Shown here piece after piece: positions 1 to 64,000 of a stretch of DNA of 64,000 nucleotides. Origin of the DNA: Ilumatobacteraceae bacterium (lineage in GTDB: Bacteria > Actinomycetota > Acidimicrobiia > Acidimicrobiales > Ilumatobacteraceae); contig JAWPMO010000001.1 in the NCBI GenBank assembly GCA_033344875.1, forward strand, positions 2,505,595-2,569,594. The letters run 5' to 3'. Within the stretch, counting starts at the first letter, position 1. Every line of letters starts with the position of its first letter. A program made the translations under genes and the position numbers. Below the pieces are notes generated by a model. It was given only the letters and a program-made list of their open reading frames with translations, did not search any database and was not told where the DNA came from.

Positions 1-1
1 C

Positions 2-658
2 GTCAGCTGCGAACACCTGACGCGTCGCGTGACCCGGACCGAGCACGACGGATCGATAACAGTCGTCGCCGACCGGTTCGACGGTAAGCGGCTCAACTCG
101 CCGAACGACGTCGTGGTGCGCTCCGACGGTTCGATCTGGTTCAGCGATCCGTTCTACGGCATCGCGACCGACTACGAGGGCGAGATCCAGGAGCGGGAAC
201 TCGACGGCTGTCACGTCTATCGCGTCGACCCCGACTCCGGCGAGGTCACCCGGGCCACCACCGACATGGTGCTGCCGAACGGTCTGGCCTTCGGGCCGGA
301 GGAGCGCACCCTGTTCATCGCCGACACCGGGGCGACGCACACGCCCGGCGGTCCGGCCCACATCCGCCGGTTCGAGGTCACCGACCACGGCACGCTGACC
401 GGCGGCGAAGTCTTCGCGACGAGCGCGTCCGGCCTGTACGACGGGTTCCGGGTCGACACCGCCGGGCGGGTCTGGACCAGCGCGCTCGACGGCGTGCACT
501 GCTACGACCCCGACGGCTCGCTGATCGGCAGGATCCACATCCCCGAGATCGTCGGCAACGTCACGTTCGGCGGTCGCCGACGGAACCGACTGTTCATCTG
601 CGGCACCTCGTCGCTGTACTCGGTCTACGTGTTCGCGACCGGCCTCGCCATGGGCTGA
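2..658 (+). CDS. SMP-30/gluconolactonase/LRE family protein, 5' end missing
   Basis: Six-bladed beta-propeller of the SMP-30/gluconolaconase family, which hydrolyses lactones such as sugar lactones with one bound divalent metal. The frame is open from base 2, so the N-terminal part lies outside the window; about 218 residues remain. Family motifs are clear: NSPNDVVV with the metal-ligand Asn, [16 protein letters not shown], and [13 protein letters not shown] carrying the conserved Asp near the active site. The GTG at 29 is internal, because the residues before it (SCEHLTRR) already match the family. The gene ends before a 15-bp direct repeat and the MarR gene. It does not carry the 18-bp operator seen elsewhere. 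The physiological substrate cannot be read from sequence. Confidence 0.85.
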
Positions 659-675
659 CCGCGCGGCTCGCTCCC

Positions 676-705
676 GATGATGGGCGCCGCGATGATGGGC
701 GCCGC
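676..705. repeat. Two tandem copies of a 15-bp unit
   Basis: GATGATGGGCGCCGC occurs twice head to tail (676-690, 691-705), followed by GATGC. It sits just after the SMP-30 stop and before the MarR promoter. The function is unknown; it may be replication slippage. Confidence 0.7.
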
Positions 706-728
706 GATGCTTCACTGAGGAAAGCATC
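706..728. promoter_or_regulatory. Inverted repeat, probable MarR operator
   Basis: GATGCTT (706-712) and AAGCATC (722-728) form a perfect 7-bp inverted repeat with a 9-bp spacer, just upstream of the -10-like TAGCCT of the MarR gene. MarR proteins usually repress their own operon by binding such a site. The assignment rests on position and symmetry only. Confidence 0.5.
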
Positions 729-732
729 TCGG

Positions 733-738
733 TAGCCT
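733..738 (+). promoter_or_regulatory. Leaderless -10 element (TAGCCT) for the MarR gene
   Basis: TAGCCT lies exactly 7 nt before the GTG at 746. This is the spacing expected if transcription starts on the first base of the start codon. The same arrangement occurs before the genes at 16657, 51166 and 62164. Confidence 0.5.
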
Positions 739-745
739 CGCTCGG

Positions 746-1189
746 GTGCCTTCCGCCGGCCACGACGGCCCCACCCTCGAACTTGCCGCACGGCTGCGCG
801 CCGTGATCGTTCCGCTGGGTCGCTCGCTGCGCCAGCAGTCGGGCGGCCGGTTCACCCCCACGCAGGCATCGGTGCTCGGCACGGTGCTCCGCCACGGTCC
901 GATCGCCCTGTCGGCGCTCGCCGCCCGCGAGCAGTTGTCGTTGCCGATGGTGTCCAAGGTGGTCGCCCTGCTCGAGTCCGAACAGCTCGTGGTGCGCACC
1001 ACCGACCCGACCGACGCGCGGGTGTCCCGGATCGCCATCTCCGGCGACGGCCGAGCGTGGATCGAGGAGACGCGCGGCCGCCGTGACCAGTGGTTGGCGG
1101 ATCGGCTCGCCGAAACGAGCGCCGACGAGCGCGAGGCCGTGGCACGAACCGTCACGACACTCGAACGGATCCTGAGGGATCCGGCGTGA
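746..1189 (+). CDS. MarR family transcriptional regulator
   Basis: A 147-residue winged-helix repressor, the usual size for MarR. The helix-turn-helix region spans roughly residues 50-80 (IALSALAAREQLSLPMVSKVV) and is followed by the wing containing DPTDARVSRIAIS, the D-R wing signature of the family. The GTG start at 746 has no ribosome-binding site but sits 7 nt after TAGCCT, which suggests a leaderless mRNA. The stop codon overlaps the GTG of the MFS gene (GTGA), so the two are translationally coupled. By analogy with MarR-efflux pairs it probably controls the adjacent transporter in response to a small ligand. An inverted repeat at 706-728 is the likely binding site. Confidence 0.88.
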   Translation: MPSAGHDGPTLELAARLRAVIVPLGRSLRQQSGGRFTPTQASVLGTVLRHGPIALSALAAREQLSLPMVSKVVALLESEQLVVRTTDPTDARVSRIAISGDGRAWIEETRGRRDQWLADRLAETSADEREAVARTVTTLERILRDPA

Positions 1190-2499
1190 CCGCGACCGGC
1201 ACCGGGCTCGGCGACGCGGACCCGCACACGGGCGTCCCCCGCTCGGCGGGGCGGACGCCGATCTTCCGCGGCTGGAAGATCGCAGGCTCCTCCGCGATCA
1301 TTCTCGCGTTCCAGAGCTCACTGATCCTGCAGGCGTTCGGCAACTACGCCGTCGTCCTCCAAGACCGATTCGGTTGGTCGAAGAGCACGATCTCGGTGGC
1401 GTACTCCTTCAACCGGGCCGAGAGCGGGCTGCTGGGTCCGGCGCACGGATGGGCGATCCAACGCTTCGGCACGAAACGGATCATGCAGCTCGGTGCCGTC
1501 ATCGTCGTCGCCGGGTTCATGTGGTTCAGTCAGATGTCGTCGCCCGTGTCGTTCGTGCTGTCGTTCTTCGTGATCGCGATCGGAGCCGGGCTCTCCGGTT
1601 TCATGACGGTCAACACCGAGGTCGTGCGATGGTTCGAGCGTCGACGGGCACGCGCCCTGTCGCTCACCAGCATCGGCATCGCTGCGGGCGGACTGTTCGC
1701 CCCCGTGCTGGTCGCCGCGCTGACCCACCTCGGGTGGCGCACGACCGCGGCACTGTCGGGCCTGGCGCTGGGCGCCGTGACGCTGGCGATGTCGCGACTG
1801 TTCGGCTCGAGCCCCGGCGAGCACGGACTCCCGATCGACGGCCTCACGGATCCGCCGGCCGCCGTTGGCCGTCAGGCAGCTTCCCTCTCGGCGGCACACC
1901 TCACCGCCGGGCAGGCCGTGCGCACGTCGGCCTTCTGGTTCCTCGCGATCGGCCACGCCTCGGCGTTGCTCGTCGTGGGCTCCGTCGTCGCCCACCTCTC
2001 GTTGTTCCTCACCGAAGAGCAGGGGTACACGCTGCAGGGAGCGAGTTTCGTCCTCGCGGGCATCACCGTCAGCCAGGTCGTCGGGATGCTCCTCGGGGGC
2101 GCGGTCGGCGATCGACTCGACAAGCGCTGGTTGTGTGTGGCGGCGATGTTCGGCCACGCGTCCGGCCTCCTGATGCTGACGTTCGCCGCATCGGCCGCGT
2201 GGGTGTGGTGCTTCGTCGTGCTGCACGGGTTGGCGTGGGGCATGCGCGGGCCCCTCATGAGCGCGATCCGCGCCGACTACTTCGGATCGAGCGCCTTCGC
2301 CCAGATCATGGGCTACACGTCGATGGTCCTGATGGTCGGCGTCGTCGGCGGCCCACTCTTCGCGGGCATCCTCGCGGACGTGACCGGCAGCTACCGAACC
2401 GGCTTCACGATCCTGGCGGTCCTCGCCGGGAGCGGCAGCGTGATGTTCGCGCTCGCGAAGCCACCGGGGCCACCCTCCGCCCCGCTCACGTCCGGCTGA
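1186..2499 (+). CDS. MFS transporter
   Basis: A 437-residue major facilitator permease with about 12 hydrophobic segments and a central charged loop near residue 205. The loop after TM2 carries GWAIQRFGTKRIMQ, the family's G-x-x-x-D/R-R-x-G-x-(K/R)-(K/R) type motif, and a second one (GGAVGDRLDKRW) opens the C-terminal half. I chose the GTG at 1186 because it overlaps the MarR stop by 4 bp and leaves a normal short cytoplasmic N-terminus; a GTG at 1090 would add an unrelated basic extension read from inside the MarR gene. The overall look is of the monocarboxylate/oxalate-formate branch. Substrate and direction are unknown. It is probably regulated by the upstream MarR protein. Confidence 0.85.
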   Translation: MTATGTGLGDADPHTGVPRSAGRTPIFRGWKIAGSSAIILAFQSSLILQAFGNYAVVLQDRFGWSKSTISVAYSFNRAESGLLGPAHGWAIQRFGTKRIMQLGAVIVVAGFMWFSQMSSPVSFVLSFFVIAIGAGLSGFMTVNTEVVRWFERRRARALSLTSIGIAAGGLFAPVLVAALTHLGWRTTAALSGLALGAVTLAMSRLFGSSPGEHGLPIDGLTDPPAAVGRQAASLSAAHLTAGQAVRTSAFWFLAIGHASALLVVGSVVAHLSLFLTEEQGYTLQGASFVLAGITVSQVVGMLLGGAVGDRLDKRWLCVAAMFGHASGLLMLTFAASAAWVWCFVVLHGLAWGMRGPLMSAIRADYFGSSAFAQIMGYTSMVLMVGVVGGPLFAGILADVTGSYRTGFTILAVLAGSGSVMFALAKPPGPPSAPLTSG

Positions 2500-2509
2500 T
2501 CGGGCTGCG

Positions 2510-2527
2510 ACCGAGCGCTTGCTTGGT
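2510..2527. promoter_or_regulatory. 18-bp regulon operator, copy 1
   Basis: ACCGAGCGCTTGCTTGGT, a near-palindrome shared with six other promoters in the window. TTGCTT inside it (2519-2524) could be a -35 element, with a weak CAAGCT (2543-2548) as -10 six bases before the ATG at 2555. This copy controls the MaoC-fold gene. Confidence 0.8.
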
Positions 2528-2554
2528 GAGGACCCTGGGTGCCAAGCTCACCCG

Positions 2555-2977
2555 ATGACTGCACGACGGATCGACGGCATCGACGGACTCGCTGCGTGCG
2601 TCGGTGAGCACCTCGGGGGCAGCGACTGGCTCGAGGTGACGCGCCCGCGAGCCGAACGGTTCGCCACGTCGCTCGGCGCCACGTTCGATCCCCGGTCGGA
2701 CACCGCTCCGGAGTTCCTCACCCTGTCGCTCACGCCCGTGCTGCTCCCCCAGGTCGTCGACGTCAGCGGGTTCTCGACGGGTGTCAACTACGGCTGCACC
2801 AGCGTGCGGTTCCCCTCACCGGTCGGCATCGGGCAGCAGATCCGACTGGGCGTCGAACTGCTGGCAGCCGACCCGATCGCGGGTGGGGTCGAGATCGGCT
2901 ACCGACTGACCTTCGAGATCAGGGACGTCGACCAACCGGCCTGCGTCGCCGACGTCCTCTTCAGGTTCTACACCTGA
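2555..2977 (+). CDS. MaoC/NodN-like hot-dog protein lacking the hydratase motif
   Basis: A 140-residue single hot-dog-fold protein. The opening (IDGIDGLAACVGEHLGGSDW) and the body (EFLTLSLTPVLLPQVV, GVNYGCTSVRFPSPV) match the NodN/MaoC enoyl-CoA hydratase group. In active members the first block continues with a G-D-x-x-x-x-H segment that supplies the catalytic Asp and His. Here that region reads FATSLGATFDPRSDTAPEF and is shorter, so both residues appear lost. It may be a non-catalytic partner or thioester-binding protein. The ATG at 2555 follows the 18-bp operator by 27 bp, placing the gene in the island's regulon. It converges on the HMG-CoA lyase gene with an 11-bp gap. Confidence 0.75.
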   Translation: MTARRIDGIDGLAACVGEHLGGSDWLEVTRPRAERFATSLGATFDPRSDTAPEFLTLSLTPVLLPQVVDVSGFSTGVNYGCTSVRFPSPVGIGQQIRLGVELLAADPIAGGVEIGYRLTFEIRDVDQPACVADVLFRFYT

Positions 2978-2988
2978 AGCCGAGCCGC

Positions 2989-3888
2989 TCAGCGCAACGC
3001 GTTGGTGACCGACGACGCCGGGGGTCGACCGAGTTCGTCGCAGATCCACACCGACGTCTCGACGAGCCGGTCGAGGTCGAGGTCGAGGTCGAACTCGGGT
3101 GAACCGCCGACGGCGTAGACGACGTCCTCGGTGGCAACGTTGCCCCGAGCCCGAGGCCCGGCGAAGGGGCAGCCACCGAGGCCGCCGATCGACGCGTCGA
3201 TCGACCGCACGCCGACGTCGAGCGCGGCGAGCGCGTTCGCCACACCCATACCGTAGGTGTCGTGGCCGTGGAAGCTCAGATGCTCCAACGGGACGTGATG
3301 CTCCAACGCCTGGAACAGCGCCGTCGTGCGGCCGGGCGTTCCGACGCCGATCGTGTCGGCGACGCTCACTTCGTGGCAGCCCATCGCGAAGAACGCCTCG
3401 ACCAGACGAACCACCTCCGACTCGGCGATCTCGCCCTCGTACGGGCATCCCATCACGGTCGACACGTACCCGCGCACTCGCATGTCGCGCTGGGTCGCCT
3501 CGGCCGCCACGGCACCGAAGCGCTCCAGGCTGACGTCGATCGAGCAGTTGAGGTTCCTCTGGCTGAAGGTCTCGCTGGCCGCACCGAACACGGCGACCTC
3601 GCTGATCCCCGCCTCGGCCGCTGCCGCCAGGCCACGGACGTTCGGCGTCAGAGCGATCGACCGGAGGCCGGGCAGCCCGATGACCGCAGCTGCGACCTCG
3701 ACACCGTCGGCCATCTGCGGAACGAGGTCGGGGCGAACGAACGACGCGACCTCCATGTCGGCGACGCCGCACGCGGCGAGCCGCTGGATGAGCTCGATCT
3801 TGGTCGCCGTCGGGACGATCGCGCTCTCGTTCTGCAGGCCGTCGCGAGGACCGACCTCGACGAGCGTGACGCGGTCGGACCGAGCCAT
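2989..3888 (-). CDS. Hydroxymethylglutaryl-CoA lyase family protein
   Basis: A 299-residue DRE-TIM metallolyase. HMG-CoA lyases cleave HMG-CoA to acetyl-CoA and acetoacetate. Visible motifs: VEVGPRDGLQNE near residue 10 (metal and substrate Asp), GCPYEGEI in the middle, HGHDTYGMGVANALAA (metal His pair) and GLGGCPFAGPRARGNVATED containing the flexible-loop catalytic Cys. All key residues are present, so it should be active on HMG-CoA or a close analogue. It is the last gene of the operon starting at 15515, 2 bp after the TetR gene. It would release acetyl-CoA and acetoacetate from a branched 3-hydroxy-3-methyl-acyl-CoA intermediate. Confidence 0.9.
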   Translation of the reverse strand: MARSDRVTLVEVGPRDGLQNESAIVPTATKIELIQRLAACGVADMEVASFVRPDLVPQMADGVEVAAAVIGLPGLRSIALTPNVRGLAAAAEAGISEVAVFGAASETFSQRNLNCSIDVSLERFGAVAAEATQRDMRVRGYVSTVMGCPYEGEIAESEVVRLVEAFFAMGCHEVSVADTIGVGTPGRTTALFQALEHHVPLEHLSFHGHDTYGMGVANALAALDVGVRSIDASIGGLGGCPFAGPRARGNVATEDVVYAVGGSPEFDLDLDLDRLVETSVWICDELGRPPASSVTNALR

Positions 3889-3890
3889 CG

Positions 3891-4502
3891 TCAGTCGCCC
3901 GAGGGGCAAAGCAGCCCGTCGAGGTAGAACCCGGCCACCTGTTCGCCGAGCTGACGAGCCGAGACCGGTCCACCGGGGATGAACCAGCGGACCGCTGCCA
4001 CGAGCGAACCCATCATGATCCGGTAGGCCAGCTGCGGGTCGAGGTCGGCCCGGAACGTGCCGTCGGCCGAGCCACGCGCGAGCGTCTCGACCCACATCCG
4101 CTCGATCGCCTTCGTGCGCTCCTCGACGAACGCCAAGCGGGGCAGGCGCGAGATGTACGCCAGGTCGTTGTTGAGAACCTGGATCTCGTCGGACAACGAC
4201 TCGAGGAAGCTGTAGCCGGTCGCGACCAGCGAACGGATCGTCTCGTCGGGCGACGACGCCGACTTCATCACGTCGACGTAGCCCTGCTCCATCTCGTCGA
4301 AGATCCCGCGGAGCAGGTCTTCGAGGATCGCGTCCTTCGATTCGAAGTGGTGATAGAGGCTGCCGGAGAGGATGCCCGCCTCTTCCCCGATGTCGCGTAC
4401 GGTCGCATTCGCGAAGCCCTTCTGGGCGAAGACCCGCGCCGCCACCTGCAGCAACTCGTCGCGTCGGGACAACGGCCGATCATCGTTCTGCAACTTCGTC
4501 AT
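3891..4502 (-). CDS. TetR family regulator, KstR2-like
   Basis: A 203-residue TetR repressor. The DNA-binding domain occupies residues 14-60: RRDELLQVAARVFAQKGF, then ATVRDIGEEAGILSGSLYHHF, which closely resembles mycobacterial KstR2 as I remember it. The ligand domain ends with VRWFIPGGPVSARQLGEQV, also KstR2-like. KstR2 binds an acyl-CoA ligand and controls CoA-linked catabolism. The ATG at 4502 has GGGAGA upstream. It lies inside the catabolic operon, after a 64-bp gap that contains a small inverted repeat (AGCCTC/GAGGCT). No other regulator is encoded in the island, so it is the best candidate to bind the seven 18-bp operators. That assignment is inference. Confidence 0.88.
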   Translation of the reverse strand: MTKLQNDDRPLSRRDELLQVAARVFAQKGFANATVRDIGEEAGILSGSLYHHFESKDAILEDLLRGIFDEMEQGYVDVMKSASSPDETIRSLVATGYSFLESLSDEIQVLNNDLAYISRLPRLAFVEERTKAIERMWVETLARGSADGTFRADLDPQLAYRIMMGSLVAAVRWFIPGGPVSARQLGEQVAGFYLDGLLCPSGD

Positions 4503-4566
4503 CGTTCTCCCATGTACTCGCGGATCGGCCGGATCGGCGTAACGAGCCTCCAGCGTCGAGGCTGGA

Positions 4567-5826
4567 TCATTGTAGGTTCCGGGCCACCGGCTGCCGGTCT
4601 TTTGCGCCGGGCGCGGGCTCGCGTGGGAGGCCGAGGATCCGCTCGGCGACGTTGTTCTTCAGGACCTCGTCGGTCCCGCCACCGATCTTGAGCCCCGGGG
4701 CCCCCAACACGAACTCGGCCCACGCTGCACCCTCCGGCCGATCGCCGGCGACGAGTGAGGCGCCAAGCGTCCGCGACGCCAGTTCGCACATCCCCGCGAC
4801 GACCTCGGTGAGGGCCAACTTCGTCAGCGCGAACTCCGGGCCGGGGGTGTCGCCGGCTCCGTACGGCTCGGCGATCCGACGCTCCAACCACTTCGCGATG
4901 GTGAGCCGACCCGCGACGTCGGCTGCGAGGACGACGAGCCCGTGATCGGGGTCCGACGCCCTCACCACGTCGAGGAGTCGTTGCATGATGCTCTCGTCGG
5001 GCAGGAGTTCGTTGCCGATCGACGACCGCTCGTTCATCAGGGCGTCGATCACGATCGCCCATCCGCCGTCGACCTCGCCGACGATGTGGTCGTCGTCGAC
5101 GGTCACACCCGTGAGGAAGACCTCGCAGAACTCGGCACCACCGGTCATCTGGCGGATGCGGCGGACCTCGACGCCCGGAGCGTCCATCGAGATCATGAAC
5201 GCCGTGAGGCCGCGGTGCCGTTCGCTGCCGGGTTCGGTCCGAGCGATGCAGAGTCCGGTGGCGGCATCGAGCGCCCCGGACGACCAGACCTTCTGCCCGT
5301 CGAGCACCCACGAGTCGCCGTCGCGACGTGCCAGCGTCTTGATGTTGGCCAGGTCGGAACCGGCGTCGGGCTCGGAGAACAGCTGGCACACCAGTTCGTC
5401 ACCGCGATGGATCGCCGGCAGGTGGTGGCTCCGCAGGTGATCCGTGCCGTGTTGGAGGATCGACGGCCCGAGCACCTGGGTGCCCGTGCGCACGAGCGTG
5501 TCGTCGGGGACGTCGAACTCGGACATGACATCGCGCAGCACTTCGAGATGCGCCGGAGAGAGGCCGGCACCGCCGAGTTCGGGCGGCCCGGTCACCCAGC
5601 CGTAGCCGGCGTCGAACAGGCGACGCTGCCACGCACACGACGCGGCGACGAGGGCCCGGTGCTCCTCCTCGGTCCCGGCCGGTCCGGCGACGATCGGGAG
5701 GGCGACGCGCGAGTCGCGGGTCGCCGCGCCGGCATCGGCCGGCGGGTGGTGCTCGCCCACGAACTCGGTGAGCGCGATCCGGAACGCTTCGACGTCGACC
5801 GTCTCCATCGTCGCCGCGTCGGTCAT
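4567..5826 (-). CDS. Acyl-CoA dehydrogenase family protein
   Basis: A 419-residue flavin-dependent acyl-CoA dehydrogenase, normal length for the family, catalysing alpha-beta desaturation of an acyl-CoA. The N-terminal helical domain is followed by the middle beta domain with FSEPDAGSDLANIKTLARR and WVLDGQKVWSSGA (FAD and substrate loop). The C-terminus has GGGTDEVLKNNVAERILGLPREP, the usual tail, in which GTDE takes the place of the common GTxE. Its start overlaps nothing upstream except the thiolase stop (4 bp), and a 64-bp gap follows before TetR. As part of the operon beginning at 15515 it should serve one oxidation step of the pathway; chain specificity is unknown. Confidence 0.88.
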   Translation of the reverse strand: MTDAATMETVDVEAFRIALTEFVGEHHPPADAGAATRDSRVALPIVAGPAGTEEEHRALVAASCAWQRRLFDAGYGWVTGPPELGGAGLSPAHLEVLRDVMSEFDVPDDTLVRTGTQVLGPSILQHGTDHLRSHHLPAIHRGDELVCQLFSEPDAGSDLANIKTLARRDGDSWVLDGQKVWSSGALDAATGLCIARTEPGSERHRGLTAFMISMDAPGVEVRRIRQMTGGAEFCEVFLTGVTVDDDHIVGEVDGGWAIVIDALMNERSSIGNELLPDESIMQRLLDVVRASDPDHGLVVLAADVAGRLTIAKWLERRIAEPYGAGDTPGPEFALTKLALTEVVAGMCELASRTLGASLVAGDRPEGAAWAEFVLGAPGLKIGGGTDEVLKNNVAERILGLPREPAPGAKDRQPVARNLQ

Positions 5827-7007
5827 CCCGGTTCGGCTCCGACGATCGACACGAAGCTGACGACCTCACCCGGCTGCCCGCCGAGGTTGTGCGTCATGCC
5901 GAGCTTCGGATCCTCGATCTGTCGCTCGCCGGCTTCGCCACGGAACTGGAGCCACATCTCGAACAGCATCCGCAGGCCGGACGCCCCGATCGGGTGACCG
6001 AAGCTCTTCAGCCCTCCGTCGGGGTTGATCGGCAGGTCGCCGTCGAGGTCGTAGCGACCGGCGAGCACGTCGGCGATCGCGCCGCCGCGCTCGGAGAAGC
6101 CCATGTCCTCCATCAGCACCAGCTCGGTCGGCGTGAAGCAATCGTGCACCTCGGCCATCGAGATCTCGGTCGCCGGATCGGTGATCCCGGCCTGTCGGTA
6201 CGCGTCGTTGGCGGACGCGACCACTTCGGGGAACGTCGTGTAGTCGTACTCGGTGTCGGTCGCACCGGTGCCGGCACCGACCGCCAGCGCGAGCGCCCTG
6301 ACGTACATCGGGTTGGTCGTGTACCTCGGCACGTCCTCGATGCGGCAGATGATCGCAGCGGCAGCACCATCGGAGATACCTGAGCAGTCGAAGACGTTGA
6401 GGTCGCCGGCGATGGTGGGCGCGGCCGAGATCGTGGCTTCGGACACCTGACGCTGGAAGTGGGCGCGCTCGTTGAGTGCACCGTTCGCGTGGTTCTTCGA
6501 ACCGATGTGACTGAGCGCCTCGCGCATCGTCTCGAGCGGGATGCCGTACTTCTCCGCGTAGGCCGGGACGATGAAGGAGAACATCGCCGGCGCCGTCAGG
6601 TCGACCTCGGAGCCGTCGGTCGGCGCGGTCGGGATGACCAGACCGGTCATGTTCGAGTCCTTGAGCTTCTCGACTCCGACCGCCATCACCACGTCGTACG
6701 CGCCGGACGCGACCGCGTAGCAGGCGTTTCGCACGGCCTCGGAGCCCGTGGCGCACATGTTCTCGACACGGGTGACCGGCTTGTTCTGCAGCTTCAGCGG
6801 GCGGCTCAGCACGAGGCCGGACTGGCCGGTCACCGCCGTGCCCAACCAGAACGCGTCGATGTCGTCGATCGCGATTCCGCCGGCCGACGCGAGCGCCTCC
6901 TGGACGGCGTCGATCACCAGGTCGTCGGCGCTGCGATCCCAGTGGTCACCGAAGCGGGTGCATCCCATACCGACGATCGCGACGCCGGGGAACTTGTTGC
7001 TGCTCAT
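5823..7007 (-). CDS. SCP2-type thiolase / acetyl-CoA acetyltransferase
   Basis: A 394-residue thiolase of the SCP-x/lipid-transfer type. The nucleophilic Cys lies in ENMCATGSEAVRNA (about residue 90), the HDCF motif in MAEVHDCFTPTE, and the C-terminal His in KSFGHPIGASGLR. These thiolases cleave 3-oxoacyl-CoA, or, in the Ltp subgroup, act as retro-aldolases together with a DUF35 partner. The gene directly upstream (4-bp overlap) encodes a DUF35 domain, so a heteromeric complex is likely. The ATG at 7007 has AGGAGG-type sequence upstream (RC of gtcctcctc). It belongs to the 15515-2989 operon. Confidence 0.88.
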   Translation of the reverse strand: MSSNKFPGVAIVGMGCTRFGDHWDRSADDLVIDAVQEALASAGGIAIDDIDAFWLGTAVTGQSGLVLSRPLKLQNKPVTRVENMCATGSEAVRNACYAVASGAYDVVMAVGVEKLKDSNMTGLVIPTAPTDGSEVDLTAPAMFSFIVPAYAEKYGIPLETMREALSHIGSKNHANGALNERAHFQRQVSEATISAAPTIAGDLNVFDCSGISDGAAAAIICRIEDVPRYTTNPMYVRALALAVGAGTGATDTEYDYTTFPEVVASANDAYRQAGITDPATEISMAEVHDCFTPTELVLMEDMGFSERGGAIADVLAGRYDLDGDLPINPDGGLKSFGHPIGASGLRMLFEMWLQFRGEAGERQIEDPKLGMTHNLGGQPGEVVSFVSIVGAEPG

Positions 7008-8383
7008 GAGTCCTCCTCGGACACGGGGCGTGCTTTCCAGAAGTAGTTGCGGACACCGTTCGGCGACTCGGAGACGAGCCGGTAGACCATCTCGACGCGG
7101 TCGCCGACGGCCACATCGGCGGCCACGACGTCGGTCAACTGGCAGCGGTAGCGTCCGCCGCCGTCGAAGTCGAGCACCCCGACCACGACCGGCGGGTTGA
7201 TCGACGCGGCGAGCCGGTCGATCGTGAAGGTGCGCACGACCGCCTGCGTGTCGCGCAGCGCGACGGGCTCCATCCGGTCGACGGCCTGGCAGCGCAGGCA
7301 CACACGCTGGGGCGGCATGTGCCGAGTGCCGCATGCCGTACACGTCGAGCCGTTGAACGCCAGTTTCCACGGCTCGTTGCGAGCGACCGCGGGAGCGGCA
7401 GGCGCCTCGGCCGGCGGACGACGCAACGCCGCTCGTTCGATCAGACCGCGCCACAGCAGGTAGGTGGACGGTTCGATCGGCGTGCCGTCCTCGACCGGCG
7501 ATGCACCGGCGGCCGTGAAGCCGGAGCTCGTCCGCAGCACCATGGCATCGGCACCGTCGGCGCCGGTCGCCACGAGGATCCACTGGTCGGGGCCTGCAGC
7601 GTCGAGCACCGAAGCGAGCCGCACGCCGACGTCGGCGGTGCCCGAGTAGCCGATCGCGGTTCGCGGGTCGCCCTCGTGAGCCGGCGCACCGAGTCGCTTC
7701 GCGAGCTGTGCTTCGGCACGGGCCGAGGGGCACGACACGACGGCGGCGGTCAGATCGGTCGCTGCGATCCCGGCCTGCTCGAGGACGTCGGCGATCACCC
7801 GCTCGACCAGGGGCACCTGGTGTTCGGCGGTCCACCGATCGTCCCACGTGGACGACCCGATGTCGCCCTCGGCGCGCCACCGGTCCATCACCGGCGACGA
7901 GACCGACGACTGGGCGACGATCTCGACCAGCGGGTCGGGGCCGAACGCGAACGCAGCGGCGGCGTCGGCGCCCGAGGCTTCGTCGTCCGATCCGGGGCGG
8001 CCGAATCGCACGTCGGACAGCGCAGCGATCGCAGGGCTCGTCTGGCTCGCCGCAGCGCGGAGTGCGGCGACACCGGAGCGGATCGACCCGCCGGTGTCGT
8101 ACGAACCGACGTGGTCGGGCAGCCCGATCGCCGCCGACAGGACGGCTGCGTTGCCGCGGTCGAGCATCGGGGCATGGCTCGTGGCGAACCAGCACGACTC
8201 GACGGCGCTGTCGGCATCGACCAGCGGACGAGCCGCTTCGACCGCCATCGTCAACGCGTCCTCGTCCGGCCCCGCCACCGATCGGAGACCGCGTGGTCCG
8301 GCCACCTGGAACATCGACGCGAGCGCCGAGCGGTCGAGCCGGGCCCGCGGCACGTAGCTGCTCCATCCGACGATTCCGTTCAC
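7004..8383 (-). CDS. HMG-CoA-synthase-like domain fused to DUF35 (zinc ribbon + OB fold)
   Basis: A 459-residue two-domain protein. Residues 1-320 resemble archaeal HMG-CoA synthase/KAS III (IVGWSSYVPRARLD at the start, MAVEAARPLV, then GIAATDLTAAVVS). Residues 340-459 are DUF35: a zinc ribbon with CTACG and CLRC pairs, then the OB fold (VVGVLDFDGGGRYRCQLTD). In archaea a DUF35 protein bridges thiolase and HMG-CoA synthase; here the synthase-like and DUF35 parts are one chain next to a thiolase. The catalytic Cys region reads SIRSGVAAL where active enzymes have ACKAG, and the His region reads VVSCPSA where they have FHQPN, so both residues appear absent. A structural or CoA-binding role is more likely than condensation. 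Confidence 0.82.
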   Translation of the reverse strand: MNGIVGWSSYVPRARLDRSALASMFQVAGPRGLRSVAGPDEDALTMAVEAARPLVDADSAVESCWFATSHAPMLDRGNAAVLSAAIGLPDHVGSYDTGGSIRSGVAALRAAASQTSPAIAALSDVRFGRPGSDDEASGADAAAAFAFGPDPLVEIVAQSSVSSPVMDRWRAEGDIGSSTWDDRWTAEHQVPLVERVIADVLEQAGIAATDLTAAVVSCPSARAEAQLAKRLGAPAHEGDPRTAIGYSGTADVGVRLASVLDAAGPDQWILVATGADGADAMVLRTSSGFTAAGASPVEDGTPIEPSTYLLWRGLIERAALRRPPAEAPAAPAVARNEPWKLAFNGSTCTACGTRHMPPQRVCLRCQAVDRMEPVALRDTQAVVRTFTIDRLAASINPPVVVGVLDFDGGGRYRCQLTDVVAADVAVGDRVEMVYRLVSESPNGVRNYFWKARPVSEEDS

Positions 8384-9285
8384 GATGACGTCCTTCCTTC
8401 GAGGCCGATGATCTCTGCATACCGGCGGGCGTTGGCTTCGTACCCGTCGACCTCGAACCGTGGCGAGACGACGACTTCGTGGAGGCCCAGGGGGGCACAG
8501 GCCTCGATGTAGCGGGCGTCGTCCTCCCAGTCGGCTTCGGTCTTCCCCTTGGCGCGGCGACCCACGCGGAGCTGGATCTCGTCGAGCGACCGTCCTGCAG
8601 CGGTCAACGCCGTGTCGAGGCGCTCGATGAAGCGGGCGACCTCGTCGACTTCCAGGTTGTATCCCGCCCAGCCGTTGCCGTGCTCGACGATGCGGCGGAT
8701 CGTGGCAGCGGAGTTGCCACCGACGACGATCGGCGGGTGGGGGCGCTGCACGGGTTTCGGGTAGGCGAACAACGGGTCGAACGACACGAACTCGCCGTCG
8801 TACGACGACAGTTCATGGTCGCTCCACAGCACCTTCAGCGCCGCGAGGATGTCGTCGGTCCTGGCGCCGCGGCGGGCGAAGGGCACACCGAGTGCCTGGT
8901 ATTCGGATTCGGCCCAGCCGACGCCGATGCCGAAGTCGAATCGGCCGCCCGACAGGCCGTCGACGGCGGCGACGTCGCGCGCCAACGAGATCGGCTCGCG
9001 CTGGGCGATCACGCAGACATAGGTACCGAGGCGGACGGTCGTCGTCGCCGTCGCGATCGCTGCGAGCGCGACGAAGGGCTCGTACACGCCACGCAGCGCG
9101 CCGACCTCGTTGCTGCCGAGCGTGCCGTAGGGGTACTCCGACGTGTACTCGGGGAAGAAGACGACGTGCTCGGGGAACCAGATCGCGTGGAACCCGAGGT
9201 CTTCCAACAACACCGACGTGTCGCGGAGGAACGTCGCGTCCCGCCCGTCCTCCCCGGTGAAGAGTTCGCTGATCCCGATCTTCAT
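8380..9285 (-). CDS. LLM class oxidoreductase, probably F420-dependent
   Basis: A 301-residue luciferase-like TIM-barrel protein of the group often annotated as Rv2161c/TIGR03619-like F420 oxidoreductases. Typical blocks are HAIWFPEHVVFFPEY near residue 37, TTVRLGTYVCVIAQREP, GGRFDFGIGVGWAESEYQALG and PKPVQRPHPPIVVGGN. It would use F420 or FMN to oxidise or reduce a pathway intermediate. ATGA overlaps join it to the genes on both sides. Two close relatives lie at 26628 and 36328, each heading or entering another operon with the same operator. Cofactor choice cannot be settled from sequence alone. Confidence 0.85.
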   Translation of the reverse strand: MKIGISELFTGEDGRDATFLRDTSVLLEDLGFHAIWFPEHVVFFPEYTSEYPYGTLGSNEVGALRGVYEPFVALAAIATATTTVRLGTYVCVIAQREPISLARDVAAVDGLSGGRFDFGIGVGWAESEYQALGVPFARRGARTDDILAALKVLWSDHELSSYDGEFVSFDPLFAYPKPVQRPHPPIVVGGNSAATIRRIVEHGNGWAGYNLEVDEVARFIERLDTALTAAGRSLDEIQLRVGRRAKGKTEADWEDDARYIEACAPLGLHEVVVSPRFEVDGYEANARRYAEIIGLEGRTSS

Positions 9286-10274
9286 GATGGCTGCCCTCCC
9301 TGAGCTGCGGTGCGGACCGCGTCGATGCCGTACAGGTCGACCGCGGTGTTGCACATGGCGAGTTCGAGTTGCTCGGCCGACAACACGGCGGGTCGGCCCT
9401 CGTACGGTTCGGCGAGCGCCCGGAACTGGTCGACCCAACGCTGCAGGTCAGCGCCGTCGGCGTCTTCGCCCGGACCGCGGATGATGTCGGACCCGAACAT
9501 GAGACGGTGCGCTCCCACTCGCCCGCAGGCAAGCCGAACACGCTGACGGAACTCTGCGTAGTCGAAGTCGGCCGACCGCTGCCAGAGCGACAGGTCGAGG
9601 TAGGCGCGCTGCCACCCGAATGCGATGTCGACGGCCTCGAGCCACCAGGCCTCGAACCCAGCGTGCCCGAACACCCAGGCGATATCCGGGAACTCGGCCA
9701 TGACCGGTGCCATCGCAGCCGGACGCGAGTTGGGGGTGACGTTGGGGTCGCCGCCGAGCGGCGCAGTGTGGATGACGAGCGGTCGGTCGTGCTCGCGGGC
9801 GAACTCGAAGACCCAACGATGGGCCGGGTCGTCGAGACGCCACCCGGCCGACGGGTACAGCTTGAAGCCGACGCAGCCGGGACGGGTCAGGGAGCGCTCG
9901 GCGATCTCGCGGGCGTTGGCGTGGCGCGGGTCGAGGCCGGCGCAGAACACGAAGCGTCCGCCGCTCGAATCGAACAGGTCGTCGTGGTGATCGTGCAGCT
10001 GCTCGATCGTGATGTCGCCGTCTTCGCGACCGGCGACGACCGTCCAGTCGACCACGGGGATCACGCCGGCGTCGATGCCGATGCGGTCCCACGCTGCGAG
10101 GGTGAGTTCGCCGGTCGGGTCGCTCTGGCGGACCATGACGCGGTCTTCGTAGTCGCTCGCCTCGCCGCCGGCGACCCGGCGGCCGACGGCCTGGCGCGCC
10201 CAGGCGCGACGCATGCCGGCGGGCACCCAGTCGCGATCGAGCACGTGGAGGTGGGCGTCGATGATGCGGGTCAC
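9282..10274 (-). CDS. Amidohydrolase family protein (ACMSD-like, PF04909)
   Basis: A 330-residue metal-dependent amidohydrolase/decarboxylase. The full ligand set is visible: IIDAHLHVLDRDW at the N-terminus (H-x-H), RPLVIHTAPLGGDP (His), WVFGHAGFEAWW (His) and LMFGSDIIRGP (catalytic Asp). Members hydrolyse C-N or C-C bonds or decarboxylate, as in ACMSD and gamma-resorcylate decarboxylase. It overlaps its neighbours by 4 bp on both sides in the 15515-2989 operon. The reaction is unassigned; ring or side-chain cleavage is a reasonable guess. Confidence 0.85.
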   Translation of the reverse strand: MTRIIDAHLHVLDRDWVPAGMRRAWARQAVGRRVAGGEASDYEDRVMVRQSDPTGELTLAAWDRIGIDAGVIPVVDWTVVAGREDGDITIEQLHDHHDDLFDSSGGRFVFCAGLDPRHANAREIAERSLTRPGCVGFKLYPSAGWRLDDPAHRWVFEFAREHDRPLVIHTAPLGGDPNVTPNSRPAAMAPVMAEFPDIAWVFGHAGFEAWWLEAVDIAFGWQRAYLDLSLWQRSADFDYAEFRQRVRLACGRVGAHRLMFGSDIIRGPGEDADGADLQRWVDQFRALAEPYEGRPAVLSAEQLELAMCNTAVDLYGIDAVRTAAQGGQPS

Positions 10275-11443
10275 GAGTCACTCACCAGCACGTGCGCGGT
10301 CGAGACGGCGGTCTCCCAGTCGATCACGCCGCCGCCGACCTGGGCCAGCGCGACGCGCGGGTCGTCGGCCTGGCGCTCGCCGGCCTCGCCACGCAGCTGG
10401 AGGGTGAGTTCGTGGATCTGGGCGAGGCCGCTCGCGCCGAGCGCGTGGCCTCGTGCGATCAGGCCGCCCGACGGGTTGACCGGGAGCTTGCCCCCGAGCG
10501 CGGTGTGTCCCTCGATCGCCCATCGTTCTTCGTCGCCGGGTTCGCACAGGCCGCAGGCGGTCCAGGCCATCGCCTCGTAGGCGGCGCTCGCGTCGTGGAC
10601 CTCGGCGATGTCGACCTCGCTCGGCGAAACGCCGGCCATCTCGTAGGCCTGGCTCGTGGCCAGCGCCGCCGACGAGGGCCCGTCGGTGCCCTTCGGCGGC
10701 CGGCTGGCGAGCGTCGATCCGGCGATCCGGATGTTGACACCGGGGCCGGGGTGGCGGCTGACGATGACCGCGGCGGCGCCATCGCTGATCGGTGAACTCA
10801 TCAACGACGTGATCGGATCGACGACGAGTCGCGCTGCGAGCACGTCGTCGACGTCGACGTCGAGTTGCCGGTGTGCCGACGGGTTGAGTCGTGCGTAGGC
10901 GTACGCCTTGGCGGCGATCGACGCGAGCCCACGACGGGTCATGCCGGCGCCGTCGAACAGGGCTTGGGCGAGCACCGCCTGCCGGTCGACGAGCGGGGTG
11001 CGGTCGGTGCCGGCGCCGTCACCGGTGTCGAACATCTGCTCGACGTCGGTGCCGGCCTTGTACGCCGAGAACGTCCGGGCCTTGTCCTCGTGGTTGGCCT
11101 TCTCGACCCCGAGCGCGAGCACCGTGTCGTGCATGCCGGCACGGACGGCCATACACGCGAGATGGAGGGCGTTGCCACCCGAGGCGCAGGCGTTCTCGAC
11201 GTTGTGGATCGGAATCGAGCCGAACCCGAGCGGGTAGGCGACCACTTCGCCTCGGATGCACTCCTGCCCGGTGATCAGCCCCGCCAACGAGTTGGAGAAG
11301 AACATCGACTCGATGTCGCCGACCGCCATCTGTGCGTTGTCGAGCACGGAGCCGACCGCCTCGGCGCCGAGGTCCTTCATCGAGCGGTCGAGATGTCGAC
11401 CGAACCTCGTCATCGAGGTGCCGCGGATGTAGATGTCGGTCAT
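10271..11443 (-). CDS. Thiolase family protein (SCP2/lipid-transfer type)
   Basis: A 390-residue second thiolase of the operon. The nucleophile Cys is in VENACASGGNALHLACMAV, followed by AEVHDASAAYEAMAW and LIARGHALGASGLAQ. The usual C-terminal Cys-x-Gly block is replaced by GGGVIDWETAV, as in SCP2-type proteins that can act as aldolases. It is only modestly similar to the thiolase at 5823, so the pair probably act at different chain-shortening steps. Translation is coupled to the SDR upstream and the amidohydrolase downstream by ATGA overlaps. Confidence 0.85.
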   Translation of the reverse strand: MTDIYIRGTSMTRFGRHLDRSMKDLGAEAVGSVLDNAQMAVGDIESMFFSNSLAGLITGQECIRGEVVAYPLGFGSIPIHNVENACASGGNALHLACMAVRAGMHDTVLALGVEKANHEDKARTFSAYKAGTDVEQMFDTGDGAGTDRTPLVDRQAVLAQALFDGAGMTRRGLASIAAKAYAYARLNPSAHRQLDVDVDDVLAARLVVDPITSLMSSPISDGAAAVIVSRHPGPGVNIRIAGSTLASRPPKGTDGPSSAALATSQAYEMAGVSPSEVDIAEVHDASAAYEAMAWTACGLCEPGDEERWAIEGHTALGGKLPVNPSGGLIARGHALGASGLAQIHELTLQLRGEAGERQADDPRVALAQVGGGVIDWETAVSTAHVLVSDS

Positions 11444-12282
11444 GACGGCGGGTGCCCCTCTGTGGTCGGTCGTGTGATCTGTGGTGATGGCCAGGCTGCG
11501 GCGACGCCGCCGTCGACGACGAGGCTGTGACCGTTGACGTAGCTCGCGTCGTCGCTCGCCAGGAACAGCGCGGCGGCGGCGGCTTCTTCGGGGGTGCCCT
11601 GTCGACGCATCGGCACGACCGCGTCGCGAGCGGCCGCCGCGGCGTCGTCGGCCACGAACTCGCGGCGGACCATCGGTGAGTCGATGATGCCGAGGACGAC
11701 GGCGTTCGAACGGACGCCGTGGCCGCCGTAGCGCGTGGCGACGTGTCGCATCACGGCGAGCTGTGCCGCCTTGCTGGCCTCGTACGAGAGCGAACGACCG
11801 GAGCTGAGCACCGCGGCCGTCGAACCGACCCACACGAAGCAGCCGGACCGGTGTTCGATCATCGACGGCAGCAGCGCCTGGGCGACGACCCAGTGACCGG
11901 TCACGTTGACAGCGGTGCTGAGGTCCCAGTCGTCGAGCGTCTGGGTGCGCAGTCCCTGGTGCCCGGAGATCGCTGCGTTCGAGATCAGCGTGTCGACGGG
12001 ACCGAAGTGGTCGGCGGCCGAGGCGCCGAGCGCCGCGCAGTCGTCCCGGTCGGCGAGGTCACAGCGGACCGCGACCGCAGAGCCGTCGCACAGATCGACG
12101 GTGCGTTGGGCCGACTCGAGGTCACGGTCGACGACGATGACGCTCGCGCCCTCGGCAGCGAGACGCACGGCCATGGCCCGACCGTTGCCCATCGGAACGC
12201 TGTCGCCGGCCTTGGCCGGACCGTCGCTGCCGCCACCGAGGATGATGGCCACGCGGCCCGCGAAGCGCGGGTCGTTCGCCAT
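11440..12282 (-). CDS. SDR family oxidoreductase
   Basis: A 280-residue Rossmann-fold dehydrogenase. The cofactor loop is unusual: after LGGGSDG it runs about nine extra residues before GNGRAMA, in place of the compact TGxxxGIG; I recall such long loops in some actinobacterial SDRs. The acidic residue at the end of strand 2 (VIVVDRD) favours NAD. ISNAAI, the catalytic Ser/Tyr/Lys region with SLSYEASKAAQLAV, and the C-terminal YVNGHSLVVDGG complete the fold. It starts 1 bp after the acyl-CoA dehydrogenase stop and overlaps the next thiolase by 4 bp. Likely a hydroxyacyl-CoA or alcohol dehydrogenase. Confidence 0.86.
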   Translation of the reverse strand: MANDPRFAGRVAIILGGGSDGPAKAGDSVPMGNGRAMAVRLAAEGASVIVVDRDLESAQRTVDLCDGSAVAVRCDLADRDDCAALGASAADHFGPVDTLISNAAISGHQGLRTQTLDDWDLSTAVNVTGHWVVAQALLPSMIEHRSGCFVWVGSTAAVLSSGRSLSYEASKAAQLAVMRHVATRYGGHGVRSNAVVLGIIDSPMVRREFVADDAAAAARDAVVPMRRQGTPEEAAAAALFLASDDASYVNGHSLVVDGGVAAAWPSPQITRPTTEGHPPS

Positions 12283-12283
12283 G

Positions 12284-13447
12284 TCAGTAGCTCCTCGGCA
12301 ACCCGAGCACGTTCTGCGCCAGGTAGTTCAGCGTCATCTCCTGGCTGACCGGGGCGATGCGCATCAACCGGGCCTCGCGCCAGTAGCGCTCGACGTGGTA
12401 TTCCGACGCGTATCCGAGGCCGCCGTGGGTTTGCATCGCACGGTCCGCTGCGAGGTAGCCGGCTTCGGCGGCGAGGTACTTCGCCGTGTTCGCCTCTTCA
12501 CCGCACTTCATGCCGTTGTCGTACTTCCATGCCGCGAGCATGACCATCTGCCAGGCCGCTTGGAGGCGGGCGTACGCGTCGGCGAGCGGGTGGCTGATCG
12601 CCTGGTTCGCGCCGATCGGCCGGTCGAAGACCTCGCGCTCGGTCGCGTAGCCGACGGCTCGACGGAGGGCCGCCTCACCGATCCCGATCGCCTCGGCGGC
12701 GATGAGGATCCGCTCGGGGTTGAGGCCCGAGAGGATGTGGTAGAAGCCGCGGCCTTCCTCGCCGACCATCCGCCAGTCCTCGACGGGAAGGTCGTCGTAG
12801 AACGTCTCACCGGTCGTGACGGCATTGCGACCGACCTTCTTCGTCGGTCGCACCGTCACATGGTCGGGATCCATGTCGGCCAGGAACAGGGTGAGACCGC
12901 CGAAGCGATCGTCCGGGTCGTCGCCGGTCCGGACCAGGATCAGGATGACCTCGGCCTCGAGCGCCTTGGTGGTCCAGATCTTCTGCCCGGAGATCGTCCA
13001 ACCGCCGCCCGGCGCGCGCGTGGCACGGGTCGCGATCTTGGAGGTGTCGGTGCCGGCGTTCGGTTCGGTGACACCGAACGACACGTGCAGGTCGCCGGAC
13101 GCGGCGCGCGGCAGGAACGTCTCCTTGAGTCGGTCGTTGCCGAACTTCACCACGGGCTGCAGACCGAACACGGTGAGGTGCAGCGCGCTGCACCCGTTCA
13201 TCGCGGCGCCGGACTTCGCGATCTGGCGCATCAGGATCGAGGCCTCGGTGATGCCGCGACCACCGCCGCCGTACTCCTCGGGGAGCGCCATGCCGAGCCA
13301 GCCGTCTTCGGCCATCGCGGCGTAGAAGTCCCACGGGAAGCGGTGCTCCTCCTCGCACGCGAGCCAGTACGAGTCGTCGAACTCCGCACACCGCGCGGCG
13401 ATGGCGTCGGCGATGAGTTCGTGGTCTTCGTTCGGTGTGAAGTCCAT
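12284..13447 (-). CDS. Acyl-CoA dehydrogenase family protein
   Basis: A 387-residue acyl-CoA dehydrogenase of typical length. FTPNEDHELIADAIAARC opens the helical domain. The middle domain has VTEPNAGTDTSKIATRATR and WTISGQKIWTTKA. The end carries MQTHGGLGYASEYHVERYWREARL and the C-terminal block VSQEMTLNYLAQNVLGLPRSY. The GGxGY-x-x-E-Y-x-V-E-R segment is strongly conserved in enzymes acting on CoA esters of branched or unusual acids. The TGATG junction couples it to the upstream hydrolase. It desaturates an acyl-CoA using FAD and ETF; substrate unknown. Confidence 0.9.
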   Translation of the reverse strand: MDFTPNEDHELIADAIAARCAEFDDSYWLACEEEHRFPWDFYAAMAEDGWLGMALPEEYGGGGRGITEASILMRQIAKSGAAMNGCSALHLTVFGLQPVVKFGNDRLKETFLPRAASGDLHVSFGVTEPNAGTDTSKIATRATRAPGGGWTISGQKIWTTKALEAEVILILVRTGDDPDDRFGGLTLFLADMDPDHVTVRPTKKVGRNAVTTGETFYDDLPVEDWRMVGEEGRGFYHILSGLNPERILIAAEAIGIGEAALRRAVGYATEREVFDRPIGANQAISHPLADAYARLQAAWQMVMLAAWKYDNGMKCGEEANTAKYLAAEAGYLAADRAMQTHGGLGYASEYHVERYWREARLMRIAPVSQEMTLNYLAQNVLGLPRSY

Positions 13448-14253
13448 CAGTTCGTGATGCCGAGTGATTCGATCGACGCCGCCAACTCGGCTGCGAAACC
13501 CTCGTGCTCGTCGGCCACCATATGCCCGGCCGGGTCGATGATCTCGATCCGGGCGTGCGGGAACACCTGCTGCCAGTCCGCGGCCAGCGAGACCGGCACG
13601 AGACCGTCCTGGGCACCGAACCACAGCCGCATCGGCACGTCGGCCAGGCGATAGCCGCGCCCGGCGACGTTGGTGTCGGGGATCGGGAACAGGTACCGGC
13701 TGGTCGAACCGAGCGTCTGGACCCGGCGGATCGACGCCAACCCCTTCTCGTACGCGTCGGCCGGGGGCGGGAAGTGGCGGGCGACCAGTTCACCCTGGGG
13801 GTCGGTGTACAGGTGGGGGTTGAGGTCGCGCGGCAGCAGGGCGAACATGTCGACGCCGGTGTCGTCGGCCCGGAACATCCCGAACGGCGCTGCGAGCGCC
13901 AACGACCGGACGGCGCCGGGCTGCTGGATCGCCAACTCGACGGCCAGGGTGGCACCGAAGCCGTGGCCGGCGACCGACACCCGGCCGAGATCCAGGGACT
14001 CGAGCGCCCACCAGACGACCGAGGCGAGCTCGCCGATCGAGTCGAAACGGTCGCCGCCATCGGCGACGCCCCATCCCGGCAGGTGGACTTCGACCACGTC
14101 GAACCGCTCACCGAGCGCGTCTCGGCCCGGCAGCCCGTCGAGGGCACCGAACTGACCGTGCAGCCAGACGAGCGTCGGTCCGGAGGCGAGCCCGGAGCGG
14201 TCGACGACGATCTGGGTGCCGTCGATCGGGGTCTGGAGTGTGGTTCGGGTCAT
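13447..14253 (-). CDS. Alpha/beta hydrolase fold protein with Gly at the nucleophile position
   Basis: A 268-residue alpha/beta hydrolase. The oxyanion block LVWLHGQFGALDGL is near residue 30, the nucleophile elbow near residue 105, an acid-loop region LWFGAQDGLVP, and the catalytic His in DPAGHMVADEHEGF. The elbow reads VAGHGFGATLA where the canonical form is G-H-S-x-G, so the Ser nucleophile is replaced by Gly (codon GGC, checked in the bases). His and probable Asp remain. It may be an inactive or cofactor-independent variant, for example a C-C hydrolase-like or dioxygenase-like protein, or a substrate chaperone. It follows the LLM gene by a 4-bp overlap. Confidence 0.85.
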   Translation of the reverse strand: MTRTTLQTPIDGTQIVVDRSGLASGPTLVWLHGQFGALDGLPGRDALGERFDVVEVHLPGWGVADGGDRFDSIGELASVVWWALESLDLGRVSVAGHGFGATLAVELAIQQPGAVRSLALAAPFGMFRADDTGVDMFALLPRDLNPHLYTDPQGELVARHFPPPADAYEKGLASIRRVQTLGSTSRYLFPIPDTNVAGRGYRLADVPMRLWFGAQDGLVPVSLAADWQQVFPHARIEIIDPAGHMVADEHEGFAAELAASIESLGITN

Positions 14254-15515
14254 CGTTGTGCCTCCCTGGCGACGGGCTGGACATGGGTCTCCTGGAAGCC
14301 CTCGATCGGCTTCGGCCACCACTGGTGTTCGTGCTCGTCGAAGGTGCCGCTCAGTGCCGGCATGACCTTCTCGGCGAACATGTCGATGTTGTGCTTGGCG
14401 AGGTCCTTCGGCATCGAGCCGATGTGCATGAGCATCACCCAGTTGCCGATCGACGAACGCTTTGCAGCTGCTTCGAGCTTCTCGCGGACCGTGTCGGGGC
14501 TGCCGGCGATCACGATGCCCTGCTCGACGAAGTCGTCCCAGCCGTACTTCTGAGCGGCAGCGAACGAGTCGGGGCGGCTCGACGAGGTCGCACCCTTGGC
14601 GGGCAGCACCTCCTGGAGCGAACGGATCGTCTTGTAGCCGGGGGCCTCGGTGAAGCCCGGGTAGATGTGCGTGCACCGTTGGTAGAAGTACTGCACGTGC
14701 GGCTCGTAGAGCCGGCGAGCCTCTTCGTCGGTGTCGGCCACCATGACGAGCTGCACCATGCCGGTGCGGTACGGGTTCCGGTCGCGGCCGGCGAGCTCGA
14801 CACGCTCCCAGTACTTCTCGAACAGGTCGGCGGCGTAGTCGGCCCCGAAGTACGACAGCAGGAAGAACGGGGCGTCGAGTTCGACGGCGAAGTCCATCGT
14901 CTCGACCGACCCGCTGCCCGGGATCCAGATCGGCGGGTGCGGCTGCTGGAGCGGCTTGGGCCAGGGGTTGACGTAGCGCAGCTTGCTGAACCGGCCGTTG
15001 TGCGAGAAGACCTCGTCGGTGGTCCACGCCTTGAGGATCAGTTCGAAACCTTCACGGTGCTGCTCGCGCATCGTCGCCGGCTTGACCCCGTAGGCGAAGT
15101 TCGAGTCCTGGCTGCTGCCGAGCGGGAATCCGGTGATCAGACGGCCTCCCGACATCACGTCGAGCATCGCCAGTTCTTCGGCGATGCGGATCGGCGGATT
15201 GTAGAGCGGTACTGCGTCGCCCATCACGAGCAGCTTGCTGTCGGTGTCGGTGATCCGGCGCGCCAGCGCGGCACCCATCATGTTGGGGCTCGACATCAGG
15301 CCGTACGCGTTGTTGTGGTGCTCGTTGACGCCGATCGCGTCGAAGCCCTTGACCGCGGCGTGCTCGAGTTCGTCGAGGTAGTCGTTGTAGAGCTGGTGGA
15401 TGCGCGGGACGTCCTGCACCTCGGGCGGGATGTCGACCCACACGCTGCGGTACCGATCACCGAAGTCCTCGGGCAGGCCGTCGAACGGCATCAAATGGAA
15501 ATAGGTGAACTTCAC
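14250..15515 (-). CDS. LLM class flavin-dependent monooxygenase, first gene of a 12-gene operon
   Basis: A 421-residue bacterial-luciferase-like flavoprotein, longer than the 300-residue F420 group and resembling alkanal monooxygenase/type II Baeyer-Villiger relatives. Blocks include FTYFHLMPFDGLPEDF, GFDAIGVNEHHNNAYGL, SGGRLITGFPLGSSQDSNFAYG and KPLQQPHPPIWIPGSGS. I chose the GTG at 15515 because GAGGAAG precedes it by about 6 nt and the protein motif begins there; upstream in-frame sequence runs into the operator. It would insert oxygen with reduced flavin. A promoter (TTGACG-18 bp-TACTGT) and operator lie directly upstream. The next gene, a hydrolase-fold protein, overlaps it by 4 bp. Confidence 0.85.
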   Translation of the reverse strand: MKFTYFHLMPFDGLPEDFGDRYRSVWVDIPPEVQDVPRIHQLYNDYLDELEHAAVKGFDAIGVNEHHNNAYGLMSSPNMMGAALARRITDTDSKLLVMGDAVPLYNPPIRIAEELAMLDVMSGGRLITGFPLGSSQDSNFAYGVKPATMREQHREGFELILKAWTTDEVFSHNGRFSKLRYVNPWPKPLQQPHPPIWIPGSGSVETMDFAVELDAPFFLLSYFGADYAADLFEKYWERVELAGRDRNPYRTGMVQLVMVADTDEEARRLYEPHVQYFYQRCTHIYPGFTEAPGYKTIRSLQEVLPAKGATSSSRPDSFAAAQKYGWDDFVEQGIVIAGSPDTVREKLEAAAKRSSIGNWVMLMHIGSMPKDLAKHNIDMFAEKVMPALSGTFDEHEHQWWPKPIEGFQETHVQPVAREAQR

Positions 15516-15564
15516 CGGTGCTTCCTCCGAATCGCGAGTTGGTTCGCCGGTCGATCCGGGACCA

Positions 15565-15582
15565 ACCAAGCAGTTGCTCGGT
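15565..15582. promoter_or_regulatory. 18-bp regulon operator, copy 2
   Basis: ACCAAGCAGTTGCTCGGT. It sits immediately downstream of the -10 of the promoter for the 12-gene operon, over the expected transcription start, a position suited to repression. Confidence 0.85.
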
Positions 15583-15583
15583 T

Positions 15584-15613
15584 ACAGTAGCCGAGGGCCT
15601 CGGCGGCCGTCAA
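15584..15613 (-). promoter_or_regulatory. Promoter of the 12-gene operon (TTGACG-18-TACTGT)
   Basis: Reading the minus strand, TTGACG (15613-15608) and TACTGT (15589-15584) are separated by 18 bp and followed at once by operator copy 2. This is a good sigma-70-type match. Confidence 0.6.
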
Positions 15614-15626
15614 CGGGAGCTGCCGA

Positions 15627-16550
15627 TCACGCATCGCCGGCGCCGATCATCGACGTCAGCAGGGCGAACTCGTCCTCGACCGACGAGATCGCCGGGGCGT
15701 CCGACACATCCCGGACCGCCCCGAGGTTGGCCAGCACCGACTCGGGCGTCGGCGCGCTGGAGTACCAGCCCCGGGTCTGCCCGGTGACCACGGCGGCCAC
15801 GCGTCCTCCACCCGCGATCAGGACCTCACCCGAGATCGGACACGACTCGTGCACGAGCATCGCGACCACCGGCGACACGAGCGACGGGTCCATGTGTTCG
15901 GCCAGGTCACCCATGATCTCCTCGGTCATCCGGGTGCGGGCACCCGGGGCGATCGCGTTGACCTTGATGTCGCGGCGGCCACCTTCGATCGCGAGGGCCT
16001 TGGTCAGGCCGATCAGGCCGGCCTTCGCGGCGCTGTAGTTCGCCTGCCCGAAGTTGCCGAGGTAGCCGGCGACCGACGTCGTCATCACCACCCGACCGAA
16101 TCCCTGCTCGCGGAAGTGCGGCCACGCCGCCATCGTGACCCAGGTGCTCCCGAGCAGGTGCACCTCGAGGACCCGCGCCATGTCGGCCGGGTCGAGATTG
16201 TGGAACGCCCGGTCGCGGAGGATGCCGGCGTTGTTGACCACCGCGTCGACGCGCCCGTACTCCTCGATCGCCGTCTCGACGATGGCCGCGGCCGATTCGG
16301 GCGTCGAGACGTCGTGGGCGTCGGCGACCGCATGGCCTCCCGCCGCCTTGATCTCGGCGACCAGTTCGTCGGCCGGGGTCGCCGAGCCGTCGGCCCCGCC
16401 GTCGAGCGCACCACCGACGTCGTTGACCACCACGGCAGCACCCCGGCTCGCGAGCAGCAGCGCATGCTCACGGCCGAGCCCGCGCCCCGAGCCGGTCACG
16501 ATCACCACCCGGCCGTCGAAATCCATCGGTGTGTCCCCTGCGTTGCTCAT
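15627..16550 (-). CDS. SDR family protein, MFE-2-like (3R)-hydroxyacyl-CoA dehydrogenase
   Basis: A 307-residue SDR. The cofactor motif VIVTGSGRGLGREHALLLASRG, followed by VVVNDVGGALDGG, is typical of the dehydrogenase half of peroxisomal multifunctional enzyme 2, which oxidises (3R)-hydroxyacyl-CoA with NAD. NNAGILRD, TTSVAGYLGNFGQANYSAAKAG (Ser, Tyr, Lys) and VNAIAPGARTRMT follow. About 60 extra C-terminal residues (after the sheet) also fit the MFE-2 group. I chose the ATG at 16550 because AGGAG lies 5 nt upstream; the GTG at 16553 leaves only 2 nt. It is divergent from the CoA-transferase operon and shares the intergenic operator at 16612. Confidence 0.87.
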   Translation of the reverse strand: MSNAGDTPMDFDGRVVIVTGSGRGLGREHALLLASRGAAVVVNDVGGALDGGADGSATPADELVAEIKAAGGHAVADAHDVSTPESAAAIVETAIEEYGRVDAVVNNAGILRDRAFHNLDPADMARVLEVHLLGSTWVTMAAWPHFREQGFGRVVMTTSVAGYLGNFGQANYSAAKAGLIGLTKALAIEGGRRDIKVNAIAPGARTRMTEEIMGDLAEHMDPSLVSPVVAMLVHESCPISGEVLIAGGGRVAAVVTGQTRGWYSSAPTPESVLANLGAVRDVSDAPAISSVEDEFALLTSMIGAGDA

Positions 16551-16611
16551 CACATCTCCTGTCGCGTGGTCGTTCGGTAGATCGATCCGAACGCTCCCCT
16601 GGAGTGCGCCA

Positions 16612-16629
16612 ACCTAGCACTTGCTTGTT
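16612..16629. promoter_or_regulatory. 18-bp regulon operator, copy 3
   Basis: ACCTAGCACTTGCTTGTT, between the divergent SDR and CoA-transferase genes. TTGCTT (16621-16626) inside it is positioned as a -35, 17 bp before TAACGT. Confidence 0.82.
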
Positions 16630-16649
16630 TGCAGGTCGATTGCTAACGT
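16621..16649 (+). promoter_or_regulatory. Promoter of the CoA-transferase operon (TTGCTT-17-TAACGT)
   Basis: The -35 TTGCTT is inside operator copy 3. The -10 TAACGT (16644-16649) lies exactly 7 nt before the GTG at 16657, which predicts a leaderless transcript. A repressor on the operator would block the -35. Confidence 0.55.
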
Positions 16650-16656
16650 CCCGCCG

Positions 16657-17970
16657 GTGGGGACAGGAGGCTCGAAGCACGTGGTCGTCGACGCCACGAC
16701 GACCCTGTCCGACCTCCTCCCGGCCGGCAGCCGAGTGGTCGCGTCGCCCGGGTGCGGCTCGCCGAGCACGTTGCTGGAGCTGCTCGCCCGGCGGTCACAC
16801 CAGGTCCCGCTGACCCTGATGTCGGGCCTCCAGATCGACGGCTACCCCTTCCTCGGGCAGGTCGACACCACCACGTTCCGGTACCTGACCTGGCACGTCG
16901 CCGGCCCCCTCCGCGATCAGTTGGCATCGGGTGTCGTCGACTACGTCCCCGCTCGCGCGTCCGACGTGCCGCGGTTGATCCGCGGGTGGCAGGCCAACGT
17001 GACGCTGATCAGGGTGTCGCCGGCCGATGCCGATGGCTTCCACAGCCTCGGGCCGTCGGCGAGCTACCCGCACCCGAGCGCCCACTTCACCCCGATCGTG
17101 ATCGCCGAGATCGACCCGGACGTCCCCCGCACCAACGGCGCCATGATCCACGAGTCGCTGATCACCGCGACCGTCGACTCCCAGTCGCCGATGCCGGTGT
17201 ACGAGGCCGGGGTGCCCGATGCGACCAGCCGGGCGATCGCGCGACACATCTGCACGCTGCTGCCGGAGCGTCCAACCCTGCAGCTCGGCATCGGGGCGAT
17301 CCCCGAGGCGGTCACGGCGGAACTGGCCGACATCGACCTCGGTCCGCTGCGCTTCGCCGGCATGGTGACCGACTCGATCGTCGCGGTTGCCGAAGCCGGT
17401 CGGCTCGATGCCGATGCCGTGCACCCGGACGCGTGCATCTCGGTCGCCGAACTGATGGGCGGGCCCGAACTCATGCGCTTCGCCCACGACAACCCACTCG
17501 TCGCCGTGACCGAGTCGTCGATCTCGCACAACCCGCTCGTGTTGGGCCACGTGCCGCGGTTCGTGAGCATCAACTCGGCGATCGCCCTCGACCTCACCGG
17601 CCAGATCAACGCCGAGACGGTCAACGGTCGCCAGATCTCGGGGATCGGCGGCAGCGTCGACTACAGCGAGGCCGCGTTCGCGTCCGACGGCGGCCTGCGC
17701 ATCATCGCCATGGCGTCGACCACCCGCGACGGGCGGCACAGTCGGATCGTCGAAACCTTCCCGCCGGGCGATGTCGTCACCGTGCCGCGGAGCACCGCCG
17801 ACATCGTCGTGACCGAACACGGCGTCGCCGACCTGCGCGGGCGCAGCCTCGCCGAGCGCCGAGCGGCGTTGCTGGCGATCTGCGACCCCTCCTTCGCCAC
17901 CGAGTCAGCCGACCATCCGGCCGACCACCCAGCCGACCACCCAGCCGACCACCAGGAGATCCCCACATGA
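16657..17970 (+). CDS. Acetyl-CoA hydrolase/transferase family CoA-transferase
   Basis: A 437-residue protein of the 4-hydroxybutyrate CoA-transferase/acetyl-CoA hydrolase family, moving CoA between acids. Family blocks are VVASPGCGSPSTLLELL, LQLGIGAIPEAV, ISHNPLVLGHVPRFVSINSA, GRQISGIGGSVDYSEAAF and VVTEHGVADLRGRSLAERRAAL. The catalytic Glu normally found in an H-x-E-M segment seems to be Gly in RFAGMVTDSIV; I am not certain of that alignment. The GTG at 16657 fits a leaderless start; a GTG at 16681 with AGGAGG 10 nt upstream is the alternative. The C-terminus carries four ADHP-type repeats. Its stop overlaps the MaoC start by 4 bp. Confidence 0.85.
   Translation: MGTGGSKHVVVDATTTLSDLLPAGSRVVASPGCGSPSTLLELLARRSHQVPLTLMSGLQIDGYPFLGQVDTTTFRYLTWHVAGPLRDQLASGVVDYVPARASDVPRLIRGWQANVTLIRVSPADADGFHSLGPSASYPHPSAHFTPIVIAEIDPDVPRTNGAMIHESLITATVDSQSPMPVYEAGVPDATSRAIARHICTLLPERPTLQLGIGAIPEAVTAELADIDLGPLRFAGMVTDSIVAVAEAGRLDADAVHPDACISVAELMGGPELMRFAHDNPLVAVTESSISHNPLVLGHVPRFVSINSAIALDLTGQINAETVNGRQISGIGGSVDYSEAAFASDGGLRIIAMASTTRDGRHSRIVETFPPGDVVTVPRSTADIVVTEHGVADLRGRSLAERRAALLAICDPSFATESADHPADHPADHPADHQEIPT
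17908..17955 (+). repeat. Four 12-bp tandem repeats in the CoA-transferase 3' end
   Basis: GCCGACCATCCG, then GCCGACCACCCA twice, then GCCGACCACCAG, encoding a repeated Ala-Asp-His-Pro tail. The last unit merges into the ribosome-binding region (CAGGAG) of the MaoC gene. Confidence 0.85.
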
Positions 17971-18449
17971 GAGTGTTCGAACGCCGAGGCCGCTACTACG
18001 ACGAGTACGAGATCGGCGACGTGTTCAAGCACAAGCCGGGCCGCACGATCACCGAGACCGACAACACGCTCTTCACGACGCTGACCATGAACACCCAGAG
18101 CCTCCACCTCGACGCCGAAGTCGCCGCCCAGAGCGAGTTCGGGCAGCGGCTCGTCAACAGTCTGATGACGCTGTCGATCGCCGCCGGCCTGAGCGTCGGC
18201 GACACGACCGAGGGCACGACGATCGCCAACCTGGGCTTCGGGGAGATCGGTTTCCCCCGACCGGTGTTCATCGGCGACACGCTGTACGCCGAGACCGAGA
18301 TCATCGCCAAGCGGCCGTCGAAGTCGCGCGAGGGTCAGGGCATCGTCACGTTCGAACATCGCGCCCGCAACCAGACCGGCGACATCGTGTGCACCGCGCA
18401 GCGATCCGCTCTCGTGTGGTTCGACGAGGAGGCCCAGTCCGCGTCATGA
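17967..18449 (+). CDS. MaoC family dehydratase
   Basis: A 160-residue single hot-dog (R)-hydratase-like protein, resembling mesaconyl-CoA/beta-methylmalyl-CoA hydratases. The active-site segment TMNTQSLHLDAEVAAQSEFGQRLVNS keeps the Asn-x-x-x-x-His pattern used by this subgroup, then PVFIGDTLYAETEI. It should hydrate an enoyl-CoA or dehydrate a 3-hydroxyacyl-CoA. ATGA overlaps link it to the CoA-transferase before and the LLM gene after; CAGGAG precedes the ATG. Unlike the MaoC-fold gene at 2555, this one retains the catalytic motif. Confidence 0.88.
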   Translation: MRVFERRGRYYDEYEIGDVFKHKPGRTITETDNTLFTTLTMNTQSLHLDAEVAAQSEFGQRLVNSLMTLSIAAGLSVGDTTEGTTIANLGFGEIGFPRPVFIGDTLYAETEIIAKRPSKSREGQGIVTFEHRARNQTGDIVCTAQRSALVWFDEEAQSAS

Positions 18450-19471
18450 AGCTCGACCACAGCCTGATCGGCCACACCTCCACCCGGGCCGCCGACGACG
18501 CCCGATGGGCCGAGGACGCCGGGTTCAGCGGTGTCTGGGCGACCGAGAGCGTCACCGACGCCTTCCTCCAGTCGATGGCGGCGGCGCTCACGACCGAGCG
18601 CGTCGAGGTCGGCACGGCGATCGCCGTCGCGTTCGCCCGCAATCCGATGACGACGGCGTACGCGGCGTGGGACCTGGCAGCGGCGACCGAGGGCCGCTTC
18701 GTCCTCGGGCTCGGCACCCAGATCGAGGCACACATCACGCGTCGCTTCTCGATGCCGTGGAGTTCACCGGTCGACCGGATGGCCGAGTACATCGAGGCGC
18801 TCCGCGCCATCTTCACGGCCTGGCGCGACGGCTCGCGACTCCGATTCGAAGGCGAGTTGTACCGCCACACCCTGATGTCGCCGGTGTTCACCCCGCCGCA
18901 CCACGAGCACGAGATCCCGATCGGCATCGCCGCGGTGGGGCCACGGATGATGCAGCTCGCCGGGGGTTCGTGCGACGTCGCGATCCTGCACGGCATGGTA
19001 CATCCCGCGTACCTCGACGACGTCGGCCTTCCCGCTCTCGACGTCGGCCTCGCCGAGTCGGGTCGCTCCCGCTCGGACATCACGCTGTCGTGTCCGCTGT
19101 TCATGGCGATGGGCGACGACGACGAGACGATCGCCGGCGAGGTCGCCAAGACCAAGGAACAGGTCGCGTTCTACGCCTCGACGCCGGCGTACCGGCGGAT
19201 CCTCGACCCGATCGGCTTCGGCGACCTGCAGCCCGAACTCCAGGCGCTCTCTCGCGAGCAGCGGTGGGGCGAGATGAGCGGCCTGATCGGTGACGACCTG
19301 CTCGCCCACGTCGCCTTCATCGGGTCGCCCGAGGACATGCCCCGCCTCGTTCGCGATCGTCTCGGCGACCGCATCGACCGGGTGTCGTCGTACTTCGGTT
19401 GGCCCGCCGACGACCTCGACCGCCTCCGAGCCATCGCCGCCGACTTCGAACGAACGGAGCACCCGACGTGA
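18446..19471 (+). CDS. LLM class F420-dependent oxidoreductase (TIGR03617-like)
   Basis: A 341-residue luciferase-like protein of a different subgroup from those at 8380, 26628 and 36328. It opens MKLDHSLIGHTSTRAADDAR, then GFSGVWATESVTDAF, FARNPMTTAYAAWDLAAAT, GRFVLGLGTQIEAHITRRF and PIGIAAVGPRMMQLAGG. TIGR03617-type members bind F420. The ATG at 18446 overlaps the MaoC stop by 4 bp; the stop overlaps the GTG of the SnoaL gene. It probably performs a hydride-transfer step in the same pathway. Confidence 0.86.
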   Translation: MKLDHSLIGHTSTRAADDARWAEDAGFSGVWATESVTDAFLQSMAAALTTERVEVGTAIAVAFARNPMTTAYAAWDLAAATEGRFVLGLGTQIEAHITRRFSMPWSSPVDRMAEYIEALRAIFTAWRDGSRLRFEGELYRHTLMSPVFTPPHHEHEIPIGIAAVGPRMMQLAGGSCDVAILHGMVHPAYLDDVGLPALDVGLAESGRSRSDITLSCPLFMAMGDDDETIAGEVAKTKEQVAFYASTPAYRRILDPIGFGDLQPELQALSREQRWGEMSGLIGDDLLAHVAFIGSPEDMPRLVRDRLGDRIDRVSSYFGWPADDLDRLRAIAADFERTEHPT

Positions 19472-19944
19472 ACACACGCGACCAGCTGTCCGACGACGAT
19501 CGACGATCGATCGAACGCCTCCAGTACCGGTACTGCGATCTGGTCGATCGGGCGCGGGTCGACGAGCTGGTCGACCTGTTCGCCGATGACGCCGAGATCG
19601 ACTACGGCCACGGCCGGAGCATCTCCGGCGCCGACTCGCTCGCGACGTTCTTCCACGACCGGTTCCGCGCCTACAGCGGCACGAGCCACCACCTGTCGAA
19701 CGTGATGATCGACGTCGACGAGGACGGCGCGGTCAACGTGCAGTCGTCGATCTACGCATGGCACCAGTTCCATGACGGGTCTCAGGTCGAGGTCTGGGGT
19801 CGGTACCTCGATGTCGTCGTCCGGTGTGACGACGGGTGGCGTTTCGGCACGCGGGCGATCCGTGCCGCCGGATGGCGCGGCTTCACGGTCCCCGAGGGCG
19901 AACAGGGCCCGTTCCAGATGATCGATCGCGAGGTCGTCAGGTGA
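19468..19944 (+). CDS. SnoaL-like/NTF2-fold protein
   Basis: A 158-residue cone-shaped NTF2-like protein. The pattern IERLQYRYCDLVDRARVDELVDLFADDAEIDYG is the standard helix-plus-strand opening, followed by HHLSNVMIDVDEDGAVNVQSS and WGRYLDVVVRCDDGWRF. Homologues include scytalone dehydratase-like and SnoaL-like cyclases and isomerases; no specific activity can be assigned. GTG start with GTGA overlaps at both ends of the gene, inside the CoA-transferase operon. Confidence 0.85.
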   Translation: MNTRDQLSDDDRRSIERLQYRYCDLVDRARVDELVDLFADDAEIDYGHGRSISGADSLATFFHDRFRAYSGTSHHLSNVMIDVDEDGAVNVQSSIYAWHQFHDGSQVEVWGRYLDVVVRCDDGWRFGTRAIRAAGWRGFTVPEGEQGPFQMIDREVVR

Positions 19945-20564
19945 CCGAGCTCCTCGACCTCGACGAGATCATGGCGACGGCGCGGGCGACGCGCAGCTTC
20001 CTCGACCGCCCCGTCGACCGCGCCCTCCTCACCGAGATCGTCGAAGCGGCGACCTGGGCACCGAGCCCGCGCAACACGCAACCGTGGGAGTTCGTCGTCG
20101 TCGACGACCCGGAGCCGCGTGCGCGCATCGGCGCCCTGCTCGAACCGCGCGCGGCCGAGGTCGACGCCGCGGCCGAACGTCTCGACACCGAGGCGCAGCG
20201 CAAGATGTACCGCAGCGCCGCCGCGCTGATCCGGTCGATCGGAACTGCGCCGGCCGTCGTGTTCGTGTGTGGCCGTGCCACCGATTACGGCCGCGATTTC
20301 GACGCGGAGGACATGGTGCTGAGCGCGGTGTACACCGCGTCACAGAACCTGTTGCTCGCGGCGAGGGCCCGCGGGCTGGGCGCTGCATTCACGACCCTGC
20401 ACATCCACGCGGACGCGGCGATCCGCGACGTGCTGGCACTCCCCGACGGTGTATCGGTCGGCGTCACCATCCCGGTCGGGTGGCCGACCACGCCGTTCAA
20501 GCCGCTCCGTCGGCGTCCCGTCGCCGACGTCCTGCACTGGAACCACATCGAGGAGACACCATGA
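19941..20564 (+). CDS. Nitroreductase family protein
   Basis: A 207-residue FMN-dependent nitroreductase-fold protein. ARATRSFLDRPVDRALL is followed by APSPRNTQPWEFVVVDDP, the family's S-x-x-N-x-Q-P-W FMN motif, and later SQNLLLAARARGLGAAFTT and PVGWPTTPFKPLRRRPV. Such enzymes reduce nitro groups, quinones or enoyl compounds, or dehydrogenate. The GTG start overlaps the SnoaL stop; the stop overlaps the amidohydrolase ATG. It is another flavin-dependent member of the regulon. Confidence 0.9.
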   Translation: MTELLDLDEIMATARATRSFLDRPVDRALLTEIVEAATWAPSPRNTQPWEFVVVDDPEPRARIGALLEPRAAEVDAAAERLDTEAQRKMYRSAAALIRSIGTAPAVVFVCGRATDYGRDFDAEDMVLSAVYTASQNLLLAARARGLGAAFTTLHIHADAAIRDVLALPDGVSVGVTIPVGWPTTPFKPLRRRPVADVLHWNHIEETP

Positions 20565-21799
20565 CCAGCTCGAGTTCGAACACGCTGGAAGCCGTCCACG
20601 AGGGCGGGTCCCGCGACCCCGATCGGCAGCGGTCGTTCCTCCCGGAGCCGGTCGTCGCTCCGCCTCGCCACACGATCATCTCCGCCGACGACCACGTCCT
20701 CGAACCGCCCGACCTGTTCGTCGGTCGGGTCCCGAGCAAGTTCGCCGACGACGCGCCGCGGGTGATCGAGGGTGACGACGGTGGGCAGTACTGGCTGATC
20801 GACGGCAAGCCCGAAGCGATCCGCGATTGGAACGTCGCGATGGGGCGCGCCACGTCGGAGTGGGGCGGCGAACCGGCTCGCTACGACGAACTCCGCCGCG
20901 GCGGCTGGGACGTCGATGCCCGGGTGCGCGACATGGACGTCGCCGGCATCGCGCTGTCGCTGAACTTCCCATCCGCGATCTGGGGATTCTGCGGTCGCGT
21001 GTTCTCCGCGATGCCCGACGCCGAACTCGGCCTCGCCTGCCTGCGGGCCTACAACGACTGGATGATCGAGGCCTGGTGCGGCGCGCATCCCGGCCGCTTC
21101 ATCGCGTGCCAACTCCCCTGGCTCCGCGACGCGGAGGTCGCGGCGCAGGAGATCCACCGCAACGCCGCCCGCGGCTCGACGTGCGTGTCGTTCTGCGAGA
21201 ACCCCGAGAAGCTCGGGCTCCCGTCGATCCACTCCGGGTACTGGGAGCCGTTCTTCCAGGCCTGCGCCGACACCGACACGACGATCAACCTGCACGTCGG
21301 TTCGTCGTCGGAGATCGCCCAGCCGTCGAGCGATTCGCCCCACAGCGTCACCAATGCACTGTTCGGCATGAACTCGATGCTCGCCACCACCGACTGGCTC
21401 TTCTCCCGCGTCACCCTCCGACACCCGAACCTGAAGATCGTCCTGTCCGAGAGCGGCATCGGTTGGGTGCCCGGGCTGATCGACCGCCTCGACTGGGTCG
21501 ACCGGTACCGCGACTCGATCACCCTGCGCGACGACTGGGACATGGCCGACGGACGGCCGAGCGACGTGCTCAAGCGCACCTTCTGGTACACGAGCATCTG
21601 GGACCCGGCCACGTTCGGCGTCATCGACACGATCGGCGCCGACCGCGTCATGCTCGAGGTCGACTACCCGCACCCGGATTCGTCGTGGCCCGAGTGCCAG
21701 GACGTCGTCGACGACCAGCTCGGCGGACTCGACCCGCACGACATCGAGTTGATCACGCACCGCAACGCGCTCGACGTCTACCGCTGTTCGCTGCCGTGA
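20561..21799 (+). CDS. Amidohydrolase family protein
   Basis: A 412-residue PF04909-type amidohydrolase with a 35-residue polar N-terminal extension. IISADDHVLEPPDLF replaces the usual D-x-H-x-H opening by D-D-H, a pattern common in long actinobacterial members. TTINLHVGSSSE, LSESGIGWVPGLIDRLDW and LEVDYPHPDSSWP supply the remaining His/Glu and the catalytic Asp. Likely a decarboxylase or C-C hydrolase; substrate unknown. Only distantly related to the shorter amidohydrolase at 9282. Its ATG overlaps the nitroreductase stop, and its stop overlaps the aldolase GTG. Confidence 0.86.
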   Translation: MTSSSSNTLEAVHEGGSRDPDRQRSFLPEPVVAPPRHTIISADDHVLEPPDLFVGRVPSKFADDAPRVIEGDDGGQYWLIDGKPEAIRDWNVAMGRATSEWGGEPARYDELRRGGWDVDARVRDMDVAGIALSLNFPSAIWGFCGRVFSAMPDAELGLACLRAYNDWMIEAWCGAHPGRFIACQLPWLRDAEVAAQEIHRNAARGSTCVSFCENPEKLGLPSIHSGYWEPFFQACADTDTTINLHVGSSSEIAQPSSDSPHSVTNALFGMNSMLATTDWLFSRVTLRHPNLKIVLSESGIGWVPGLIDRLDWVDRYRDSITLRDDWDMADGRPSDVLKRTFWYTSIWDPATFGVIDTIGADRVMLEVDYPHPDSSWPECQDVVDDQLGGLDPHDIELITHRNALDVYRCSLP

Positions 21800-22560
21800 G
21801 GCACCGCATCGCCGAGCCGGTCATCGGTCGTCGGCGGCTGCCCGAACTTCGTCCCGAACTCGAGTTCGCGCTGCTGGCCAGGGCGCTCCACCGGGCCGGC
21901 TACGACGACGAGGGTCTCGGTCACTTCGTGTACCGCCAACCCGGCGGCACGCTGCTCGCGAATCCGTTCGAATGCGGATGGGACGAGCTGACACCGGCCG
22001 ACGTCATGCGGATCGATCTCGACGGCAACGTCCTCGCCGGCGACTGGACGGTGTCACCGGCGACCCGGCTCCACCTCGAACTCCTCGCTCGTCGCGACGA
22101 CGTGATCGTCTCGATCCACAACCACCCGCGGTGGGCGACCGTGTGGGCCGACGCCAAACTGGTCCCGCCGATCTTCGACCAGACCGGCGCCACCGTCGGC
22201 GACGATCTCGTGCTGCTCGACGAGTACACCGGGTCGGTCGATCAGCCGATCAACGCGTCGGCTGCCGTCGACGCATTGGACGACGCGTCCTCGATGCTGC
22301 TCGCCAACCACGGTGTGCTCGTGACGGGGGCGTCGGTCCAGGAGGCCCACCTCCGAGCGGTCACGCTGGAGTGGCGCTGCCGACGGGCGTGGGAGGTGCG
22401 TTCGATCGCACCCGACGCCGAGCCGCTCGCCGCGGACACCGTCGAGTACGTCCGCCGCGAGGTCGCGAGTGGACGGCGTACCCCGGCGTGGGAGTTCGCG
22501 GTCCGTCGCGAGCTCCGGCTCGATCCGGCGCTCAGCCCGTCGGACGTGGACGGGTGTTGA
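21796..22560 (+). CDS. Class II aldolase/adducin domain protein
   Basis: A 254-residue zinc-dependent class II aldolase-fold protein. NPFECGWDELTPADVMRIDLDG, SIHNHPRWATVWADA (the zinc His pair, here H-N-H) and LLANHGVLVTGASVQEAHLRA (third His) are all recognisable. Members cleave or epimerise sugar phosphates or related hydroxy-acids; fungal and actinobacterial homologues often lack a known substrate. Last gene of the CoA-transferase operon, GTG start overlapping the amidohydrolase stop. Its 3' end overlaps that of the convergent SnoaL gene by 29 bp. Confidence 0.86.
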   Translation: MRHRIAEPVIGRRRLPELRPELEFALLARALHRAGYDDEGLGHFVYRQPGGTLLANPFECGWDELTPADVMRIDLDGNVLAGDWTVSPATRLHLELLARRDDVIVSIHNHPRWATVWADAKLVPPIFDQTGATVGDDLVLLDEYTGSVDQPINASAAVDALDDASSMLLANHGVLVTGASVQEAHLRAVTLEWRCRRAWEVRSIAPDAEPLAADTVEYVRREVASGRRTPAWEFAVRRELRLDPALSPSDVDGC

Positions 22561-23482
22561 AGAAGTCGAACGCGTGCAGCGTGTCGCAGTACTCGCGCAC
22601 CGCCGCCACCTGCCCCTCGACGAGGTCGAGCACGAAGCAGTACCGGTTCTGATACGTCGAACCGTCGCCGCGAACACCGTGGCTCGCGGCCTCGACCGCG
22701 ACCGACGTGTCGCCGGCGGTGATCCACTGCGGGTGCAGCGCCCAGCCGCCTTCGAACGTCGCGATCAGGCCGGGAAGGTGCTTGGCTCGGTCGGCGAGCA
22801 CGGCTTGACCCCAGAGCGGCACACGGTCACCGCCACGCGGTTCGGCGTCGAACCGACCGGGCTCTCGGTTCGGGCCGGAGTCGGCCCACCAGATCGCGTC
22901 CGGCCTGGTGATCGCCGCGAGTCGGTCGGGGCTGGCGGCCGAGATCGCCCCGACGAAGTCGAGTCCGATCTGCGCTCCGGGCGGGTCCGCCTCGACGACC
23001 ACCGGGGTGGGTTCCGTCGCGGTGGTGCGGCGGTCGAGGTGTCGGCCGGAGAAGACGTCGGCGGCATGTGCGGTGTCGAGGTACTCGTGCACCCTCACGA
23101 CGAGGCCGTCGCGGGTCTCGATCGCGAACGCGTAGCGATTGGCATAGCGCCCGCCGTTCGCGAACACGCCATCGCCTTCGACCTCGACGACCGCACGCCG
23201 GTCGTCACCGAACGAATGCCACCGGCGCTGACGGCAACCGTCGGGGAATCTCGTCCGCAGCCCTCGGAGGAGTTCGAGCTTCTCGCCGAGCGGCATCGTG
23301 CCGTGCAGCGGCCACGGGCGGTCCTGTCCCGGGTCGACGCCCTGGACACCGGCGGCGCGATCGAGCCCGGTGTCGACCCACCAGGAGCCGTTCGGGTCGC
23401 ACAGCGGCAGGAGTTCGTCGACGTCGTTGCGATCGAGTGCGTCGATGAACCGCTCGGCCGCCACGACGGCCGCGCCGCTCAT
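22532..23482 (-). CDS. Tandem-duplicated SnoaL/NTF2-like protein
   Basis: A 316-residue protein built of two similar NTF2-like halves (about residues 1-155 and 170-316). Matching stretches include GSWWVDTG against AIWWADSG and NRYAFAIETRDGLVVRVHEYLDT against NRYCFVLDLVEGQVAAVREYCDT. Single-domain relatives are ketosteroid-isomerase-like; the fused form would make an intramolecular dimer. It ends the operon that begins at 27512, overlapping the CoA ligase stop by 4 bp. No catalytic assignment is possible. Confidence 0.82.
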   Translation of the reverse strand: MSGAAVVAAERFIDALDRNDVDELLPLCDPNGSWWVDTGLDRAAGVQGVDPGQDRPWPLHGTMPLGEKLELLRGLRTRFPDGCRQRRWHSFGDDRRAVVEVEGDGVFANGGRYANRYAFAIETRDGLVVRVHEYLDTAHAADVFSGRHLDRRTTATEPTPVVVEADPPGAQIGLDFVGAISAASPDRLAAITRPDAIWWADSGPNREPGRFDAEPRGGDRVPLWGQAVLADRAKHLPGLIATFEGGWALHPQWITAGDTSVAVEAASHGVRGDGSTYQNRYCFVLDLVEGQVAAVREYCDTLHAFDFFNTRPRPTG

Positions 23483-25023
23483 TCGGCCGCACCGAACTGG
23501 TCGCGGAGCACGTGCTTCTGCACCTTGAGACCGGCGTTGCGAGGGAGCTCGTCGACGAACTCGACCCGCGTCGGCTTCTTGTAGCTCGCCAGCTGCTGCC
23601 GGGAGGCGTCGATCAGTTCGGCGGCGGTGAGCTCGGAGTCGGGAGCCCGGACGACGACCGCGGTGACCGCCTCACCCCAACGCTCGTCGGGGGTCCCGAT
23701 CACTGCGACCTGCTCGACGCCGGGGAGGCCGACGAGCACGGCCTCGACCTCGGCCGGGTACACGTTCATGCCACCGCTGATGATCATGTCCTTGGCTCGG
23801 TCGGTGATGTAGACGTAACCCGCCTCGTCGATCCGCCCGACGTCACCGGTGAAGTACTCGCCGTCGACCAACACCTCGGCCGTCTTGGACGGGTTGCCGT
23901 AGTAGCCGGAGAACATCGTGTCGGCACGCACCGCGAGCTCGCCCGTCTCGCCGGGCGGCAGCGTGTTGCGATCGGCGTCGACGATCCGGATCGATGCGGT
24001 CGGCAGGGCGCGACCGACCGACGCGAAGATGTCGTCGGCCGACGACCCGCCGCGCCAGTCTTCGCGTGCGGTCACCGTCAGCGGGGCGACGGTCTCGGTC
24101 ATGCCCCAGACCTCGACGTAGCGTTCGCCGATCACCTCGACGAGCTCACGTGCCTGACTCGCCGGTAGCGGTGACGCCGAGTGCAGCACGGATTCGAGAT
24201 GGTCGAGCACCTCGGGGCGTTTGCGGGCCTCGGCGATGAAGCCGGGCACCAGCGGCGACGGCGCGTAGGTGAACGTGGAGCGGTCGTCGATCATGTGATC
24301 GACCCACGACTCGACGGTGTAGGGCACCAGGAACGTCACCGTGCCGCCGACGTAGAGGTGCGGGATGATGACACCCCAGATGCCACTGACGAACGACAGG
24401 GTGCCGGTGAACGCGCATCGACCGTACATCGGCAATCGGTAGGCGAACGGGATCAGCTTGATGCAGTTGACCACGGCTCGATGGCTCGCCATCGCTCCCT
24501 TGGGGAACCCGGTCGTCCCCGACGTGTAGCCGAGGATCGCCAGGTCGTCCGGCGCGCGGTTCGGGTCGACGATCGTCGTCGAGGCGGCAGCGAGCAGGTC
24601 GTCGTAGTTCGATGCGCCGGCCGCCGGCTGATCACCGATGGTGATCACGGTGCGGAGCTCGGGGCGGGATTCGAGCGAGTCGATGAGTTCGTTGCGACCG
24701 TCGGTGTGCACGAGGGCCACCGTGTCGGAGTCGCGGAGGATGTAGTCGACCTCACGTGCGACGAGACGGTCGTTGACGTGCACGATCGGGAATCCGCCGA
24801 TGGCGCACCCGACGTACACCTCGAACGCCGCGACCCGGTCCTCGAGCAACGCCGCGACGTGATCGCCGGGCTGCAATCCGGCATCGCGGAGCGCGTTGGC
24901 GAGCCGTGTGCCGTGGTCGAGGAGTTCGCGATACGTGCGGGTGCCGTCGCGTCCGACGAGCGCCGGGCGATCGCCGTACCGCTCGCAGGCGGCGATGAAC
25001 AGTTCACCGAGCGTCGTGGCCAC
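23479..25023 (-). CDS. Acyl-CoA synthetase (AMP-forming)
   Basis: A 514-residue ANL-superfamily ligase that activates an acid with ATP and CoA. The P-loop ILGYTSGTTGFPKGAMASHR is at about residue 175, EVWGMTETVAPL near 310, EYFTGDVGRIDEAGYVYITDRAKDMIISGG (hinge and ADP contact) near 400, and the C-terminal lysine in RNAGLKVQKHVLRD. In canonical ligases this last region is P-x-T-x-x-G-K; the Lys context here is slightly altered. GTG start with GGAGGT about 6 nt upstream. It is in the operon starting at 27512, between the acyl-CoA dehydrogenase and the double SnoaL gene. Confidence 0.9.
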   Translation of the reverse strand: MATTLGELFIAACERYGDRPALVGRDGTRTYRELLDHGTRLANALRDAGLQPGDHVAALLEDRVAAFEVYVGCAIGGFPIVHVNDRLVAREVDYILRDSDTVALVHTDGRNELIDSLESRPELRTVITIGDQPAAGASNYDDLLAAASTTIVDPNRAPDDLAILGYTSGTTGFPKGAMASHRAVVNCIKLIPFAYRLPMYGRCAFTGTLSFVSGIWGVIIPHLYVGGTVTFLVPYTVESWVDHMIDDRSTFTYAPSPLVPGFIAEARKRPEVLDHLESVLHSASPLPASQARELVEVIGERYVEVWGMTETVAPLTVTAREDWRGGSSADDIFASVGRALPTASIRIVDADRNTLPPGETGELAVRADTMFSGYYGNPSKTAEVLVDGEYFTGDVGRIDEAGYVYITDRAKDMIISGGMNVYPAEVEAVLVGLPGVEQVAVIGTPDERWGEAVTAVVVRAPDSELTAAELIDASRQQLASYKKPTRVEFVDELPRNAGLKVQKHVLRDQFGAAE

Positions 25024-25036
25024 GGGGTACCTCCAG

Positions 25037-25081
25037 GGTCGGTTCGGTCGGTTCGGTCGGTTCGGTCGGTTCGGTCGGTTC
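25037..25081. repeat. Five tandem 9-bp repeats upstream of the CoA ligase
   Basis: GGTCGGTTC is repeated five times in the 75-bp gap between the acyl-CoA dehydrogenase stop (25099) and the ligase start (25023), just upstream of the ligase ribosome-binding site. It is a short minisatellite; it could vary in length and alter coupling between the two genes. Confidence 0.9.
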
Positions 25082-25098
25082 GGTGTGCATCGTCGCGC

Positions 25099-26631
25099 TC
25101 ACCACAGCAGTCCGGCCAGTTCGAGCAGCCGATCGTCGACCGACGAGACCTCGATCGCACGGACGGCGGCGAGGTCGTCGTCGACCACCGCGTCGGTGCC
25201 GCCGCGGCGGCGCATGTCGACGAGCAGCGACGTCGCGGTGTCGACGGCGTCGGTGCGGGCGATCTCGGCGACGCACCGGGCCCGGGCGACACCGGGGTCA
25301 TCGGCGTCGGTCAGCAACTCGAGCTGTTCGGCCATCAGGGCCGCCCCGTCGAGCGCGATGCAGGCGTCGGCCAGTCGGAACGCCCCCGCCTGTTCGGCGA
25401 GCAGTTCGGCACCCACCGGCGAGGCACGAAGTCGGTCGATCGCATCGCGCACCGGGTCGAGGCCGTCGCCGACCCGCTCGACCGGCTCGGCGGCCAGTTC
25501 GGCGCGAGCGATGATCGACCGTTGGATCTCCGAGGTGCCCTCGTAGATCGTTGCCTGCCGTGCGTGCCGGGCGAGCGATTCGATCGGCCGCCCGACGGTG
25601 ACCCCGCGGGCCCCGTGGATCTGTTGCGACTCATAGATCGCACGACACGCAGCCTCCGTCGCGAACAGTTTCGAGATCGCGGCCTCGCGGACCGAGTTCT
25701 GCTGCGCGTCGCGGAGCGCTGCGGCACGGTAGACGAGGCCACGGCCGATCGTGGCGTCGGCCCACATGCGGGCGAGCTTCAGGCGGATCGCCTCGAGATC
25801 GCCGAGCAGGCCGCGAGAGACCGACCGGTTGGTCGCGACGTCGAGCGCCAGGTCGAAGGCTCGCTGTGTCATGCCGACGGCGAGGGCCCCGACCGACGGC
25901 CGGTACACCTCGAGGGTGCCGAGCGCGACCTTGAGACCCTCACCCTCCACACCGATCATCCGATCGGCCGGGATCACGACATCGTCGAGCACGATCGTGC
26001 CGATCGAGTGCGGCGCCGCGAGCTCGATGTCGGAGCGGATCGTCACGCCGTCGGCGGCCGGGTCGAGCAGGAAGGCCGTGTACGACGGCCGACCGTTCGC
26101 CTCGCCGGTCCGGGTGACGAGCACGACGACATCGGCGTCGGGCGCACCGGAGATGTACGTCTTGGTCCCCGTGACACGGTAGACGTCGCCGTCGAGCACG
26201 GCGTTGGTGGTCATGCCGCGGACGTCGGAACCGGCCTGCGGTTCGGTGACCGCGAACGCGTACACCCGCCGCCCGGCGACGAGGTCCGGGAGGAACTCGG
26301 AGCGCTGCTCGTCGGTGCCGTGGCGGACGATCGCGACCGTGCCGAGGCCCTGGAGCCCGAACGTGAAGTCGACGCCCGGGTCGCGGTAGCCGAGGTGCTC
26401 GCGGAGGATGCACAGCAACGTCGAGTACCGGTGGTCACCACCGGCTCCGCCGTACTCGGCCGAGATGTTGAGGCCGAGCAGACCGTGGTCGGCCATCGTC
26501 TCGAGCAGTTCACGGGAGATCTCGTGACGCTCCCCGAATCGTTCCGCGATCGGCAGGAGGTGTTCGACCGCGACCGCATCGACGCGTTCGGCGATCGCCA
26601 CTTCGTCGGGGGTCAGGCCGAGCACGTTCAC
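25099..26631 (-). CDS. Acyl-CoA dehydrogenase with C-terminal extension
   Basis: A 510-residue acyl-CoA dehydrogenase, about 130 residues longer than usual. The core is canonical: FAVTEPQAGSDVRGMTTNAV, YRVTGTKTYISGAPDADV, IHGARGVTVGRPIESLARHARQ and the catalytic-Glu region ATIYEGTSEIQRSIIAR near residue 375. The extra C-terminal helices recall long-chain or AidB/VLCAD-like members. It desaturates an acyl-CoA through FAD. The start overlaps the LLM stop by 4 bp; the stop is followed by the 9-bp repeats. Confidence 0.9.
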   Translation of the reverse strand: MNVLGLTPDEVAIAERVDAVAVEHLLPIAERFGERHEISRELLETMADHGLLGLNISAEYGGAGGDHRYSTLLCILREHLGYRDPGVDFTFGLQGLGTVAIVRHGTDEQRSEFLPDLVAGRRVYAFAVTEPQAGSDVRGMTTNAVLDGDVYRVTGTKTYISGAPDADVVVLVTRTGEANGRPSYTAFLLDPAADGVTIRSDIELAAPHSIGTIVLDDVVIPADRMIGVEGEGLKVALGTLEVYRPSVGALAVGMTQRAFDLALDVATNRSVSRGLLGDLEAIRLKLARMWADATIGRGLVYRAAALRDAQQNSVREAAISKLFATEAACRAIYESQQIHGARGVTVGRPIESLARHARQATIYEGTSEIQRSIIARAELAAEPVERVGDGLDPVRDAIDRLRASPVGAELLAEQAGAFRLADACIALDGAALMAEQLELLTDADDPGVARARCVAEIARTDAVDTATSLLVDMRRRGGTDAVVDDDLAAVRAIEVSSVDDRLLELAGLLW

Positions 26632-27512
26632 GTCGGGGCCGTCACCGACAACGTCGTCGCGTAGCTCTCGAGGAACGTGCGGACACCCGAGCGCGGGATC
26701 GACAGACCGAGCACGAACTCGTCGACGCCGAGCGCCCCGACCTCGGCCACGTAGTCGGCGAGACCGTCGTGGTCCCCGTGGTGGGGCATGCCGAGGACGA
26801 CGCGGAACCCGTCACGGGTGCGTCCGGCTGCGGCGAGTTCCTCGTCGAGGATCACCAGCGCATCGGCGAGTTCGTCGACCGTGAGCTTCCAGCCGTACCA
26901 ACCGTCGCCGTGGACGGCCGACCGGCGGAGCGCGCCGCGGGTGATCCCGCCGACGAGCACCGGCGGGTGCGGGGTCTGGACCGGCTTGGGGAACGCGACG
27001 ACGTCGGAGAACGAGACGAACTCGCCGTCGAACGACGCTCGGCGCTGCGTCCACAGCGCCTTCATCGCCTGGATGTACTCGTCGGCCCGGACGCCTCGGC
27101 GTTCCCACGGCACACCGAGCGCTTCGTACTCCTCGCGGAGCCAGCCGATGCCGATGCCGTAGTCGAAGCGGCCGTCGCTGAAGTGGTCGAGCGTCGTGAT
27201 GTGCTTCGATCGTTCGACCGGGTGCCGCTCGGTGATGATCTCGACCGAGGTACCGACCCGGATCCGGCTGGTGACCGCGGCGGCGGCCTGCAGCACCATG
27301 ATCGGCTCGAGCAGACCCTGGTCCTGCTTGAAGCCGAACGTGCCGTCGTCGCTGTGCGGGTACTTCGACGTGAACTCGTCGAAGAACACGACGTGGTCGG
27401 GAGCCCAGTAGCTGTCGAACCCGAGTTCTTCGAGTGCGACGGCGGTCTCCTGGACGAAGTCGAGCCCGCGGCCCGGCACTCCGTCAGCGATCTGTACGAC
27501 GCCGTAGCGCAT
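26628..27512 (-). CDS. LLM class oxidoreductase, probably F420-dependent
   Basis: A 294-residue luciferase-like protein of the same subgroup as 8380 and 36328. It shows SYWAPDHVVFFDEFTSKYPHSDDG, RIRVGTSVEIITERHPVERSKH, GRFDYGIGIGWLREEYEALG and PKPVQTPHPPVLVGGIT. First gene of a four-gene operon; GAGGAGGGG precedes the ATG. Operator copy 4 lies about 100 bp upstream. The KYPH block shared with the 36328 protein suggests related substrates. Confidence 0.86.
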   Translation of the reverse strand: MRYGVVQIADGVPGRGLDFVQETAVALEELGFDSYWAPDHVVFFDEFTSKYPHSDDGTFGFKQDQGLLEPIMVLQAAAAVTSRIRVGTSVEIITERHPVERSKHITTLDHFSDGRFDYGIGIGWLREEYEALGVPWERRGVRADEYIQAMKALWTQRRASFDGEFVSFSDVVAFPKPVQTPHPPVLVGGITRGALRRSAVHGDGWYGWKLTVDELADALVILDEELAAAGRTRDGFRVVLGMPHHGDHDGLADYVAEVGALGVDEFVLGLSIPRSGVRTFLESYATTLSVTAPT

Positions 27513-27608
27513 GCGGCTGTCCCCCTCCTCGTGGGGCGTGGCGCCGTGCGGGTTCGCACGCGTCCGTCACGCCCTCGTCGTCACGTATGACCGGGCCATG
27601 GTAACCCA

Positions 27609-27626
27609 ACCAAGCGTTTGCTTCAA
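27609..27626. promoter_or_regulatory. 18-bp regulon operator, copy 4
   Basis: ACCAAGCGTTTGCTTCAA, the least symmetrical copy, located between the E2 stop (27627) and the LLM start (27512). It is placed to control the 27512-22532 operon. Confidence 0.75.
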
Positions 27627-28880
27627 TCATCGGCGCGGGTCCCCCAGCGCGGTCCGAACGGCGTCGAGCGCCTTCGCCGCGGTCACGCCGTCGATCAGAC
27701 GATGGTCGGCGGCGAGCGTCAACCACATGGTGGGGCGTGCGACCACCTGGCCGTCGACGACGACCGCGCGCTCCTTGATGGCACCGGCGAACACCATCGC
27801 GGTCTGCCCCGGCGGGATGATCGGCGTGCCGATCTCGACGCCGTGCGCCCCGAGGCTCGACAGGGTGACGCCGGCACCGGTGACCTCGTCGATCGTGAGG
27901 CGGCGGGTGCGGGCGCGCTCGGCGAGGTCTTGGAGCCGGGTGTGGATCTCGCCCACGTCGAGCGAACCGACGTCGCGGAGCACCGGCGCGACCAGACCGA
28001 ACTCGGTGTCGGTCGCGACCGCCACCGACACGTACTCGCGGTGGCGGATACCTGCGCCGACGATCTCGGCGTGCAGGACCGGGAGCTCGCTGCAGGCGGC
28101 GGCGAGCGCCTCGATCAGGTAGGCGGTGATCGTCGGCCGACCCTCGGTTACCGCCCGTCGACGGTCGAGGAGCGCGCCGGCGTCGATGCACACCGACTCG
28201 ACGAAGTGCGGGATCGTGGTCCAGCTCTTCTCCATGGAGAAGAACATCGCCCGGCGGTGCCCGGTCAACGCCTCGACGCCGTCATCGGCTGCATCGTTCT
28301 GTTCGTCGTGTTCGTCGGTCGCCGCGGCAGGCATGGAGTCGGGCACCGGAGGTGGCGGCGGCGGGAGTGCTGCACCGCTCGTGTCGGCCGCCGCCAGGTG
28401 CCGTTCGACGTCGGCGGACGTGATCGAGCCGCGGTCACCGGTGCCGGTGACCGACGCCAGGTCGATGCCGTGCTCGCGAGCCAGTGCTCGTGCTCGCGGC
28501 ATCGCGCGCGGACCTCGTCCCGACGTGACCGGACCGGTGTGCTCGCCGGACGGAGCGGCAGGCGTGGACGGCGTGTCGGCGACCGCCGAGCCACCTGCGA
28601 GGAACCGATCGACGTCGTCGTCGGACGGTGCCGACTCGTCGGGGGCGGTGATCACGGCGAGCGTCTCACCGACCGGGACCTCGTCGCCTTCTCCGGCGAC
28701 CCATCGAGCGAGCCGGCCGGCACTCTTGGCCTCGACGTCGATCTCGACCTTCTCGGTCTCGACGACGTACAGCAGGTCGCCCGTCGCGAACGAGTCGCCC
28801 ACCTCGACCGCGAGCCGCACCACCACGCCGGCGTCCATCGTCTGGCCCAGCCGGGGCATCGAGAGCACCTGCATCGTCAT
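27627..28880 (-). CDS. 2-oxoacid dehydrogenase E2 (dihydrolipoamide acyltransferase)
   Basis: A 417-residue E2 core protein. One lipoyl domain (residues 1-80) carries the lipoyl Lys in VETEKVEID (Lys44). A Pro/Ala/Ser linker leads to the peripheral-subunit-binding domain (about 125-163, PRARALAREHGIDLASVTGTG). The catalytic domain ends with ADHRLIDGVTAAKALD, the H-x-x-x-D-G active-site motif. It transfers the acyl group to CoA. It follows E1beta by 57 bp and is the last gene of the 40533 operon. No E3 (dihydrolipoyl dehydrogenase) is in the window, so E3 is presumably shared from elsewhere. Acetoin-type and branched-chain-type complexes both fit. Confidence 0.9.
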   Translation of the reverse strand: MTMQVLSMPRLGQTMDAGVVVRLAVEVGDSFATGDLLYVVETEKVEIDVEAKSAGRLARWVAGEGDEVPVGETLAVITAPDESAPSDDDVDRFLAGGSAVADTPSTPAAPSGEHTGPVTSGRGPRAMPRARALAREHGIDLASVTGTGDRGSITSADVERHLAAADTSGAALPPPPPPVPDSMPAAATDEHDEQNDAADDGVEALTGHRRAMFFSMEKSWTTIPHFVESVCIDAGALLDRRRAVTEGRPTITAYLIEALAAACSELPVLHAEIVGAGIRHREYVSVAVATDTEFGLVAPVLRDVGSLDVGEIHTRLQDLAERARTRRLTIDEVTGAGVTLSSLGAHGVEIGTPIIPPGQTAMVFAGAIKERAVVVDGQVVARPTMWLTLAADHRLIDGVTAAKALDAVRTALGDPRR

Positions 28881-28937
28881 CGGGTCATCTCCTCGTCGTT
28901 CGGGGTCGTCGTCATGGTTCGTGTGCGGTCGGGAGCG

Positions 28938-29912
28938 TCAGCGCATGACCTTGCGGACCGCATCGGCGATCTCGGTCACGCCGGGCAGCATCAGCCGCTC
29001 GAGGTGCACGCTCTGCGGGAAGTACGTGTCCGGGGTGGTGACCCGGAGGACCGGCGCCTCGAGCACGTCGATCATCCGGTCGGCGACGACGGCGGCCACC
29101 TCGGCACCGGGGCCGCCGGCGCCCGGCGCCTCGTGCACGAGCACCAACCGGCCGGTCTTCTCGACCGATGCCAGGATCGTGTCGATGTCGAGCGGCCGGA
29201 TGCCGCGCGGGTCGATGACCTCGACGTCGATCCCTTCGTCGGCGAGGGCGTCGGCTGCCTGGAGCGATCGTGGGACCAGGTTGCCCCACGCCACGATCGT
29301 CACGTCGTCCCCCCGCCGCGGGGTGGCGGCAACCCCGATCGGCACCAGGTGCTCGCCGTCGGGCACCGGCCCACGCTTGGAGTACAGCGCCTTGTGCTCG
29401 AGGAACAGCACCGGGTTGTCGTCGCGGATCGCCGACTTCAGGAGCCCCTTCGCGTCGGCCGGGTTGGTCGGCATCAGCACGTACATGCCGAAGGCGCTCT
29501 GGAAGAGACCGCCGGGCGATTGCGAGTGCTCGGCACCGGCACCGCCCTTGGCGCCCTCGGGGGCCCGCACGACCATCGGCACATTCAGACGCCCGCCGTG
29601 CATGAACTTCCACTTGGCGGCCTTGTTGTACATCTCGTCCATGGCGATACCGAGGAAGTCGGAGTACTGGAGTTCGGCGACCGGCCGGAGACCGGTGATC
29701 GCCGCGCCGACCGCGGCGCCGACGATCAACGTCTCCGACAGTGGGGTGTCGAACACGCGCCGGTCGCCGAACGTCTCGTGCAACCCTTTGGTCACGCCGA
29801 ACACGCCGCCGAACGCCGCGACGTCCTCGCCCATCACGAAGACCGACGAGTCACGTTCCATCTCCTCGACCAACGCCTCGTTGATCGCCTGGGTGAAGGT
29901 CAGCTCTCTCAT
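28938..29912 (-). CDS. 2-oxoacid/acetoin dehydrogenase E1 beta subunit
   Basis: A 324-residue E1 beta subunit. TFTQAINEALVEEMERD, VFVMGEDVAAFGGVFGVTKGL (with the TPP-activating Glu), FDTPLSETLIVGAAVGAAITG and VHEAPGAGGPGAEVAA are typical. Together with E1 alpha it binds TPP and decarboxylates a 2-oxoacid or cleaves an acetoin-like ketol, passing the acyl group to E2. Its ATG overlaps the E1 alpha stop by 4 bp. Confidence 0.92.
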   Translation of the reverse strand: MRELTFTQAINEALVEEMERDSSVFVMGEDVAAFGGVFGVTKGLHETFGDRRVFDTPLSETLIVGAAVGAAITGLRPVAELQYSDFLGIAMDEMYNKAAKWKFMHGGRLNVPMVVRAPEGAKGGAGAEHSQSPGGLFQSAFGMYVLMPTNPADAKGLLKSAIRDDNPVLFLEHKALYSKRGPVPDGEHLVPIGVAATPRRGDDVTIVAWGNLVPRSLQAADALADEGIDVEVIDPRGIRPLDIDTILASVEKTGRLVLVHEAPGAGGPGAEVAAVVADRMIDVLEAPVLRVTTPDTYFPQSVHLERLMLPGVTEIADAVRKVMR

Positions 29913-30868
29913 GCCAGGATCCCTTCGAAGAGGCGGCTGCGGTCGGGCACCGGGGCAGCGCGCGCGACGTCGACGGCCCGCTCCATCTCGCGGTCGGCCT
30001 CGGCGGCGAGCGCGGCGAGGCTCGCGTCGGTCGCGAGACCGGCCTCGATCAGTCGGTCCGCGAGGAGCGTGATCGGATCGCGCTCCAGCGCAGCCGTGTC
30101 GGCGTCACCGCGGTAGCTCTGCGGGTCGCCCTCGAAGTGCCCGCGGAATCGCACGGTCTTGGCCTCGATGAACGTCGGGCCCTCGCCCTCGCGGGCGCGA
30201 CGTACCGCGGTGTCGACCGCCTCGTACACCGCGATCGCGTCCTGTCCGTCGACGATCACCCCCGGCATGCCGTAGCCGGCCGCCCGCGTCGCGAGGTCGG
30301 CGACCGGCGTCGACGCCGACTGCGGCACCGACACGGCGTAGCCGTTGTTCTCGCACAGCCAGACGACCGGGAGCTTCCAGGCGCCGGCGGCGTTCGCCGA
30401 CTCGTGGAACGTGCCGCGATTGGCGGTGCCGTCGCCGAACATGCACAGCACGACCTGGCCCGAGTCGCGATACTTGGCCGACAGGGCCGCTCCCGCAGCG
30501 AGCGGGAAGGTGCCGCCGACCGTGCCGCTCTGACCGAGCACGCCGACCGACGGGTCGACCACGTGGACGATGCCGGCACCGAGCCCTCGGGTCGAACCCG
30601 CGGTGTTGGCGAGCACGTCGCCGAACAGTTCGACGGGATCGATGCCCTTGGCCAGCAACTGGCCGACGCCGCGATGGACGTAGAACATGTAGTCGGAACG
30701 ACGGAGCGGAGCGATCGAGCCGACCGCGACCCCCTCCTGGCCGCGCGCCGAGTGGTACAGCACGAGCGCCTCGCCGCCGTCGATCAGACGGAGGATCCAT
30801 TGCTCGGCTGCCTGGCCGCGCACCATCTCGCGGTACATGGACAGGCCGACGTCGTCGATGGTCGCCAT
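29909..30868 (-). CDS. 2-oxoacid/acetoin dehydrogenase E1 alpha subunit
   Basis: A 319-residue TPP-binding E1 alpha subunit. The TPP/Mg motif is MFGDGTANRGTFHESANAAG, then LPVVWLCENNGYAVS. RGLGAGIVHVVD lies near the active site. Length and the absence of long N-terminal extensions favour the acetoin dehydrogenase (AcoA-like) or bacterial PDH/BCDH heterotetramer class. TGATG overlap with the SDR upstream. Position in the operon suggests that a ketone or 2-oxoacid made by the SDR/alcohol dehydrogenase is cleaved here. Confidence 0.92.
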   Translation of the reverse strand: MATIDDVGLSMYREMVRGQAAEQWILRLIDGGEALVLYHSARGQEGVAVGSIAPLRRSDYMFYVHRGVGQLLAKGIDPVELFGDVLANTAGSTRGLGAGIVHVVDPSVGVLGQSGTVGGTFPLAAGAALSAKYRDSGQVVLCMFGDGTANRGTFHESANAAGAWKLPVVWLCENNGYAVSVPQSASTPVADLATRAAGYGMPGVIVDGQDAIAVYEAVDTAVRRAREGEGPTFIEAKTVRFRGHFEGDPQSYRGDADTAALERDPITLLADRLIEAGLATDASLAALAAEADREMERAVDVARAAPVPDRSRLFEGILA

Positions 30869-31713
30869 CAGTGAACCTCTTCTCCCCCGGTGACGTTGAT
30901 GGCTTCGCCCGTGATGAACGACGCCGCCGGGGAGGCGAGGAAGTACACCGTGTCCGCGATGTCCGCCGGCGTGGCGAAGCGGCGGAGCGGGATCAGCCGT
31001 TGCTGCTTGCGACGGGCCTCGTCGCGCGTGGCGCCGCTCTGCTTGGTGAACACGTCCATCGGGCCGCCGTCGATGTCGAGCAGCGGCGTGTCGACCGTGC
31101 CGGGGCAGACCGCGTTGACGCGCACGCCCTTCGGGCCGAGCTCACGGGCAGACGCCTGCGTCAGCCCGATGATCGCGAACTTCGCGGCGCTGTAGGCGCT
31201 GAGGAGCGGCCAACCGGTCTTGCCGGCCTGGCTCGACATGTTGACGATGCAGCCGCTGCCTCGCTCGATCATGTGCCGGCCGGCGGCGCGGGTGCCGTAG
31301 AACGTGCCGGTCGCCATGACGCCGATGTTGCGATCCCATTCGTCGTCGGTGACCTCGACCGTCGGCTTCAGCCCGAGGCTCACGCCGGCGTTGTTGACGA
31401 ACACGTCGATGTGACCGAACTCGTCGATCGCACGCTGAGCGAGTGCGTCGACCTCGGCGGCGACGGTCACGTCGCAGCGGTGGCCGATCGCACGACCCGG
31501 TCCGATGTCGGCGAGGTACGAAACGGCCTGGTCGATCGCGTCGGGCGGCGGCACCTCGTAGTCGGGGAACGATTCGAGGCGATGCCCGATGTCGGACACC
31601 ACGACGTCGTGCCCCTCGCGCACGAAGCGCTCGGCGATGGCGAGGCCGATGCCGCCGACCCGGGACGCCCCGGTGACCACGACGACCAGTCGGTCGTCCG
31701 CGCCTGTGCTCAT
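30868..31713 (-). CDS. SDR family oxidoreductase
   Basis: A 281-residue SDR. The cofactor loop is VVVTGASRVGGIGLAIAERF, with two extra residues relative to TGxxxGIG; VVVSDIG follows, favouring NAD. An insertion of about 20 residues (GHRLESFPDYEVPPPDAI) precedes the adenine pocket. VNNAGVS, MSSQAGKTGWPLLSAYSAAKFA (catalytic Ser, Tyr, Lys) and VNAVCPGTVDTPLL complete the family. Probably an alcohol dehydrogenase; the end of the gene shares one base with the E1 alpha start. Confidence 0.88.
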   Translation of the reverse strand: MSTGADDRLVVVVTGASRVGGIGLAIAERFVREGHDVVVSDIGHRLESFPDYEVPPPDAIDQAVSYLADIGPGRAIGHRCDVTVAAEVDALAQRAIDEFGHIDVFVNNAGVSLGLKPTVEVTDDEWDRNIGVMATGTFYGTRAAGRHMIERGSGCIVNMSSQAGKTGWPLLSAYSAAKFAIIGLTQASARELGPKGVRVNAVCPGTVDTPLLDIDGGPMDVFTKQSGATRDEARRKQQRLIPLRRFATPADIADTVYFLASPAASFITGEAINVTGGEEVH

Positions 31714-32765
31714 GATGTACCTCCGGGTTGGACGAGGACCTTGACCGACGACCCGGCATCCGCCTGGGCCTCGAAGGCCTCGGTGATGTGTTCGAGACCG
31801 AATCGGTGCGTCACCAGATCGTCGGCCGACACGTCGCCCGACGCGACCAGTGCCGCCGCTCGACGGAAGTCGTCGTCGTAGCCGAACGTGCCGACGACGC
31901 GCACGCCGCGCCGCACGATCGACGTGGCGTCGACGGGGAACGGTTGATCGTGCAGCGCTGCCAGCACGAGCGAGCCACCGCCGCGCAGGGCGGGCATCAC
32001 GCCGGTGATCAGCGGGGCGACGCCGGCACAGTCGATGATCGCGTCGCACGCTGCAGGGGCGCCGTACGCGCCGCGACCGGTGATCGCCGAGACGGCGGCG
32101 ATGATGTCGTCGGTGCTCCCGGTGACCACCGTCGCTCCCGCCGAGCGTGCCGCCTCACATCGCTTCGGCGACAGGTCGGTCGCGATCACGTGCCGCACGC
32201 CGGCGGCCCGCAGCGCGAGCACAACGGCTTGTCCGACGGTGCCGAGGCCGAGCACGACGACGACCGAGTCGGGCTCGACCATCGCCAGTTCGACCGCGTG
32301 CACCCCGACGGCGAGCGGTTCGACGAGCGCTCCGCTTCCCGGGGCCAGGTCGTCGGGCAGCGCGAACACGGTCTCGTCTCGCCGGGCACCGGGAAGGTGG
32401 AGGTACTCGGCGAAGCCGCCGGGTAGGCCGTTGGCGATGCTCGATCGGAACGCTGTCTCGCAGAGCGACGTGCGACCGGATGCGCATCGCGCACACTCCG
32501 TGCACGGCACGTAGGGCAGTGCGGTGACCAGCTCGCCGATCGCTAGGTCGCGCACGTCGGACCCGACCTCGACGATCCGCCCGACGAACTCGTGACCGAG
32601 CACCTGCCCCGGTCGGGCGAGACGACCGGATCGATAGGTCTTCAAGTCGGAACCACAGATGCCGCACGCATCGACGGCGATCACGATCCCGTCCGGCGCG
32701 GCGACCGGGTCGGGGATGTCGTCGACCGACAGTTCACCCGGTCCTTCGAACACGGCAGCTCGCAT
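31710..32765 (-). CDS. Zinc-dependent alcohol dehydrogenase (MDR family)
   Basis: A 351-residue medium-chain dehydrogenase. Catalytic zinc ligands are in CGICGSDLKTYRSG (Cys) and LGHEFVGRIVEVG (His-Glu). The structural zinc site is intact, with four Cys in PCTECARCASGRTSLC. The Rossmann motif is VLGLGTVGQAVVLALRAAG. It resembles sorbitol/2,3-butanediol/threonine dehydrogenases, which would suit a downstream acetoin-type complex. AGGAGGG precedes the ATG. It starts 1 bp after the CoA ligase stop. Confidence 0.9.
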   Translation of the reverse strand: MRAAVFEGPGELSVDDIPDPVAAPDGIVIAVDACGICGSDLKTYRSGRLARPGQVLGHEFVGRIVEVGSDVRDLAIGELVTALPYVPCTECARCASGRTSLCETAFRSSIANGLPGGFAEYLHLPGARRDETVFALPDDLAPGSGALVEPLAVGVHAVELAMVEPDSVVVVLGLGTVGQAVVLALRAAGVRHVIATDLSPKRCEAARSAGATVVTGSTDDIIAAVSAITGRGAYGAPAACDAIIDCAGVAPLITGVMPALRGGGSLVLAALHDQPFPVDATSIVRRGVRVVGTFGYDDDFRRAAALVASGDVSADDLVTHRFGLEHITEAFEAQADAGSSVKVLVQPGGTS

Positions 32766-32766
32766 G

Positions 32767-34320
32767 TCAGTTCCCTCCTGAGCTCGGGTCGATGTACTGG
32801 GTCCGCAGTTCTCGGCGCAGCACCTTGCCGGTCGGGTTCAACGGCAACGGCTCCGATCGCACCACGACGCGCGACGGGCACTTGTAGCGACCCAGGTGTT
32901 CACGGCAGTAGGCGATCACGGCATCCGGTTCGAGTCCGCTGTCGTCGCTCGTGACGACGACGGCGAACACGACCTCGCCCCATCGGTCGTCGGGGATGCC
33001 GACGACCGCCGCCTCGCGGATGTCCGGATGCGAGTAGAGCACGTTCTCGACCTCGGCCGGGTAGATGTTCTCGCCCCCGGAGATGATCATGTCGGTCACC
33101 CGGTCGGTGAGATACAGGTAGCCGTCCTCGTCGAGGAACCCGGCATCGCCCGTGTGCAACCAACCGTCGGAGACCGCCGCTGCCGTCGCCTCGGGAGCGT
33201 CGTAGTAGCCCTTCATGACGCTCGGACTGCGTGTCCACACCTCGCCGACGGTGCGGGGTTCGACCTCGTCGCCGGTCGACGGGTCGACGACCTTCATCTC
33301 GACCCACGGCATCGGCCGCCCACACGACTTCATGCGCTCGGTGCCGGGGCGGTGCTCATCCCACTGCATGGTCGTGACCGTGCCGGTGCACTCGGTCAAC
33401 CCGTACGCATGGTGGAAGGCGCATCCGGGCATCAACTCGATCGAGGTGTTGAGCACTGCCTGCGAGATCGGCGAGGCGCCGTAGACGATGTGGCGCAGGC
33501 TCGACAGGTCGCGTTCGCGCGCCTCGGGCTCGGACAGCACCATGTTCAGCACGGCCGGCACCATCATCGTCAGCGTCACGCGCTCGGACTCGACCTTGCG
33601 GACGAAGTCGACCGGGTCGAACGACCGCCGCAGCAGAACGGTGCCACCACGGTGCATCGTGATCACCGGCCACGCGGTGCCGACCGCGTGGAACGACGGG
33701 TACGGCACGTAGACCACGCAACCGGGTTCGAAGTGCCACTGATCGGCCAATCCGTCGATCATGTCGATGAGGTTGCGATGCATGAGCATCACGCCCTTCG
33801 GCTTGCCGGTCGTGCCCGACGTGTAGAGCTGCCACATCACGTCGTCCGGGGCGACATCGGCGTTCGGATCGACATCGGGGCCGGCGTCGACCAACGTGCC
33901 CCAGTCCCGGGGGCCGTCGTCACCCGAACCGACGGTCAGCAACCGGTCGCCGAGCCGCTCGGTGTGCGCGTCGCCGACGAGATGGAGCAGATCGTGTTCG
34001 ACGAGCAGCAGCTCCGGTTGCGCGTCCGACAGGATTCCGGCGACCTCGCCGGGTGCCAGTCGCCAGTTGACCGGGACCGTCGCGGCGCCGAGCTTCGCGG
34101 CCCCGAACATCAGCTCGTAATACTCGATCCGGTTCATCGACAGGAACGCGACTCGGTCGCCTCGGCCGATGCCGAGTCCGGCGAGCACGCCGGCCGCCCG
34201 GTTGGAGCGCTCGTGGAGGCCGACATAGGTGACCGACCGCTCGTCGGCGGCGATCGCGACCCGGTCCGGGTGCGAGGCGGCGCCGGCGCGGATGATGTCG
34301 GCGAGCGTGGTCGGCATCAT
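32767..34320 (-). CDS. Acyl-CoA synthetase (AMP-forming)
   Basis: A 517-residue ANL ligase with all core motifs: LYTSGTTGKPKGVMLMHRN (P-loop), HAYGLTECTGTVTTMQW, WLHTGDAGFLDEDGYLYLTDRVTDMIISGGENIYPAEVE, and the catalytic Lys in LPLNPTGKVLRRELR. It resembles FadD/menE-like long-chain or aromatic acid ligases. Two tandem ATGs (34320, 34317) are possible; the first gives the ATGA overlap with the SnoaL stop. One of three CoA ligases in the regulon. Confidence 0.92.
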   Translation of the reverse strand: MMPTTLADIIRAGAASHPDRVAIAADERSVTYVGLHERSNRAAGVLAGLGIGRGDRVAFLSMNRIEYYELMFGAAKLGAATVPVNWRLAPGEVAGILSDAQPELLLVEHDLLHLVGDAHTERLGDRLLTVGSGDDGPRDWGTLVDAGPDVDPNADVAPDDVMWQLYTSGTTGKPKGVMLMHRNLIDMIDGLADQWHFEPGCVVYVPYPSFHAVGTAWPVITMHRGGTVLLRRSFDPVDFVRKVESERVTLTMMVPAVLNMVLSEPEARERDLSSLRHIVYGASPISQAVLNTSIELMPGCAFHHAYGLTECTGTVTTMQWDEHRPGTERMKSCGRPMPWVEMKVVDPSTGDEVEPRTVGEVWTRSPSVMKGYYDAPEATAAAVSDGWLHTGDAGFLDEDGYLYLTDRVTDMIISGGENIYPAEVENVLYSHPDIREAAVVGIPDDRWGEVVFAVVVTSDDSGLEPDAVIAYCREHLGRYKCPSRVVVRSEPLPLNPTGKVLRRELRTQYIDPSSGGN

Positions 34321-34796
34321 CGGCTGTCGCCACGGTCGGCCGACGCGAACAGGTGAGCCAGCGGCCAGATCTCCGGTGCGACCGCCAGCTCTTCGGCGTG
34401 CCGGACGCGGACGGTCCGCTCGGCGATGCGCCAGGCCCCGTCGCGACGTGTCAGCCGATCGTCGTAGTCGGCGACCATGACGAGGTGCCGTTCGCTCGAG
34501 CCCGGTTCACGCCAGTGCAGCGCGAGGCAGGCGGTGCGTGCGGTGACCTCGTCGGGACCGACAGCATCGAGGTCGGGGGCACCGAGGAGGTGCAGCGTGC
34601 CGGCGAACGCAACGAGTTGTTCGGCGAAGTGTCGGACGAGCCCGTCGGGCCCGCCGCGGTACACACCGTGGTCATCGACGGCGTCGCCGTGATAGCACGC
34701 GAGCACTCGGCCCCAGTCACCGTCGTCGACGCCTCGTGCGTAGTCGTTGAGGACGCGGGTGATCTCCACCCGGTCGGACTCGGGTGGATGCGTCAT
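34317..34796 (-). CDS. SnoaL-like/NTF2-fold protein
   Basis: A 159-residue NTF2-like protein: ITRVLNDYARGVDDGDWGRVLACYHGDAVDDHG, then HLLGAPDLDAVGPDEVTARTACLALHW and MVADYDDRLTRRDGAWRIAERTVRVRH. It is the same fold and size class as the gene at 19468. Activity unknown. It lies between two CoA ligase genes with ATGA overlaps on both sides. Confidence 0.84.
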   Translation of the reverse strand: MTHPPESDRVEITRVLNDYARGVDDGDWGRVLACYHGDAVDDHGVYRGGPDGLVRHFAEQLVAFAGTLHLLGAPDLDAVGPDEVTARTACLALHWREPGSSERHLVMVADYDDRLTRRDGAWRIAERTVRVRHAEELAVAPEIWPLAHLFASADRGDSR

Positions 34797-36331
34797 CCCT
34801 CGGCGTCGTCCCAGTACGGGTCGCGCAGCAGTCGCTTGTAGAGCTTGCCGTTCGGATCGCGAGGCAACGCGTCGATCAGGTCGATCGAACGCGGCACCTT
34901 GTACGCGGCGAGATGCGACCGGCAGAACGCCACCAGCTCCGCGAGCAGTGCGTCGTCACCGACCGTGCCGGCCGTGAGCTCGACGACCGACTTGATCTGC
35001 TCGCCCCACTCGGGGTCGGGGATGCCGAACACGGCGACGTCGGCGACCGCATCGTGCTGGATCAGCACGCTCTCGATCTCGGACGGATGCACGTTGACCC
35101 CGCCCGAGATGATGATGTCGCTCGACCGGCCCTGCAGGAACAGGTAGCCGTCGTCGTCCATGATCCCCACGTCACCGACGGTGAAGAAGCCATCTCGCTT
35201 CGACGTGGCGGTGCGTTCTGCGTTCTTGTGGTACTCGAAGTCGAGGGCCCCTGCCATCATCCAGACCTCACCCTGGTCACCGCGCGGCAGTTCCTCGCCG
35301 TCGGGACCGAGGATGCGGACCTCGGCGCCGGGCCAGGCCCGGCCGACGGTGCCGGGACGGGCGAGCCAGTCGTCGGAGCCGACCTGGGTGCCACCACCCT
35401 CGGAGGCGCCGTAGTACTCGTAGATCACCGGACCGAACCAGTCGATCATTGCCCGCTTGGTCTCGACCGGGCACGGTGCCGCGCCGTGGATCGCGTACCG
35501 GACGCTCGACAGGTCGTACTTCTCGCGGACGGCGTCCGGCAGTTTGAGCATGCGGTGGAAGTGGGTCGGCACCATGTGCGACGTCGTGACCCCGTAGCGC
35601 TCGATGAGCTGCAGCGCCTGCTCCGCGTCCCAGCGCTTCATCAGGACGATCTGGTGCCCGAACTGGGCCGAGGCGTTCATGTAGACGAGCACGGCCGTGT
35701 GGTAGATCGGCGACTGCACGAGGTGCACGTGGTCTTCGCCGTCGATCCCGAAGATGCGCATCGGGAGACTCCACACCTCACCGACGTCGTCGGGGTTCAT
35801 ACCACTCAGCGGCCGCTTGATGCCCTTCGGCGACCCGGTGGTCCCCGACGTGTAGGTCATCATCCAGCCGGCGGTCCGGTCGTCGGGCAGCTCGCCGGAC
35901 GCGGCGCCGATCACCTCGTCGTAGTCCTCGAACGCGGCATGACCGCCGACGCAGAGTCGCGCCTCGCGGGGGATCGTCGTGCGGTCGGCGGCGGCAGCCA
36001 CGACCTCCGCGTGGTCGCTCGAGCAGACGACCGCCTCGGCGTCGCTGTCGTTGAGGATGAAGGCGATCTCCTCCTCGGTGAAGTGGTAGTTGATCGGCAC
36101 CACGTACCACCCGGCCTGGAGCCCGGCGAAGAACACCTCGAGGTGGGCGATCTCGTTGTCGAGGATCACGCCGACGACCGAACCGTGCCCGAGCCCGCGC
36201 GCACGCAGCGCATGCACGACCTGGTTGGTGCGGCGTGCGAGTTCACCGCGGGTGGCGCTGCGGCCGGTGCCGGCTTCGACCACCGCCGTGCGGTCGGGGT
36301 CGGCCGAGGCGAGGTTCCAGAGTCCGATCAT
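34793..36331 (-). CDS. Acyl-CoA synthetase (AMP-forming)
   Basis: A 512-residue ANL ligase, of the FadD4/FadD-like group. MMTYTSGTTGSPKGIKRPLS (P-loop), YEYYGASEGGGTQVG, FTVGDVGIMDDDGYLFLQGRSSDIIISGGVNVHPSEIE and the catalytic Lys in LPRDPNGKLYKRLLRDPYW are present. IKRPL after the P-loop is typical of actinobacterial fatty/aromatic acid ligases. Overlaps of 4 bp with both neighbours. The gene immediately upstream is an LLM protein. Confidence 0.92.
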   Translation of the reverse strand: MIGLWNLASADPDRTAVVEAGTGRSATRGELARRTNQVVHALRARGLGHGSVVGVILDNEIAHLEVFFAGLQAGWYVVPINYHFTEEEIAFILNDSDAEAVVCSSDHAEVVAAAADRTTIPREARLCVGGHAAFEDYDEVIGAASGELPDDRTAGWMMTYTSGTTGSPKGIKRPLSGMNPDDVGEVWSLPMRIFGIDGEDHVHLVQSPIYHTAVLVYMNASAQFGHQIVLMKRWDAEQALQLIERYGVTTSHMVPTHFHRMLKLPDAVREKYDLSSVRYAIHGAAPCPVETKRAMIDWFGPVIYEYYGASEGGGTQVGSDDWLARPGTVGRAWPGAEVRILGPDGEELPRGDQGEVWMMAGALDFEYHKNAERTATSKRDGFFTVGDVGIMDDDGYLFLQGRSSDIIISGGVNVHPSEIESVLIQHDAVADVAVFGIPDPEWGEQIKSVVELTAGTVGDDALLAELVAFCRSHLAAYKVPRSIDLIDALPRDPNGKLYKRLLRDPYWDDAEG

Positions 36332-37239
36332 GAATGCTCCTTCGAAGGGGTGTCGGCGCCGGCGAGGCCGACCGCTCGGGCGAGGTCGTGCAGTTGCTCG
36401 CGGAAACGCGAGCGGGAGATGCCGGCGGCGATCACGAGTTCGTCGATGCCGAGCCCACGACAGGCGTCGGCGTACGCCGAGAGCTCGTCGAGCGAGCCGT
36501 TGAACGGGATCCCGATGTTGAGCTTGACGTCGTCGCGGGTTCGGCCGACGGCGGCGAGCTCGGCGTCGAGCTGGTCGAGCGTCGTCGCGAGGTCGGTGGC
36601 CGACAGGTTCCAGCCGTGCCAGCCGTCGCCGAGGCGGGCGACGCGCCGCAGCGCAGCCGGGCTGTTGCCGCCGATCACGATCGGGATCGAGCCCTGGACG
36701 GGCTTGGGCATGAACACCACGTCGGAGAACGACACGAACTCGCCGTCGTAGCTCGGCCGGGCTTCGGTCCACAGGGCGCGCAGCGCCTCGATGTATTCGT
36801 CGAGGCGCTTGCCCCGCCGTTCGAACGCCAGGCCGAGCACGGCGTACTCCTCGCGCGACCAGCCGCTGCCGACGCCGTACTCGACACGGCCGTTGCTGGC
36901 GACATCGAGGGTGGTCAGCTCGTTGGCGCGGATGATCGGTTGGCGTTCGGTCAGGATGTCGATCGACGTGCCGAGCCGGATCCGTTCGGTGACCTGGGCC
37001 GCGGCGAGCAGCACCATCAGCGGTTCGAGGATGCCCTGGTCGTCCTGGAAATCGATCTCGCCCGATTCGGTGTGCGGGTACTTCGAGTCGTACGAGTCGA
37101 AGAACACGACGTGGTCGGGCACCCAGAGCGAACCGAAGCCGAGCTCCTCGGTGGTCTGTGCGTATTCGCGGATGTGGGCCAGACCTCGACCGGGCGTGCC
37201 GTCGAAGATCTGGACCATGCCGACCTCCATCGCGCTCAT
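36328..37239 (-). CDS. LLM class oxidoreductase, probably F420-dependent
   Basis: A 303-residue luciferase-like protein close to the one at 26628: SLWVPDHVVFFDSYDSKYPHTESG, IRLGTSIDILTERQPIIRANE, GRVEYGVGSGWSREEYAVLG and PKPVQGSIPIVIGGN. It follows the ABC ATPase gene with a 4-bp overlap and precedes a CoA ligase. Presence of such a gene in each of three operons suggests repeated redox steps on related intermediates or isozymes for different substrates. Confidence 0.86.
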   Translation of the reverse strand: MSAMEVGMVQIFDGTPGRGLAHIREYAQTTEELGFGSLWVPDHVVFFDSYDSKYPHTESGEIDFQDDQGILEPLMVLLAAAQVTERIRLGTSIDILTERQPIIRANELTTLDVASNGRVEYGVGSGWSREEYAVLGLAFERRGKRLDEYIEALRALWTEARPSYDGEFVSFSDVVFMPKPVQGSIPIVIGGNSPAALRRVARLGDGWHGWNLSATDLATTLDQLDAELAAVGRTRDDVKLNIGIPFNGSLDELSAYADACRGLGIDELVIAAGISRSRFREQLHDLARAVGLAGADTPSKEHS

Positions 37240-37937
37240 CCGAGGTACGCGTCCATGACCTCAGGCGAGTCGGCGAGCACCGACGGCGGACCGTCGATGA
37301 CGAGCCGACCCCGTTCGAGGACGTAGGCGTGATCGGCGATCGCGAGGGCCAGCGTGGCGTTCTGTTCGACGAGCACGATGCCGAGATCGAGCTGACGGAT
37401 CTGATTGATCGCATCGAACACCAGGTCGACGATCGACGGGGCGAGTCCCATCGACGGTTCGTCGAGCAGCAGCACCCGCGGCTGGGTCATCAGCGCTCGG
37501 CCGAGCGCCAGCATCTGCTGCTCTCCCCCGCTGAGGAGACCGGCGTGCTGGGAGCGCCGCTCGGCGAGTCGCGGGAAGAGGTCGTAGACCTGGTCGAGCG
37601 TCTTGCGGTACGGCTCGCGGGCACGCTTGTTGAACCGAGCGAGGTCGAGGTTCTCCTCGACGGTGAGTGGAGCGACGACCATGCGCCCCTCCGGAACGAT
37701 CGCCAGGCCGCGCTTGACGACGTCATGCGGTTTCATGCCGGCGATGTCCTCACCGTCGAGCAGCACGCTGCCGGAGATCGGTTTGTGCAGTCCGGCGATC
37801 GAGTTGAGCGCGGTCGACTTGCCCGCGCCGTTCGAGCCGATGATGGCGATGAATCCTCGTGGTGGTAGCTCGAGATCGAGGTCAGTCAGGGCTCGAATCG
37901 CCCCGTACCCCGAGCACAGCTTGGACACGTTCAGCAT
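37236..37937 (-). CDS. livF: Branched-chain amino acid-type ABC transporter ATPase (LivF-like)
   Basis: A 233-residue ATPase of the HAAT family. Walker A IIGSNGAGKSTALN, the signature LSGGEQQMLALGRALM, Walker B RVLLLDEPSMGLAP and the H-loop replacement VEQNATLAL (Q-N, as in LivF). I chose the ATG at 37937, with GGAAAG 7 nt upstream; a TTG at 37952 would add five residues. Either start lies inside the LivG gene (overlap of about 56 bp in another frame). LivF and LivG energise the two permeases encoded next. Probably imports a carboxylic acid or amino acid substrate for the island. Confidence 0.9.
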   Translation of the reverse strand: MLNVSKLCSGYGAIRALTDLDLELPPRGFIAIIGSNGAGKSTALNSIAGLHKPISGSVLLDGEDIAGMKPHDVVKRGLAIVPEGRMVVAPLTVEENLDLARFNKRAREPYRKTLDQVYDLFPRLAERRSQHAGLLSGGEQQMLALGRALMTQPRVLLLDEPSMGLAPSIVDLVFDAINQIRQLDLGIVLVEQNATLALAIADHAYVLERGRLVIDGPPSVLADSPEVMDAYLG

Positions 37938-38730
37938 CTGACTGCTTTCCAAAATAGGCGGCCTGGACTTCTTCGTTCTCCACGCACTCGCGAGGAGTTC
38001 CCTCGGTGATCAACTCACCGAAGTTCATGACGACCGCATGCGAACAGAAGTTGAGCACCAGCTTGATGTTGTGCTCGATGAGGACGAGGGAGAGTCCTTC
38101 GTCGCGCAGGTTCACGAGCAGTTGGCCGAGCGCGTCGGACTCGACGTCGTTCATGCCGGCGGTGGGCTCGTCGAGCATGATGACGCGGGGATCGGTGGCG
38201 AGTGCACGTGCGATCTCGACGCGGCGCTGCTCGCCGTACGGCAGCGACTCGGCGAGTCGCTCGGGCGGCGCGGTCACACCGACCCGGTCGAGCAGGGCTC
38301 GCGCCTTCTCCTCCGCCTCGCGACGTTCCCGTCGCTCGGAGGGCAGGCACAGCACCGACTGCCACAGCTGCGAAGATCGCTGACGGTACGAGCCGGTCAC
38401 GACGGTCTCGAGCACGGTGAGACCCGGGAAGAGCCGGACGTTCTGATAGGTGCGTGCGATCCCGGCCGCTGCCACACGATGGGCCGAGAGGCGTTCGACG
38501 CTGTCACCAAACACGCTGACGGTGCCGGAGTCGGCCTTCATCAGGCCGGAGATCAGGTTGAGCACCGTGGTCTTGCCGGCACCGTTCGGGCCGAGCAGAC
38601 CGAAGATCGAGTTGGCCGGCACGTCGAACGAGAGGCTGTCGACGGCCCGGAGTCCACCGAAGGCCTTGGACAGCCGGTCGACCGACAGTGCCGGCTGCTC
38701 AGCCTTCGTGGTGACGTCGGTTGCGCTCAT
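37882..38730 (-). CDS. livG: Branched-chain amino acid-type ABC transporter ATPase (LivG-like)
   Basis: A 282-residue ATPase. LLGPNGAGKTTVLNLISGL (Walker A), LPYGEQRRVEIARALAT (signature, here P-Y-G-E-Q as is common in LivG), VIMLDEPTAGMN (Walker B) and LIEHNIKLVLNFCSHAVVMNFGELITEG (H-loop) are intact. A longer helical insertion after the Q-loop (YRQRSSQLWQSVL) is typical of LivG. The start overlaps the LivM stop by 4 bp. Confidence 0.92.
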   Translation of the reverse strand: MSATDVTTKAEQPALSVDRLSKAFGGLRAVDSLSFDVPANSIFGLLGPNGAGKTTVLNLISGLMKADSGTVSVFGDSVERLSAHRVAAAGIARTYQNVRLFPGLTVLETVVTGSYRQRSSQLWQSVLCLPSERRERREAEEKARALLDRVGVTAPPERLAESLPYGEQRRVEIARALATDPRVIMLDEPTAGMNDVESDALGQLLVNLRDEGLSLVLIEHNIKLVLNFCSHAVVMNFGELITEGTPRECVENEEVQAAYFGKQSDAERVQAVLGVRGDSSPD

Positions 38731-39644
38731 GACAGCACCGCCTCGGGTTGCTCGTCGATCGCGGGTCCCGACGACGACCGACGGCTCGGCGGCCACAACG
38801 GTCGCTCGCGCTGTTTGCGGCGCCTCGGATCGACGATGCCGCGAGGCAGATAGATCATGATGATGACGAGCAGGATGCCGTTCGCGATCTCGTGGCCGTC
38901 GTCGATGAACTCCGACAGCAGTTCCGGCAGGAAGCGGAACACCATGGCGCCGACGATCGCCCCGAACCAGTGGTACGCCCCGCCGAGGACGACGGCGGCG
39001 AGCATCGTGAATGCCAGGTCGATGTAGAACGTGTTGGGTCCGATGAACTGGAGCTGGTCGGCCATCAGGACGCCGGCGACGCCGCCGATCCCGCCGCTCA
39101 GGAGCAGACCGATCCGCTGCACGTGACGCGGGTCGACGCCGAGGGTCGACGCGGCCTGCGGATCTTCGCGGACGGTCACCGCGGCCATGCCGTAGCGCGA
39201 GTTCGCCAAGCGCCAGAAGATGAACAACGACACCGCCGTGACCGCGAGCACCGACCACAGCGACGACTGCCGCGGAACGGAGATGCCGTTCGCGCCACCG
39301 GTCAGATCGGGCAGGTTGACGATGAACACGCGGGTGATCAGCACGAGCGCGATCGTGGCCATCGCCACGTAATGGCTCGCGAGCCGCAACAGCACGAACG
39401 ACAGGATGATCGCCGTGGCCATGCCGACCCCGATGCCGATCAGCAGCCCGAGGCCGAGCCCGAGGTCGTGGTCGAGCCGGATGCGGGCGTAGGTGAATCC
39501 ACCGACGGCGCCGAACGACGCCGCCGCCACGCTCAGCACTCCCGACGCCAGCGACGCATAGGTGGAGAGCGCGAACAATCCGTAGATCAGCCCGAAGGTG
39601 AAGGTGGACTTGTAGTCGGTGAAGAACTCCAGGAAGGCGATCAT
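38727..39644 (-). CDS. livM: Branched-chain amino acid-type ABC transporter permease (LivM-like)
   Basis: A 305-residue membrane protein with about eight hydrophobic segments and a basic, Ser/Pro-rich cytoplasmic tail. GLIYGLFALSTYASLASGVLSVAAASF, VAMATIALVLITRV and GGIGGVAGVLMADQLQFIGPNTF (the coupling region) match LivM. It begins 1 bp after the LivH stop. With LivH it forms the translocation path. Confidence 0.9.
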   Translation of the reverse strand: MIAFLEFFTDYKSTFTFGLIYGLFALSTYASLASGVLSVAAASFGAVGGFTYARIRLDHDLGLGLGLLIGIGVGMATAIILSFVLLRLASHYVAMATIALVLITRVFIVNLPDLTGGANGISVPRQSSLWSVLAVTAVSLFIFWRLANSRYGMAAVTVREDPQAASTLGVDPRHVQRIGLLLSGGIGGVAGVLMADQLQFIGPNTFYIDLAFTMLAAVVLGGAYHWFGAIVGAMVFRFLPELLSEFIDDGHEIANGILLVIIMIYLPRGIVDPRRRKQRERPLWPPSRRSSSGPAIDEQPEAVLS

Positions 39645-39645
39645 G

Positions 39646-40533
39646 TCAGGCCCGCTTCAGCTCGAGCTCCGAGAACAGACCACGTGGTCGTACGAGGAGG
39701 ACGGCGAACAGGAGACCGAACGTGATGGCATCACGGAAGCTCGACGAGATGTACTGCGCACCCATCACCTCAGCGACACCGATCAGGAGACCGCCGGCGA
39801 GCGTCCCGCGGACGTCGCCGAACCCACCGACGACGACGGCGGCGAATCCCTTGAAGAGCAGGCCGTCTCCCATGCCGCGCGAGATGTTGCTGGTGGCTCC
39901 GCCGGCCAGGACGCCGGCCAGTCCGGCGATCGCTGCGGCGAGGAAGGCGGTGAGGAGGATGATCCGGCCGGAGTTGACGCCGCTGATCGCGGCGGCGTTC
40001 GGGTCGTAGCCGACGGCTCGGATACCGGATCCGATGCGGGTGTGGCGCATCAGCACGTACAGGCCGGCGGCGAGCGTGAAGGCGGCGATGATGTTGACGA
40101 TCTGGATGAACTGCAGACCGAGGCTGCCGACGCTGATGAGTTCTTCGGAGAAGGTGCCGCTCGGGAACCGCTTCGAGCGATGATCGGTGAACCGGTCGAC
40201 GAGGGAGCCGAGCACGATCGAGACGCCGATGCTGGTGATGATCGTGCCGAGCAGGCCGGTCCCCCGCTTGCGCAGCGGGTTGAAGGCCAACCGGTCGACG
40301 GCGACCCCGATGAAGCCGGCACCGACGATGCCGACGATCACGGCACCGACGAACGGCAGGTCGTACTTCTCGACGCACCAGAGGGCGATCAGGGCGCCCC
40401 ACGAGGCGAACATCCCGTGCGCCACGTTGAGGATCCCCAGGGTGGCGAACACGAGACCGAACCCGAACGCGAAGAGCGCGTAGGTGGATCCGAGCGCAAT
40501 CCCGTTGAGCAATTGTTGGAAGAACAGTGTCAT
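39646..40533 (-). CDS. livH: Branched-chain amino acid-type ABC transporter permease (LivH-like)
   Basis: A 295-residue permease and the first gene of the 13-gene operon. LLNGIALGSTYALFAFGFGLVFATLGILNVAHGMFASWGAL is characteristic of LivH, as are GIRAVGYDPNAAAISGVN and AVVVGGFGDVRGTLAGGLLIGVAE. About eight TM segments. The ATG at 40533 follows a promoter and operator copy 5 by roughly 45 bp. The matching binding protein is encoded separately at 40729, on the same strand but from its own promoter. Confidence 0.91.
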   Translation of the reverse strand: MTLFFQQLLNGIALGSTYALFAFGFGLVFATLGILNVAHGMFASWGALIALWCVEKYDLPFVGAVIVGIVGAGFIGVAVDRLAFNPLRKRGTGLLGTIITSIGVSIVLGSLVDRFTDHRSKRFPSGTFSEELISVGSLGLQFIQIVNIIAAFTLAAGLYVLMRHTRIGSGIRAVGYDPNAAAISGVNSGRIILLTAFLAAAIAGLAGVLAGGATSNISRGMGDGLLFKGFAAVVVGGFGDVRGTLAGGLLIGVAEVMGAQYISSSFRDAITFGLLFAVLLVRPRGLFSELELKRA

Positions 40534-40574
40534 CGCCACCCCCGAGTAGCACCGACCGGTTGGAGTACGAACCA

Positions 40575-40592
40575 ACCAAGCGGTTGCTTAGT
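40575..40592. promoter_or_regulatory. 18-bp regulon operator, copy 5
   Basis: ACCAAGCGGTTGCTTAGT. It overlaps the last bases of the -10 and the likely start site of the livH promoter. Confidence 0.85.
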
Positions 40593-40618
40593 GTAGGCGG
40601 ACCACCCACACCCGTCAA
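40590..40618 (-). promoter_or_regulatory. Promoter of the 13-gene transporter/catabolic operon (TTGACG-17-TACACT)
   Basis: On the minus strand TTGACG (40618-40613) and TACACT (40595-40590) are spaced by 17 bp, a strong match to the sigma-70-type consensus. The -10 runs into operator copy 5. Confidence 0.7.
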
Positions 40619-40660
40619 ATCTTGACCGGCCGACGCCGGCCGGTCCCAGCCCGAAACGAA

Positions 40661-40694
40661 CGAGGGGCGGATCCCGGTCGGGATCCGCCCCTCG
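40661..40694 (-). terminator. Intrinsic terminator of the substrate-binding protein gene
   Basis: A perfect 15-bp stem (CGAGGGGCGGATCCC and its complement) with a 4-nt loop GGTC. It lies 35 bp past the stop of the gene at 40729 and is followed on the minus strand by a T-rich stretch (TTCGTTTCGG). Confidence 0.85.
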
Positions 40695-40728
40695 GCTCAG
40701 TGTCGGCCTGCCGTGCAGGCCACCTCGA

Positions 40729-42072
40729 TCACGGCGTCCAGATGGTCTGGCTGCCGTCGGCGTTCCACTGCATGAACGTGGTCGGGCTGGCGAGCGACGC
40801 CTGTCCGTCCTCGAAGACGATCTGGCCGTACGGCGTGGTCATCTCCGTGATGCCGGCCATCGCCTGGGCGACGGCTTCGGAGTCGCCGGTGCCGGCGAGG
40901 CGCAGGCCTTCGGCGGCGACGAGGACAGCGGTGTAACCCTGGGCGGCGAACACGTCGGGCACTTCGCCGTGCTCGGCCTCGTAGGCCTCGGTGAAAGCGA
41001 CGGCTTCCGGCGTGGTCATCTGCGGGGTGAAGGCGATCGGGAAGATGATCCCGTCGAGCGTGTCGCCACCGATCTCGTAGTTGGCGGCATTGCTGATGCC
41101 GTAGGTCGTCACGAGACGACCTTCGTATCCGCGGTCACGCAGCGCCTTGGCGAGCAGCGTGGCTTCCTGGCCGAGCATCGACAGGGCGACGACATCGGGG
41201 TTCTCGTCGATGATCTGGGTCGCCGGGCCGCTGAAGTCGGTGTCACCGGTTGCGGTGTCGACGGTCTCGAGGACCTCGATGCCCGCTCCGGAGAACGCGT
41301 CGGCCCAGATCACACCTTCGTTGGTCATGCCGTCGTTGTCGGCGGTGACGACGATCACGCCGGTCGACATGCTGCCGTCCGAGTTCAGTCCGTCGATCAT
41401 CTCCTTGTAGGCCGGGTCACCCAGCAGCAGGACCGGCCGGTACATGTACGGCGGCTCGTTGAGCCCTGGCAGGATCGCCGACGTCACGACGCCGGCGGTC
41501 TGCGCGTTGGCCAGGATCGGCTTGACCGAACCGGCGACGCTCGACAGTGCGCAGCAGAGCACCGCCGACACGTCGTCACTGAGGAAGCCCTCGACGATGC
41601 CGATCGCCTTCGCGGCGTCGCCTCCGGCGTCTTCCTCGTCCATCCGCAGGGTGACGCCCTCGCCGAGGAGGCCCTCCTCGTTGATGATCTTGACCGCGAG
41701 GTTGGCGCCGTTGGCCAGCGGCACGCCGGCGAACGCCGCCGGGCCGGAGGTCAGGGCCTCGAAGCCGATGGTGTACTCACCGGCCGGCAGACCCGAAGCT
41801 TCTTCGGTGGGCTCCTCGGTCGTGGCGGGCTCGTCGGACATGTCGTCCGACGCGTCATCGGACATGTCGTCCGACGCGTCATCGGACATGTCATCCGACG
41901 CCTCGTCGGTCACGTCGTCGGCGGTCGAATCGGCGGTGCTTTCGTCTTCGGTCGGCGTGTCACCGGCATCGCCGGCGTCGTCGTCGTCGCCACCGCAGGC
42001 GGCGAGTACGAGTACTGCGGCCAGCGTGGCGCCGACGATGCGCCGGCGTGCTGTGGGTCGAGATGCGGTCAT
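40729..42072 (-). CDS. ABC transporter substrate-binding lipoprotein (LivJ/K-like)
   Basis: A 447-residue periplasmic-binding-protein type I component of the adjacent Liv system. The signal peptide ends with the lipobox LVLAAC, so it is probably lipid-anchored to the membrane. Residues 25-95 form an Asp/Ser/Thr-rich linker containing three copies of an eight-residue unit (ASDDMSDD). The ligand domain begins at EYTIGFEALTSGPAAFAGVPLANGANLAV and contains the PF13458-type core. The ATG at 42072 follows AGGGGGAA. It is monocistronic, with its own promoter, operator copy 6 and terminator, allowing higher expression than the permease operon. Confidence 0.9.
   Translation of the reverse strand: MTASRPTARRRIVGATLAAVLVLAACGGDDDDAGDAGDTPTEDESTADSTADDVTDEASDDMSDDASDDMSDDASDDMSDEPATTEEPTEEASGLPAGEYTIGFEALTSGPAAFAGVPLANGANLAVKIINEEGLLGEGVTLRMDEEDAGGDAAKAIGIVEGFLSDDVSAVLCCALSSVAGSVKPILANAQTAGVVTSAILPGLNEPPYMYRPVLLLGDPAYKEMIDGLNSDGSMSTGVIVVTADNDGMTNEGVIWADAFSGAGIEVLETVDTATGDTDFSGPATQIIDENPDVVALSMLGQEATLLAKALRDRGYEGRLVTTYGISNAANYEIGGDTLDGIIFPIAFTPQMTTPEAVAFTEAYEAEHGEVPDVFAAQGYTAVLVAAEGLRLAGTGDSEAVAQAMAGITEMTTPYGQIVFEDGQASLASPTTFMQWNADGSQTIWTP
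41837..41908. repeat. Three 24-bp tandem repeats encoding an acidic linker
   Basis: Two identical 24-bp units (41837-41860, 41861-41884) and a third with three changes (41885-41908). They encode the Asp/Ser/Met-rich spacer between lipid anchor and binding domain. Confidence 0.9.
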
Positions 42073-42100
42073 TGGTGTTCCCCCTGGGAGTGTTGAGCTG

Positions 42101-42118
42101 AACAAGCAAGTGCTTGTT
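42101..42118. promoter_or_regulatory. 18-bp regulon operator, copy 6
   Basis: AACAAGCAAGTGCTTGTT, the most symmetrical copy (8-bp perfect arms around AG). It overlaps the -10 and start region of the binding-protein promoter. Confidence 0.88.
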
Positions 42119-42143
42119 TAGTCCATCGCTTCCGAGAACACAA
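42115..42143 (-). promoter_or_regulatory. Promoter of the substrate-binding protein gene (TTGTGT-17-TAAACA)
   Basis: On the minus strand TTGTGT (42143-42138) and TAAACA (42120-42115) have a 17-bp spacer. The -10 overlaps operator copy 6. Confidence 0.55.
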
Positions 42144-42165
42144 GGTTTCGATTCGGTTCGGGCGC

Positions 42166-42193
42166 TTGACAGCCGCTCGATCTTCGCTATTCT
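42166..42193 (+). promoter_or_regulatory. Promoter of the riboflavin kinase gene (TTGACA-16-TATTCT)
   Basis: TTGACA (42166-42171), a 16-bp spacer and TATTCT (42188-42193), with operator copy 7 starting 8 bp downstream. A near-consensus promoter. Confidence 0.75.
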
Positions 42194-42200
42194 TTCGTCT

Positions 42201-42218
42201 ACCAAGCGCTTGCTTGTT
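42201..42218. promoter_or_regulatory. 18-bp regulon operator, copy 7
   Basis: ACCAAGCGCTTGCTTGTT, over the expected transcription start of the riboflavin kinase gene. Confidence 0.88.
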
Positions 42219-42242
42219 TCTGCGGTGCGAACGGAGGACGCC

Positions 42243-42662
42243 ATGAGCAACCGAGATTCCCTGACCTGTGCGACCGAGACCGTCGTGCTGAATGCCACCG
42301 AATTGTGTGGCACCGTCGAGCTGGGCGACCAGCGCGGTCGGACGATCGGATTCCCCACCGCCAACCTCCCCCTCGCCGCGACGTCGGCGCTGGCCAACGG
42401 CGTCTATGCCGGGCGGGTGACGCTCAGCGACGGGCGCCAGTTCGTCGCTGCCGTCAATGTCGGCCACCGTCCCACGATCTACACCGATGGTGTTCGCCTC
42501 GTCGAGGCCCATCTGATCGGCTTCGACGGCGACCTGTACGGCAGCACGATCGTGGTGCGTCTCACGCGACGTCTCCGGGACGAGCAGCGTTTCGGGTCGC
42601 TCGAGGAGTTGCAGGCCCAGATCGCGCTCGACACCGAGCGTGCCATCGAAGCCGCCGGCTGA
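42243..42662 (+). CDS. Stand-alone riboflavin kinase domain protein
   Basis: A 139-residue protein equal to the C-terminal flavokinase domain of bacterial RibF, without the N-terminal FAD synthetase domain. Signature GRTIGFPTANLPL (P-T-A-N nucleotide/Mg motif) is at about residue 35, with NGVYAGRVTL, AAVNVGHRPTI, VEAHLIGFDGDLYGSTIVV and the catalytic-Glu region just before it. It should phosphorylate riboflavin to FMN. GGAGG precedes the ATG. It has its own strong promoter with operator copy 7, so it is expressed with the island's flavin enzymes. The stop codon lies within a large hairpin shared with the convergent CNNM gene. Confidence 0.86.
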   Translation: MSNRDSLTCATETVVLNATELCGTVELGDQRGRTIGFPTANLPLAATSALANGVYAGRVTLSDGRQFVAAVNVGHRPTIYTDGVRLVEAHLIGFDGDLYGSTIVVRLTRRLRDEQRFGSLEELQAQIALDTERAIEAAG

Positions 42663-42700
42663 CCGCGCCGTCGACCCCCCGGTCGACGCGATCAGCCGGC
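42654..42700. terminator. Bidirectional hairpin terminator
   Basis: Nested inverted repeats: outer arms GCCGGCTGA/TCAGCCGGC (42654-42662, 42692-42700) and inner arms GTCGACC/GGTCGAC around CCCC (42670-42687). It separates the convergent riboflavin kinase and CNNM genes. There is no T-run. Confidence 0.6.
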
Positions 42701-42723
42701 GGCTCCGGTCGGCGGCCCGTGGT

Positions 42724-44064
42724 TCAGTGCGGCGCTCGGTCGCCCACCGGGGAGAGGTCGGTGTCGGCCTCCGGATCCTGCGGGCGCACGCGGATGCGGG
42801 TGATCTTGCGGCCGCGCACCTCTTCGACGGTGAGATCATGCCCCTGCACCGTCGCCGACGTTCCCACCGTGGGGAGGACGGCGGTGGCCGCGAGCACGAC
42901 GCCGGCGATCGTCGTGACGTCCGGGTGCTCGATCACGATGCCGTGGTCGTCGGCGAGTTCGTGCAGGGTGACCTCACCGCTCAGGCTGAGCGACCCGTCG
43001 TCGTGTCGCACCGGCCCGCGCTCGTCGGCGTGGGTCTCCTGATCCATCACGTCGGCGATGATGTCGTCCATCGTGACGATGCCGAGCGTCGCCCCGTGCT
43101 CGTCGACGACGAGCGCCGCGTGCGTCTGCTCGCGCCGGAAGCGTTCGAGCACGTCCTCGGCGGTGGCGGTGCCTGGCACCGTGGGGATCCGACGCATCAG
43201 TTCTCGCAGGGCGAGGCTGCCGCCGCGCTGCTGTGCCCGGATGAAGTCCTTGATGTGGAGCACGCCGACGACGGCGTCGAGCGACCCGTCGATCACCGGG
43301 TAGCGGCTCCGCTCCGACGACGTGATCCGATCGAACACCTCGTCGGCGGGGGTGGTGGTGTCGAGCGTCTCGACACGGCTGCGCGGCACCATCAGTTCTT
43401 CGGCGGTTCGTTCGTCGAGCTCGAACACGTTGCGGATCAGGTCGCGCTGCATCATCCCGAGCTGTCCGCTGCTGGCGGTCTCATCGGTGACGATCGCCAG
43501 TTCGGCGCTCGTGTAGAGCGCCAACCGCTGATCGGGTTCGGGAATGCGCAGCAGCCGCATCAGACCGAGCGCGGCCGCGTTGAGCACCTTGACCGCCGGC
43601 CGGAACACGAGGCCGAACACCCGCATCACCGGGTTGATGCGGAGACTCACCGTTTCCGGAGCCTGCAGCGCGAGCGCCTTCGGGATCATCTCGCCGAACA
43701 CGACGTGCATGTAGGTGATGCCACTCAGGGCGATGATGAACCCGACCGTGTGGGCGGCGGCGTGGGACAGGCCCCAGTCCTCGAACGGTCCGTAGAGCCA
43801 ACCCGCCACCGCCGGTTCGCCGTACATGCCGAGCCCGATGCTGGCGAGCGTGATCCCGAGCTGCGCGATCGCGATGTAGCCGTCCTTGCCGGTGGGGTCG
43901 TCGAACACGCCGAGCAGCGACTGTGCCGGCCGGCTGCCGTCGTCGGCGAGGGTCTGCAGTCGGCTCCGGCGGGCGCCGACCAGGGCGAACTCGGCGGCCA
44001 CGAACGCGCCGTTGGCCACCACGAGCACGACGATCACGAGGATCGGGATCACGACGTCGGACAT
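42724..44064 (-). CDS. CNNM/CorC-HlyC family membrane protein (DUF21-CBS)
   Basis: A 446-residue hemolysin-C/CorC-type protein, probably involved in Mg2+/Co2+ export or homeostasis. The DUF21 membrane domain (residues 1-190) begins VANGAFVAAEFALVGARRSRL and contains VFGEMIPKALALQAPE. Two CBS domains follow (MVPRSRVETLDTTTPADEVF, ALVVDEHGATLGIVTMDDIIADV), then the CorC_HlyC C-terminal domain. The ATG at 44064 gives a TGATG junction with the paralogue upstream; a GTG at 44067 is the alternative. Confidence 0.9.
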   Translation of the reverse strand: MSDVVIPILVIVVLVVANGAFVAAEFALVGARRSRLQTLADDGSRPAQSLLGVFDDPTGKDGYIAIAQLGITLASIGLGMYGEPAVAGWLYGPFEDWGLSHAAAHTVGFIIALSGITYMHVVFGEMIPKALALQAPETVSLRINPVMRVFGLVFRPAVKVLNAAALGLMRLLRIPEPDQRLALYTSAELAIVTDETASSGQLGMMQRDLIRNVFELDERTAEELMVPRSRVETLDTTTPADEVFDRITSSERSRYPVIDGSLDAVVGVLHIKDFIRAQQRGGSLALRELMRRIPTVPGTATAEDVLERFRREQTHAALVVDEHGATLGIVTMDDIIADVMDQETHADERGPVRHDDGSLSLSGEVTLHELADDHGIVIEHPDVTTIAGVVLAATAVLPTVGTSATVQGHDLTVEEVRGRKITRIRVRPQDPEADTDLSPVGDRAPH

Positions 44065-45353
44065 CACCGCGCATCACCCGGTTCGTCGAAGCTCGCCCTG
44101 ACGACTCCTCGACCGTTCATGGTGTCGACCCGGATGACGGGGCCGCCGGGGATCGTGATCGTGTCGCCGGGGAGGGGTGTGCGTCCGAGGTGGTGCCAGA
44201 CGAGCCCCCCGACGGTGTCGACGACGGCATCGCCGAAGTCGAGGTCGAATCGGTCGTGCAGCGTCGCGAGCAGCACGTCGCCGCGCACCGAGACGCGTCC
44301 GTCGCCGACGACGATCGGGTCCTCCTCGAGGTCGAACTCGTCCTGGATCTCACCGAAGACTTCCTCGATCGCATCTTCGAGCGTGACGAGGCCGGCGACG
44401 TCGCCGTACTCGTTGACGACGAGCGCGCAGTGTTGCGACTCGTCGCTCAGTGTGCGCCAGAGTCTCGGAACGGTCACGACCTCGGCGACCGCGACGACCG
44501 GGCGGGTGACGTCGCCGACCGAACCGTCGGGGTGCGACTGGGCGTGCACGAAGATGTCGCGGAGGTGGGCGATCCCGACGACGTCACCGTCGGCACCGGT
44601 GACCGGGAACCTGGTGTGCGGCCCGACCGCGAGTTGCGTCAGCGCGTCGGCGACACCGGTCGCTTCCGGCACGGTCACGAGTCGCGGGCGTGGGGTCATG
44701 ATCTCGCGGACTCGGCGAGCATCGACGTTGAGGATCCCGGCGAGCATGTCGCGCTCGGAGGCGTCGATCAGGCCGCCCTCGGCGCTGGCCCGGTAGAGGC
44801 CCGCGAGCTCTTCGGGTGAGTGCACGTGCGCGTGGCTGTGGTCGATCTGCAGCTTCCACAGCTTCATCAACTTGGTCGCCGACCCGTTGAACAGACCGAC
44901 GAGGGGGCTGAACACCCACTGGCTGACCCGCATCGGAGCGAGCGTGGCCGTCGCGAGTCGTTCTGGATAGCGCAGCGCGACGGTCTTGGGGAGCAGCTCA
45001 CCGATCACGACCTGCATCGCGGTGACGAACACCAGCACGATGAACACCGCGGCGCCACGTCCTCCGACGCTGCCCAGCGACGGTTCCAGCACAGGGGTCA
45101 GTTGCGCCTGGCCGTAGGCACCGGCGACCAGGCTGCTGAGCGTGATGCCGATCTGGCACGCGGCGACGTAACCATCGAGCCGCTTGGGGTCGGCCATGAT
45201 TGCCAGGAGACGTTTCGCCGAGCCGCTGCCCGCCGCTGCGTCTTGCTGCACACGCGAACGCCGTGAGCCGACCGTGGCGAACTCGGCCGCCACATACAGC
45301 GCGTTGAAGGCGACCATCACCGTGATCACCAGGAGCGGGACCACGACGTTCAC
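44064..45353 (-). CDS. CNNM/CorC-HlyC family membrane protein (DUF21-CBS)
   Basis: A 429-residue paralogue of the next gene, with the same order: DUF21 (NALYVAAEFATVGSRRSRVQQ, VVIGELLPKTVALRYPE), CBS pair (IMTPRPRLVTVPEATGVADAL, ALVVNEYGDVAGLVTLEDAIEEVFGEI) and C-terminal CorC_HlyC domain. Adjacent DUF21-CBS pairs are common in actinobacteria and may form heterodimers. A His-rich segment (DHSHAHVHS) lies between membrane domain and CBS. GTG start. It is not linked to the catabolic regulon. Confidence 0.9.
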   Translation of the reverse strand: MNVVVPLLVITVMVAFNALYVAAEFATVGSRRSRVQQDAAAGSGSAKRLLAIMADPKRLDGYVAACQIGITLSSLVAGAYGQAQLTPVLEPSLGSVGGRGAAVFIVLVFVTAMQVVIGELLPKTVALRYPERLATATLAPMRVSQWVFSPLVGLFNGSATKLMKLWKLQIDHSHAHVHSPEELAGLYRASAEGGLIDASERDMLAGILNVDARRVREIMTPRPRLVTVPEATGVADALTQLAVGPHTRFPVTGADGDVVGIAHLRDIFVHAQSHPDGSVGDVTRPVVAVAEVVTVPRLWRTLSDESQHCALVVNEYGDVAGLVTLEDAIEEVFGEIQDEFDLEEDPIVVGDGRVSVRGDVLLATLHDRFDLDFGDAVVDTVGGLVWHHLGRTPLPGDTITIPGGPVIRVDTMNGRGVVRASFDEPGDAR

Positions 45354-45533
45354 CGACGCCCCCGAACCTGCAGTCGCCGTCGAACCATCGCGTCACACCG
45401 TTTGGGCACCCCAGCACGGTAGCGAGGCGACGCGACGTTCGGGGCGTCGACCCCCGAGCCCGGCGAACGGGCGTCGCTCCCGTCGGTGGGTCACCACTGC
45501 CCGCAACGTGACGTTGGACCCTGGGGAATCCGC

Positions 45534-45607
45534 CTGTGCGCACCCATGCTGGGTGGCACAGGAGCCGCTCCGACGCTGTCGACCATCCCCGTCGGCCGGG
45601 TCGGAGC
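45534..45607 (+). promoter_or_regulatory. Structured leader with two hairpins
   Basis: Hairpin 1 (45534-45561) pairs CTGTGC with GCACAG and CACCCA with TGGGTG around a TGC loop with one bulged G. Hairpin 2 pairs GCTCCGAC (45567-45574) with GTCGGAGC (45600-45607). Both lie within 95 bp upstream of the ATG at 45629. I do not recognise a known riboswitch class. Confidence 0.5.
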
Positions 45608-45628
45608 CACCGAGAAGGGACGACGCCC

Positions 45629-45987
45629 ATGGGCGACCACGGCTACGGCCAACCAGTACTCGACGAACTCCGACCGCTGCATCGTGAGCTCCGGCACGCC
45701 GTGCCCGAGGTGTACCAGGGATTCGGTGAGTTCCACCACGCCGCATTCGCATCCGGAGCGCTCGACGTCAAGACGAAGGAACTCATCGCGTTCGCCATCG
45801 GCGTCACGCACACTGCGACGGTTGCATCGCTGCCCACGCACAGGGCGCCGCGAAAGCGGGAGCGAGCCGTCAGGAAGCAGCCGAAGCCATCGGTGTGGCG
45901 ATGCTGATGAACGGCGGCCCCGGCACCATCTACGGCCCTCGCGCCTACGCCGCCTTCTGCGAGTTCGTCCCCGAAACCACGGACTGA
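45629..45987 (+). pseudogene. Carboxymuconolactone decarboxylase/AhpD-like gene, frameshifted
   Basis: The first frame (from ATG 45629, with GAGAAGGG upstream) encodes the family start up to KELIAFAIGVTHT, then loses homology and stops at 45907. From about 45814 the next frame continues exactly where the family should: CDGCIAAHAQGAAKAG (C-x-x-C and His of the redox site), EAAEAIGVAMLMNGGPG, ending PETTD and a stop at 45987. One missing base near 45810-45814 (cacac-tgc instead of cacacc-tgc) explains it. Intact, it would be about 119 residues, a typical small CMD-domain peroxidase-like protein. It is either a recent mutation or a sequencing error. Confidence 0.85.
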
Positions 45988-46143
45988 CCCGAAGACGCCG
46001 ACCGGTCGCGCCCAGAACGACCACGCGTGAGCGGCGCCTCGCCTCCGAGAGCGACCGCGATGCCACCTCCTGGCGCGAGCCCGGCCCACGCAGCCGCTCC
46101 CCGGTTGCGAGCCCGTGTCAGCCGCCGGCGGTTGCCGCGGTCG

Positions 46144-49100
46144 TCATCCCAACCGGACCGGGTCGGGTACGAGAACGTCCTCGGGCAGCGACGTCGACGA
46201 TGCACCTGCGGAGGCCGGCGACGCGATGACGGAGGCGAAGGCCGTCGCAGCGACCGCGTGGAGCGCAGGAATTTCATCGGCGGGCAGGGCCGGAGCGAAG
46301 AGCCACCCTTGGGCAGAATCACAACCCAGCGCGCGGACGATGTCGAGCTGATCATGGGTTTCGATACCTTCGGCCGTCACCGACAGCCCGAGGCCGTGCC
46401 CGAGGTGAACGATGGTGCCGGCGACCGTCCTGTCGTCCGCGCTCGTCGCGATGTCGGTGATGAAGGAACGGTCGATTTTCACGCCGGTGACGGGGAATCG
46501 GGCGAGCCGCGAGAGCGAGGAGCTGCCGGTGCCGAAGTCGTCGATCTCGATGCAGGACACGCCGAGGTCCCTGACCCGGCCGAGCAGATCGATCGCGGCG
46601 TCGTTCTCCTGCATGAGCGCGTCCTCGACCACCTCGAGGCACAGCGAGCGCGGATCGAGTCCGCTCGACCGCAACACATCGCGGACGATGTCGGCCAGCG
46701 TGGCATCGAGCTGTTCGGCGGCCAGGTTGACCGACACCCGCAACGGAGTCGCGCCCGTGCTGTTCCAACGCGCCGTGTCGAGGATCGCCTGCTCCAGGAT
46801 CGATCGTCCCAGTTCGGCGAGGAGCCCGGCGGAACGCGCCGGACCGATGAATGCGCCGGGGCCGAGCAGCCCGCGGGTCGGGTGACGCCACCGGGCCAGG
46901 GCCTCGACACCGATCAGCGCGCCGTCGCTGAGTCGCACGAGCGGTTGATAGTGCGGCTCGAACTGCCCTTCGGCGATGCCGTAGCGCAGCTCACGTTCGA
47001 TGCGGAGCCGCTCGACCGCGGCAATGCGGACACAGTCGTCGAAGAGTTCATAGCGTCGCCCACCTTGCTCTCGGGCCCGGTTGGCAGCGATCCCGGCGTC
47101 GCGCAGCACCGAAGCCGTGTCGCCGACGCCGTTGGCGAGCGCGACACCCACGCTGGCGGTCAGGAACAACTCCTCGGCCGGATCGGACACGACGATCGGC
47201 TCGGCGACAGTCGCCAAGACCAGGGAGGCGAGCTTCATGGCTTCGTGGCCGTCGTCGACCGTCGCGGCCACGACGAACTCATCACCTTGCAGCCGAGCGA
47301 CGGTGTCACCCGGGCCGCACAGCGTGCCGAGGCGGTCGGCGATCTCGATCAGTGCCCGATCGCCTGCCTCGTGGCCGAGTGAGTCGTTCACCAGCGTGAA
47401 CCGGTCCATGCTGATGTGGACGACAGCAGTGTTGCGACCAGCGGCGCGGGTCTGCACGATGGCGACGTCGAGGCGATCCTGGAGGAGCGCACGGTTCGGG
47501 AGTTCGGTGAGTGGGTCGTGCAACCCTCGATGCACCAGCGCCGCAGTCGCCTCGGCACGGCCGGCGACCGCTCCGATCGTGTTGGCCACGGCACGCAGGA
47601 AGTTCGCATCCTCCGCCGTGAACACATGGGCCGCACGGGAGTGCACGCTCAACACACCCCACGGTCCCGAGCCGGATCGGATCGCCACACTCACACCCGA
47701 GCGCACGCCCCTCGCACGCAGCAGTCGGATGTCCGCGAATCGGCCATCACACTCGAAATCCTCGACGACGATCGCCTCATCGACGGCCAAGGCAACGCCG
47801 GCCGGCGATGCGTTTCCGACGGGCACGAGCGTCGAGCCGAGCATGCCCGGTGCCCAGCCCCGTCCGGCGACGAGACGCAAGTCACCGCCGCCAGGCTCGA
47901 GGCGGAGCACTTCGGCGAGTTCCGCATCGAGCGTCGCGGCCACCGAGGCGACGGCATCCTCGATCGCCTCGTCCAGAGAGGCGGACGCAACGGCGCGCTG
48001 GCCGAGTTCGACCAGGACCGCTGACTGCTCGGCACGGCGGGCCAGACGGTCGCTGGCGGCGACCCGATCCGCGATGTCGATGATCACTCCGACGATGCCA
48101 CGGATCTCCCCGTCCTCATCGGCGACGGTCCGACCGAGGACCCGCGCCCAGCCGACGCGTCCGTCGGCGCGGGCGACCTGCAGTTCGATGTCGATGTCCT
48201 CGCCGGTCGCGATCGCGTGCCGGAACGCTTCCCGGTAGCGGCCGAGATCATCCGGCACCACGATCGAGAGGGCCTGATCGAACGAACCGTCGAAGTATCC
48301 GGCGCCGTATCCGAGCAGCGCGTCGAGTTCCGGCGAGCTCCGCACCATCCCGTCGGCGAGATCGATGTACCAGGTGCCCATCTGCGCGGCGGTGAATGCG
48401 ACGCGGTGCCGGCCCAAGAGGTCCGACGTCGCCACGTCACGGGCGGCGAGTTCGACCGCCTGACTCCGCTGTTCGCGGTGGGCGGCCAACGAACGGGCGG
48501 CGAGCAACCCGAGCGCGCCGATGCCGAGCCATCCGAGCACCCGATCCTCGTCGGCCGACGGCTGGACGACGTGGATCCCGACCTGGACGACGGCGACCGC
48601 AGCCACCGCGATGACCGGGAGGAGCGAGCCGGTCACGGAAGGGGTCTCGACATCGTCCGGACCGCGGGCACTTCCGTGTGCTGGCACGGTGAAGACCGAC
48701 GACGTGATCAACACCCACCCGACGATCCATCCGAGGTCGATCCACGGGCTGCGGACAGCGCTGTCTGCGAAGTGAGCGAACGAGAAGGCCGTGTCGGCCA
48801 CCGCGAACGTGGCCAGGGCGACGGCGACGAGTCCCGTGGATCGACGCCACGGCGGCCGAGCCGTCGCGAACACTGCGACGGCCACGGTCGTCAGGACGAC
48901 GTCGCCGAGGGGATAGAGCACTCCGAGCGAACCTGCCCACGTGTCGAGATCGAGCGCACCGGAGAAGGGGTGCAACGCGAACGCCCACACGATGTAGCCC
49001 AGCGAGGTCGCGAACAGGAGCGCGTCGAGCACTCGTCGAGCGCTCGCTCCCGGCCGGCCGACGCGCCTCGGCGCTCGAAGCAGCCCGGCCACCACCAACG

Positions 49101-49434
49101 GGTACGCGAACAGGAAGCCGAGGTCGCCCACCGACGGGAACGGCGAGATCCGATCCAGGATCAGTTCGTTGACGGTCCACCACCCCTGACCGATGGTCCA
49201 CGACGCCGCGGCCCCGGCAACAGAGATCAAGTACCGGCGAGACGGCCCTGCAGCACCGAGCGCCTTCCATCCAGCGCAACCCGTCGCTGCCAGGGAGACG
49301 GCGAGAAGCATGATGTTGTGGCCACCTCGGCGAACCGCCGGAGCGTCGATCTGATGGAACACGAGCCACACGGCGGACGCCGCGAGCAGCGTCACGGCAA
49401 TGCGGCTCGCTACGCGTCGAAGAGGGGTGTCCAC
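46144..49434 (-). CDS. Membrane PAS-GAF-GGDEF-EAL signalling protein
   Basis: A 1096-residue cyclic-di-GMP protein. Residues 1-320 hold about nine to ten membrane segments resembling a MASE-type sensor. A PAS domain spans about 340-460 (MGTWYIDLADGMVRSSPELDALLGYG), a GAF domain about 470-630, then GGDEF (about 640-800) and EAL (about 820-1065). The GGDEF core reads RLQGDEFVV, with Gln for the first Gly and no RxxD inhibitory site, so cyclase activity is doubtful. The EAL part keeps GVEALARW, EVVEDALMQ, IDDFGTGSSSLSRL, VKIDRSFI and AEGIET, so phosphodiesterase activity is likely. GTG start; no clear ribosome-binding site. Confidence 0.9.
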   Translation of the reverse strand: MDTPLRRVASRIAVTLLAASAVWLVFHQIDAPAVRRGGHNIMLLAVSLAATGCAGWKALGAAGPSRRYLISVAGAAASWTIGQGWWTVNELILDRISPFPSVGDLGFLFAYPLVVAGLLRAPRRVGRPGASARRVLDALLFATSLGYIVWAFALHPFSGALDLDTWAGSLGVLYPLGDVVLTTVAVAVFATARPPWRRSTGLVAVALATFAVADTAFSFAHFADSAVRSPWIDLGWIVGWVLITSSVFTVPAHGSARGPDDVETPSVTGSLLPVIAVAAVAVVQVGIHVVQPSADEDRVLGWLGIGALGLLAARSLAAHREQRSQAVELAARDVATSDLLGRHRVAFTAAQMGTWYIDLADGMVRSSPELDALLGYGAGYFDGSFDQALSIVVPDDLGRYREAFRHAIATGEDIDIELQVARADGRVGWARVLGRTVADEDGEIRGIVGVIIDIADRVAASDRLARRAEQSAVLVELGQRAVASASLDEAIEDAVASVAATLDAELAEVLRLEPGGGDLRLVAGRGWAPGMLGSTLVPVGNASPAGVALAVDEAIVVEDFECDGRFADIRLLRARGVRSGVSVAIRSGSGPWGVLSVHSRAAHVFTAEDANFLRAVANTIGAVAGRAEATAALVHRGLHDPLTELPNRALLQDRLDVAIVQTRAAGRNTAVVHISMDRFTLVNDSLGHEAGDRALIEIADRLGTLCGPGDTVARLQGDEFVVAATVDDGHEAMKLASLVLATVAEPIVVSDPAEELFLTASVGVALANGVGDTASVLRDAGIAANRAREQGGRRYELFDDCVRIAAVERLRIERELRYGIAEGQFEPHYQPLVRLSDGALIGVEALARWRHPTRGLLGPGAFIGPARSAGLLAELGRSILEQAILDTARWNSTGATPLRVSVNLAAEQLDATLADIVRDVLRSSGLDPRSLCLEVVEDALMQENDAAIDLLGRVRDLGVSCIEIDDFGTGSSSLSRLARFPVTGVKIDRSFITDIATSADDRTVAGTIVHLGHGLGLSVTAEGIETHDQLDIVRALGCDSAQGWLFAPALPADEIPALHAVAATAFASVIASPASAGASSTSLPEDVLVPDPVRLG

Positions 49435-49609
49435 GCTCGCTCATCGGCAGTTCGACGACCCGGGACAAGGTGAATTCTCACCAGACGAGGATGTCCGCCG
49501 ATTGGTCACTCGTTATCACGTGCGTCCTGTCACCACACGGGTTGCGCCCTCGCGCGGAAGACAGGGTTCACACGCCTCGCGACAGACGTGCGAACCCGGG
49601 TCGCCGTCG

Positions 49610-50062
49610 TCACGTCGTGCCGGTCTCTCGTCGGCGGCGAAGCGTGACGAACGCTGTGAGCGCGGCGCCGATCGCCGTTGCCGGCCCGAACACCCACCGC
49701 TCGACACCGCTCGACGATGCCAGGTTGCCGACGGTGTTCAGCGCGAGATAGCCGGAGATCCCCCACGAGGCCGGCGAGAGCCAGGGGGTGGATCGGCCGA
49801 TGAGCCCGGCCCGGCCGGCGACGATCGCCGCTGCAGCGGTCAGGGCAACGGCGGCACCGCCGGCGACGGCCCGCATGCCGGTCGGGAGCACCCGATCCTG
49901 GCTGCCGCCCCAGACGTGTTCGCCGAGCGGGGCGCCGGCGGCGAGTGCGACCTGCAACCCGGCGAATCCGAGCAGGATCCCGGCGGCACCGATGGCGGCA
50001 GCCCTGACCCCCGTCGTCGCAGCGGGCCCGGACGGAACTGCTCGGGCGAATGCGGTGGTCAT
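49610..50062 (-). CDS. Small four-helix membrane protein of unknown function
   Basis: A 150-residue, Ala/Gly-rich protein with four predicted membrane segments (about residues 20-42, 63-85, 97-113, 124-141). I do not recognise the family. It follows the multi-pass protein at 50059 with a 4-bp overlap, in an operon divergent from the LuxR-family gene at 51166. It is probably the last gene of that operon. Confidence 0.7.
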   Translation of the reverse strand: MTTAFARAVPSGPAATTGVRAAAIGAAGILLGFAGLQVALAAGAPLGEHVWGGSQDRVLPTGMRAVAGGAAVALTAAAAIVAGRAGLIGRSTPWLSPASWGISGYLALNTVGNLASSSGVERWVFGPATAIGAALTAFVTLRRRRETGTT

Positions 50063-50775
50063 GACGTCCTCTCGGCGGTTTCGTCGCTGCGGAGCAGCGC
50101 GATGCCGGCGCCCACGAACCAGACGATCGAGCCGAGCCCGAACACCATCTCGATGGCTTCGAAGGCGGGGACGACGGTGAACAGTCCGGCAACGGCGGTG
50201 ACGACGCCGGTGACGTTCAGCCAGCGAGGGAGTCGAGCGGTGAGCAGTCCGGCGATCGAGACGAGGCCGATCCAGATGCCGCCGACGAGTTCGTTGCCGC
50301 CGCCGAGGCCGTTGGTGACGGCGTCGATCGCCGAGTGCACGGTGATGGCACGGTCGGGGTCGGATTCGGCGAGGTCGGCAACGGCTTCGATCCCGATGTT
50401 GGAGATCATCCCGGTGGCGAACATGAGCGCCGCCCAGATCGCGGCGAACACCATGCCGGCATTGGCGAGCAGCGGCGTCCGGTCCACGAATCGTTCGCGA
50501 AGCGCGAGTCCCATCGGGACGAGCGCGGCACCGAACACGATGAAGATGCCGATGTACCAGGCGAGCAGCGACCCCTGATGACCGACGAGGAAGTCGACCG
50601 ATTCGGCCGGGGTGGCGTCGGGGTCGACGTAGTCGACCATCGTCGTGGCGAACAAGGCGATGCCGTACGCGAAGGTGCCGGCGGCGAGCAGGAGAGCGAT
50701 GCCGCCGACCCGCGTCAAGGTGCGTCGTGTCTCGCTCGGCGCCGTTGCGGCCGATGGGGTGGTGATGGTCGTCAT
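50059..50775 (-). CDS. Multi-pass membrane protein, DUF4386-like
   Basis: A 238-residue protein with about six membrane helices. The layout (GIALLLAAGTFAYGIALFATTMVDYV, a small acidic loop, LAWYIGIFIVFGAALVPMGLALRERF, and a C-terminal pair of helices) resembles DUF4386 proteins and parallels the gene at 59751 in the second module. The ATG at 50775 overlaps the small-domain gene stop by 4 bp. Function unknown. Confidence 0.72.
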   Translation of the reverse strand: MTTITTPSAATAPSETRRTLTRVGGIALLLAAGTFAYGIALFATTMVDYVDPDATPAESVDFLVGHQGSLLAWYIGIFIVFGAALVPMGLALRERFVDRTPLLANAGMVFAAIWAALMFATGMISNIGIEAVADLAESDPDRAITVHSAIDAVTNGLGGGNELVGGIWIGLVSIAGLLTARLPRWLNVTGVVTAVAGLFTVVPAFEAIEMVFGLGSIVWFVGAGIALLRSDETAERTS

Positions 50776-51056
50776 GATTGCTCTCTTTCGGATTGGCTGG
50801 GAGTGGGTGTCGTCGGACACTCGATGCTCGTGGGCTGGTCGAGTCGACGCAGCTCGATCACCTCGACGTTGAGCGAGGTGAAGTGGGCGATCAGCCCGTT
50901 GAGGTGCGACGAGTCGCGGATCGCACCGACCAGGCGGGTGGTTCCCGACGTGGTCAGCTCGATCGTGAACTCGTCGATGACCGGACGCAGCACGCGGTCG
51001 GAGGCGTGGCCACCGATCTCGATCACGTAGCGGGTGGAACCCGTTCCTCCGGTCAT
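50772..51056 (-). CDS. Small alpha/beta (ACT-like) domain protein
   Basis: A 94-residue protein: YVIEIGGHASDRVLRPVIDEFTIE, TRLVGAIRDSSHLNGLIAHFTSLNVEVIELRRL. It is clearly homologous to the first 75 residues of the oxidoreductase fusion at 60729 (RLLRPLLDDFTID, TRLVGDVGDPAHLHGIVAHLTSVNIDII). The strand-helix-strand pattern recalls ACT-type ligand-binding domains, but this is inference. First gene of the operon divergent from the LuxR-family regulator, separated by 109 bp containing a palindrome. Confidence 0.75.
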   Translation of the reverse strand: MTGGTGSTRYVIEIGGHASDRVLRPVIDEFTIELTTSGTTRLVGAIRDSSHLNGLIAHFTSLNVEVIELRRLDQPTSIECPTTPTPSQSEREQS

Positions 51057-51105
51057 GGCACCACGATCTCGACGAACCGGGTGACCCGGCATCGCTCCCC
51101 CGCCG

Positions 51106-51123
51106 ATCTCACCCGGGTGAGCC
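51106..51123. promoter_or_regulatory. Palindrome CTCACCCGGGTGAG, copy 1
   Basis: A 14-bp perfect palindrome (51108-51121) preceded by GAT, in the intergenic region between the small-domain gene and the regulator at 51166. Its centre is about 52 bp upstream of the regulator start. Confidence 0.75.
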
Positions 51124-51152
51124 GAATCTGGGAGGAGATCTGCGGGAGCGCC

Positions 51153-51158
51153 TAGCCT
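51153..51158 (+). promoter_or_regulatory. Leaderless -10 element (TAGCCT) for the LuxR-family regulator
   Basis: TAGCCT ends 7 nt before the ATG at 51166. There is no ribosome-binding site and no good -35, so an activator bound at the palindrome could drive it. Confidence 0.5.
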
Positions 51159-51165
51159 CGGCACG

Positions 51166-53340
51166 ATGACCGGGGTGGACCTGGGCGCTTTGGTCGCCAC
51201 GAAGCTGCAGGCGCCGACGGCGCCACGACACCTCGTTCGCCGCGCCCGGCTCGACCGCCTCCTCGACCGGGCGATCGAGGAGCGACACCGTCTCGTTCTC
51301 GTGAGCGCACCTGCCGGATCGGGAAAATCGACCCTGCTCGCAGGATGTCTCGGCGATCGTGACCTCGATCTGGCCTGGCTCCAGGTGGAGGACAGCGACG
51401 CCGATCCGGCGCGGTTCTGGTCCTATCTCGCAGCGGCGATCGATGGTGTCCGACACGGTGTCACCGACGCGGTCGGTCCGATCATCGTCTCGTCGGGAGG
51501 CTCACCGGATGCCGTGGTCACGGCGCTCGTCAACGTGCTCGCCGAGGCGCCGGACCCGCTCGTGGTCGCGATCGACGACTATCACGTGATCGACAATCCG
51601 GCCGTGCACGCCGGCGTCGAACGGCTGGTCGAACTGTGCCCCGACCACGTCCGGATCGTGATCGCGACCCGCGCCGATCCGGCGTTCCGGCTCGGCCGGC
51701 TCCGCGTGAGCGGACAGCTCACCGAGATCCGCGCCGCCGACCTGCGTTTCGACGCCGACGAAGCCGCTGACCTCCTCGATTCGCCGCTGCTCGATCGGCA
51801 GATGCTCGACGAGTTGTGCAACCGGACCGAGGGGTGGGCGGCCGGGCTCGTCCTGGCCGGGCTCTCACTGGCCGGCACCGACGACGCCACGAACTTCATC
51901 TCTGGGTTCCGCGGCGACGACCAGCTCGTCGTCGACTACCTCACCGACGAGCTGCTCGCCTCGATCACACCCGACGATCGGCGACGCTTGCTCGAGTCCT
52001 CGATCCTCGAACGGCTGACCGGTCCGCTGATCGACGCGGTCACCGGGTCGACCGACGGCACGGCGTGGTTGACGCGCATCGCCGCCTCCAACCAGATGGT
52101 CGTGGGTCTCGATCGGACCGGCACCTCGTACCGCTACCACCATCTCCTGCGCGACCTGCTCCGGTTGGAGGCCGAACGCGAGATCGCTGACCGTCTGCCC
52201 GATCTGCATCTCGCCGCCGCCGCGTGGCACCACGAACACGGCGACATGTACACCGCGATCGAGCACTACATCTCCGGTGGCGATCTCGTCACCGCCGGAG
52301 ACCTCATCGCCATCCACGCCACCGCGCTGTTGAACGGCGGGCAGATCTTCACCGTGCTCCGGCTGCTCGACCGACTCGGGGACCTGCCGGAACGCCACGC
52401 GCGCAGCGCCCTCGTGCGGGGCTGGATCAACCTGAGCACCGGTCGTTTCGCCGGTGCCCGGCACTACTACGACGTCGCCGCCGAGTTCGACGACGGCACC
52501 GACGCCAACCTCACGGCGTCGCTGGGCATCATGGTCCACCTCGCCGAGGGGGACCTGGGCGAGGCGCTCTCGATCGCCGGTCGCATGACCGAACCGACCG
52601 AGTCGACCCAGGCCATCGGTCTGGCCGCCGCCCACACCTGGGCAGGGAAGTTCGACGCGGCGCGCCGGCACATCGCCATCGCCCGTGAGCTCGCCGCCGC
52701 CGAACCATCGGACTACGCAGCATCGGTCGCCCCCGGTCTCGCGGCGGTCGTCGAGTTCGAGTCGGGCAACCTGGCCGCCGCGGCCGAACACGCCATGTCG
52801 AGCCTCGACCACGCCCACGGTCACGGTCTCGCCGAGTCACCCCAGCTGTCGGTCTCCCATGCGATCCTGGCGCGGACCACTTCCGACCCGGAACGCCGCA
52901 CCGCCGCCGCCGAACGTGCCATCGAACTCGCCCGACGGGCACCCGAGCCGTTCACGTTCGGTTACGCCCATGCCATCGTCGGCGACACGGCCTGTGAGCA
53001 CGACGACCCGGCCGGGCCCGACCTGCTTCGCGTCGCCCGGGGAGCCGTCGACCGGAGCACGGAAGCCGGCATCGTCGGCGCGACGCTCGCACGCATCGAG
53101 GCCCGTCACGGACTCGCCGAGCGGGCTCCGGCCCCACCGGGACTCGTCGATCAGATCACCGACCGCGAACTCGCCGTGCTGCGCTACCTGCCGTCGCAGA
53201 TGTCGCAGCGTGAGATCGCCGGTGAGTTGTACGTATCGCTCAACACGGTCAAGACGCACTGCAAGGCGATCTACCGCAAGCTCGGCGTCGACGGCCGCAA
53301 GTCCGCCGTCCACGCGGCTCGCGAGCTCGGCCTCCTCTGA
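51166..53340 (+). CDS. LuxR family regulator with MalT-like ATPase (LAL type)
   Basis: A 724-residue STAND-type activator. The NTPase domain has Walker A LVSAPAGSGKSTLLAG near residue 45, Walker B PLVVAIDDYHVI near 140, and the TEGWAAGLVLAGLSL and YRYHHLLRDLLRLEAE blocks seen in MalT-like proteins. A helical-repeat (TPR-like) ligand domain covers about 340-650. The C-terminal LuxR helix-turn-helix is complete: ITDRELAVLRYLPSQMSQREIAGELYVSLNTVKTHCKAIYRKLGV. Such proteins bind ATP and an inducer, oligomerise and activate promoters. About 45% similar in appearance to the regulator at 62164 (Walker and WLQVED motifs shared). It is probably the activator acting at the CTCACCCGGGTGAG palindromes. 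Confidence 0.9.
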   Translation: MTGVDLGALVATKLQAPTAPRHLVRRARLDRLLDRAIEERHRLVLVSAPAGSGKSTLLAGCLGDRDLDLAWLQVEDSDADPARFWSYLAAAIDGVRHGVTDAVGPIIVSSGGSPDAVVTALVNVLAEAPDPLVVAIDDYHVIDNPAVHAGVERLVELCPDHVRIVIATRADPAFRLGRLRVSGQLTEIRAADLRFDADEAADLLDSPLLDRQMLDELCNRTEGWAAGLVLAGLSLAGTDDATNFISGFRGDDQLVVDYLTDELLASITPDDRRRLLESSILERLTGPLIDAVTGSTDGTAWLTRIAASNQMVVGLDRTGTSYRYHHLLRDLLRLEAEREIADRLPDLHLAAAAWHHEHGDMYTAIEHYISGGDLVTAGDLIAIHATALLNGGQIFTVLRLLDRLGDLPERHARSALVRGWINLSTGRFAGARHYYDVAAEFDDGTDANLTASLGIMVHLAEGDLGEALSIAGRMTEPTESTQAIGLAAAHTWAGKFDAARRHIAIARELAAAEPSDYAASVAPGLAAVVEFESGNLAAAAEHAMSSLDHAHGHGLAESPQLSVSHAILARTTSDPERRTAAAERAIELARRAPEPFTFGYAHAIVGDTACEHDDPAGPDLLRVARGAVDRSTEAGIVGATLARIEARHGLAERAPAPPGLVDQITDRELAVLRYLPSQMSQREIAGELYVSLNTVKTHCKAIYRKLGVDGRKSAVHAARELGLL

Positions 53341-53527
53341 GCACCCGCTCGGTCCCGGCACCGTCGTCGCTCGCAGCGAACTGATCGGATCAGGCACTCG
53401 ACGACTGCCTCGTGGCTCGTTCCGAGGCGTCGACGGGACCGGTCTTGACGATCTCCGGTGCGAGGGGTTGGTTCGCCGTGGCAGATCGCGAAGCGGCTGG
53501 GTGCGGTGATGCGGTTTGCCCACACCG

Positions 53528-53544
53528 GATCTCACCCGGGTGAC
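53528..53544. promoter_or_regulatory. Palindrome CTCACCCGGGTGAC, copy 3, upstream of the ABC transporter
   Basis: GAT followed by CTCACCCGGGTGAC (53531-53544), 13 of 14 palindromic positions of the element found at 51108 and 62100. It lies 88 bp before the ATG of the ABC ATPase, in the 291-bp gap after the regulator. The rest of that gap holds nothing else I can recognise. Confidence 0.7.
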
Positions 53545-53631
53545 CGAGTACCGGGCGGGAGGCGGAGTCACCCCGGGCGGGCGGATGCTGATGTCGCACC
53601 CGTTCACCCCTCCGACACGAAGGAACCCGAC

Positions 53632-54417
53632 ATGACCTCGACACTCCAACTCCCCGCACCAGCCGCACCGTCCGCTCCGGCGCCGGACCCGGCGCGGGTC
53701 GCCGCAGCAGCTCGCGACGCCGTCAAGACCTATGGCAAGGGCGACGCCGCCGTCCAGGCACTGGCCGGCGTGAGCGTCGACTTCGAGCGGGGTCGTTTCA
53801 CCGCGATCATGGGGCCCTCCGGCTCCGGCAAGTCGACGCTGATGCAGAACGTCGCCGGACTCGACACGCTCACGTCCGGCTCGGTCTCGATCGGCGGTGT
53901 CGAACTCTCGTCGCTGTCCGACCGGCAGCTCACCCGGCTGCGCCGCGACCGGATCGGCTTCATCTTCCAGTCGTTCAACCTGGTCCCGACGCTGACCGCG
54001 AAAGAGAACATCGAGCTCCCGCTCGACCTTGCCGGACGCACGCCGGATCCCGCCTGGTTCGACGAGGTCGTCGCCACCGTCGGGTTGGAAACCCGCTTGC
54101 GCCACCGGCCCGCCGAGCTGTCTGGCGGCCAGCAGCAGCGAGTCGCCGTCGCCCGTGCGTTGGTCAGCCGGCCCGAGATCGTTTTCGGCGACGAACCCAC
54201 CGGCAACCTCGACAGCCGCTCGGGCGGTGAGGTCCTCGCGTTCCTTCGCGACGCCGTCGATCGCCTCGACCAGACCGTCGTGATGGTCACGCACGATCCG
54301 GTCGCCGCGTCGTACGCCGACCGGATCGTCTTCCTCGCCGACGGTCGGATCGTCGACGAGATGTCCCAGCCCACATCCGACCGCGTCCTCGACCGCATGA
54401 AGCGCTTCGGCAACTGA
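53632..54417 (+). CDS. ABC transporter ATP-binding protein (MacB/LolD-like)
   Basis: A 261-residue ATPase with a 30-residue Ala/Pro-rich N-terminal extension. Walker A MGPSGSGKSTLMQNVAGLD, signature LSGGQQQRVAVARALV, and Walker B IVFGDEPTGNLDSRSGGEV (the D-E-P-T-G-N-L-D form typical of MacB/LolD) are present. It pairs with the FtsX-type permease that starts 32 bp downstream. GAAGGA precedes the ATG. Members export peptides, lipids or drugs by mechanotransmission. The palindrome upstream suggests control by a MalT-like regulator. Confidence 0.93.
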   Translation: MTSTLQLPAPAAPSAPAPDPARVAAAARDAVKTYGKGDAAVQALAGVSVDFERGRFTAIMGPSGSGKSTLMQNVAGLDTLTSGSVSIGGVELSSLSDRQLTRLRRDRIGFIFQSFNLVPTLTAKENIELPLDLAGRTPDPAWFDEVVATVGLETRLRHRPAELSGGQQQRVAVARALVSRPEIVFGDEPTGNLDSRSGGEVLAFLRDAVDRLDQTVVMVTHDPVAASYADRIVFLADGRIVDEMSQPTSDRVLDRMKRFGN

Positions 54418-54449
54418 CCGACCCCCCTCGATTCCAGGAGACCCACATC

Positions 54450-56936
54450 ATGTTCCGCATGTCCATCCGCAACCTGTTCGCCAAGAAGCTGCGGCTCGTC
54501 GCGACCGCGCTCGCCATCGTGCTCGGCGTGGCATTCACCACGGGGACGATGGTCCTCACCGACACGATGCTCGAGTCGCTCGACGGAGCGATCGCCGAGG
54601 TCAACGAGGGCGTCGACGTGTTCGTCCGCGGCCTCCCAGTCGGCGAGGACGAGGTCTCCACCCTGCGCGGCCCGGTCGACCTCGACCACGTCGAACGCAT
54701 CCGGTCGATCGACGGCGTGAGCGCCGCCGAGCCCTATTGGGTCGGCTACACCCAGGTGGTCGGCACCGATGGCAAGGCGCTGAGCATGATCCAGAGCGTC
54801 GGTCTGAACTGGATCGACGACGCCGAGCTCTCCGCCTTCGAACTCACCGACGGACGACCACCCGGTGCCGACGATGAGATCGTGTTGGGGACCGAAGCTG
54901 CCGACGAGGCCGGCGTCGACGTCGGCGACCCCGTCGACGTCATCACGCTCGCCGGCCGTGAGCGTTTCACCGTCTCGGGCCTCGCGTCAGTGGATGGTGT
55001 CCCCGGCGCTGCCAACTCGGCGTTCACGTTCTTCACCGCCGACGCAGCCGAGCAGCGTCTCGGTGACGTCGGTACGGCCGCGCAGATTCTGACCCGGAGT
55101 GACTCGATGACCGCCGACGAACTCGCCGGGCGGATCGGTCTCGTGGTTCGCGACGCCGACGTCGTGACCGGTGACGCGCTGACCACAGAACGACAGGACG
55201 ATCTCGCGTTCGCGCTGGGCGTGTTCGAGACGATCCTGCTGGTGTTCGGCGCCATCGCGCTGTTCGTCGGTTCGTTCACGATCGCCAACACGTTCACGAT
55301 CACGGTCGCCCAACGCACCAAGGAACTCGCCCTCGTTCGGGCGATCGGCGCGAGCCGCCGCCAGGTGCTCGGGTCCGTCGTGATCGAAGCGGCGCTGACC
55401 GGGTTGCTGGCCGCCGCCGGCGGTCTCGTCGCCGGTCTCGGCGTCGCACGCGGCCTCATGTCGGCCTTCGCGAGCTTCGGTCTCGACTTCCCTGATACCC
55501 CGCTCGTGATCCAGACCTCGACGGTCGTCGCCGCCTTCGCCGTCGGCGTCGGCGTCACCATCGCTGCGGCGCTGGTGCCCGCTCGACGCGCCGCCACCGT
55601 CGCGCCGATCGACGCCATGCGCGATGCCTCGATCGAATCGACCGGGATCTCCCGCAAACGACTCGCTGTCGGCGGGGTGCTGGCGGCCCTCGGTGCCTAT
55701 GCCCTCGTCCGTGGTGTGGTCGCGACCGACGCACCGCTCGTCGGTCTGGGCAGCGTTGCGACGTTCCACGCGGTGCTCGCGCTGGGGCCGATGCTCGTCC
55801 GGCCGATCACCCGCCTCGTGGCGTTCCCGCTCCGTCGGCTCGGCACCGCCGGCCGACTCGCAGCTGCCAACGCCGACCGCAACCCGCGCCGCAGCGCATC
55901 GACTGCCGCTGCGCTCACGATCGGCGTCACGCTGGTCGCGGGTGCATCGATGTTCGCCTCCACGGCGAGCGCTTCGGTACGCGGCGACGCGGCCGAGGTG
56001 CTGGTCGCGGACGCGGTGGTCCGACCGATCGGGGCGAACCCCGGCCTCCCGTCGGACGTCGTCAGACAGGCGGCTGCCGTCGATGGGGCCGAGGCGCTCC
56101 CGCTGCATCAACTGTCGGCCGAGGTCGACGGATCGATGGAGTTCGTCGGTGGCATCGACCTGGCCATAGCCGACGACTTCGTCGATGTCATGGTGCTCGA
56201 CGGCTCGATCGGCACCGCGATCGACACCGTCGTGGTCGGTGACGACCTGGCCGACGAGCGTGGCTGGGCACCCGGCGACCAGATCATGGTGGTGTTCCCC
56301 GACGGTGCGCGGCCGACGCTGCGGATCACCGGCATCATCGAGCAGACCAACGCGTTGCCCGCGATCGTCGGGACCTACCAGGCCATCGCACCACATGGCA
56401 TCGGCCTCGACCGCGCCGTGCTGCTGGCCGGAGACGCCGCGGCGATCGACGCGGTCGACGCTGCACTCGCCGGACAACCGACCGCCGTGGTCGAGTCGAT
56501 CGACGACTACGCCGAGTCGCTGGTCGGAGCGCTGAACACCATGCTCAACCTGGTCCTCGGGTTGCTCGGACTCGCCGTCGTGATCGCCGTGCTCGGCATC
56601 GCCACGACGATCGGGCTGTCGGTCCACGAACGCACACGAGAACTGGGGGTGTTGCGTGCGATCGGCATGGAGCGGCGGCAGGTTCGCCGGTCCATCCGCC
56701 TCGAGGCGGTCGTCATCGCGATGTTCGGCACCGTGCTCGGTCTCGCCATGGGTCTGGGCTTCACGGCCGCTGCGATCTCGACGCTCGCCGACGACGGGTT
56801 CGGCGCTCCGACGATCCCGGTCCCGACCTTGATCGCCATCGTCATCGGTGCCGTCGCGGCCGGAACCATCGCTGCCGCGCTGCCCGCACGAACCGCTGCT
56901 CGGCGACCCGTGCTCGACGCCATCGCCACCAACTGA
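54450..56936 (+). CDS. FtsX/MacB-type ABC transporter permease
   Basis: An 828-residue permease of the duplicated actinobacterial type. An N-terminal TM (residues 12-34) is followed by an extracytoplasmic MacB-like domain (about 40-250), an FtsX domain with three TMs (about 255-385, TKELALVRAIGASRRQVLGSV), two central TMs, a second extracytoplasmic domain and a second FtsX domain (about 690-828, TRELGVLRAIGMERRQVRRSI). The repeated E-L-x-x-L/V-R-A-I-G motif marks the coupling helices contacting the ATPase. AGGAG precedes the ATG. Substrate unknown. Confidence 0.92.
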   Translation: MFRMSIRNLFAKKLRLVATALAIVLGVAFTTGTMVLTDTMLESLDGAIAEVNEGVDVFVRGLPVGEDEVSTLRGPVDLDHVERIRSIDGVSAAEPYWVGYTQVVGTDGKALSMIQSVGLNWIDDAELSAFELTDGRPPGADDEIVLGTEAADEAGVDVGDPVDVITLAGRERFTVSGLASVDGVPGAANSAFTFFTADAAEQRLGDVGTAAQILTRSDSMTADELAGRIGLVVRDADVVTGDALTTERQDDLAFALGVFETILLVFGAIALFVGSFTIANTFTITVAQRTKELALVRAIGASRRQVLGSVVIEAALTGLLAAAGGLVAGLGVARGLMSAFASFGLDFPDTPLVIQTSTVVAAFAVGVGVTIAAALVPARRAATVAPIDAMRDASIESTGISRKRLAVGGVLAALGAYALVRGVVATDAPLVGLGSVATFHAVLALGPMLVRPITRLVAFPLRRLGTAGRLAAANADRNPRRSASTAAALTIGVTLVAGASMFASTASASVRGDAAEVLVADAVVRPIGANPGLPSDVVRQAAAVDGAEALPLHQLSAEVDGSMEFVGGIDLAIADDFVDVMVLDGSIGTAIDTVVVGDDLADERGWAPGDQIMVVFPDGARPTLRITGIIEQTNALPAIVGTYQAIAPHGIGLDRAVLLAGDAAAIDAVDAALAGQPTAVVESIDDYAESLVGALNTMLNLVLGLLGLAVVIAVLGIATTIGLSVHERTRELGVLRAIGMERRQVRRSIRLEAVVIAMFGTVLGLAMGLGFTAAAISTLADDGFGAPTIPVPTLIAIVIGAVAAGTIAAALPARTAARRPVLDAIATN

Positions 56937-56964
56937 CCCGTTCTGACCTTCGAGAGGAATCCTG

Positions 56965-57849
56965 ATGATCCCCGAACCCATCCACCCCCGTCGGCCTCGC
57001 CGACAGACCGTCGTCGTGGCCGGCGCAACCGGCTACCTCGGCCGGCATGTCGTCCGGGCGCTCCACACCGACGGCTGGTGCGTGCGTGCACTCGTCCGCG
57101 ACGAGTCCCGACTCGGCGACGCCGCCGACTACTGCGACGAGGTGTTCGTCGGCCACCCCACCGATCCGACGACGCTCGAGGGGCTCTTCGACGGTGCCGA
57201 CGCAGCGTTCTCGTCGATCGGCGTCAGATCGTTCCGCCGTCGGCCGAGGTTCCGCGACGTCGACGAGCACGCCAACCTGCACCTCGTCGAGGCGGCCGAA
57301 CGAGCCGGTGTCGGACGGTTCGTGTTCGTGTCGGTCCTCCGCGGCGACGAACTGCGTGATCGGTCGCCGCTCATGGACGCGCGCGAGCGTGTGGTCGACC
57401 GCCTGCAGGCGAGCCGAATGTCGACGACGATCATCCGCCCGACCGGGTTCTTCAACGACATCGCGGTATTCGGCGAGATGGCGGCGCGCGGGAGGGTCTG
57501 GATGATCGGTGACGACCGGACACGCCTCAACCCGATCCATGGCGCCGACCTCGCCGAGGTCGTCAGGAAGGCGTTCACCTCCGACGACACGAGCGATCGC
57601 AGCGTCGGTGGCCCCGATGTGATGACCCAGGCGGCGATCGCGGCATGTGCGTTCGAAGCGAGTGGTCGACCGGTCAAGGTGACACGGGTCCCCAGCGGCA
57701 TGGTCCGCACGATGGGGCGGCTCATCGAGCCCGTCAACGCCAACGCCGGCGCCAACCTCCGGATGTTCGCCTTGATGGGCGAAGTCGACATGGTCGGCGA
57801 CCCGGTCGGCACCCACCACCTCGCCGACGAGTTCACCGACTCGTCGTGA
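56965..57849 (+). CDS. NAD(P)-binding protein, NmrA/atypical SDR family
   Basis: A 294-residue atypical SDR. VVVAGATGYLGRHVVRALHTDG is the cofactor motif, with VRALVRDES as the strand-2 region. AAFSSIGVRSF, FVFVSVLRGDELRD and TTIIRPTGFFNDI follow. The YxxxK dyad is not apparent, as in NmrA-like sensors and NADH-ubiquinone 39 kDa-type proteins. GAGAGGA precedes the ATG, 28 bp after the permease, so it is likely the third gene of the transporter operon. Redox-sensing or reductase roles are both possible. Confidence 0.87.
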   Translation: MIPEPIHPRRPRRQTVVVAGATGYLGRHVVRALHTDGWCVRALVRDESRLGDAADYCDEVFVGHPTDPTTLEGLFDGADAAFSSIGVRSFRRRPRFRDVDEHANLHLVEAAERAGVGRFVFVSVLRGDELRDRSPLMDARERVVDRLQASRMSTTIIRPTGFFNDIAVFGEMAARGRVWMIGDDRTRLNPIHGADLAEVVRKAFTSDDTSDRSVGGPDVMTQAAIAACAFEASGRPVKVTRVPSGMVRTMGRLIEPVNANAGANLRMFALMGEVDMVGDPVGTHHLADEFTDSS

Positions 57850-57914
57850 CGTCCGGGGCGAACTGGGTTCGCGACTTCCGAGTGGGAGGCCGCGAGCTCA
57901 ACTCGCCGTCACGG

Positions 57915-57932
57915 GCTGCTCGGCCGAGCAGC
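57915..57932. terminator. Perfect palindromic hairpin after the transporter operon
   Basis: GCTGCTCGGCCGAGCAGC, an 18-bp perfect palindrome 66 bp past the NmrA-like gene stop. It has no T-run. The rest of the 241-bp gap to the next gene shows no clear coding signal. Confidence 0.4.
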
Positions 57933-58090
57933 GGAGTCCGAACCGCACAAGATCCAGGCCGAACGCGTACCCGATTCAACCGCGCACCGGCGCCGTCTCC
58001 GACGAGCAGCAACCGTGGGGACACAGACGTGCTGATAGCGGACGGCTTGGCTCGGCCGATCGATTGCACGTTCTGTGCGGCTCACGCCCG

Positions 58091-58447
58091 TCAGTCGCCT
58101 GGTTCGGTCGGCTCCTCGCTCTGGTAGCCGTCGCTGTACCGGACCGTGAAGTCGCCGTGCTCGGAGTCCGCGTTCGGCCTCGGAGGTTCCGGGAACTCGA
58201 TGCTGGCAACGCAACCATCCCCGAGATTCACCACGGCAGCAAACGTGAGGCCGTTCTCGATCACGTACGGGTACACCCTTGCGGCACGCTCTTCTCCGCC
58301 GTCGTACTCGAACGAGCAACCGGGCCGGTCGGGTCGTGGGAGCCCGATGTCGTACACCGGAGCATCAGCGGCGACATGATTCGGCAACCAGCCCTCGCCC
58401 CGGAGCACCGTGAACGCGCGAGCGGTAACCGGCACGACCGCTCGCAC
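58091..58447 (-). CDS. Hypothetical protein
   Basis: A 118-residue ORF with a protein-like composition (FTVLRGEGWLPNHVAADAPVYDIGL, then AARVYPYVIENGLTFAAVVNLGDG and an acidic tail). I recognise no family, no signal peptide and no membrane segment. GTG start without a clear ribosome-binding site. It lies in the less dense region between the transporter operon and the toxin-antitoxin pair. It may be real or a remnant. Confidence 0.45.
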   Translation of the reverse strand: MRAVVPVTARAFTVLRGEGWLPNHVAADAPVYDIGLPRPDRPGCSFEYDGGEERAARVYPYVIENGLTFAAVVNLGDGCVASIEFPEPPRPNADSEHGDFTVRYSDGYQSEEPTEPGD

Positions 58448-58577
58448 CGCCTCGCTCGGTATCGGCGCCCGGCACTTCGTCGCACGTTTCCGCGCAGTCG
58501 TCGCTGGCGTCTGTGCCTGATTGAGTCGACAGGTGCGTTGCGGCGGCTGTCGTAGCGTCGATGTTCTGAGCCGGCTG

Positions 58578-58979
58578 TCAACTCCCGAAGGTGACCCGAT
58601 CTCTGAGCCAGCCGGCGAGCCACTTCTCCTCGACGTCGCGTGCAGCGACGGCGATCATTGCGTCGACAGCCTCATCGGTGTCGGGTTGTGAGTCGTTCCA
58701 CGATCCGTCGTTGAGATCGACGAACAATACGAGGCAGGCCCACGCTGCTCGCTTGTTACCGTCAGGAAGCGGATGGTTCCAGGCGATCCGACAGGCGAGT
58801 ACCGCAGCCTTGTCGTAGACATCCGGGTAGAAGTCGGTGTCGTCGAAGCCGGCCTGGGGCGCATGGAGCGCAGAATCGGCGAGATCGACACGACTCGCCT
58901 TGATCAGCGTCGCGGCGTCGACTCCGGTGACGAGTTCGGAGAGAAGCCAGAACTCAGCAAGGCTGAGGTAGCGGGTCAC
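58578..58979 (-). CDS. Doc-like (Fic fold) toxin
   Basis: A 133-residue death-on-curing type protein. The Fic-family active-site loop reads NHPLPDGNKRAAW (H-P-x-x-D-G-N-K-R). The Lys in place of the Fic Gly is the Doc hallmark, and Doc phosphorylates EF-Tu. YLSLAEFWLLSELVTGVD and DVYDKAAVLACRIAW are also Doc-like. It follows the antitoxin gene with an ATGA overlap, the usual toxin-antitoxin order. Confidence 0.88.
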   Translation of the reverse strand: MTRYLSLAEFWLLSELVTGVDAATLIKASRVDLADSALHAPQAGFDDTDFYPDVYDKAAVLACRIAWNHPLPDGNKRAAWACLVLFVDLNDGSWNDSQPDTDEAVDAMIAVAARDVEEKWLAGWLRDRVTFGS

Positions 58980-59185
58980 TTCGCGAGTCGGTCGAGGATC
59001 TCTCGGTCGCGCTCGAGCAGCTTCTTCGCGCGGGCGGTGAAGTTGTCGTCGGCTCGCACCCGTTCGATCTCGGCGGCAAGCGAGTCGATGATGAGTTGGT
59101 TGACGCTGTCGCCGCGCACTCGTGCGACGGCTTCGGCGTCGTCGGCGAGGTCGTCGGGCAACCGAACAGTGGTCTGCTTCGTCAT
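58976..59185 (-). CDS. Ribbon-helix-helix antitoxin
   Basis: A 69-residue protein: TVRLPDDLADDAEAVARVRGDSVNQLIIDSLAAEIERVR is a ribbon-helix-helix DNA-binding region, followed by a charged helical tail (RAKKLLERDREILDRLAK) that could wrap the toxin. The classical Doc partner is Phd; an RHH partner is less usual. It probably represses its own promoter through the TGATATCA palindrome (59193-59200) just upstream. Confidence 0.82.
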   Translation of the reverse strand: MTKQTTVRLPDDLADDAEAVARVRGDSVNQLIIDSLAAEIERVRADDNFTARAKKLLERDREILDRLAK

Positions 59186-59192
59186 GACATCA

Positions 59193-59200
59193 TGATATCA
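59193..59200. promoter_or_regulatory. Palindrome TGATATCA, probable toxin-antitoxin operator
   Basis: An 8-bp perfect palindrome inside an AT-richer patch (CATCATGATATCACGATG) starting 8 bp upstream of the antitoxin ATG. Such a site would suit RHH autoregulation. Confidence 0.45.
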
Positions 59201-59378
59201 CGATGCGCAAGCGCAATATCGACACCCCTGCCGTGCTCCGCAGGAAGCGGTACCCGTCATTCTGTGCGGTGGTCTGTTGGCCAGCGGATGAGACGGGGCC
59301 GTGTGCGCGGTTGAACCGGTCACGAAGGCGAGTTCGAAGAGACCGCCCGGCAAAGCGAAGGGCGGTCGATCGGTGCGC

Positions 59379-59705
59379 TCACCTCGACAGCACCTTGTCG
59401 ATCTGTCGCTGCTCCCAGGTCGACGAGGACGCAGTCGGCCGGTTCAGCCGGACCACGAGACCGTGGACGGCGATGCCGAGACCCCAGCCGATGAACGCCC
59501 AGGCCGACCACCACGACCGCCACTCGCCAGCGATGCCGGCACCGAGGTTGGTGGCCAGGTTCACGAGGAAGATGATCACCATTCCGCCGGCGAACACGCC
59601 GGCGTGGACGTAGAACGCCTGCAGCTGGCGCACGAAGAGCCGTGCCGCTTCGGCGGTTGGCTGGTCGGCCGGCTCAGCCGGCTGTTGGGGAGTGGGGTGG
59701 TTCAT
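59379..59705 (-). CDS. 2TM domain-containing protein
   Basis: A 108-residue protein with a Pro/Gln-rich N-terminal 25 residues, then the 2TM domain: ARLFVRQLQAFYVHAGVFAGGMVIIFLVNL (TM1) and WWSAWAFIGWGLGIAVHGLVV (TM2). Such domains often accompany LytTR or histidine kinases, but here it stands alone. It is the last gene of the operon divergent from the regulator at 62164, 45 bp after the DUF4386 gene. Function unknown. Confidence 0.8.
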   Translation of the reverse strand: MNHPTPQQPAEPADQPTAEAARLFVRQLQAFYVHAGVFAGGMVIIFLVNLATNLGAGIAGEWRSWWSAWAFIGWGLGIAVHGLVVRLNRPTASSSTWEQRQIDKVLSR

Positions 59706-59750
59706 GGTGGGCTTTCCGTGTCGGTGGGATGTCGTCGGGGCGGCGACCGC

Positions 59751-60500
59751 TCAGGCGGCCCGCTGGCGGTGGGCCCGGGTGAGGAGCCAGAGTCCGAACC
59801 ATCCTTCGGCGATCACCGATGGCAGCGCGACCATGACGAGGAATGTGTCGGCGTGGTCGGCGTAGTTCGCGAGGACGGTGTGGGCCGTGGTGTCGATGAT
59901 GTAGGCGGCGCCGGCCACGATCATCAGGTGGCCCAGCCAGCGTGGAGTCTCGGTCGATCGGGCGGCGAGGAAGCCGAGCACGATCAGGTGGAGTCCGAAC
60001 GCAGCGAGACCGATCATCCAGGCGGAGTTGAAGAGTTCGAGACCGGCGTACGCCTGGGCGTTGCGTTCGGCCGAGCTCATCACGTCGGCGACTGCGGCGG
60101 AGTCGTAGAAGACGAGGGCCTGGAAGAAGAACACGGCGGCGACGCCGAGCAACACCGTGTACACGAGGCGCGACCAGGCCGCGACGAGCGACAGGTCGTG
60201 GTGCTGGGCTCGGAACACGATGTGCAGTGCCCATGCGACGACGATGTCGATGAGGAAGATGGCCACGAAGGCCAGGAGGCCGAACCGGAACAGCGTGTTC
60301 GATTCGGCGATGTTGATCGCGGTGGCCTGGGCGTCGTCGGTGACGACCAGTCCTTCTCGGACGAAGAAGTTGGCGAACACGGCGAGGCCGAACAGCAGGA
60401 CGTAGCCGACCCCGGCGATCATGGCGGCTCGTCGTGGCGCGATGCCCGGGCTCTTCACCGTCTCGTGTGTGAGATCGGGTGTCAACATCGTGGTGGTCAT
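59751..60500 (-). CDS. DUF4386 family membrane protein
   Basis: A 249-residue protein with about six membrane helices. AAMIAGVGYVLLFGLAVFANFFVREGLV, FRFGLLAFVAIFLIDIVVAWALHIVFR and GLHLIVLGFLAAR match DUF4386. It is comparable to the gene at 50059 in the other module. ATGA overlap with the small membrane gene upstream; GAAGGAGC precedes the ATG. Function unknown. Confidence 0.82.
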   Translation of the reverse strand: MTTTMLTPDLTHETVKSPGIAPRRAAMIAGVGYVLLFGLAVFANFFVREGLVVTDDAQATAINIAESNTLFRFGLLAFVAIFLIDIVVAWALHIVFRAQHHDLSLVAAWSRLVYTVLLGVAAVFFFQALVFYDSAAVADVMSSAERNAQAYAGLELFNSAWMIGLAAFGLHLIVLGFLAARSTETPRWLGHLMIVAGAAYIIDTTAHTVLANYADHADTFLVMVALPSVIAEGWFGLWLLTRAHRQRAA

Positions 60501-60739
60501 CGCTTGCTCCTTCGAGAGTCGGTATTCGGATCGAGTCGGGTCTTCAGTGCGGTGAGCGGGCCGACGGTGGTGGCGATCCACAGCGCCAGCGGCCATGCCA
60601 CCTCGTCGGTTGCGAAGATGACGATGGCCCAGGCGGCGGACAGGCCGAGCCACATCCATGGCAGGGATGCCACGACGCGGGTCCGGAACGTCACCGTGTC
60701 AGCGGCGTCCTCCGTCGACACGGGCCGTTCACTCGACAT
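60497..60739 (-). CDS. Small two-helix membrane protein
   Basis: An 80-residue protein with two hydrophobic segments (VVASLPWMWLGLSAAWAIVIF, WPLALWIATTVGPLTAL) and a basic C-terminus. The start lies inside the end of the oxidoreductase gene (11-bp overlap) and the stop overlaps the DUF4386 start by 4 bp. No family recognised. Confidence 0.7.
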   Translation of the reverse strand: MSSERPVSTEDAADTVTFRTRVVASLPWMWLGLSAAWAIVIFATDEVAWPLALWIATTVGPLTALKTRLDPNTDSRRSKR

Positions 60740-62048
60740 GGTCGGCTCCGTCGTCACGAACGACGACGACGGTCTTGCCGGTCGCCTTGCCGCTGTCGAG
60801 CTGCGCGATGCCGGCGGCGGCATCGGCGAGCGGGTGGCTGGCTTGCACCGCTGGCACGACCGCTCCGGTGGCGAGGTGCTCGGCGAGCCGCTCCATACGG
60901 GAGGGGTTCGTGGTGCTCACGAACATCGTGAGTCGCTGCTCGACGAACGGTGACAGCATCACGGCTCGGAGTTGGCGGCCGATGCCGCCGGTGAAGCGGT
61001 TGCCGCCTTCGCCGCCGACGATGACGAGCGTCCCGGTCGTGGTCAGGACGCTGCGAAGGCGCCTGACGCTGTTGCGGCCGCCGATGTCGATGATGAGGTC
61101 GTAGCGCTGGTCGGTGGCGGTGAAATCCTCTGCGGTGTAGTCGACGACGTGATCGGCGCCGAGGGAACGCATGAAGTCGAGGTTCCGGGTGCTCGCGACT
61201 GCGGTCACCTCGGCGCCGACGGCCTTGGCGATCTGCACCGCGAAGCTGCCGACACCACCGGAGGCCCCGACGATCAGCACGTGCTGACCGGCCTGGGCGT
61301 CCCCGATGTCGCTCACCGCCTGCAGAGCGGTGACTCCGGACACGGGTACGGCGGCCGCCTGTTCGAAGCTCACATTCGCCGGCTTGACGGTCAGCTTGTC
61401 CTGATGAGCGGTCGTGTACTCGGCCAGCGAGCCGTCGGCGAGGCCGAAGACTTCGTCGCCGGGGACGAACCGGGTGACCTTCGATCCGACGGCCACGACT
61501 CGACCGGCGACGTCGAGGCCGGGAATGGTCTGCTTCGGCCGGGTGAGCCCGAAACCGATGAACCGGATCAGGTACGGGGTGCCGGACATGAGGTGGCAGG
61601 TGCCTCGATCGACTCCTGCGGCAACCACCTCGATCAGCACTTCGTCGGGCTTCGGCTCCGGTCGGGCGACGACGTCGAATGAGAGCACGTCGGCCGAGCC
61701 GTATCGGTCCTGGGTGATGGCGTGCATCTGTGTTGCGCTGAGGCGATCGGCGTCGGTCTGTTCGTGGTTGGGTTGTTCTTGGATGGTCATGTTGTTCCTG
61801 TCGGTCGAGGTGTCGATGGCGGGTACGGGTGGCGGGGCGATGGAGATGATGTCGATGTTGACGGAGGTGAGGTGGGCCACGATTCCGTGGAGGTGGGCAG
61901 GATCACCGACGTCTCCAACGAGGCGGGTCACGCCGTCGTCCGCTGTGTCGGACGGGGCGTCGATCGTGAAGTCGTCGAGGAGCGGCCGAAGCAGACGGCG
62001 ACTCGGTCGGCCCCGCAGCACGATCTCGTAGGTGGTGGGTTCTGCCAT
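60729..62048 (-). CDS. ACT-like domain fused to zinc-independent MDR oxidoreductase
   Basis: One uninterrupted 439-residue frame. Residues 1-75 (YEIVLRGRPSRRLLRPLLDDFTID to VNIDIISIAPP) are homologous to the separate 94-residue protein at 50772. After a polar linker (about 76-110), residues 108-439 are a quinone-oxidoreductase-like MDR: QDRYGSADVLSFDVVARP, VAAGVDRGTCHLMSG, PGLDVAGRVVAVGSKVTRFVPGDEVFG, VLIVGASGGVGSFAVQIAKAVGAEV (NADPH motif). No zinc ligands. An internal ATG at 61790 (AGGAAC upstream) could also start the oxidoreductase alone. Divergent from the regulator at 62164. Confidence 0.85.
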   Translation of the reverse strand: MAEPTTYEIVLRGRPSRRLLRPLLDDFTIDAPSDTADDGVTRLVGDVGDPAHLHGIVAHLTSVNIDIISIAPPPVPAIDTSTDRNNMTIQEQPNHEQTDADRLSATQMHAITQDRYGSADVLSFDVVARPEPKPDEVLIEVVAAGVDRGTCHLMSGTPYLIRFIGFGLTRPKQTIPGLDVAGRVVAVGSKVTRFVPGDEVFGLADGSLAEYTTAHQDKLTVKPANVSFEQAAAVPVSGVTALQAVSDIGDAQAGQHVLIVGASGGVGSFAVQIAKAVGAEVTAVASTRNLDFMRSLGADHVVDYTAEDFTATDQRYDLIIDIGGRNSVRRLRSVLTTTGTLVIVGGEGGNRFTGGIGRQLRAVMLSPFVEQRLTMFVSTTNPSRMERLAEHLATGAVVPAVQASHPLADAAAGIAQLDSGKATGKTVVVVRDDGADHVE

Positions 62049-62096
62049 GACTCCATGCTGCAGTCCGCTGGTACCAGGCGGCCTCCTACGATCCGT

Positions 62097-62116
62097 GATC
62101 TCACCCGGGTGAGATC
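62097..62116. promoter_or_regulatory. 20-bp perfect palindrome, copy 2 of the CTCACCCGGGTGAG element
   Basis: GATCTCACCCGGGTGAGATC, fully symmetrical, in the 115-bp intergenic region between the fusion gene and the second regulator. Its placement relative to both start codons is nearly the same as for copy 1 at 51108. Confidence 0.85.
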
Positions 62117-62150
62117 GGTGGACGGTCAGGAGCTGCGTTCGCCCGCGATC

Positions 62151-62156
62151 TATGGT
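62151..62156 (+). promoter_or_regulatory. Leaderless -10 element (TATGGT) for the second LuxR-family regulator
   Basis: TATGGT ends 7 nt before the ATG at 62164; there is no ribosome-binding site and no clear -35, as for the paralogue at 51166. Confidence 0.5.
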
Positions 62157-62163
62157 CGAAGCC

Positions 62164-64000
62164 ATGGCCGGGCACGGAGACAGCGGATTGGCAGCGACGA
62201 AGCTCGTGCCACCGACGCTGCCCGACCGGCTGGTTCAGCGGTCACGTCTGAACGATCGACTCGATGCCGGTCTGGCCGGCCGAGCCCGGTTGGTTCTGGC
62301 CAGCGCCCCGGCCGGATCCGGCAAGTCGACGCTCCTCGCGTCGTGGCTGGCGGGGCGCCCCGAGCACTCCGCCTGGTTGCAGGTCGAGGACGGCGACTCG
62401 GATCCGGCCCGGTACTGGACCTACCTGATCGCCTCCATCGCCGAAGCCGTTCCAGCGGTGGCCCGCTCGCTCGAGCAGCTCGTCAACGGTTCGGACAGCA
62501 ACGAGCAGATGCTCGTCACGGCCATGGTCAACCAGTTCGCCGATCTCGCCGAACCGTTGATCGTCGTGGTCGACGACTACCACCTGATCGACCATCCGTC
62601 GGTGCATCGCGGCATGGAGCGCCTGATCGGGCTCTGCCCGCCGACCGTCACGATCGTCGTGTCGACCCGGGTCGATCCGCCGTTTCGGCTCGGGCGACTT
62701 CGAGTCAGGAAACAGTTGACCGAGATCCGGGGCGACGACTTCCGATTCGAGGCAACCGAAGCCTCTGGTCTCCTCCTCGACCACGAGGGACGGTTCCTCG
62801 ACGAAGGCACCGTCGAACGACTGTGTCGCCGCACCGAGGGGTGGGCCGCGGGCCTCGTGCTCGCCGGGTTGTCGCTGCACCACTCGGCCGACCCCGAACA
62901 ATTCGTCGACTCGTTCCACGGGGACGATCAGTTCGTCGTCGACTACATGACCGACGAATTCCTCGCCGGGGAGGGCGAAGAACAACGGCGACGCCTGCTC
63001 GAGACCTCCGTGCTGGAGCAGTTCAACGGCCCGCTCGTCGACGCCGTCACCGAGAGCACCGGTGGCGCACAATGGTTGGCCGAAACGGCACGGGTCAACC
63101 AACTCCTGATCGGGCTCGACCGCACCGGCTCCTGGTTCCGCTATCACCACTTGTTGCGCGATCTGCTGCGGTTGGAGGCACACCAGGCCCTGGCGCCCGA
63201 GCATCTGAACGAGCTCCATCGACGAGCCGCAGCGTGGTTCGAGCGTGAAGGCGACCCGCTGCGCGCGATCGGGCACCGGCTTGCGGCGGGCGACGACCAG
63301 GCAGCGGTCCGGCTGATGTACGTGCTCGGGCCACAGCTGATCTCCGACGGCCAGATCGAGACGCTCCGCGGTCTGCTGGAACGGATCGGCGAGCCGGCGA
63401 CGACCGACCCGGCGTGCGCGCTGACGTGGGGCTGGTGCGACTACATCGGCGGTCGCTACGCCCGAGCCCACGAGTGGGTCGAGACCACCCACCGCCTCGC
63501 ATCACCCGGCTTCGACCTGGTCATCACCGCGCCGCTCCGCATGAACCTCGCGCTCGCGCACGGCGACGTCGGCGCCGCCCTGGACCTCGCCCGCGAGATG
63601 CACGCAACCGATCAGTTCGCGACCCACGGCCCGGAGCTCGCAACGACGGCCGGTGGCGTCTTCATGTGGGCCGGCCGAACCGCGGAGGCACGCGAAGTGC
63701 TCGAGATCGCCGTCGAACGGTCCGCAGCCGCCGACGTCCGAGCAACCCATGTGCTGAGCCGGATCTATCAGGCGCTCAACGACTTCGACGACAGCGGAGA
63801 CACCTCGGGAGCCGAACGGGCGCTCGACACTGCCGAGGAGTTGGCGATGAGCTCCTACTACCGGATCGCCCCGGCGTACGCGATCCGAGGACGCGGCACC
63901 GCCGACCCTGCGTCAGCTCGCGCCGATGCCGTGAAGGCGGTCGATCTGGCGCGGCGGATTCCCGGCGACCTCGCGTTGGCGTACACCCTCACCATCTGTG
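62164..64000 (+). CDS. LuxR family regulator with MalT-like ATPase, 3' end outside the window
   Basis: An open frame of 612 codons with no stop before the window ends. It parallels the regulator at 51166: LAATKLVPPTLPDRLVQRSRL, Walker A LASAPAGSGKSTLLAS, AWLQVEDGDSDPARYWTYL, Walker B PLIVVVDDYHLID, TEGWAAGLVLAGLSL, DDQFVVDYMTDEFL and WFRYHHLLRDLLRLEA. The helical-repeat domain follows to the end; the C-terminal LuxR HTH must lie beyond base 64000. It probably activates the divergent fusion operon through the 20-bp palindrome. Confidence 0.9.
   Translation, partial: MAGHGDSGLAATKLVPPTLPDRLVQRSRLNDRLDAGLAGRARLVLASAPAGSGKSTLLASWLAGRPEHSAWLQVEDGDSDPARYWTYLIASIAEAVPAVARSLEQLVNGSDSNEQMLVTAMVNQFADLAEPLIVVVDDYHLIDHPSVHRGMERLIGLCPPTVTIVVSTRVDPPFRLGRLRVRKQLTEIRGDDFRFEATEASGLLLDHEGRFLDEGTVERLCRRTEGWAAGLVLAGLSLHHSADPEQFVDSFHGDDQFVVDYMTDEFLAGEGEEQRRRLLETSVLEQFNGPLVDAVTESTGGAQWLAETARVNQLLIGLDRTGSWFRYHHLLRDLLRLEAHQALAPEHLNELHRRAAAWFEREGDPLRAIGHRLAAGDDQAAVRLMYVLGPQLISDGQIETLRGLLERIGEPATTDPACALTWGWCDYIGGRYARAHEWVETTHRLASPGFDLVITAPLRMNLALAHGDVGAALDLAREMHATDQFATHGPELATTAGGVFMWAGRTAEAREVLEIAVERSAAADVRATHVLSRIYQALNDFDDSGDTSGAERALDTAEELAMSSYYRIAPAYAIRGRGTADPASARADAVKAVDLARRIPGDLALAYTLTIC

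Follow-up and report, generated by a model that had tools for sequence, protein, structure and literature searches.

A stand-alone riboflavin kinase gene with a predicted KstR2-type operator in a catabolic cluster of an Ilumatobacteraceae bacterium

The stretch of DNA analysed here (the window, 64,000 nucleotides, C1:2505595-2569594 in a genome complete as a single contig of 4,968,626 bases) contains, at 42243-42662 on the + strand, a gene that probably encodes a working, kinase-only riboflavin kinase (flavokinase) switched on with a catabolic regulon. This regulon comprises genes for ABC uptake, acyl-CoA ligases, three acyl-CoA dehydrogenases, five LLM enzymes, thiolases, an E1/E2 2-oxoacid dehydrogenase set and a nitroreductase, and the sequence features described below suggest that the cell makes a spare FMN-forming kinase only while the degradation cluster is in use. 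Bacterial flavin cofactor levels are usually thought to be set globally, via RibF and FMN riboswitches. Here, the repressor that governs a degradation pathway seems to control an FMN kinase of its own, which would link cofactor supply to the flux of one pathway. The system is an easy case to test, consisting as it does of a small protein, a repressor and a single 14-bp site.

The kinase gene and the housekeeping RibF

The open reading frame starts with an ATG at 42243, preceded 5 nt upstream by a GGAGG, and stops at 42662. The original prediction had the gene itself right but began it at 42166, which is the first base of the promoter. The G+C content at the three codon positions (0.69/0.49/0.84) is similar to that of other genes. 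The genes to the right, CNNM/CorC-like (the CorC-like gene occupies 42724-44067), are convergent, so that the kinase gene is monocistronic by layout.

The 139-residue protein consists of the kinase domain alone, as had been proposed. The Pfam profile PF01687 covers residues 19-136 (profile positions 5-122 of 124) with 124.4 bits against a cut-off of 19.6, and it was the only domain found by Pfam, with no FAD-synthetase half; the RibF models of NCBIfam matched by their kinase ends alone, all under cut-off. The PTxN motif and the catalytic glutamate are kept (T39, N41 and E88, with GFPTAN at 36-41). E88 aligned opposite E268 of C. ammoniagenes, a residue which we take to be catalytic, and an E268D entry is also listed among the structure matches. 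An AlphaFold2 model, computed from an alignment of the kinase with the kinase stretches alone of 33 of the at least 80 loci of the named scan, gave a pLDDT of 84.1 and a pTM of 0.79, and superposed with TM scores of 0.76 on the isolated RFK module 5a89 and 0.75 on human RFK 1nb0. The protein thus shares domain, motifs and fold with the RFK module of bifunctional RibF/FAD synthetase, whereas the adenylyltransferase half is missing.

A separate full-length bifunctional RibF, whose presence the original prediction had asked to confirm, is encoded at C1:171906-172793, with PF06574 at 171906-172370, PF01687 at 172422-172793, the full bifunctional layout and intact motifs. PF01687 was found at two places in the genome, in the window kinase and in this RibF, and PF06574 once, in the same frame as the second PF01687. 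The enzyme of the window is therefore a second kinase. In a class-wide draw of 296 genomes, limited to a completeness of 85 or more, 273 genomes gave one flavokinase match, 19 gave none and 4 gave more than one, G563 and G610 being carriers of second kinases; among 120 relatives, 7 had more than one match.

Promoter, operators and the candidate repressor

The kinase gene has a near-consensus promoter of its own, in agreement with the original prediction. This sigma-70-type element, TTGACA-16-TATTCT at 42166-42193 on the + strand, scores 10/12; the scanned region 41900-42800 gave no other promoter-like match (mean for shuffles 0.0, sd 0.1). It is followed by a predicted operator at 42201-42218, of which 42201-42214 is an exact copy of the KstR2 operator AnCAAGnnCTTGnT, beginning 7 bp past the −10 box and ending 28 bp before the ATG. 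Considering its position just past the −10 box, a bound repressor would block initiation. A second predicted operator, at 42101-42118, faces the divergent gene of a substrate-binding protein (SBP) of a branched-chain-type ABC transporter (40729-42072, − strand, ATG at 42072; PF13458, 160.6 bits, scanned as 40729-42105), and its bases 42105-42118 are the other exact 14-mer. When matches were listed by mismatch number, these promoter regions of the SBP gene and of the kinase were the only two places in the 4.97-Mb genome with an exact AnCAAGnnCTTGnT. By eye, the SBP gene also contains direct repeats of about 24 bp at 41828-41893, which code for an acidic linker near the N terminus.

Five further KstR2-type sites, each with one mismatch, were located at 2510-2523, at 15565-15578 before the LLM gene 14250-15569, at 16612-16625 between divergent genes, at 27609-27622 before an LLM/ACAD/ligase run and at 40575-40588 before permease genes. 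Together with 42101/42105 and 42201 they make seven, so that the kinase site is indeed operator copy 7 as it had been numbered. Allowing at most one mismatch, the published 14-mer gave 8 matches in the window against 0.28 expected; seven of them are the operators, and the eighth, at 43241 inside the CorC-like gene, was not counted as one. Genome-wide, the same search gave 93 places against 214 in a reversed control, that is, no enrichment, and the support for the five weaker sites therefore lies in their clustering and conservation alone. A looser palindrome, CAAGCNNNNGCTTG, has five exact places in the genome, two of them in the window. An 18-mer built from the window's own sites was dropped as evidence, being circular: at most two mismatches gave six places in the genome, all in the cluster, and three mismatches gave one further place in the cluster and three elsewhere.

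The cluster encodes a TetR repressor at 3891-4502 on the − strand (TetR_N, 62 bits), for which the best PDB match is KstR2 of M. tuberculosis (4w97, 156 bits), the two proteins being 40% identical across 186 aligned residues and 65% identical in the first 46 of them. A search of the genome at E ≤ 1e-10 gave no second close homologue, the match ranked next having 55 bits and 29% identity, and the counterpart in the same-genus genome G001 (66%) is likewise the sole close match there. That the TetR of the cluster is a KstR2 relative is new in this analysis. The positions matching R162 and W166 of KstR2, which we take to be the HIP-CoA contacts, are M and V. The families CoA_trans (PF01144), ECH (PF00378) and NMO (PF03060), presumably markers of the HIP pathway, had no match among 40 window proteins; the cluster looks unlike the known HIP pathway and reads as acyl-CoA chemistry. 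A well-kept DNA-reading region is thus found together with changed contacts and a cluster of non-HIP appearance, and the protein is perhaps a KstR2 with a new inducer.

Compared with the KstR2 regulon of mycobacteria and rhodococci, the cluster has the same 14-bp operator and a similar DNA-reading region in its repressor, whereas the HIP families and both contact residues differ as described. In the main text of PMC3068626 (Kendall et al. 2010), the KstR2 operator lies 22-39 bp before gene starts, with one case at 82 bp, and the 28 and 32 bp of the two exact window sites fall within these distances. The words riboflavin, flavin, FMN and flavokinase are absent from that main text.

Conservation and stand-alone kinases in other genomes

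The window was compared with 80 kb (C1:4206001-4286000) of G001. The two stretches are colinear over the block bounded by the left operator and the kinase, save for a class II aldolase gene, whose G001 counterpart lies at the left end. All tested window proteins, orf2519 and those from the TetR through the SBP, have a counterpart in G001 (51-88% identity). The kinase itself is about 56-57% identical to the G001 kinase, and only three of the compared shared proteins (E2, one SnoaL and orf2519) are less similar. It is also the last gene common to both stretches: neither the six tested genes to its right nor the MFS gene left of the block had a match in the 80 kb of G001.

Six of the seven sites have G001 counterparts in matching places that differ from the 14-mer by one base at most, at 4235205, 4250336, 4260447 (exact), 4273464, 4275627 (one mismatch, transporter side) and 4275703 (exact, kinase side), in the order of their window counterparts; for the site at 16612, the similar G001 sequence at 4251384 has more than one mismatch and fits the looser pattern only. 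G001 has extra sites at 4237694, by the moved aldolase gene, and at 4239342, between the TetR and the next gene; by the window TetR there is none with at most one mismatch. The G001 kinase locus (L038) carries 3 KstR2-type sites against 0.08 expected, with the exact one before the kinase, and no promoter-like match. An alignment of the intergenic DNA with G001 was set aside, the aligner having paired the wrong operators. As a search at 1e-30 detected the SBP, taken as a marker of the cluster, in just 2 of 120 relatives, own genome included, conservation rests on two species. For the LLM protein of 14250-15569, a search at 1e-80 gave 6 genomes out of 396, again counting the own genome.

Stand-alone kinases were also found further away. 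G102 and G650 represent two genera from a different family in the order, with a stated completeness of 95% for each. Both contain PF06574 once, and the rest of that RibF protein is without GFPTAN and the catalytic motif; the sole flavokinase match is an open frame of 138 or 135 amino acids. The RibF proteins (L157 in G102, L161 in G650) keep an intact FAD-synthetase half beside a degenerate kinase half. Since the kinase half is degenerate, the stand-alone kinases of these genomes probably work, and the two cases can be read as natural complementation. Genomes with a split RibF of this kind would let stand-alone riboflavin kinases of bacteria be tested by natural complementation.

In G083, the stand-alone kinase gene (L045) has a GTG start overlapping the stop of an amidohydrolase gene, with an acyl-CoA dehydrogenase on the same contig, and G020 holds a further copy (L042). 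An uncultured Kocuria bin encodes a stand-alone flavokinase at 7872-8426 of L085, with a flavin-reductase/SnoaL protein, a BCCT transporter, aldehyde dehydrogenases and a GntR gene as neighbours; by its gene content this setting appears independent and catabolic-looking. Among the at least 80 loci listed in the named scan, it is the one stand-alone case; of the others listed, 76 have the N-terminal RibF motif in full, 2 have it in a variant form and 1 is cut by a contig end. In four stand-alone loci (L042, L045, L049 and L085), no KstR2-type site lies next to the kinase, although L045 has one 9 kb off.

A second RibF-like protein of about 300 amino acids (RibF2) is present in five relatives (L039, L040, L041, L043 and L048). 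Its FAD-synthetase half scores 28-41 bits compared with 152-166 in true RibF, and in L048 the PTxN motif of the kinase is lost too. The window kinase is more similar to the kinase half of the G016 RibF2 (61%) than to the G001 kinase. Trees were computed on 125 columns, first with 72 rows (the window kinase, 33 loci and 38 of the at least 80 named-scan loci) and then with 70 rows, without the long rows L048_short and L067_RibF. The kinases of G001, G083, G102, G020 and Kocuria grouped with supports of 99/95 in the first tree and 99/94 in the second. The window kinase fell outside this stand-alone clade in the 72-row tree and joined it in the 70-row tree at 88/79, not starred. Constrained trees gave a p-AU of 0.279 for the window kinase with the G001 kinase alone and of 0.658 for the window kinase with four RibF2 rows. 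Given this placement, the argument from G102 and G650 carries over to the window kinase with caution.

Taken further, these relationships would allow a dedicated flavin-provisioning slot, in which the two best operators serve uptake and FMN synthesis and catabolic flux sets the supply. Kinase domains of different origin would have come to occupy this slot on more than one occasion, a RibF2-like one here and one from the stand-alone clade in the sister species. We offer this as a tentative idea, with the odds against it.

The same relationships bear on the strongest competing explanation, that a kinase domain split from a RibF paralogue came by chance to lie beside the transporter promoter and is co-regulated without being needed by the pathway. 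The RibF2 paralogues with weak FAD-synthetase halves could supply such a domain, the G016 RibF2 kinase half is closer than the G001 kinase (61% against 57%), most of the cluster has diverged more slowly than this gene, and most of the LLM enzymes look F420-dependent. However, two species have the kinase in the same slot, each time with an exact operator of its own, its catalytic residues are intact, and the genes to its right are not shared with G001 (0 of 6 tested). We therefore consider a chance passenger unlikely and prefer the reading of a kinase retained under the control of the regulon.

Flavin demand, proposed mechanism and known systems

According to the preferred reading, the KstR2-like TetR would, without substrate, occupy both the operator at 42201 and the one facing it at 42105. 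An intermediate of the pathway, probably an acyl-CoA, would bind the TetR, whose release would free the uptake genes, the catabolic genes and the kinase together. The kinase would then convert riboflavin and ATP to FMN, so that FMN, and via RibF also FAD, could rise as the flavin enzymes of the regulon form; its co-induction would simply add phosphorylating capacity during flavoprotein synthesis. We infer the catalytic activity, repressor binding, type of inducer and physiological purpose of this model.

The count of nine flavin-type enzymes given in the original prediction (five LLM, three acyl-CoA dehydrogenases and one nitroreductase) was reproduced. Nevertheless, four of the five LLM proteins score above the cut-offs of F420 subfamilies of NCBIfam (TIGR03619 three times, TIGR03617 once), and CofD (F420) is encoded in the genome. 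FMN does not feed F420, and acyl-CoA dehydrogenases use FAD, still needing the other half of RibF. The likely direct FMN users, as far as family membership tells, are the fifth LLM and the nitroreductase. The former (14250-15569, − strand; PF00296, 139.8 bits) is above no NCBIfam subfamily cut-off, its best model being the Atu2307/SP_0267 monooxygenase family with 83 bits against a cut-off of 462; the latter (19836-20564, + strand; PF00881, 92.3 bits) has BluB and nitroreductases among its PDB relatives. As four of the five LLM look F420-dependent, the FMN demand is smaller than first held. Of the claim that FMN supply is tied to the regulon, the second flavokinase, its own promoter, the shared operator and its retention in one same-genus genome stand, while the flavin demand is weakened. 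The regulon also encodes E1-alpha, E1-beta and E2 of a 2-oxoacid dehydrogenase complex (27627-30868); no E3 was found among the 40 window proteins scanned.

The F420 signature could instead point to a kinase acting on something other than riboflavin, such as an F420 precursor or a pathway substrate that resembles flavin or carries a ribityl group. The intergenic region shared by the kinase and the uptake gene, the several F420-dependent-looking enzymes and the CofD would fit such a target. The motifs and fold of the protein are, however, those of riboflavin kinases, stand-alone kinases are the only matches in G102 and G650, and the cluster otherwise looks like acyl-CoA chemistry, which makes another substrate very improbable. 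Riboflavin catabolism as the pathway of the cluster found no support either: two of the five LLM proteins were searched against the PDB, with no riboflavin lyase at E ≤ 1e-5.

That the gene is a constantly expressed backup of the housekeeping kinase has an equally slim chance. In G102 and G650 the stand-alone kinase is the only recognisable one, but here RibF is complete with intact motifs, and an exact KstR2-type operator, of which the genome has two, lies at the kinase promoter.

The closest known parallel to a regulon-controlled second kinase is RibR of B. subtilis, whose gene reportedly lies within a sulfur-compound operon together with transporter genes and LLM monooxygenases. Both RibR and the window kinase are monofunctional kinases that exist alongside a bifunctional enzyme. 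In passages of PMC9863419, RibR is a monofunctional riboflavin kinase of about 230 amino acids beside the bifunctional RibC/RibF, which affects the rib operon, binds rib mRNA and has a C-terminal half (121-230) without known relatives; its regulatory role as well as its kinase function is also mentioned in part of PMC12542839. By this precedent the window protein could be a regulator of flavin supply more than an enzyme, which we regard as scarcely credible: the C-terminal domain of about 110 amino acids is missing, as the protein and its kinase fold end at 139, and the FMN riboswitch RF00050 was found in neither the genome of the window (G000) nor G001, by a search positive in 7 of 14 control genomes. 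An Rfam search of the 64,000-nt window likewise gave no match, and riboswitch feedback on flavin synthesis is not expected in G000 and G001. The window kinase further differs from RibR in its setting, an acyl-CoA catabolic cluster with a TetR of KstR2 type.

A second parallel is the rca cluster, whose RcaB is said to be a riboflavin kinase. As described in part of PMC12746152, this cluster of Microbacterium maritypicum G10 has five catabolic genes, including one for an FMN-dependent monooxygenase; riboflavin itself is the substrate there, whereas the window LLM proteins searched (2 of 5, PDB) have no riboflavin lyase match. In C. scindens, a gene neighbourhood with the RibF homologue finB is induced on riboflavin, according to part of PMC12934955. 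The titles and abstract openings of the open-licence papers searched contained no riboflavin kinase under a KstR2-type repressor. The originally claimed unusual nature of this cofactor management is therefore tempered by RibR and by what is said of RcaB.
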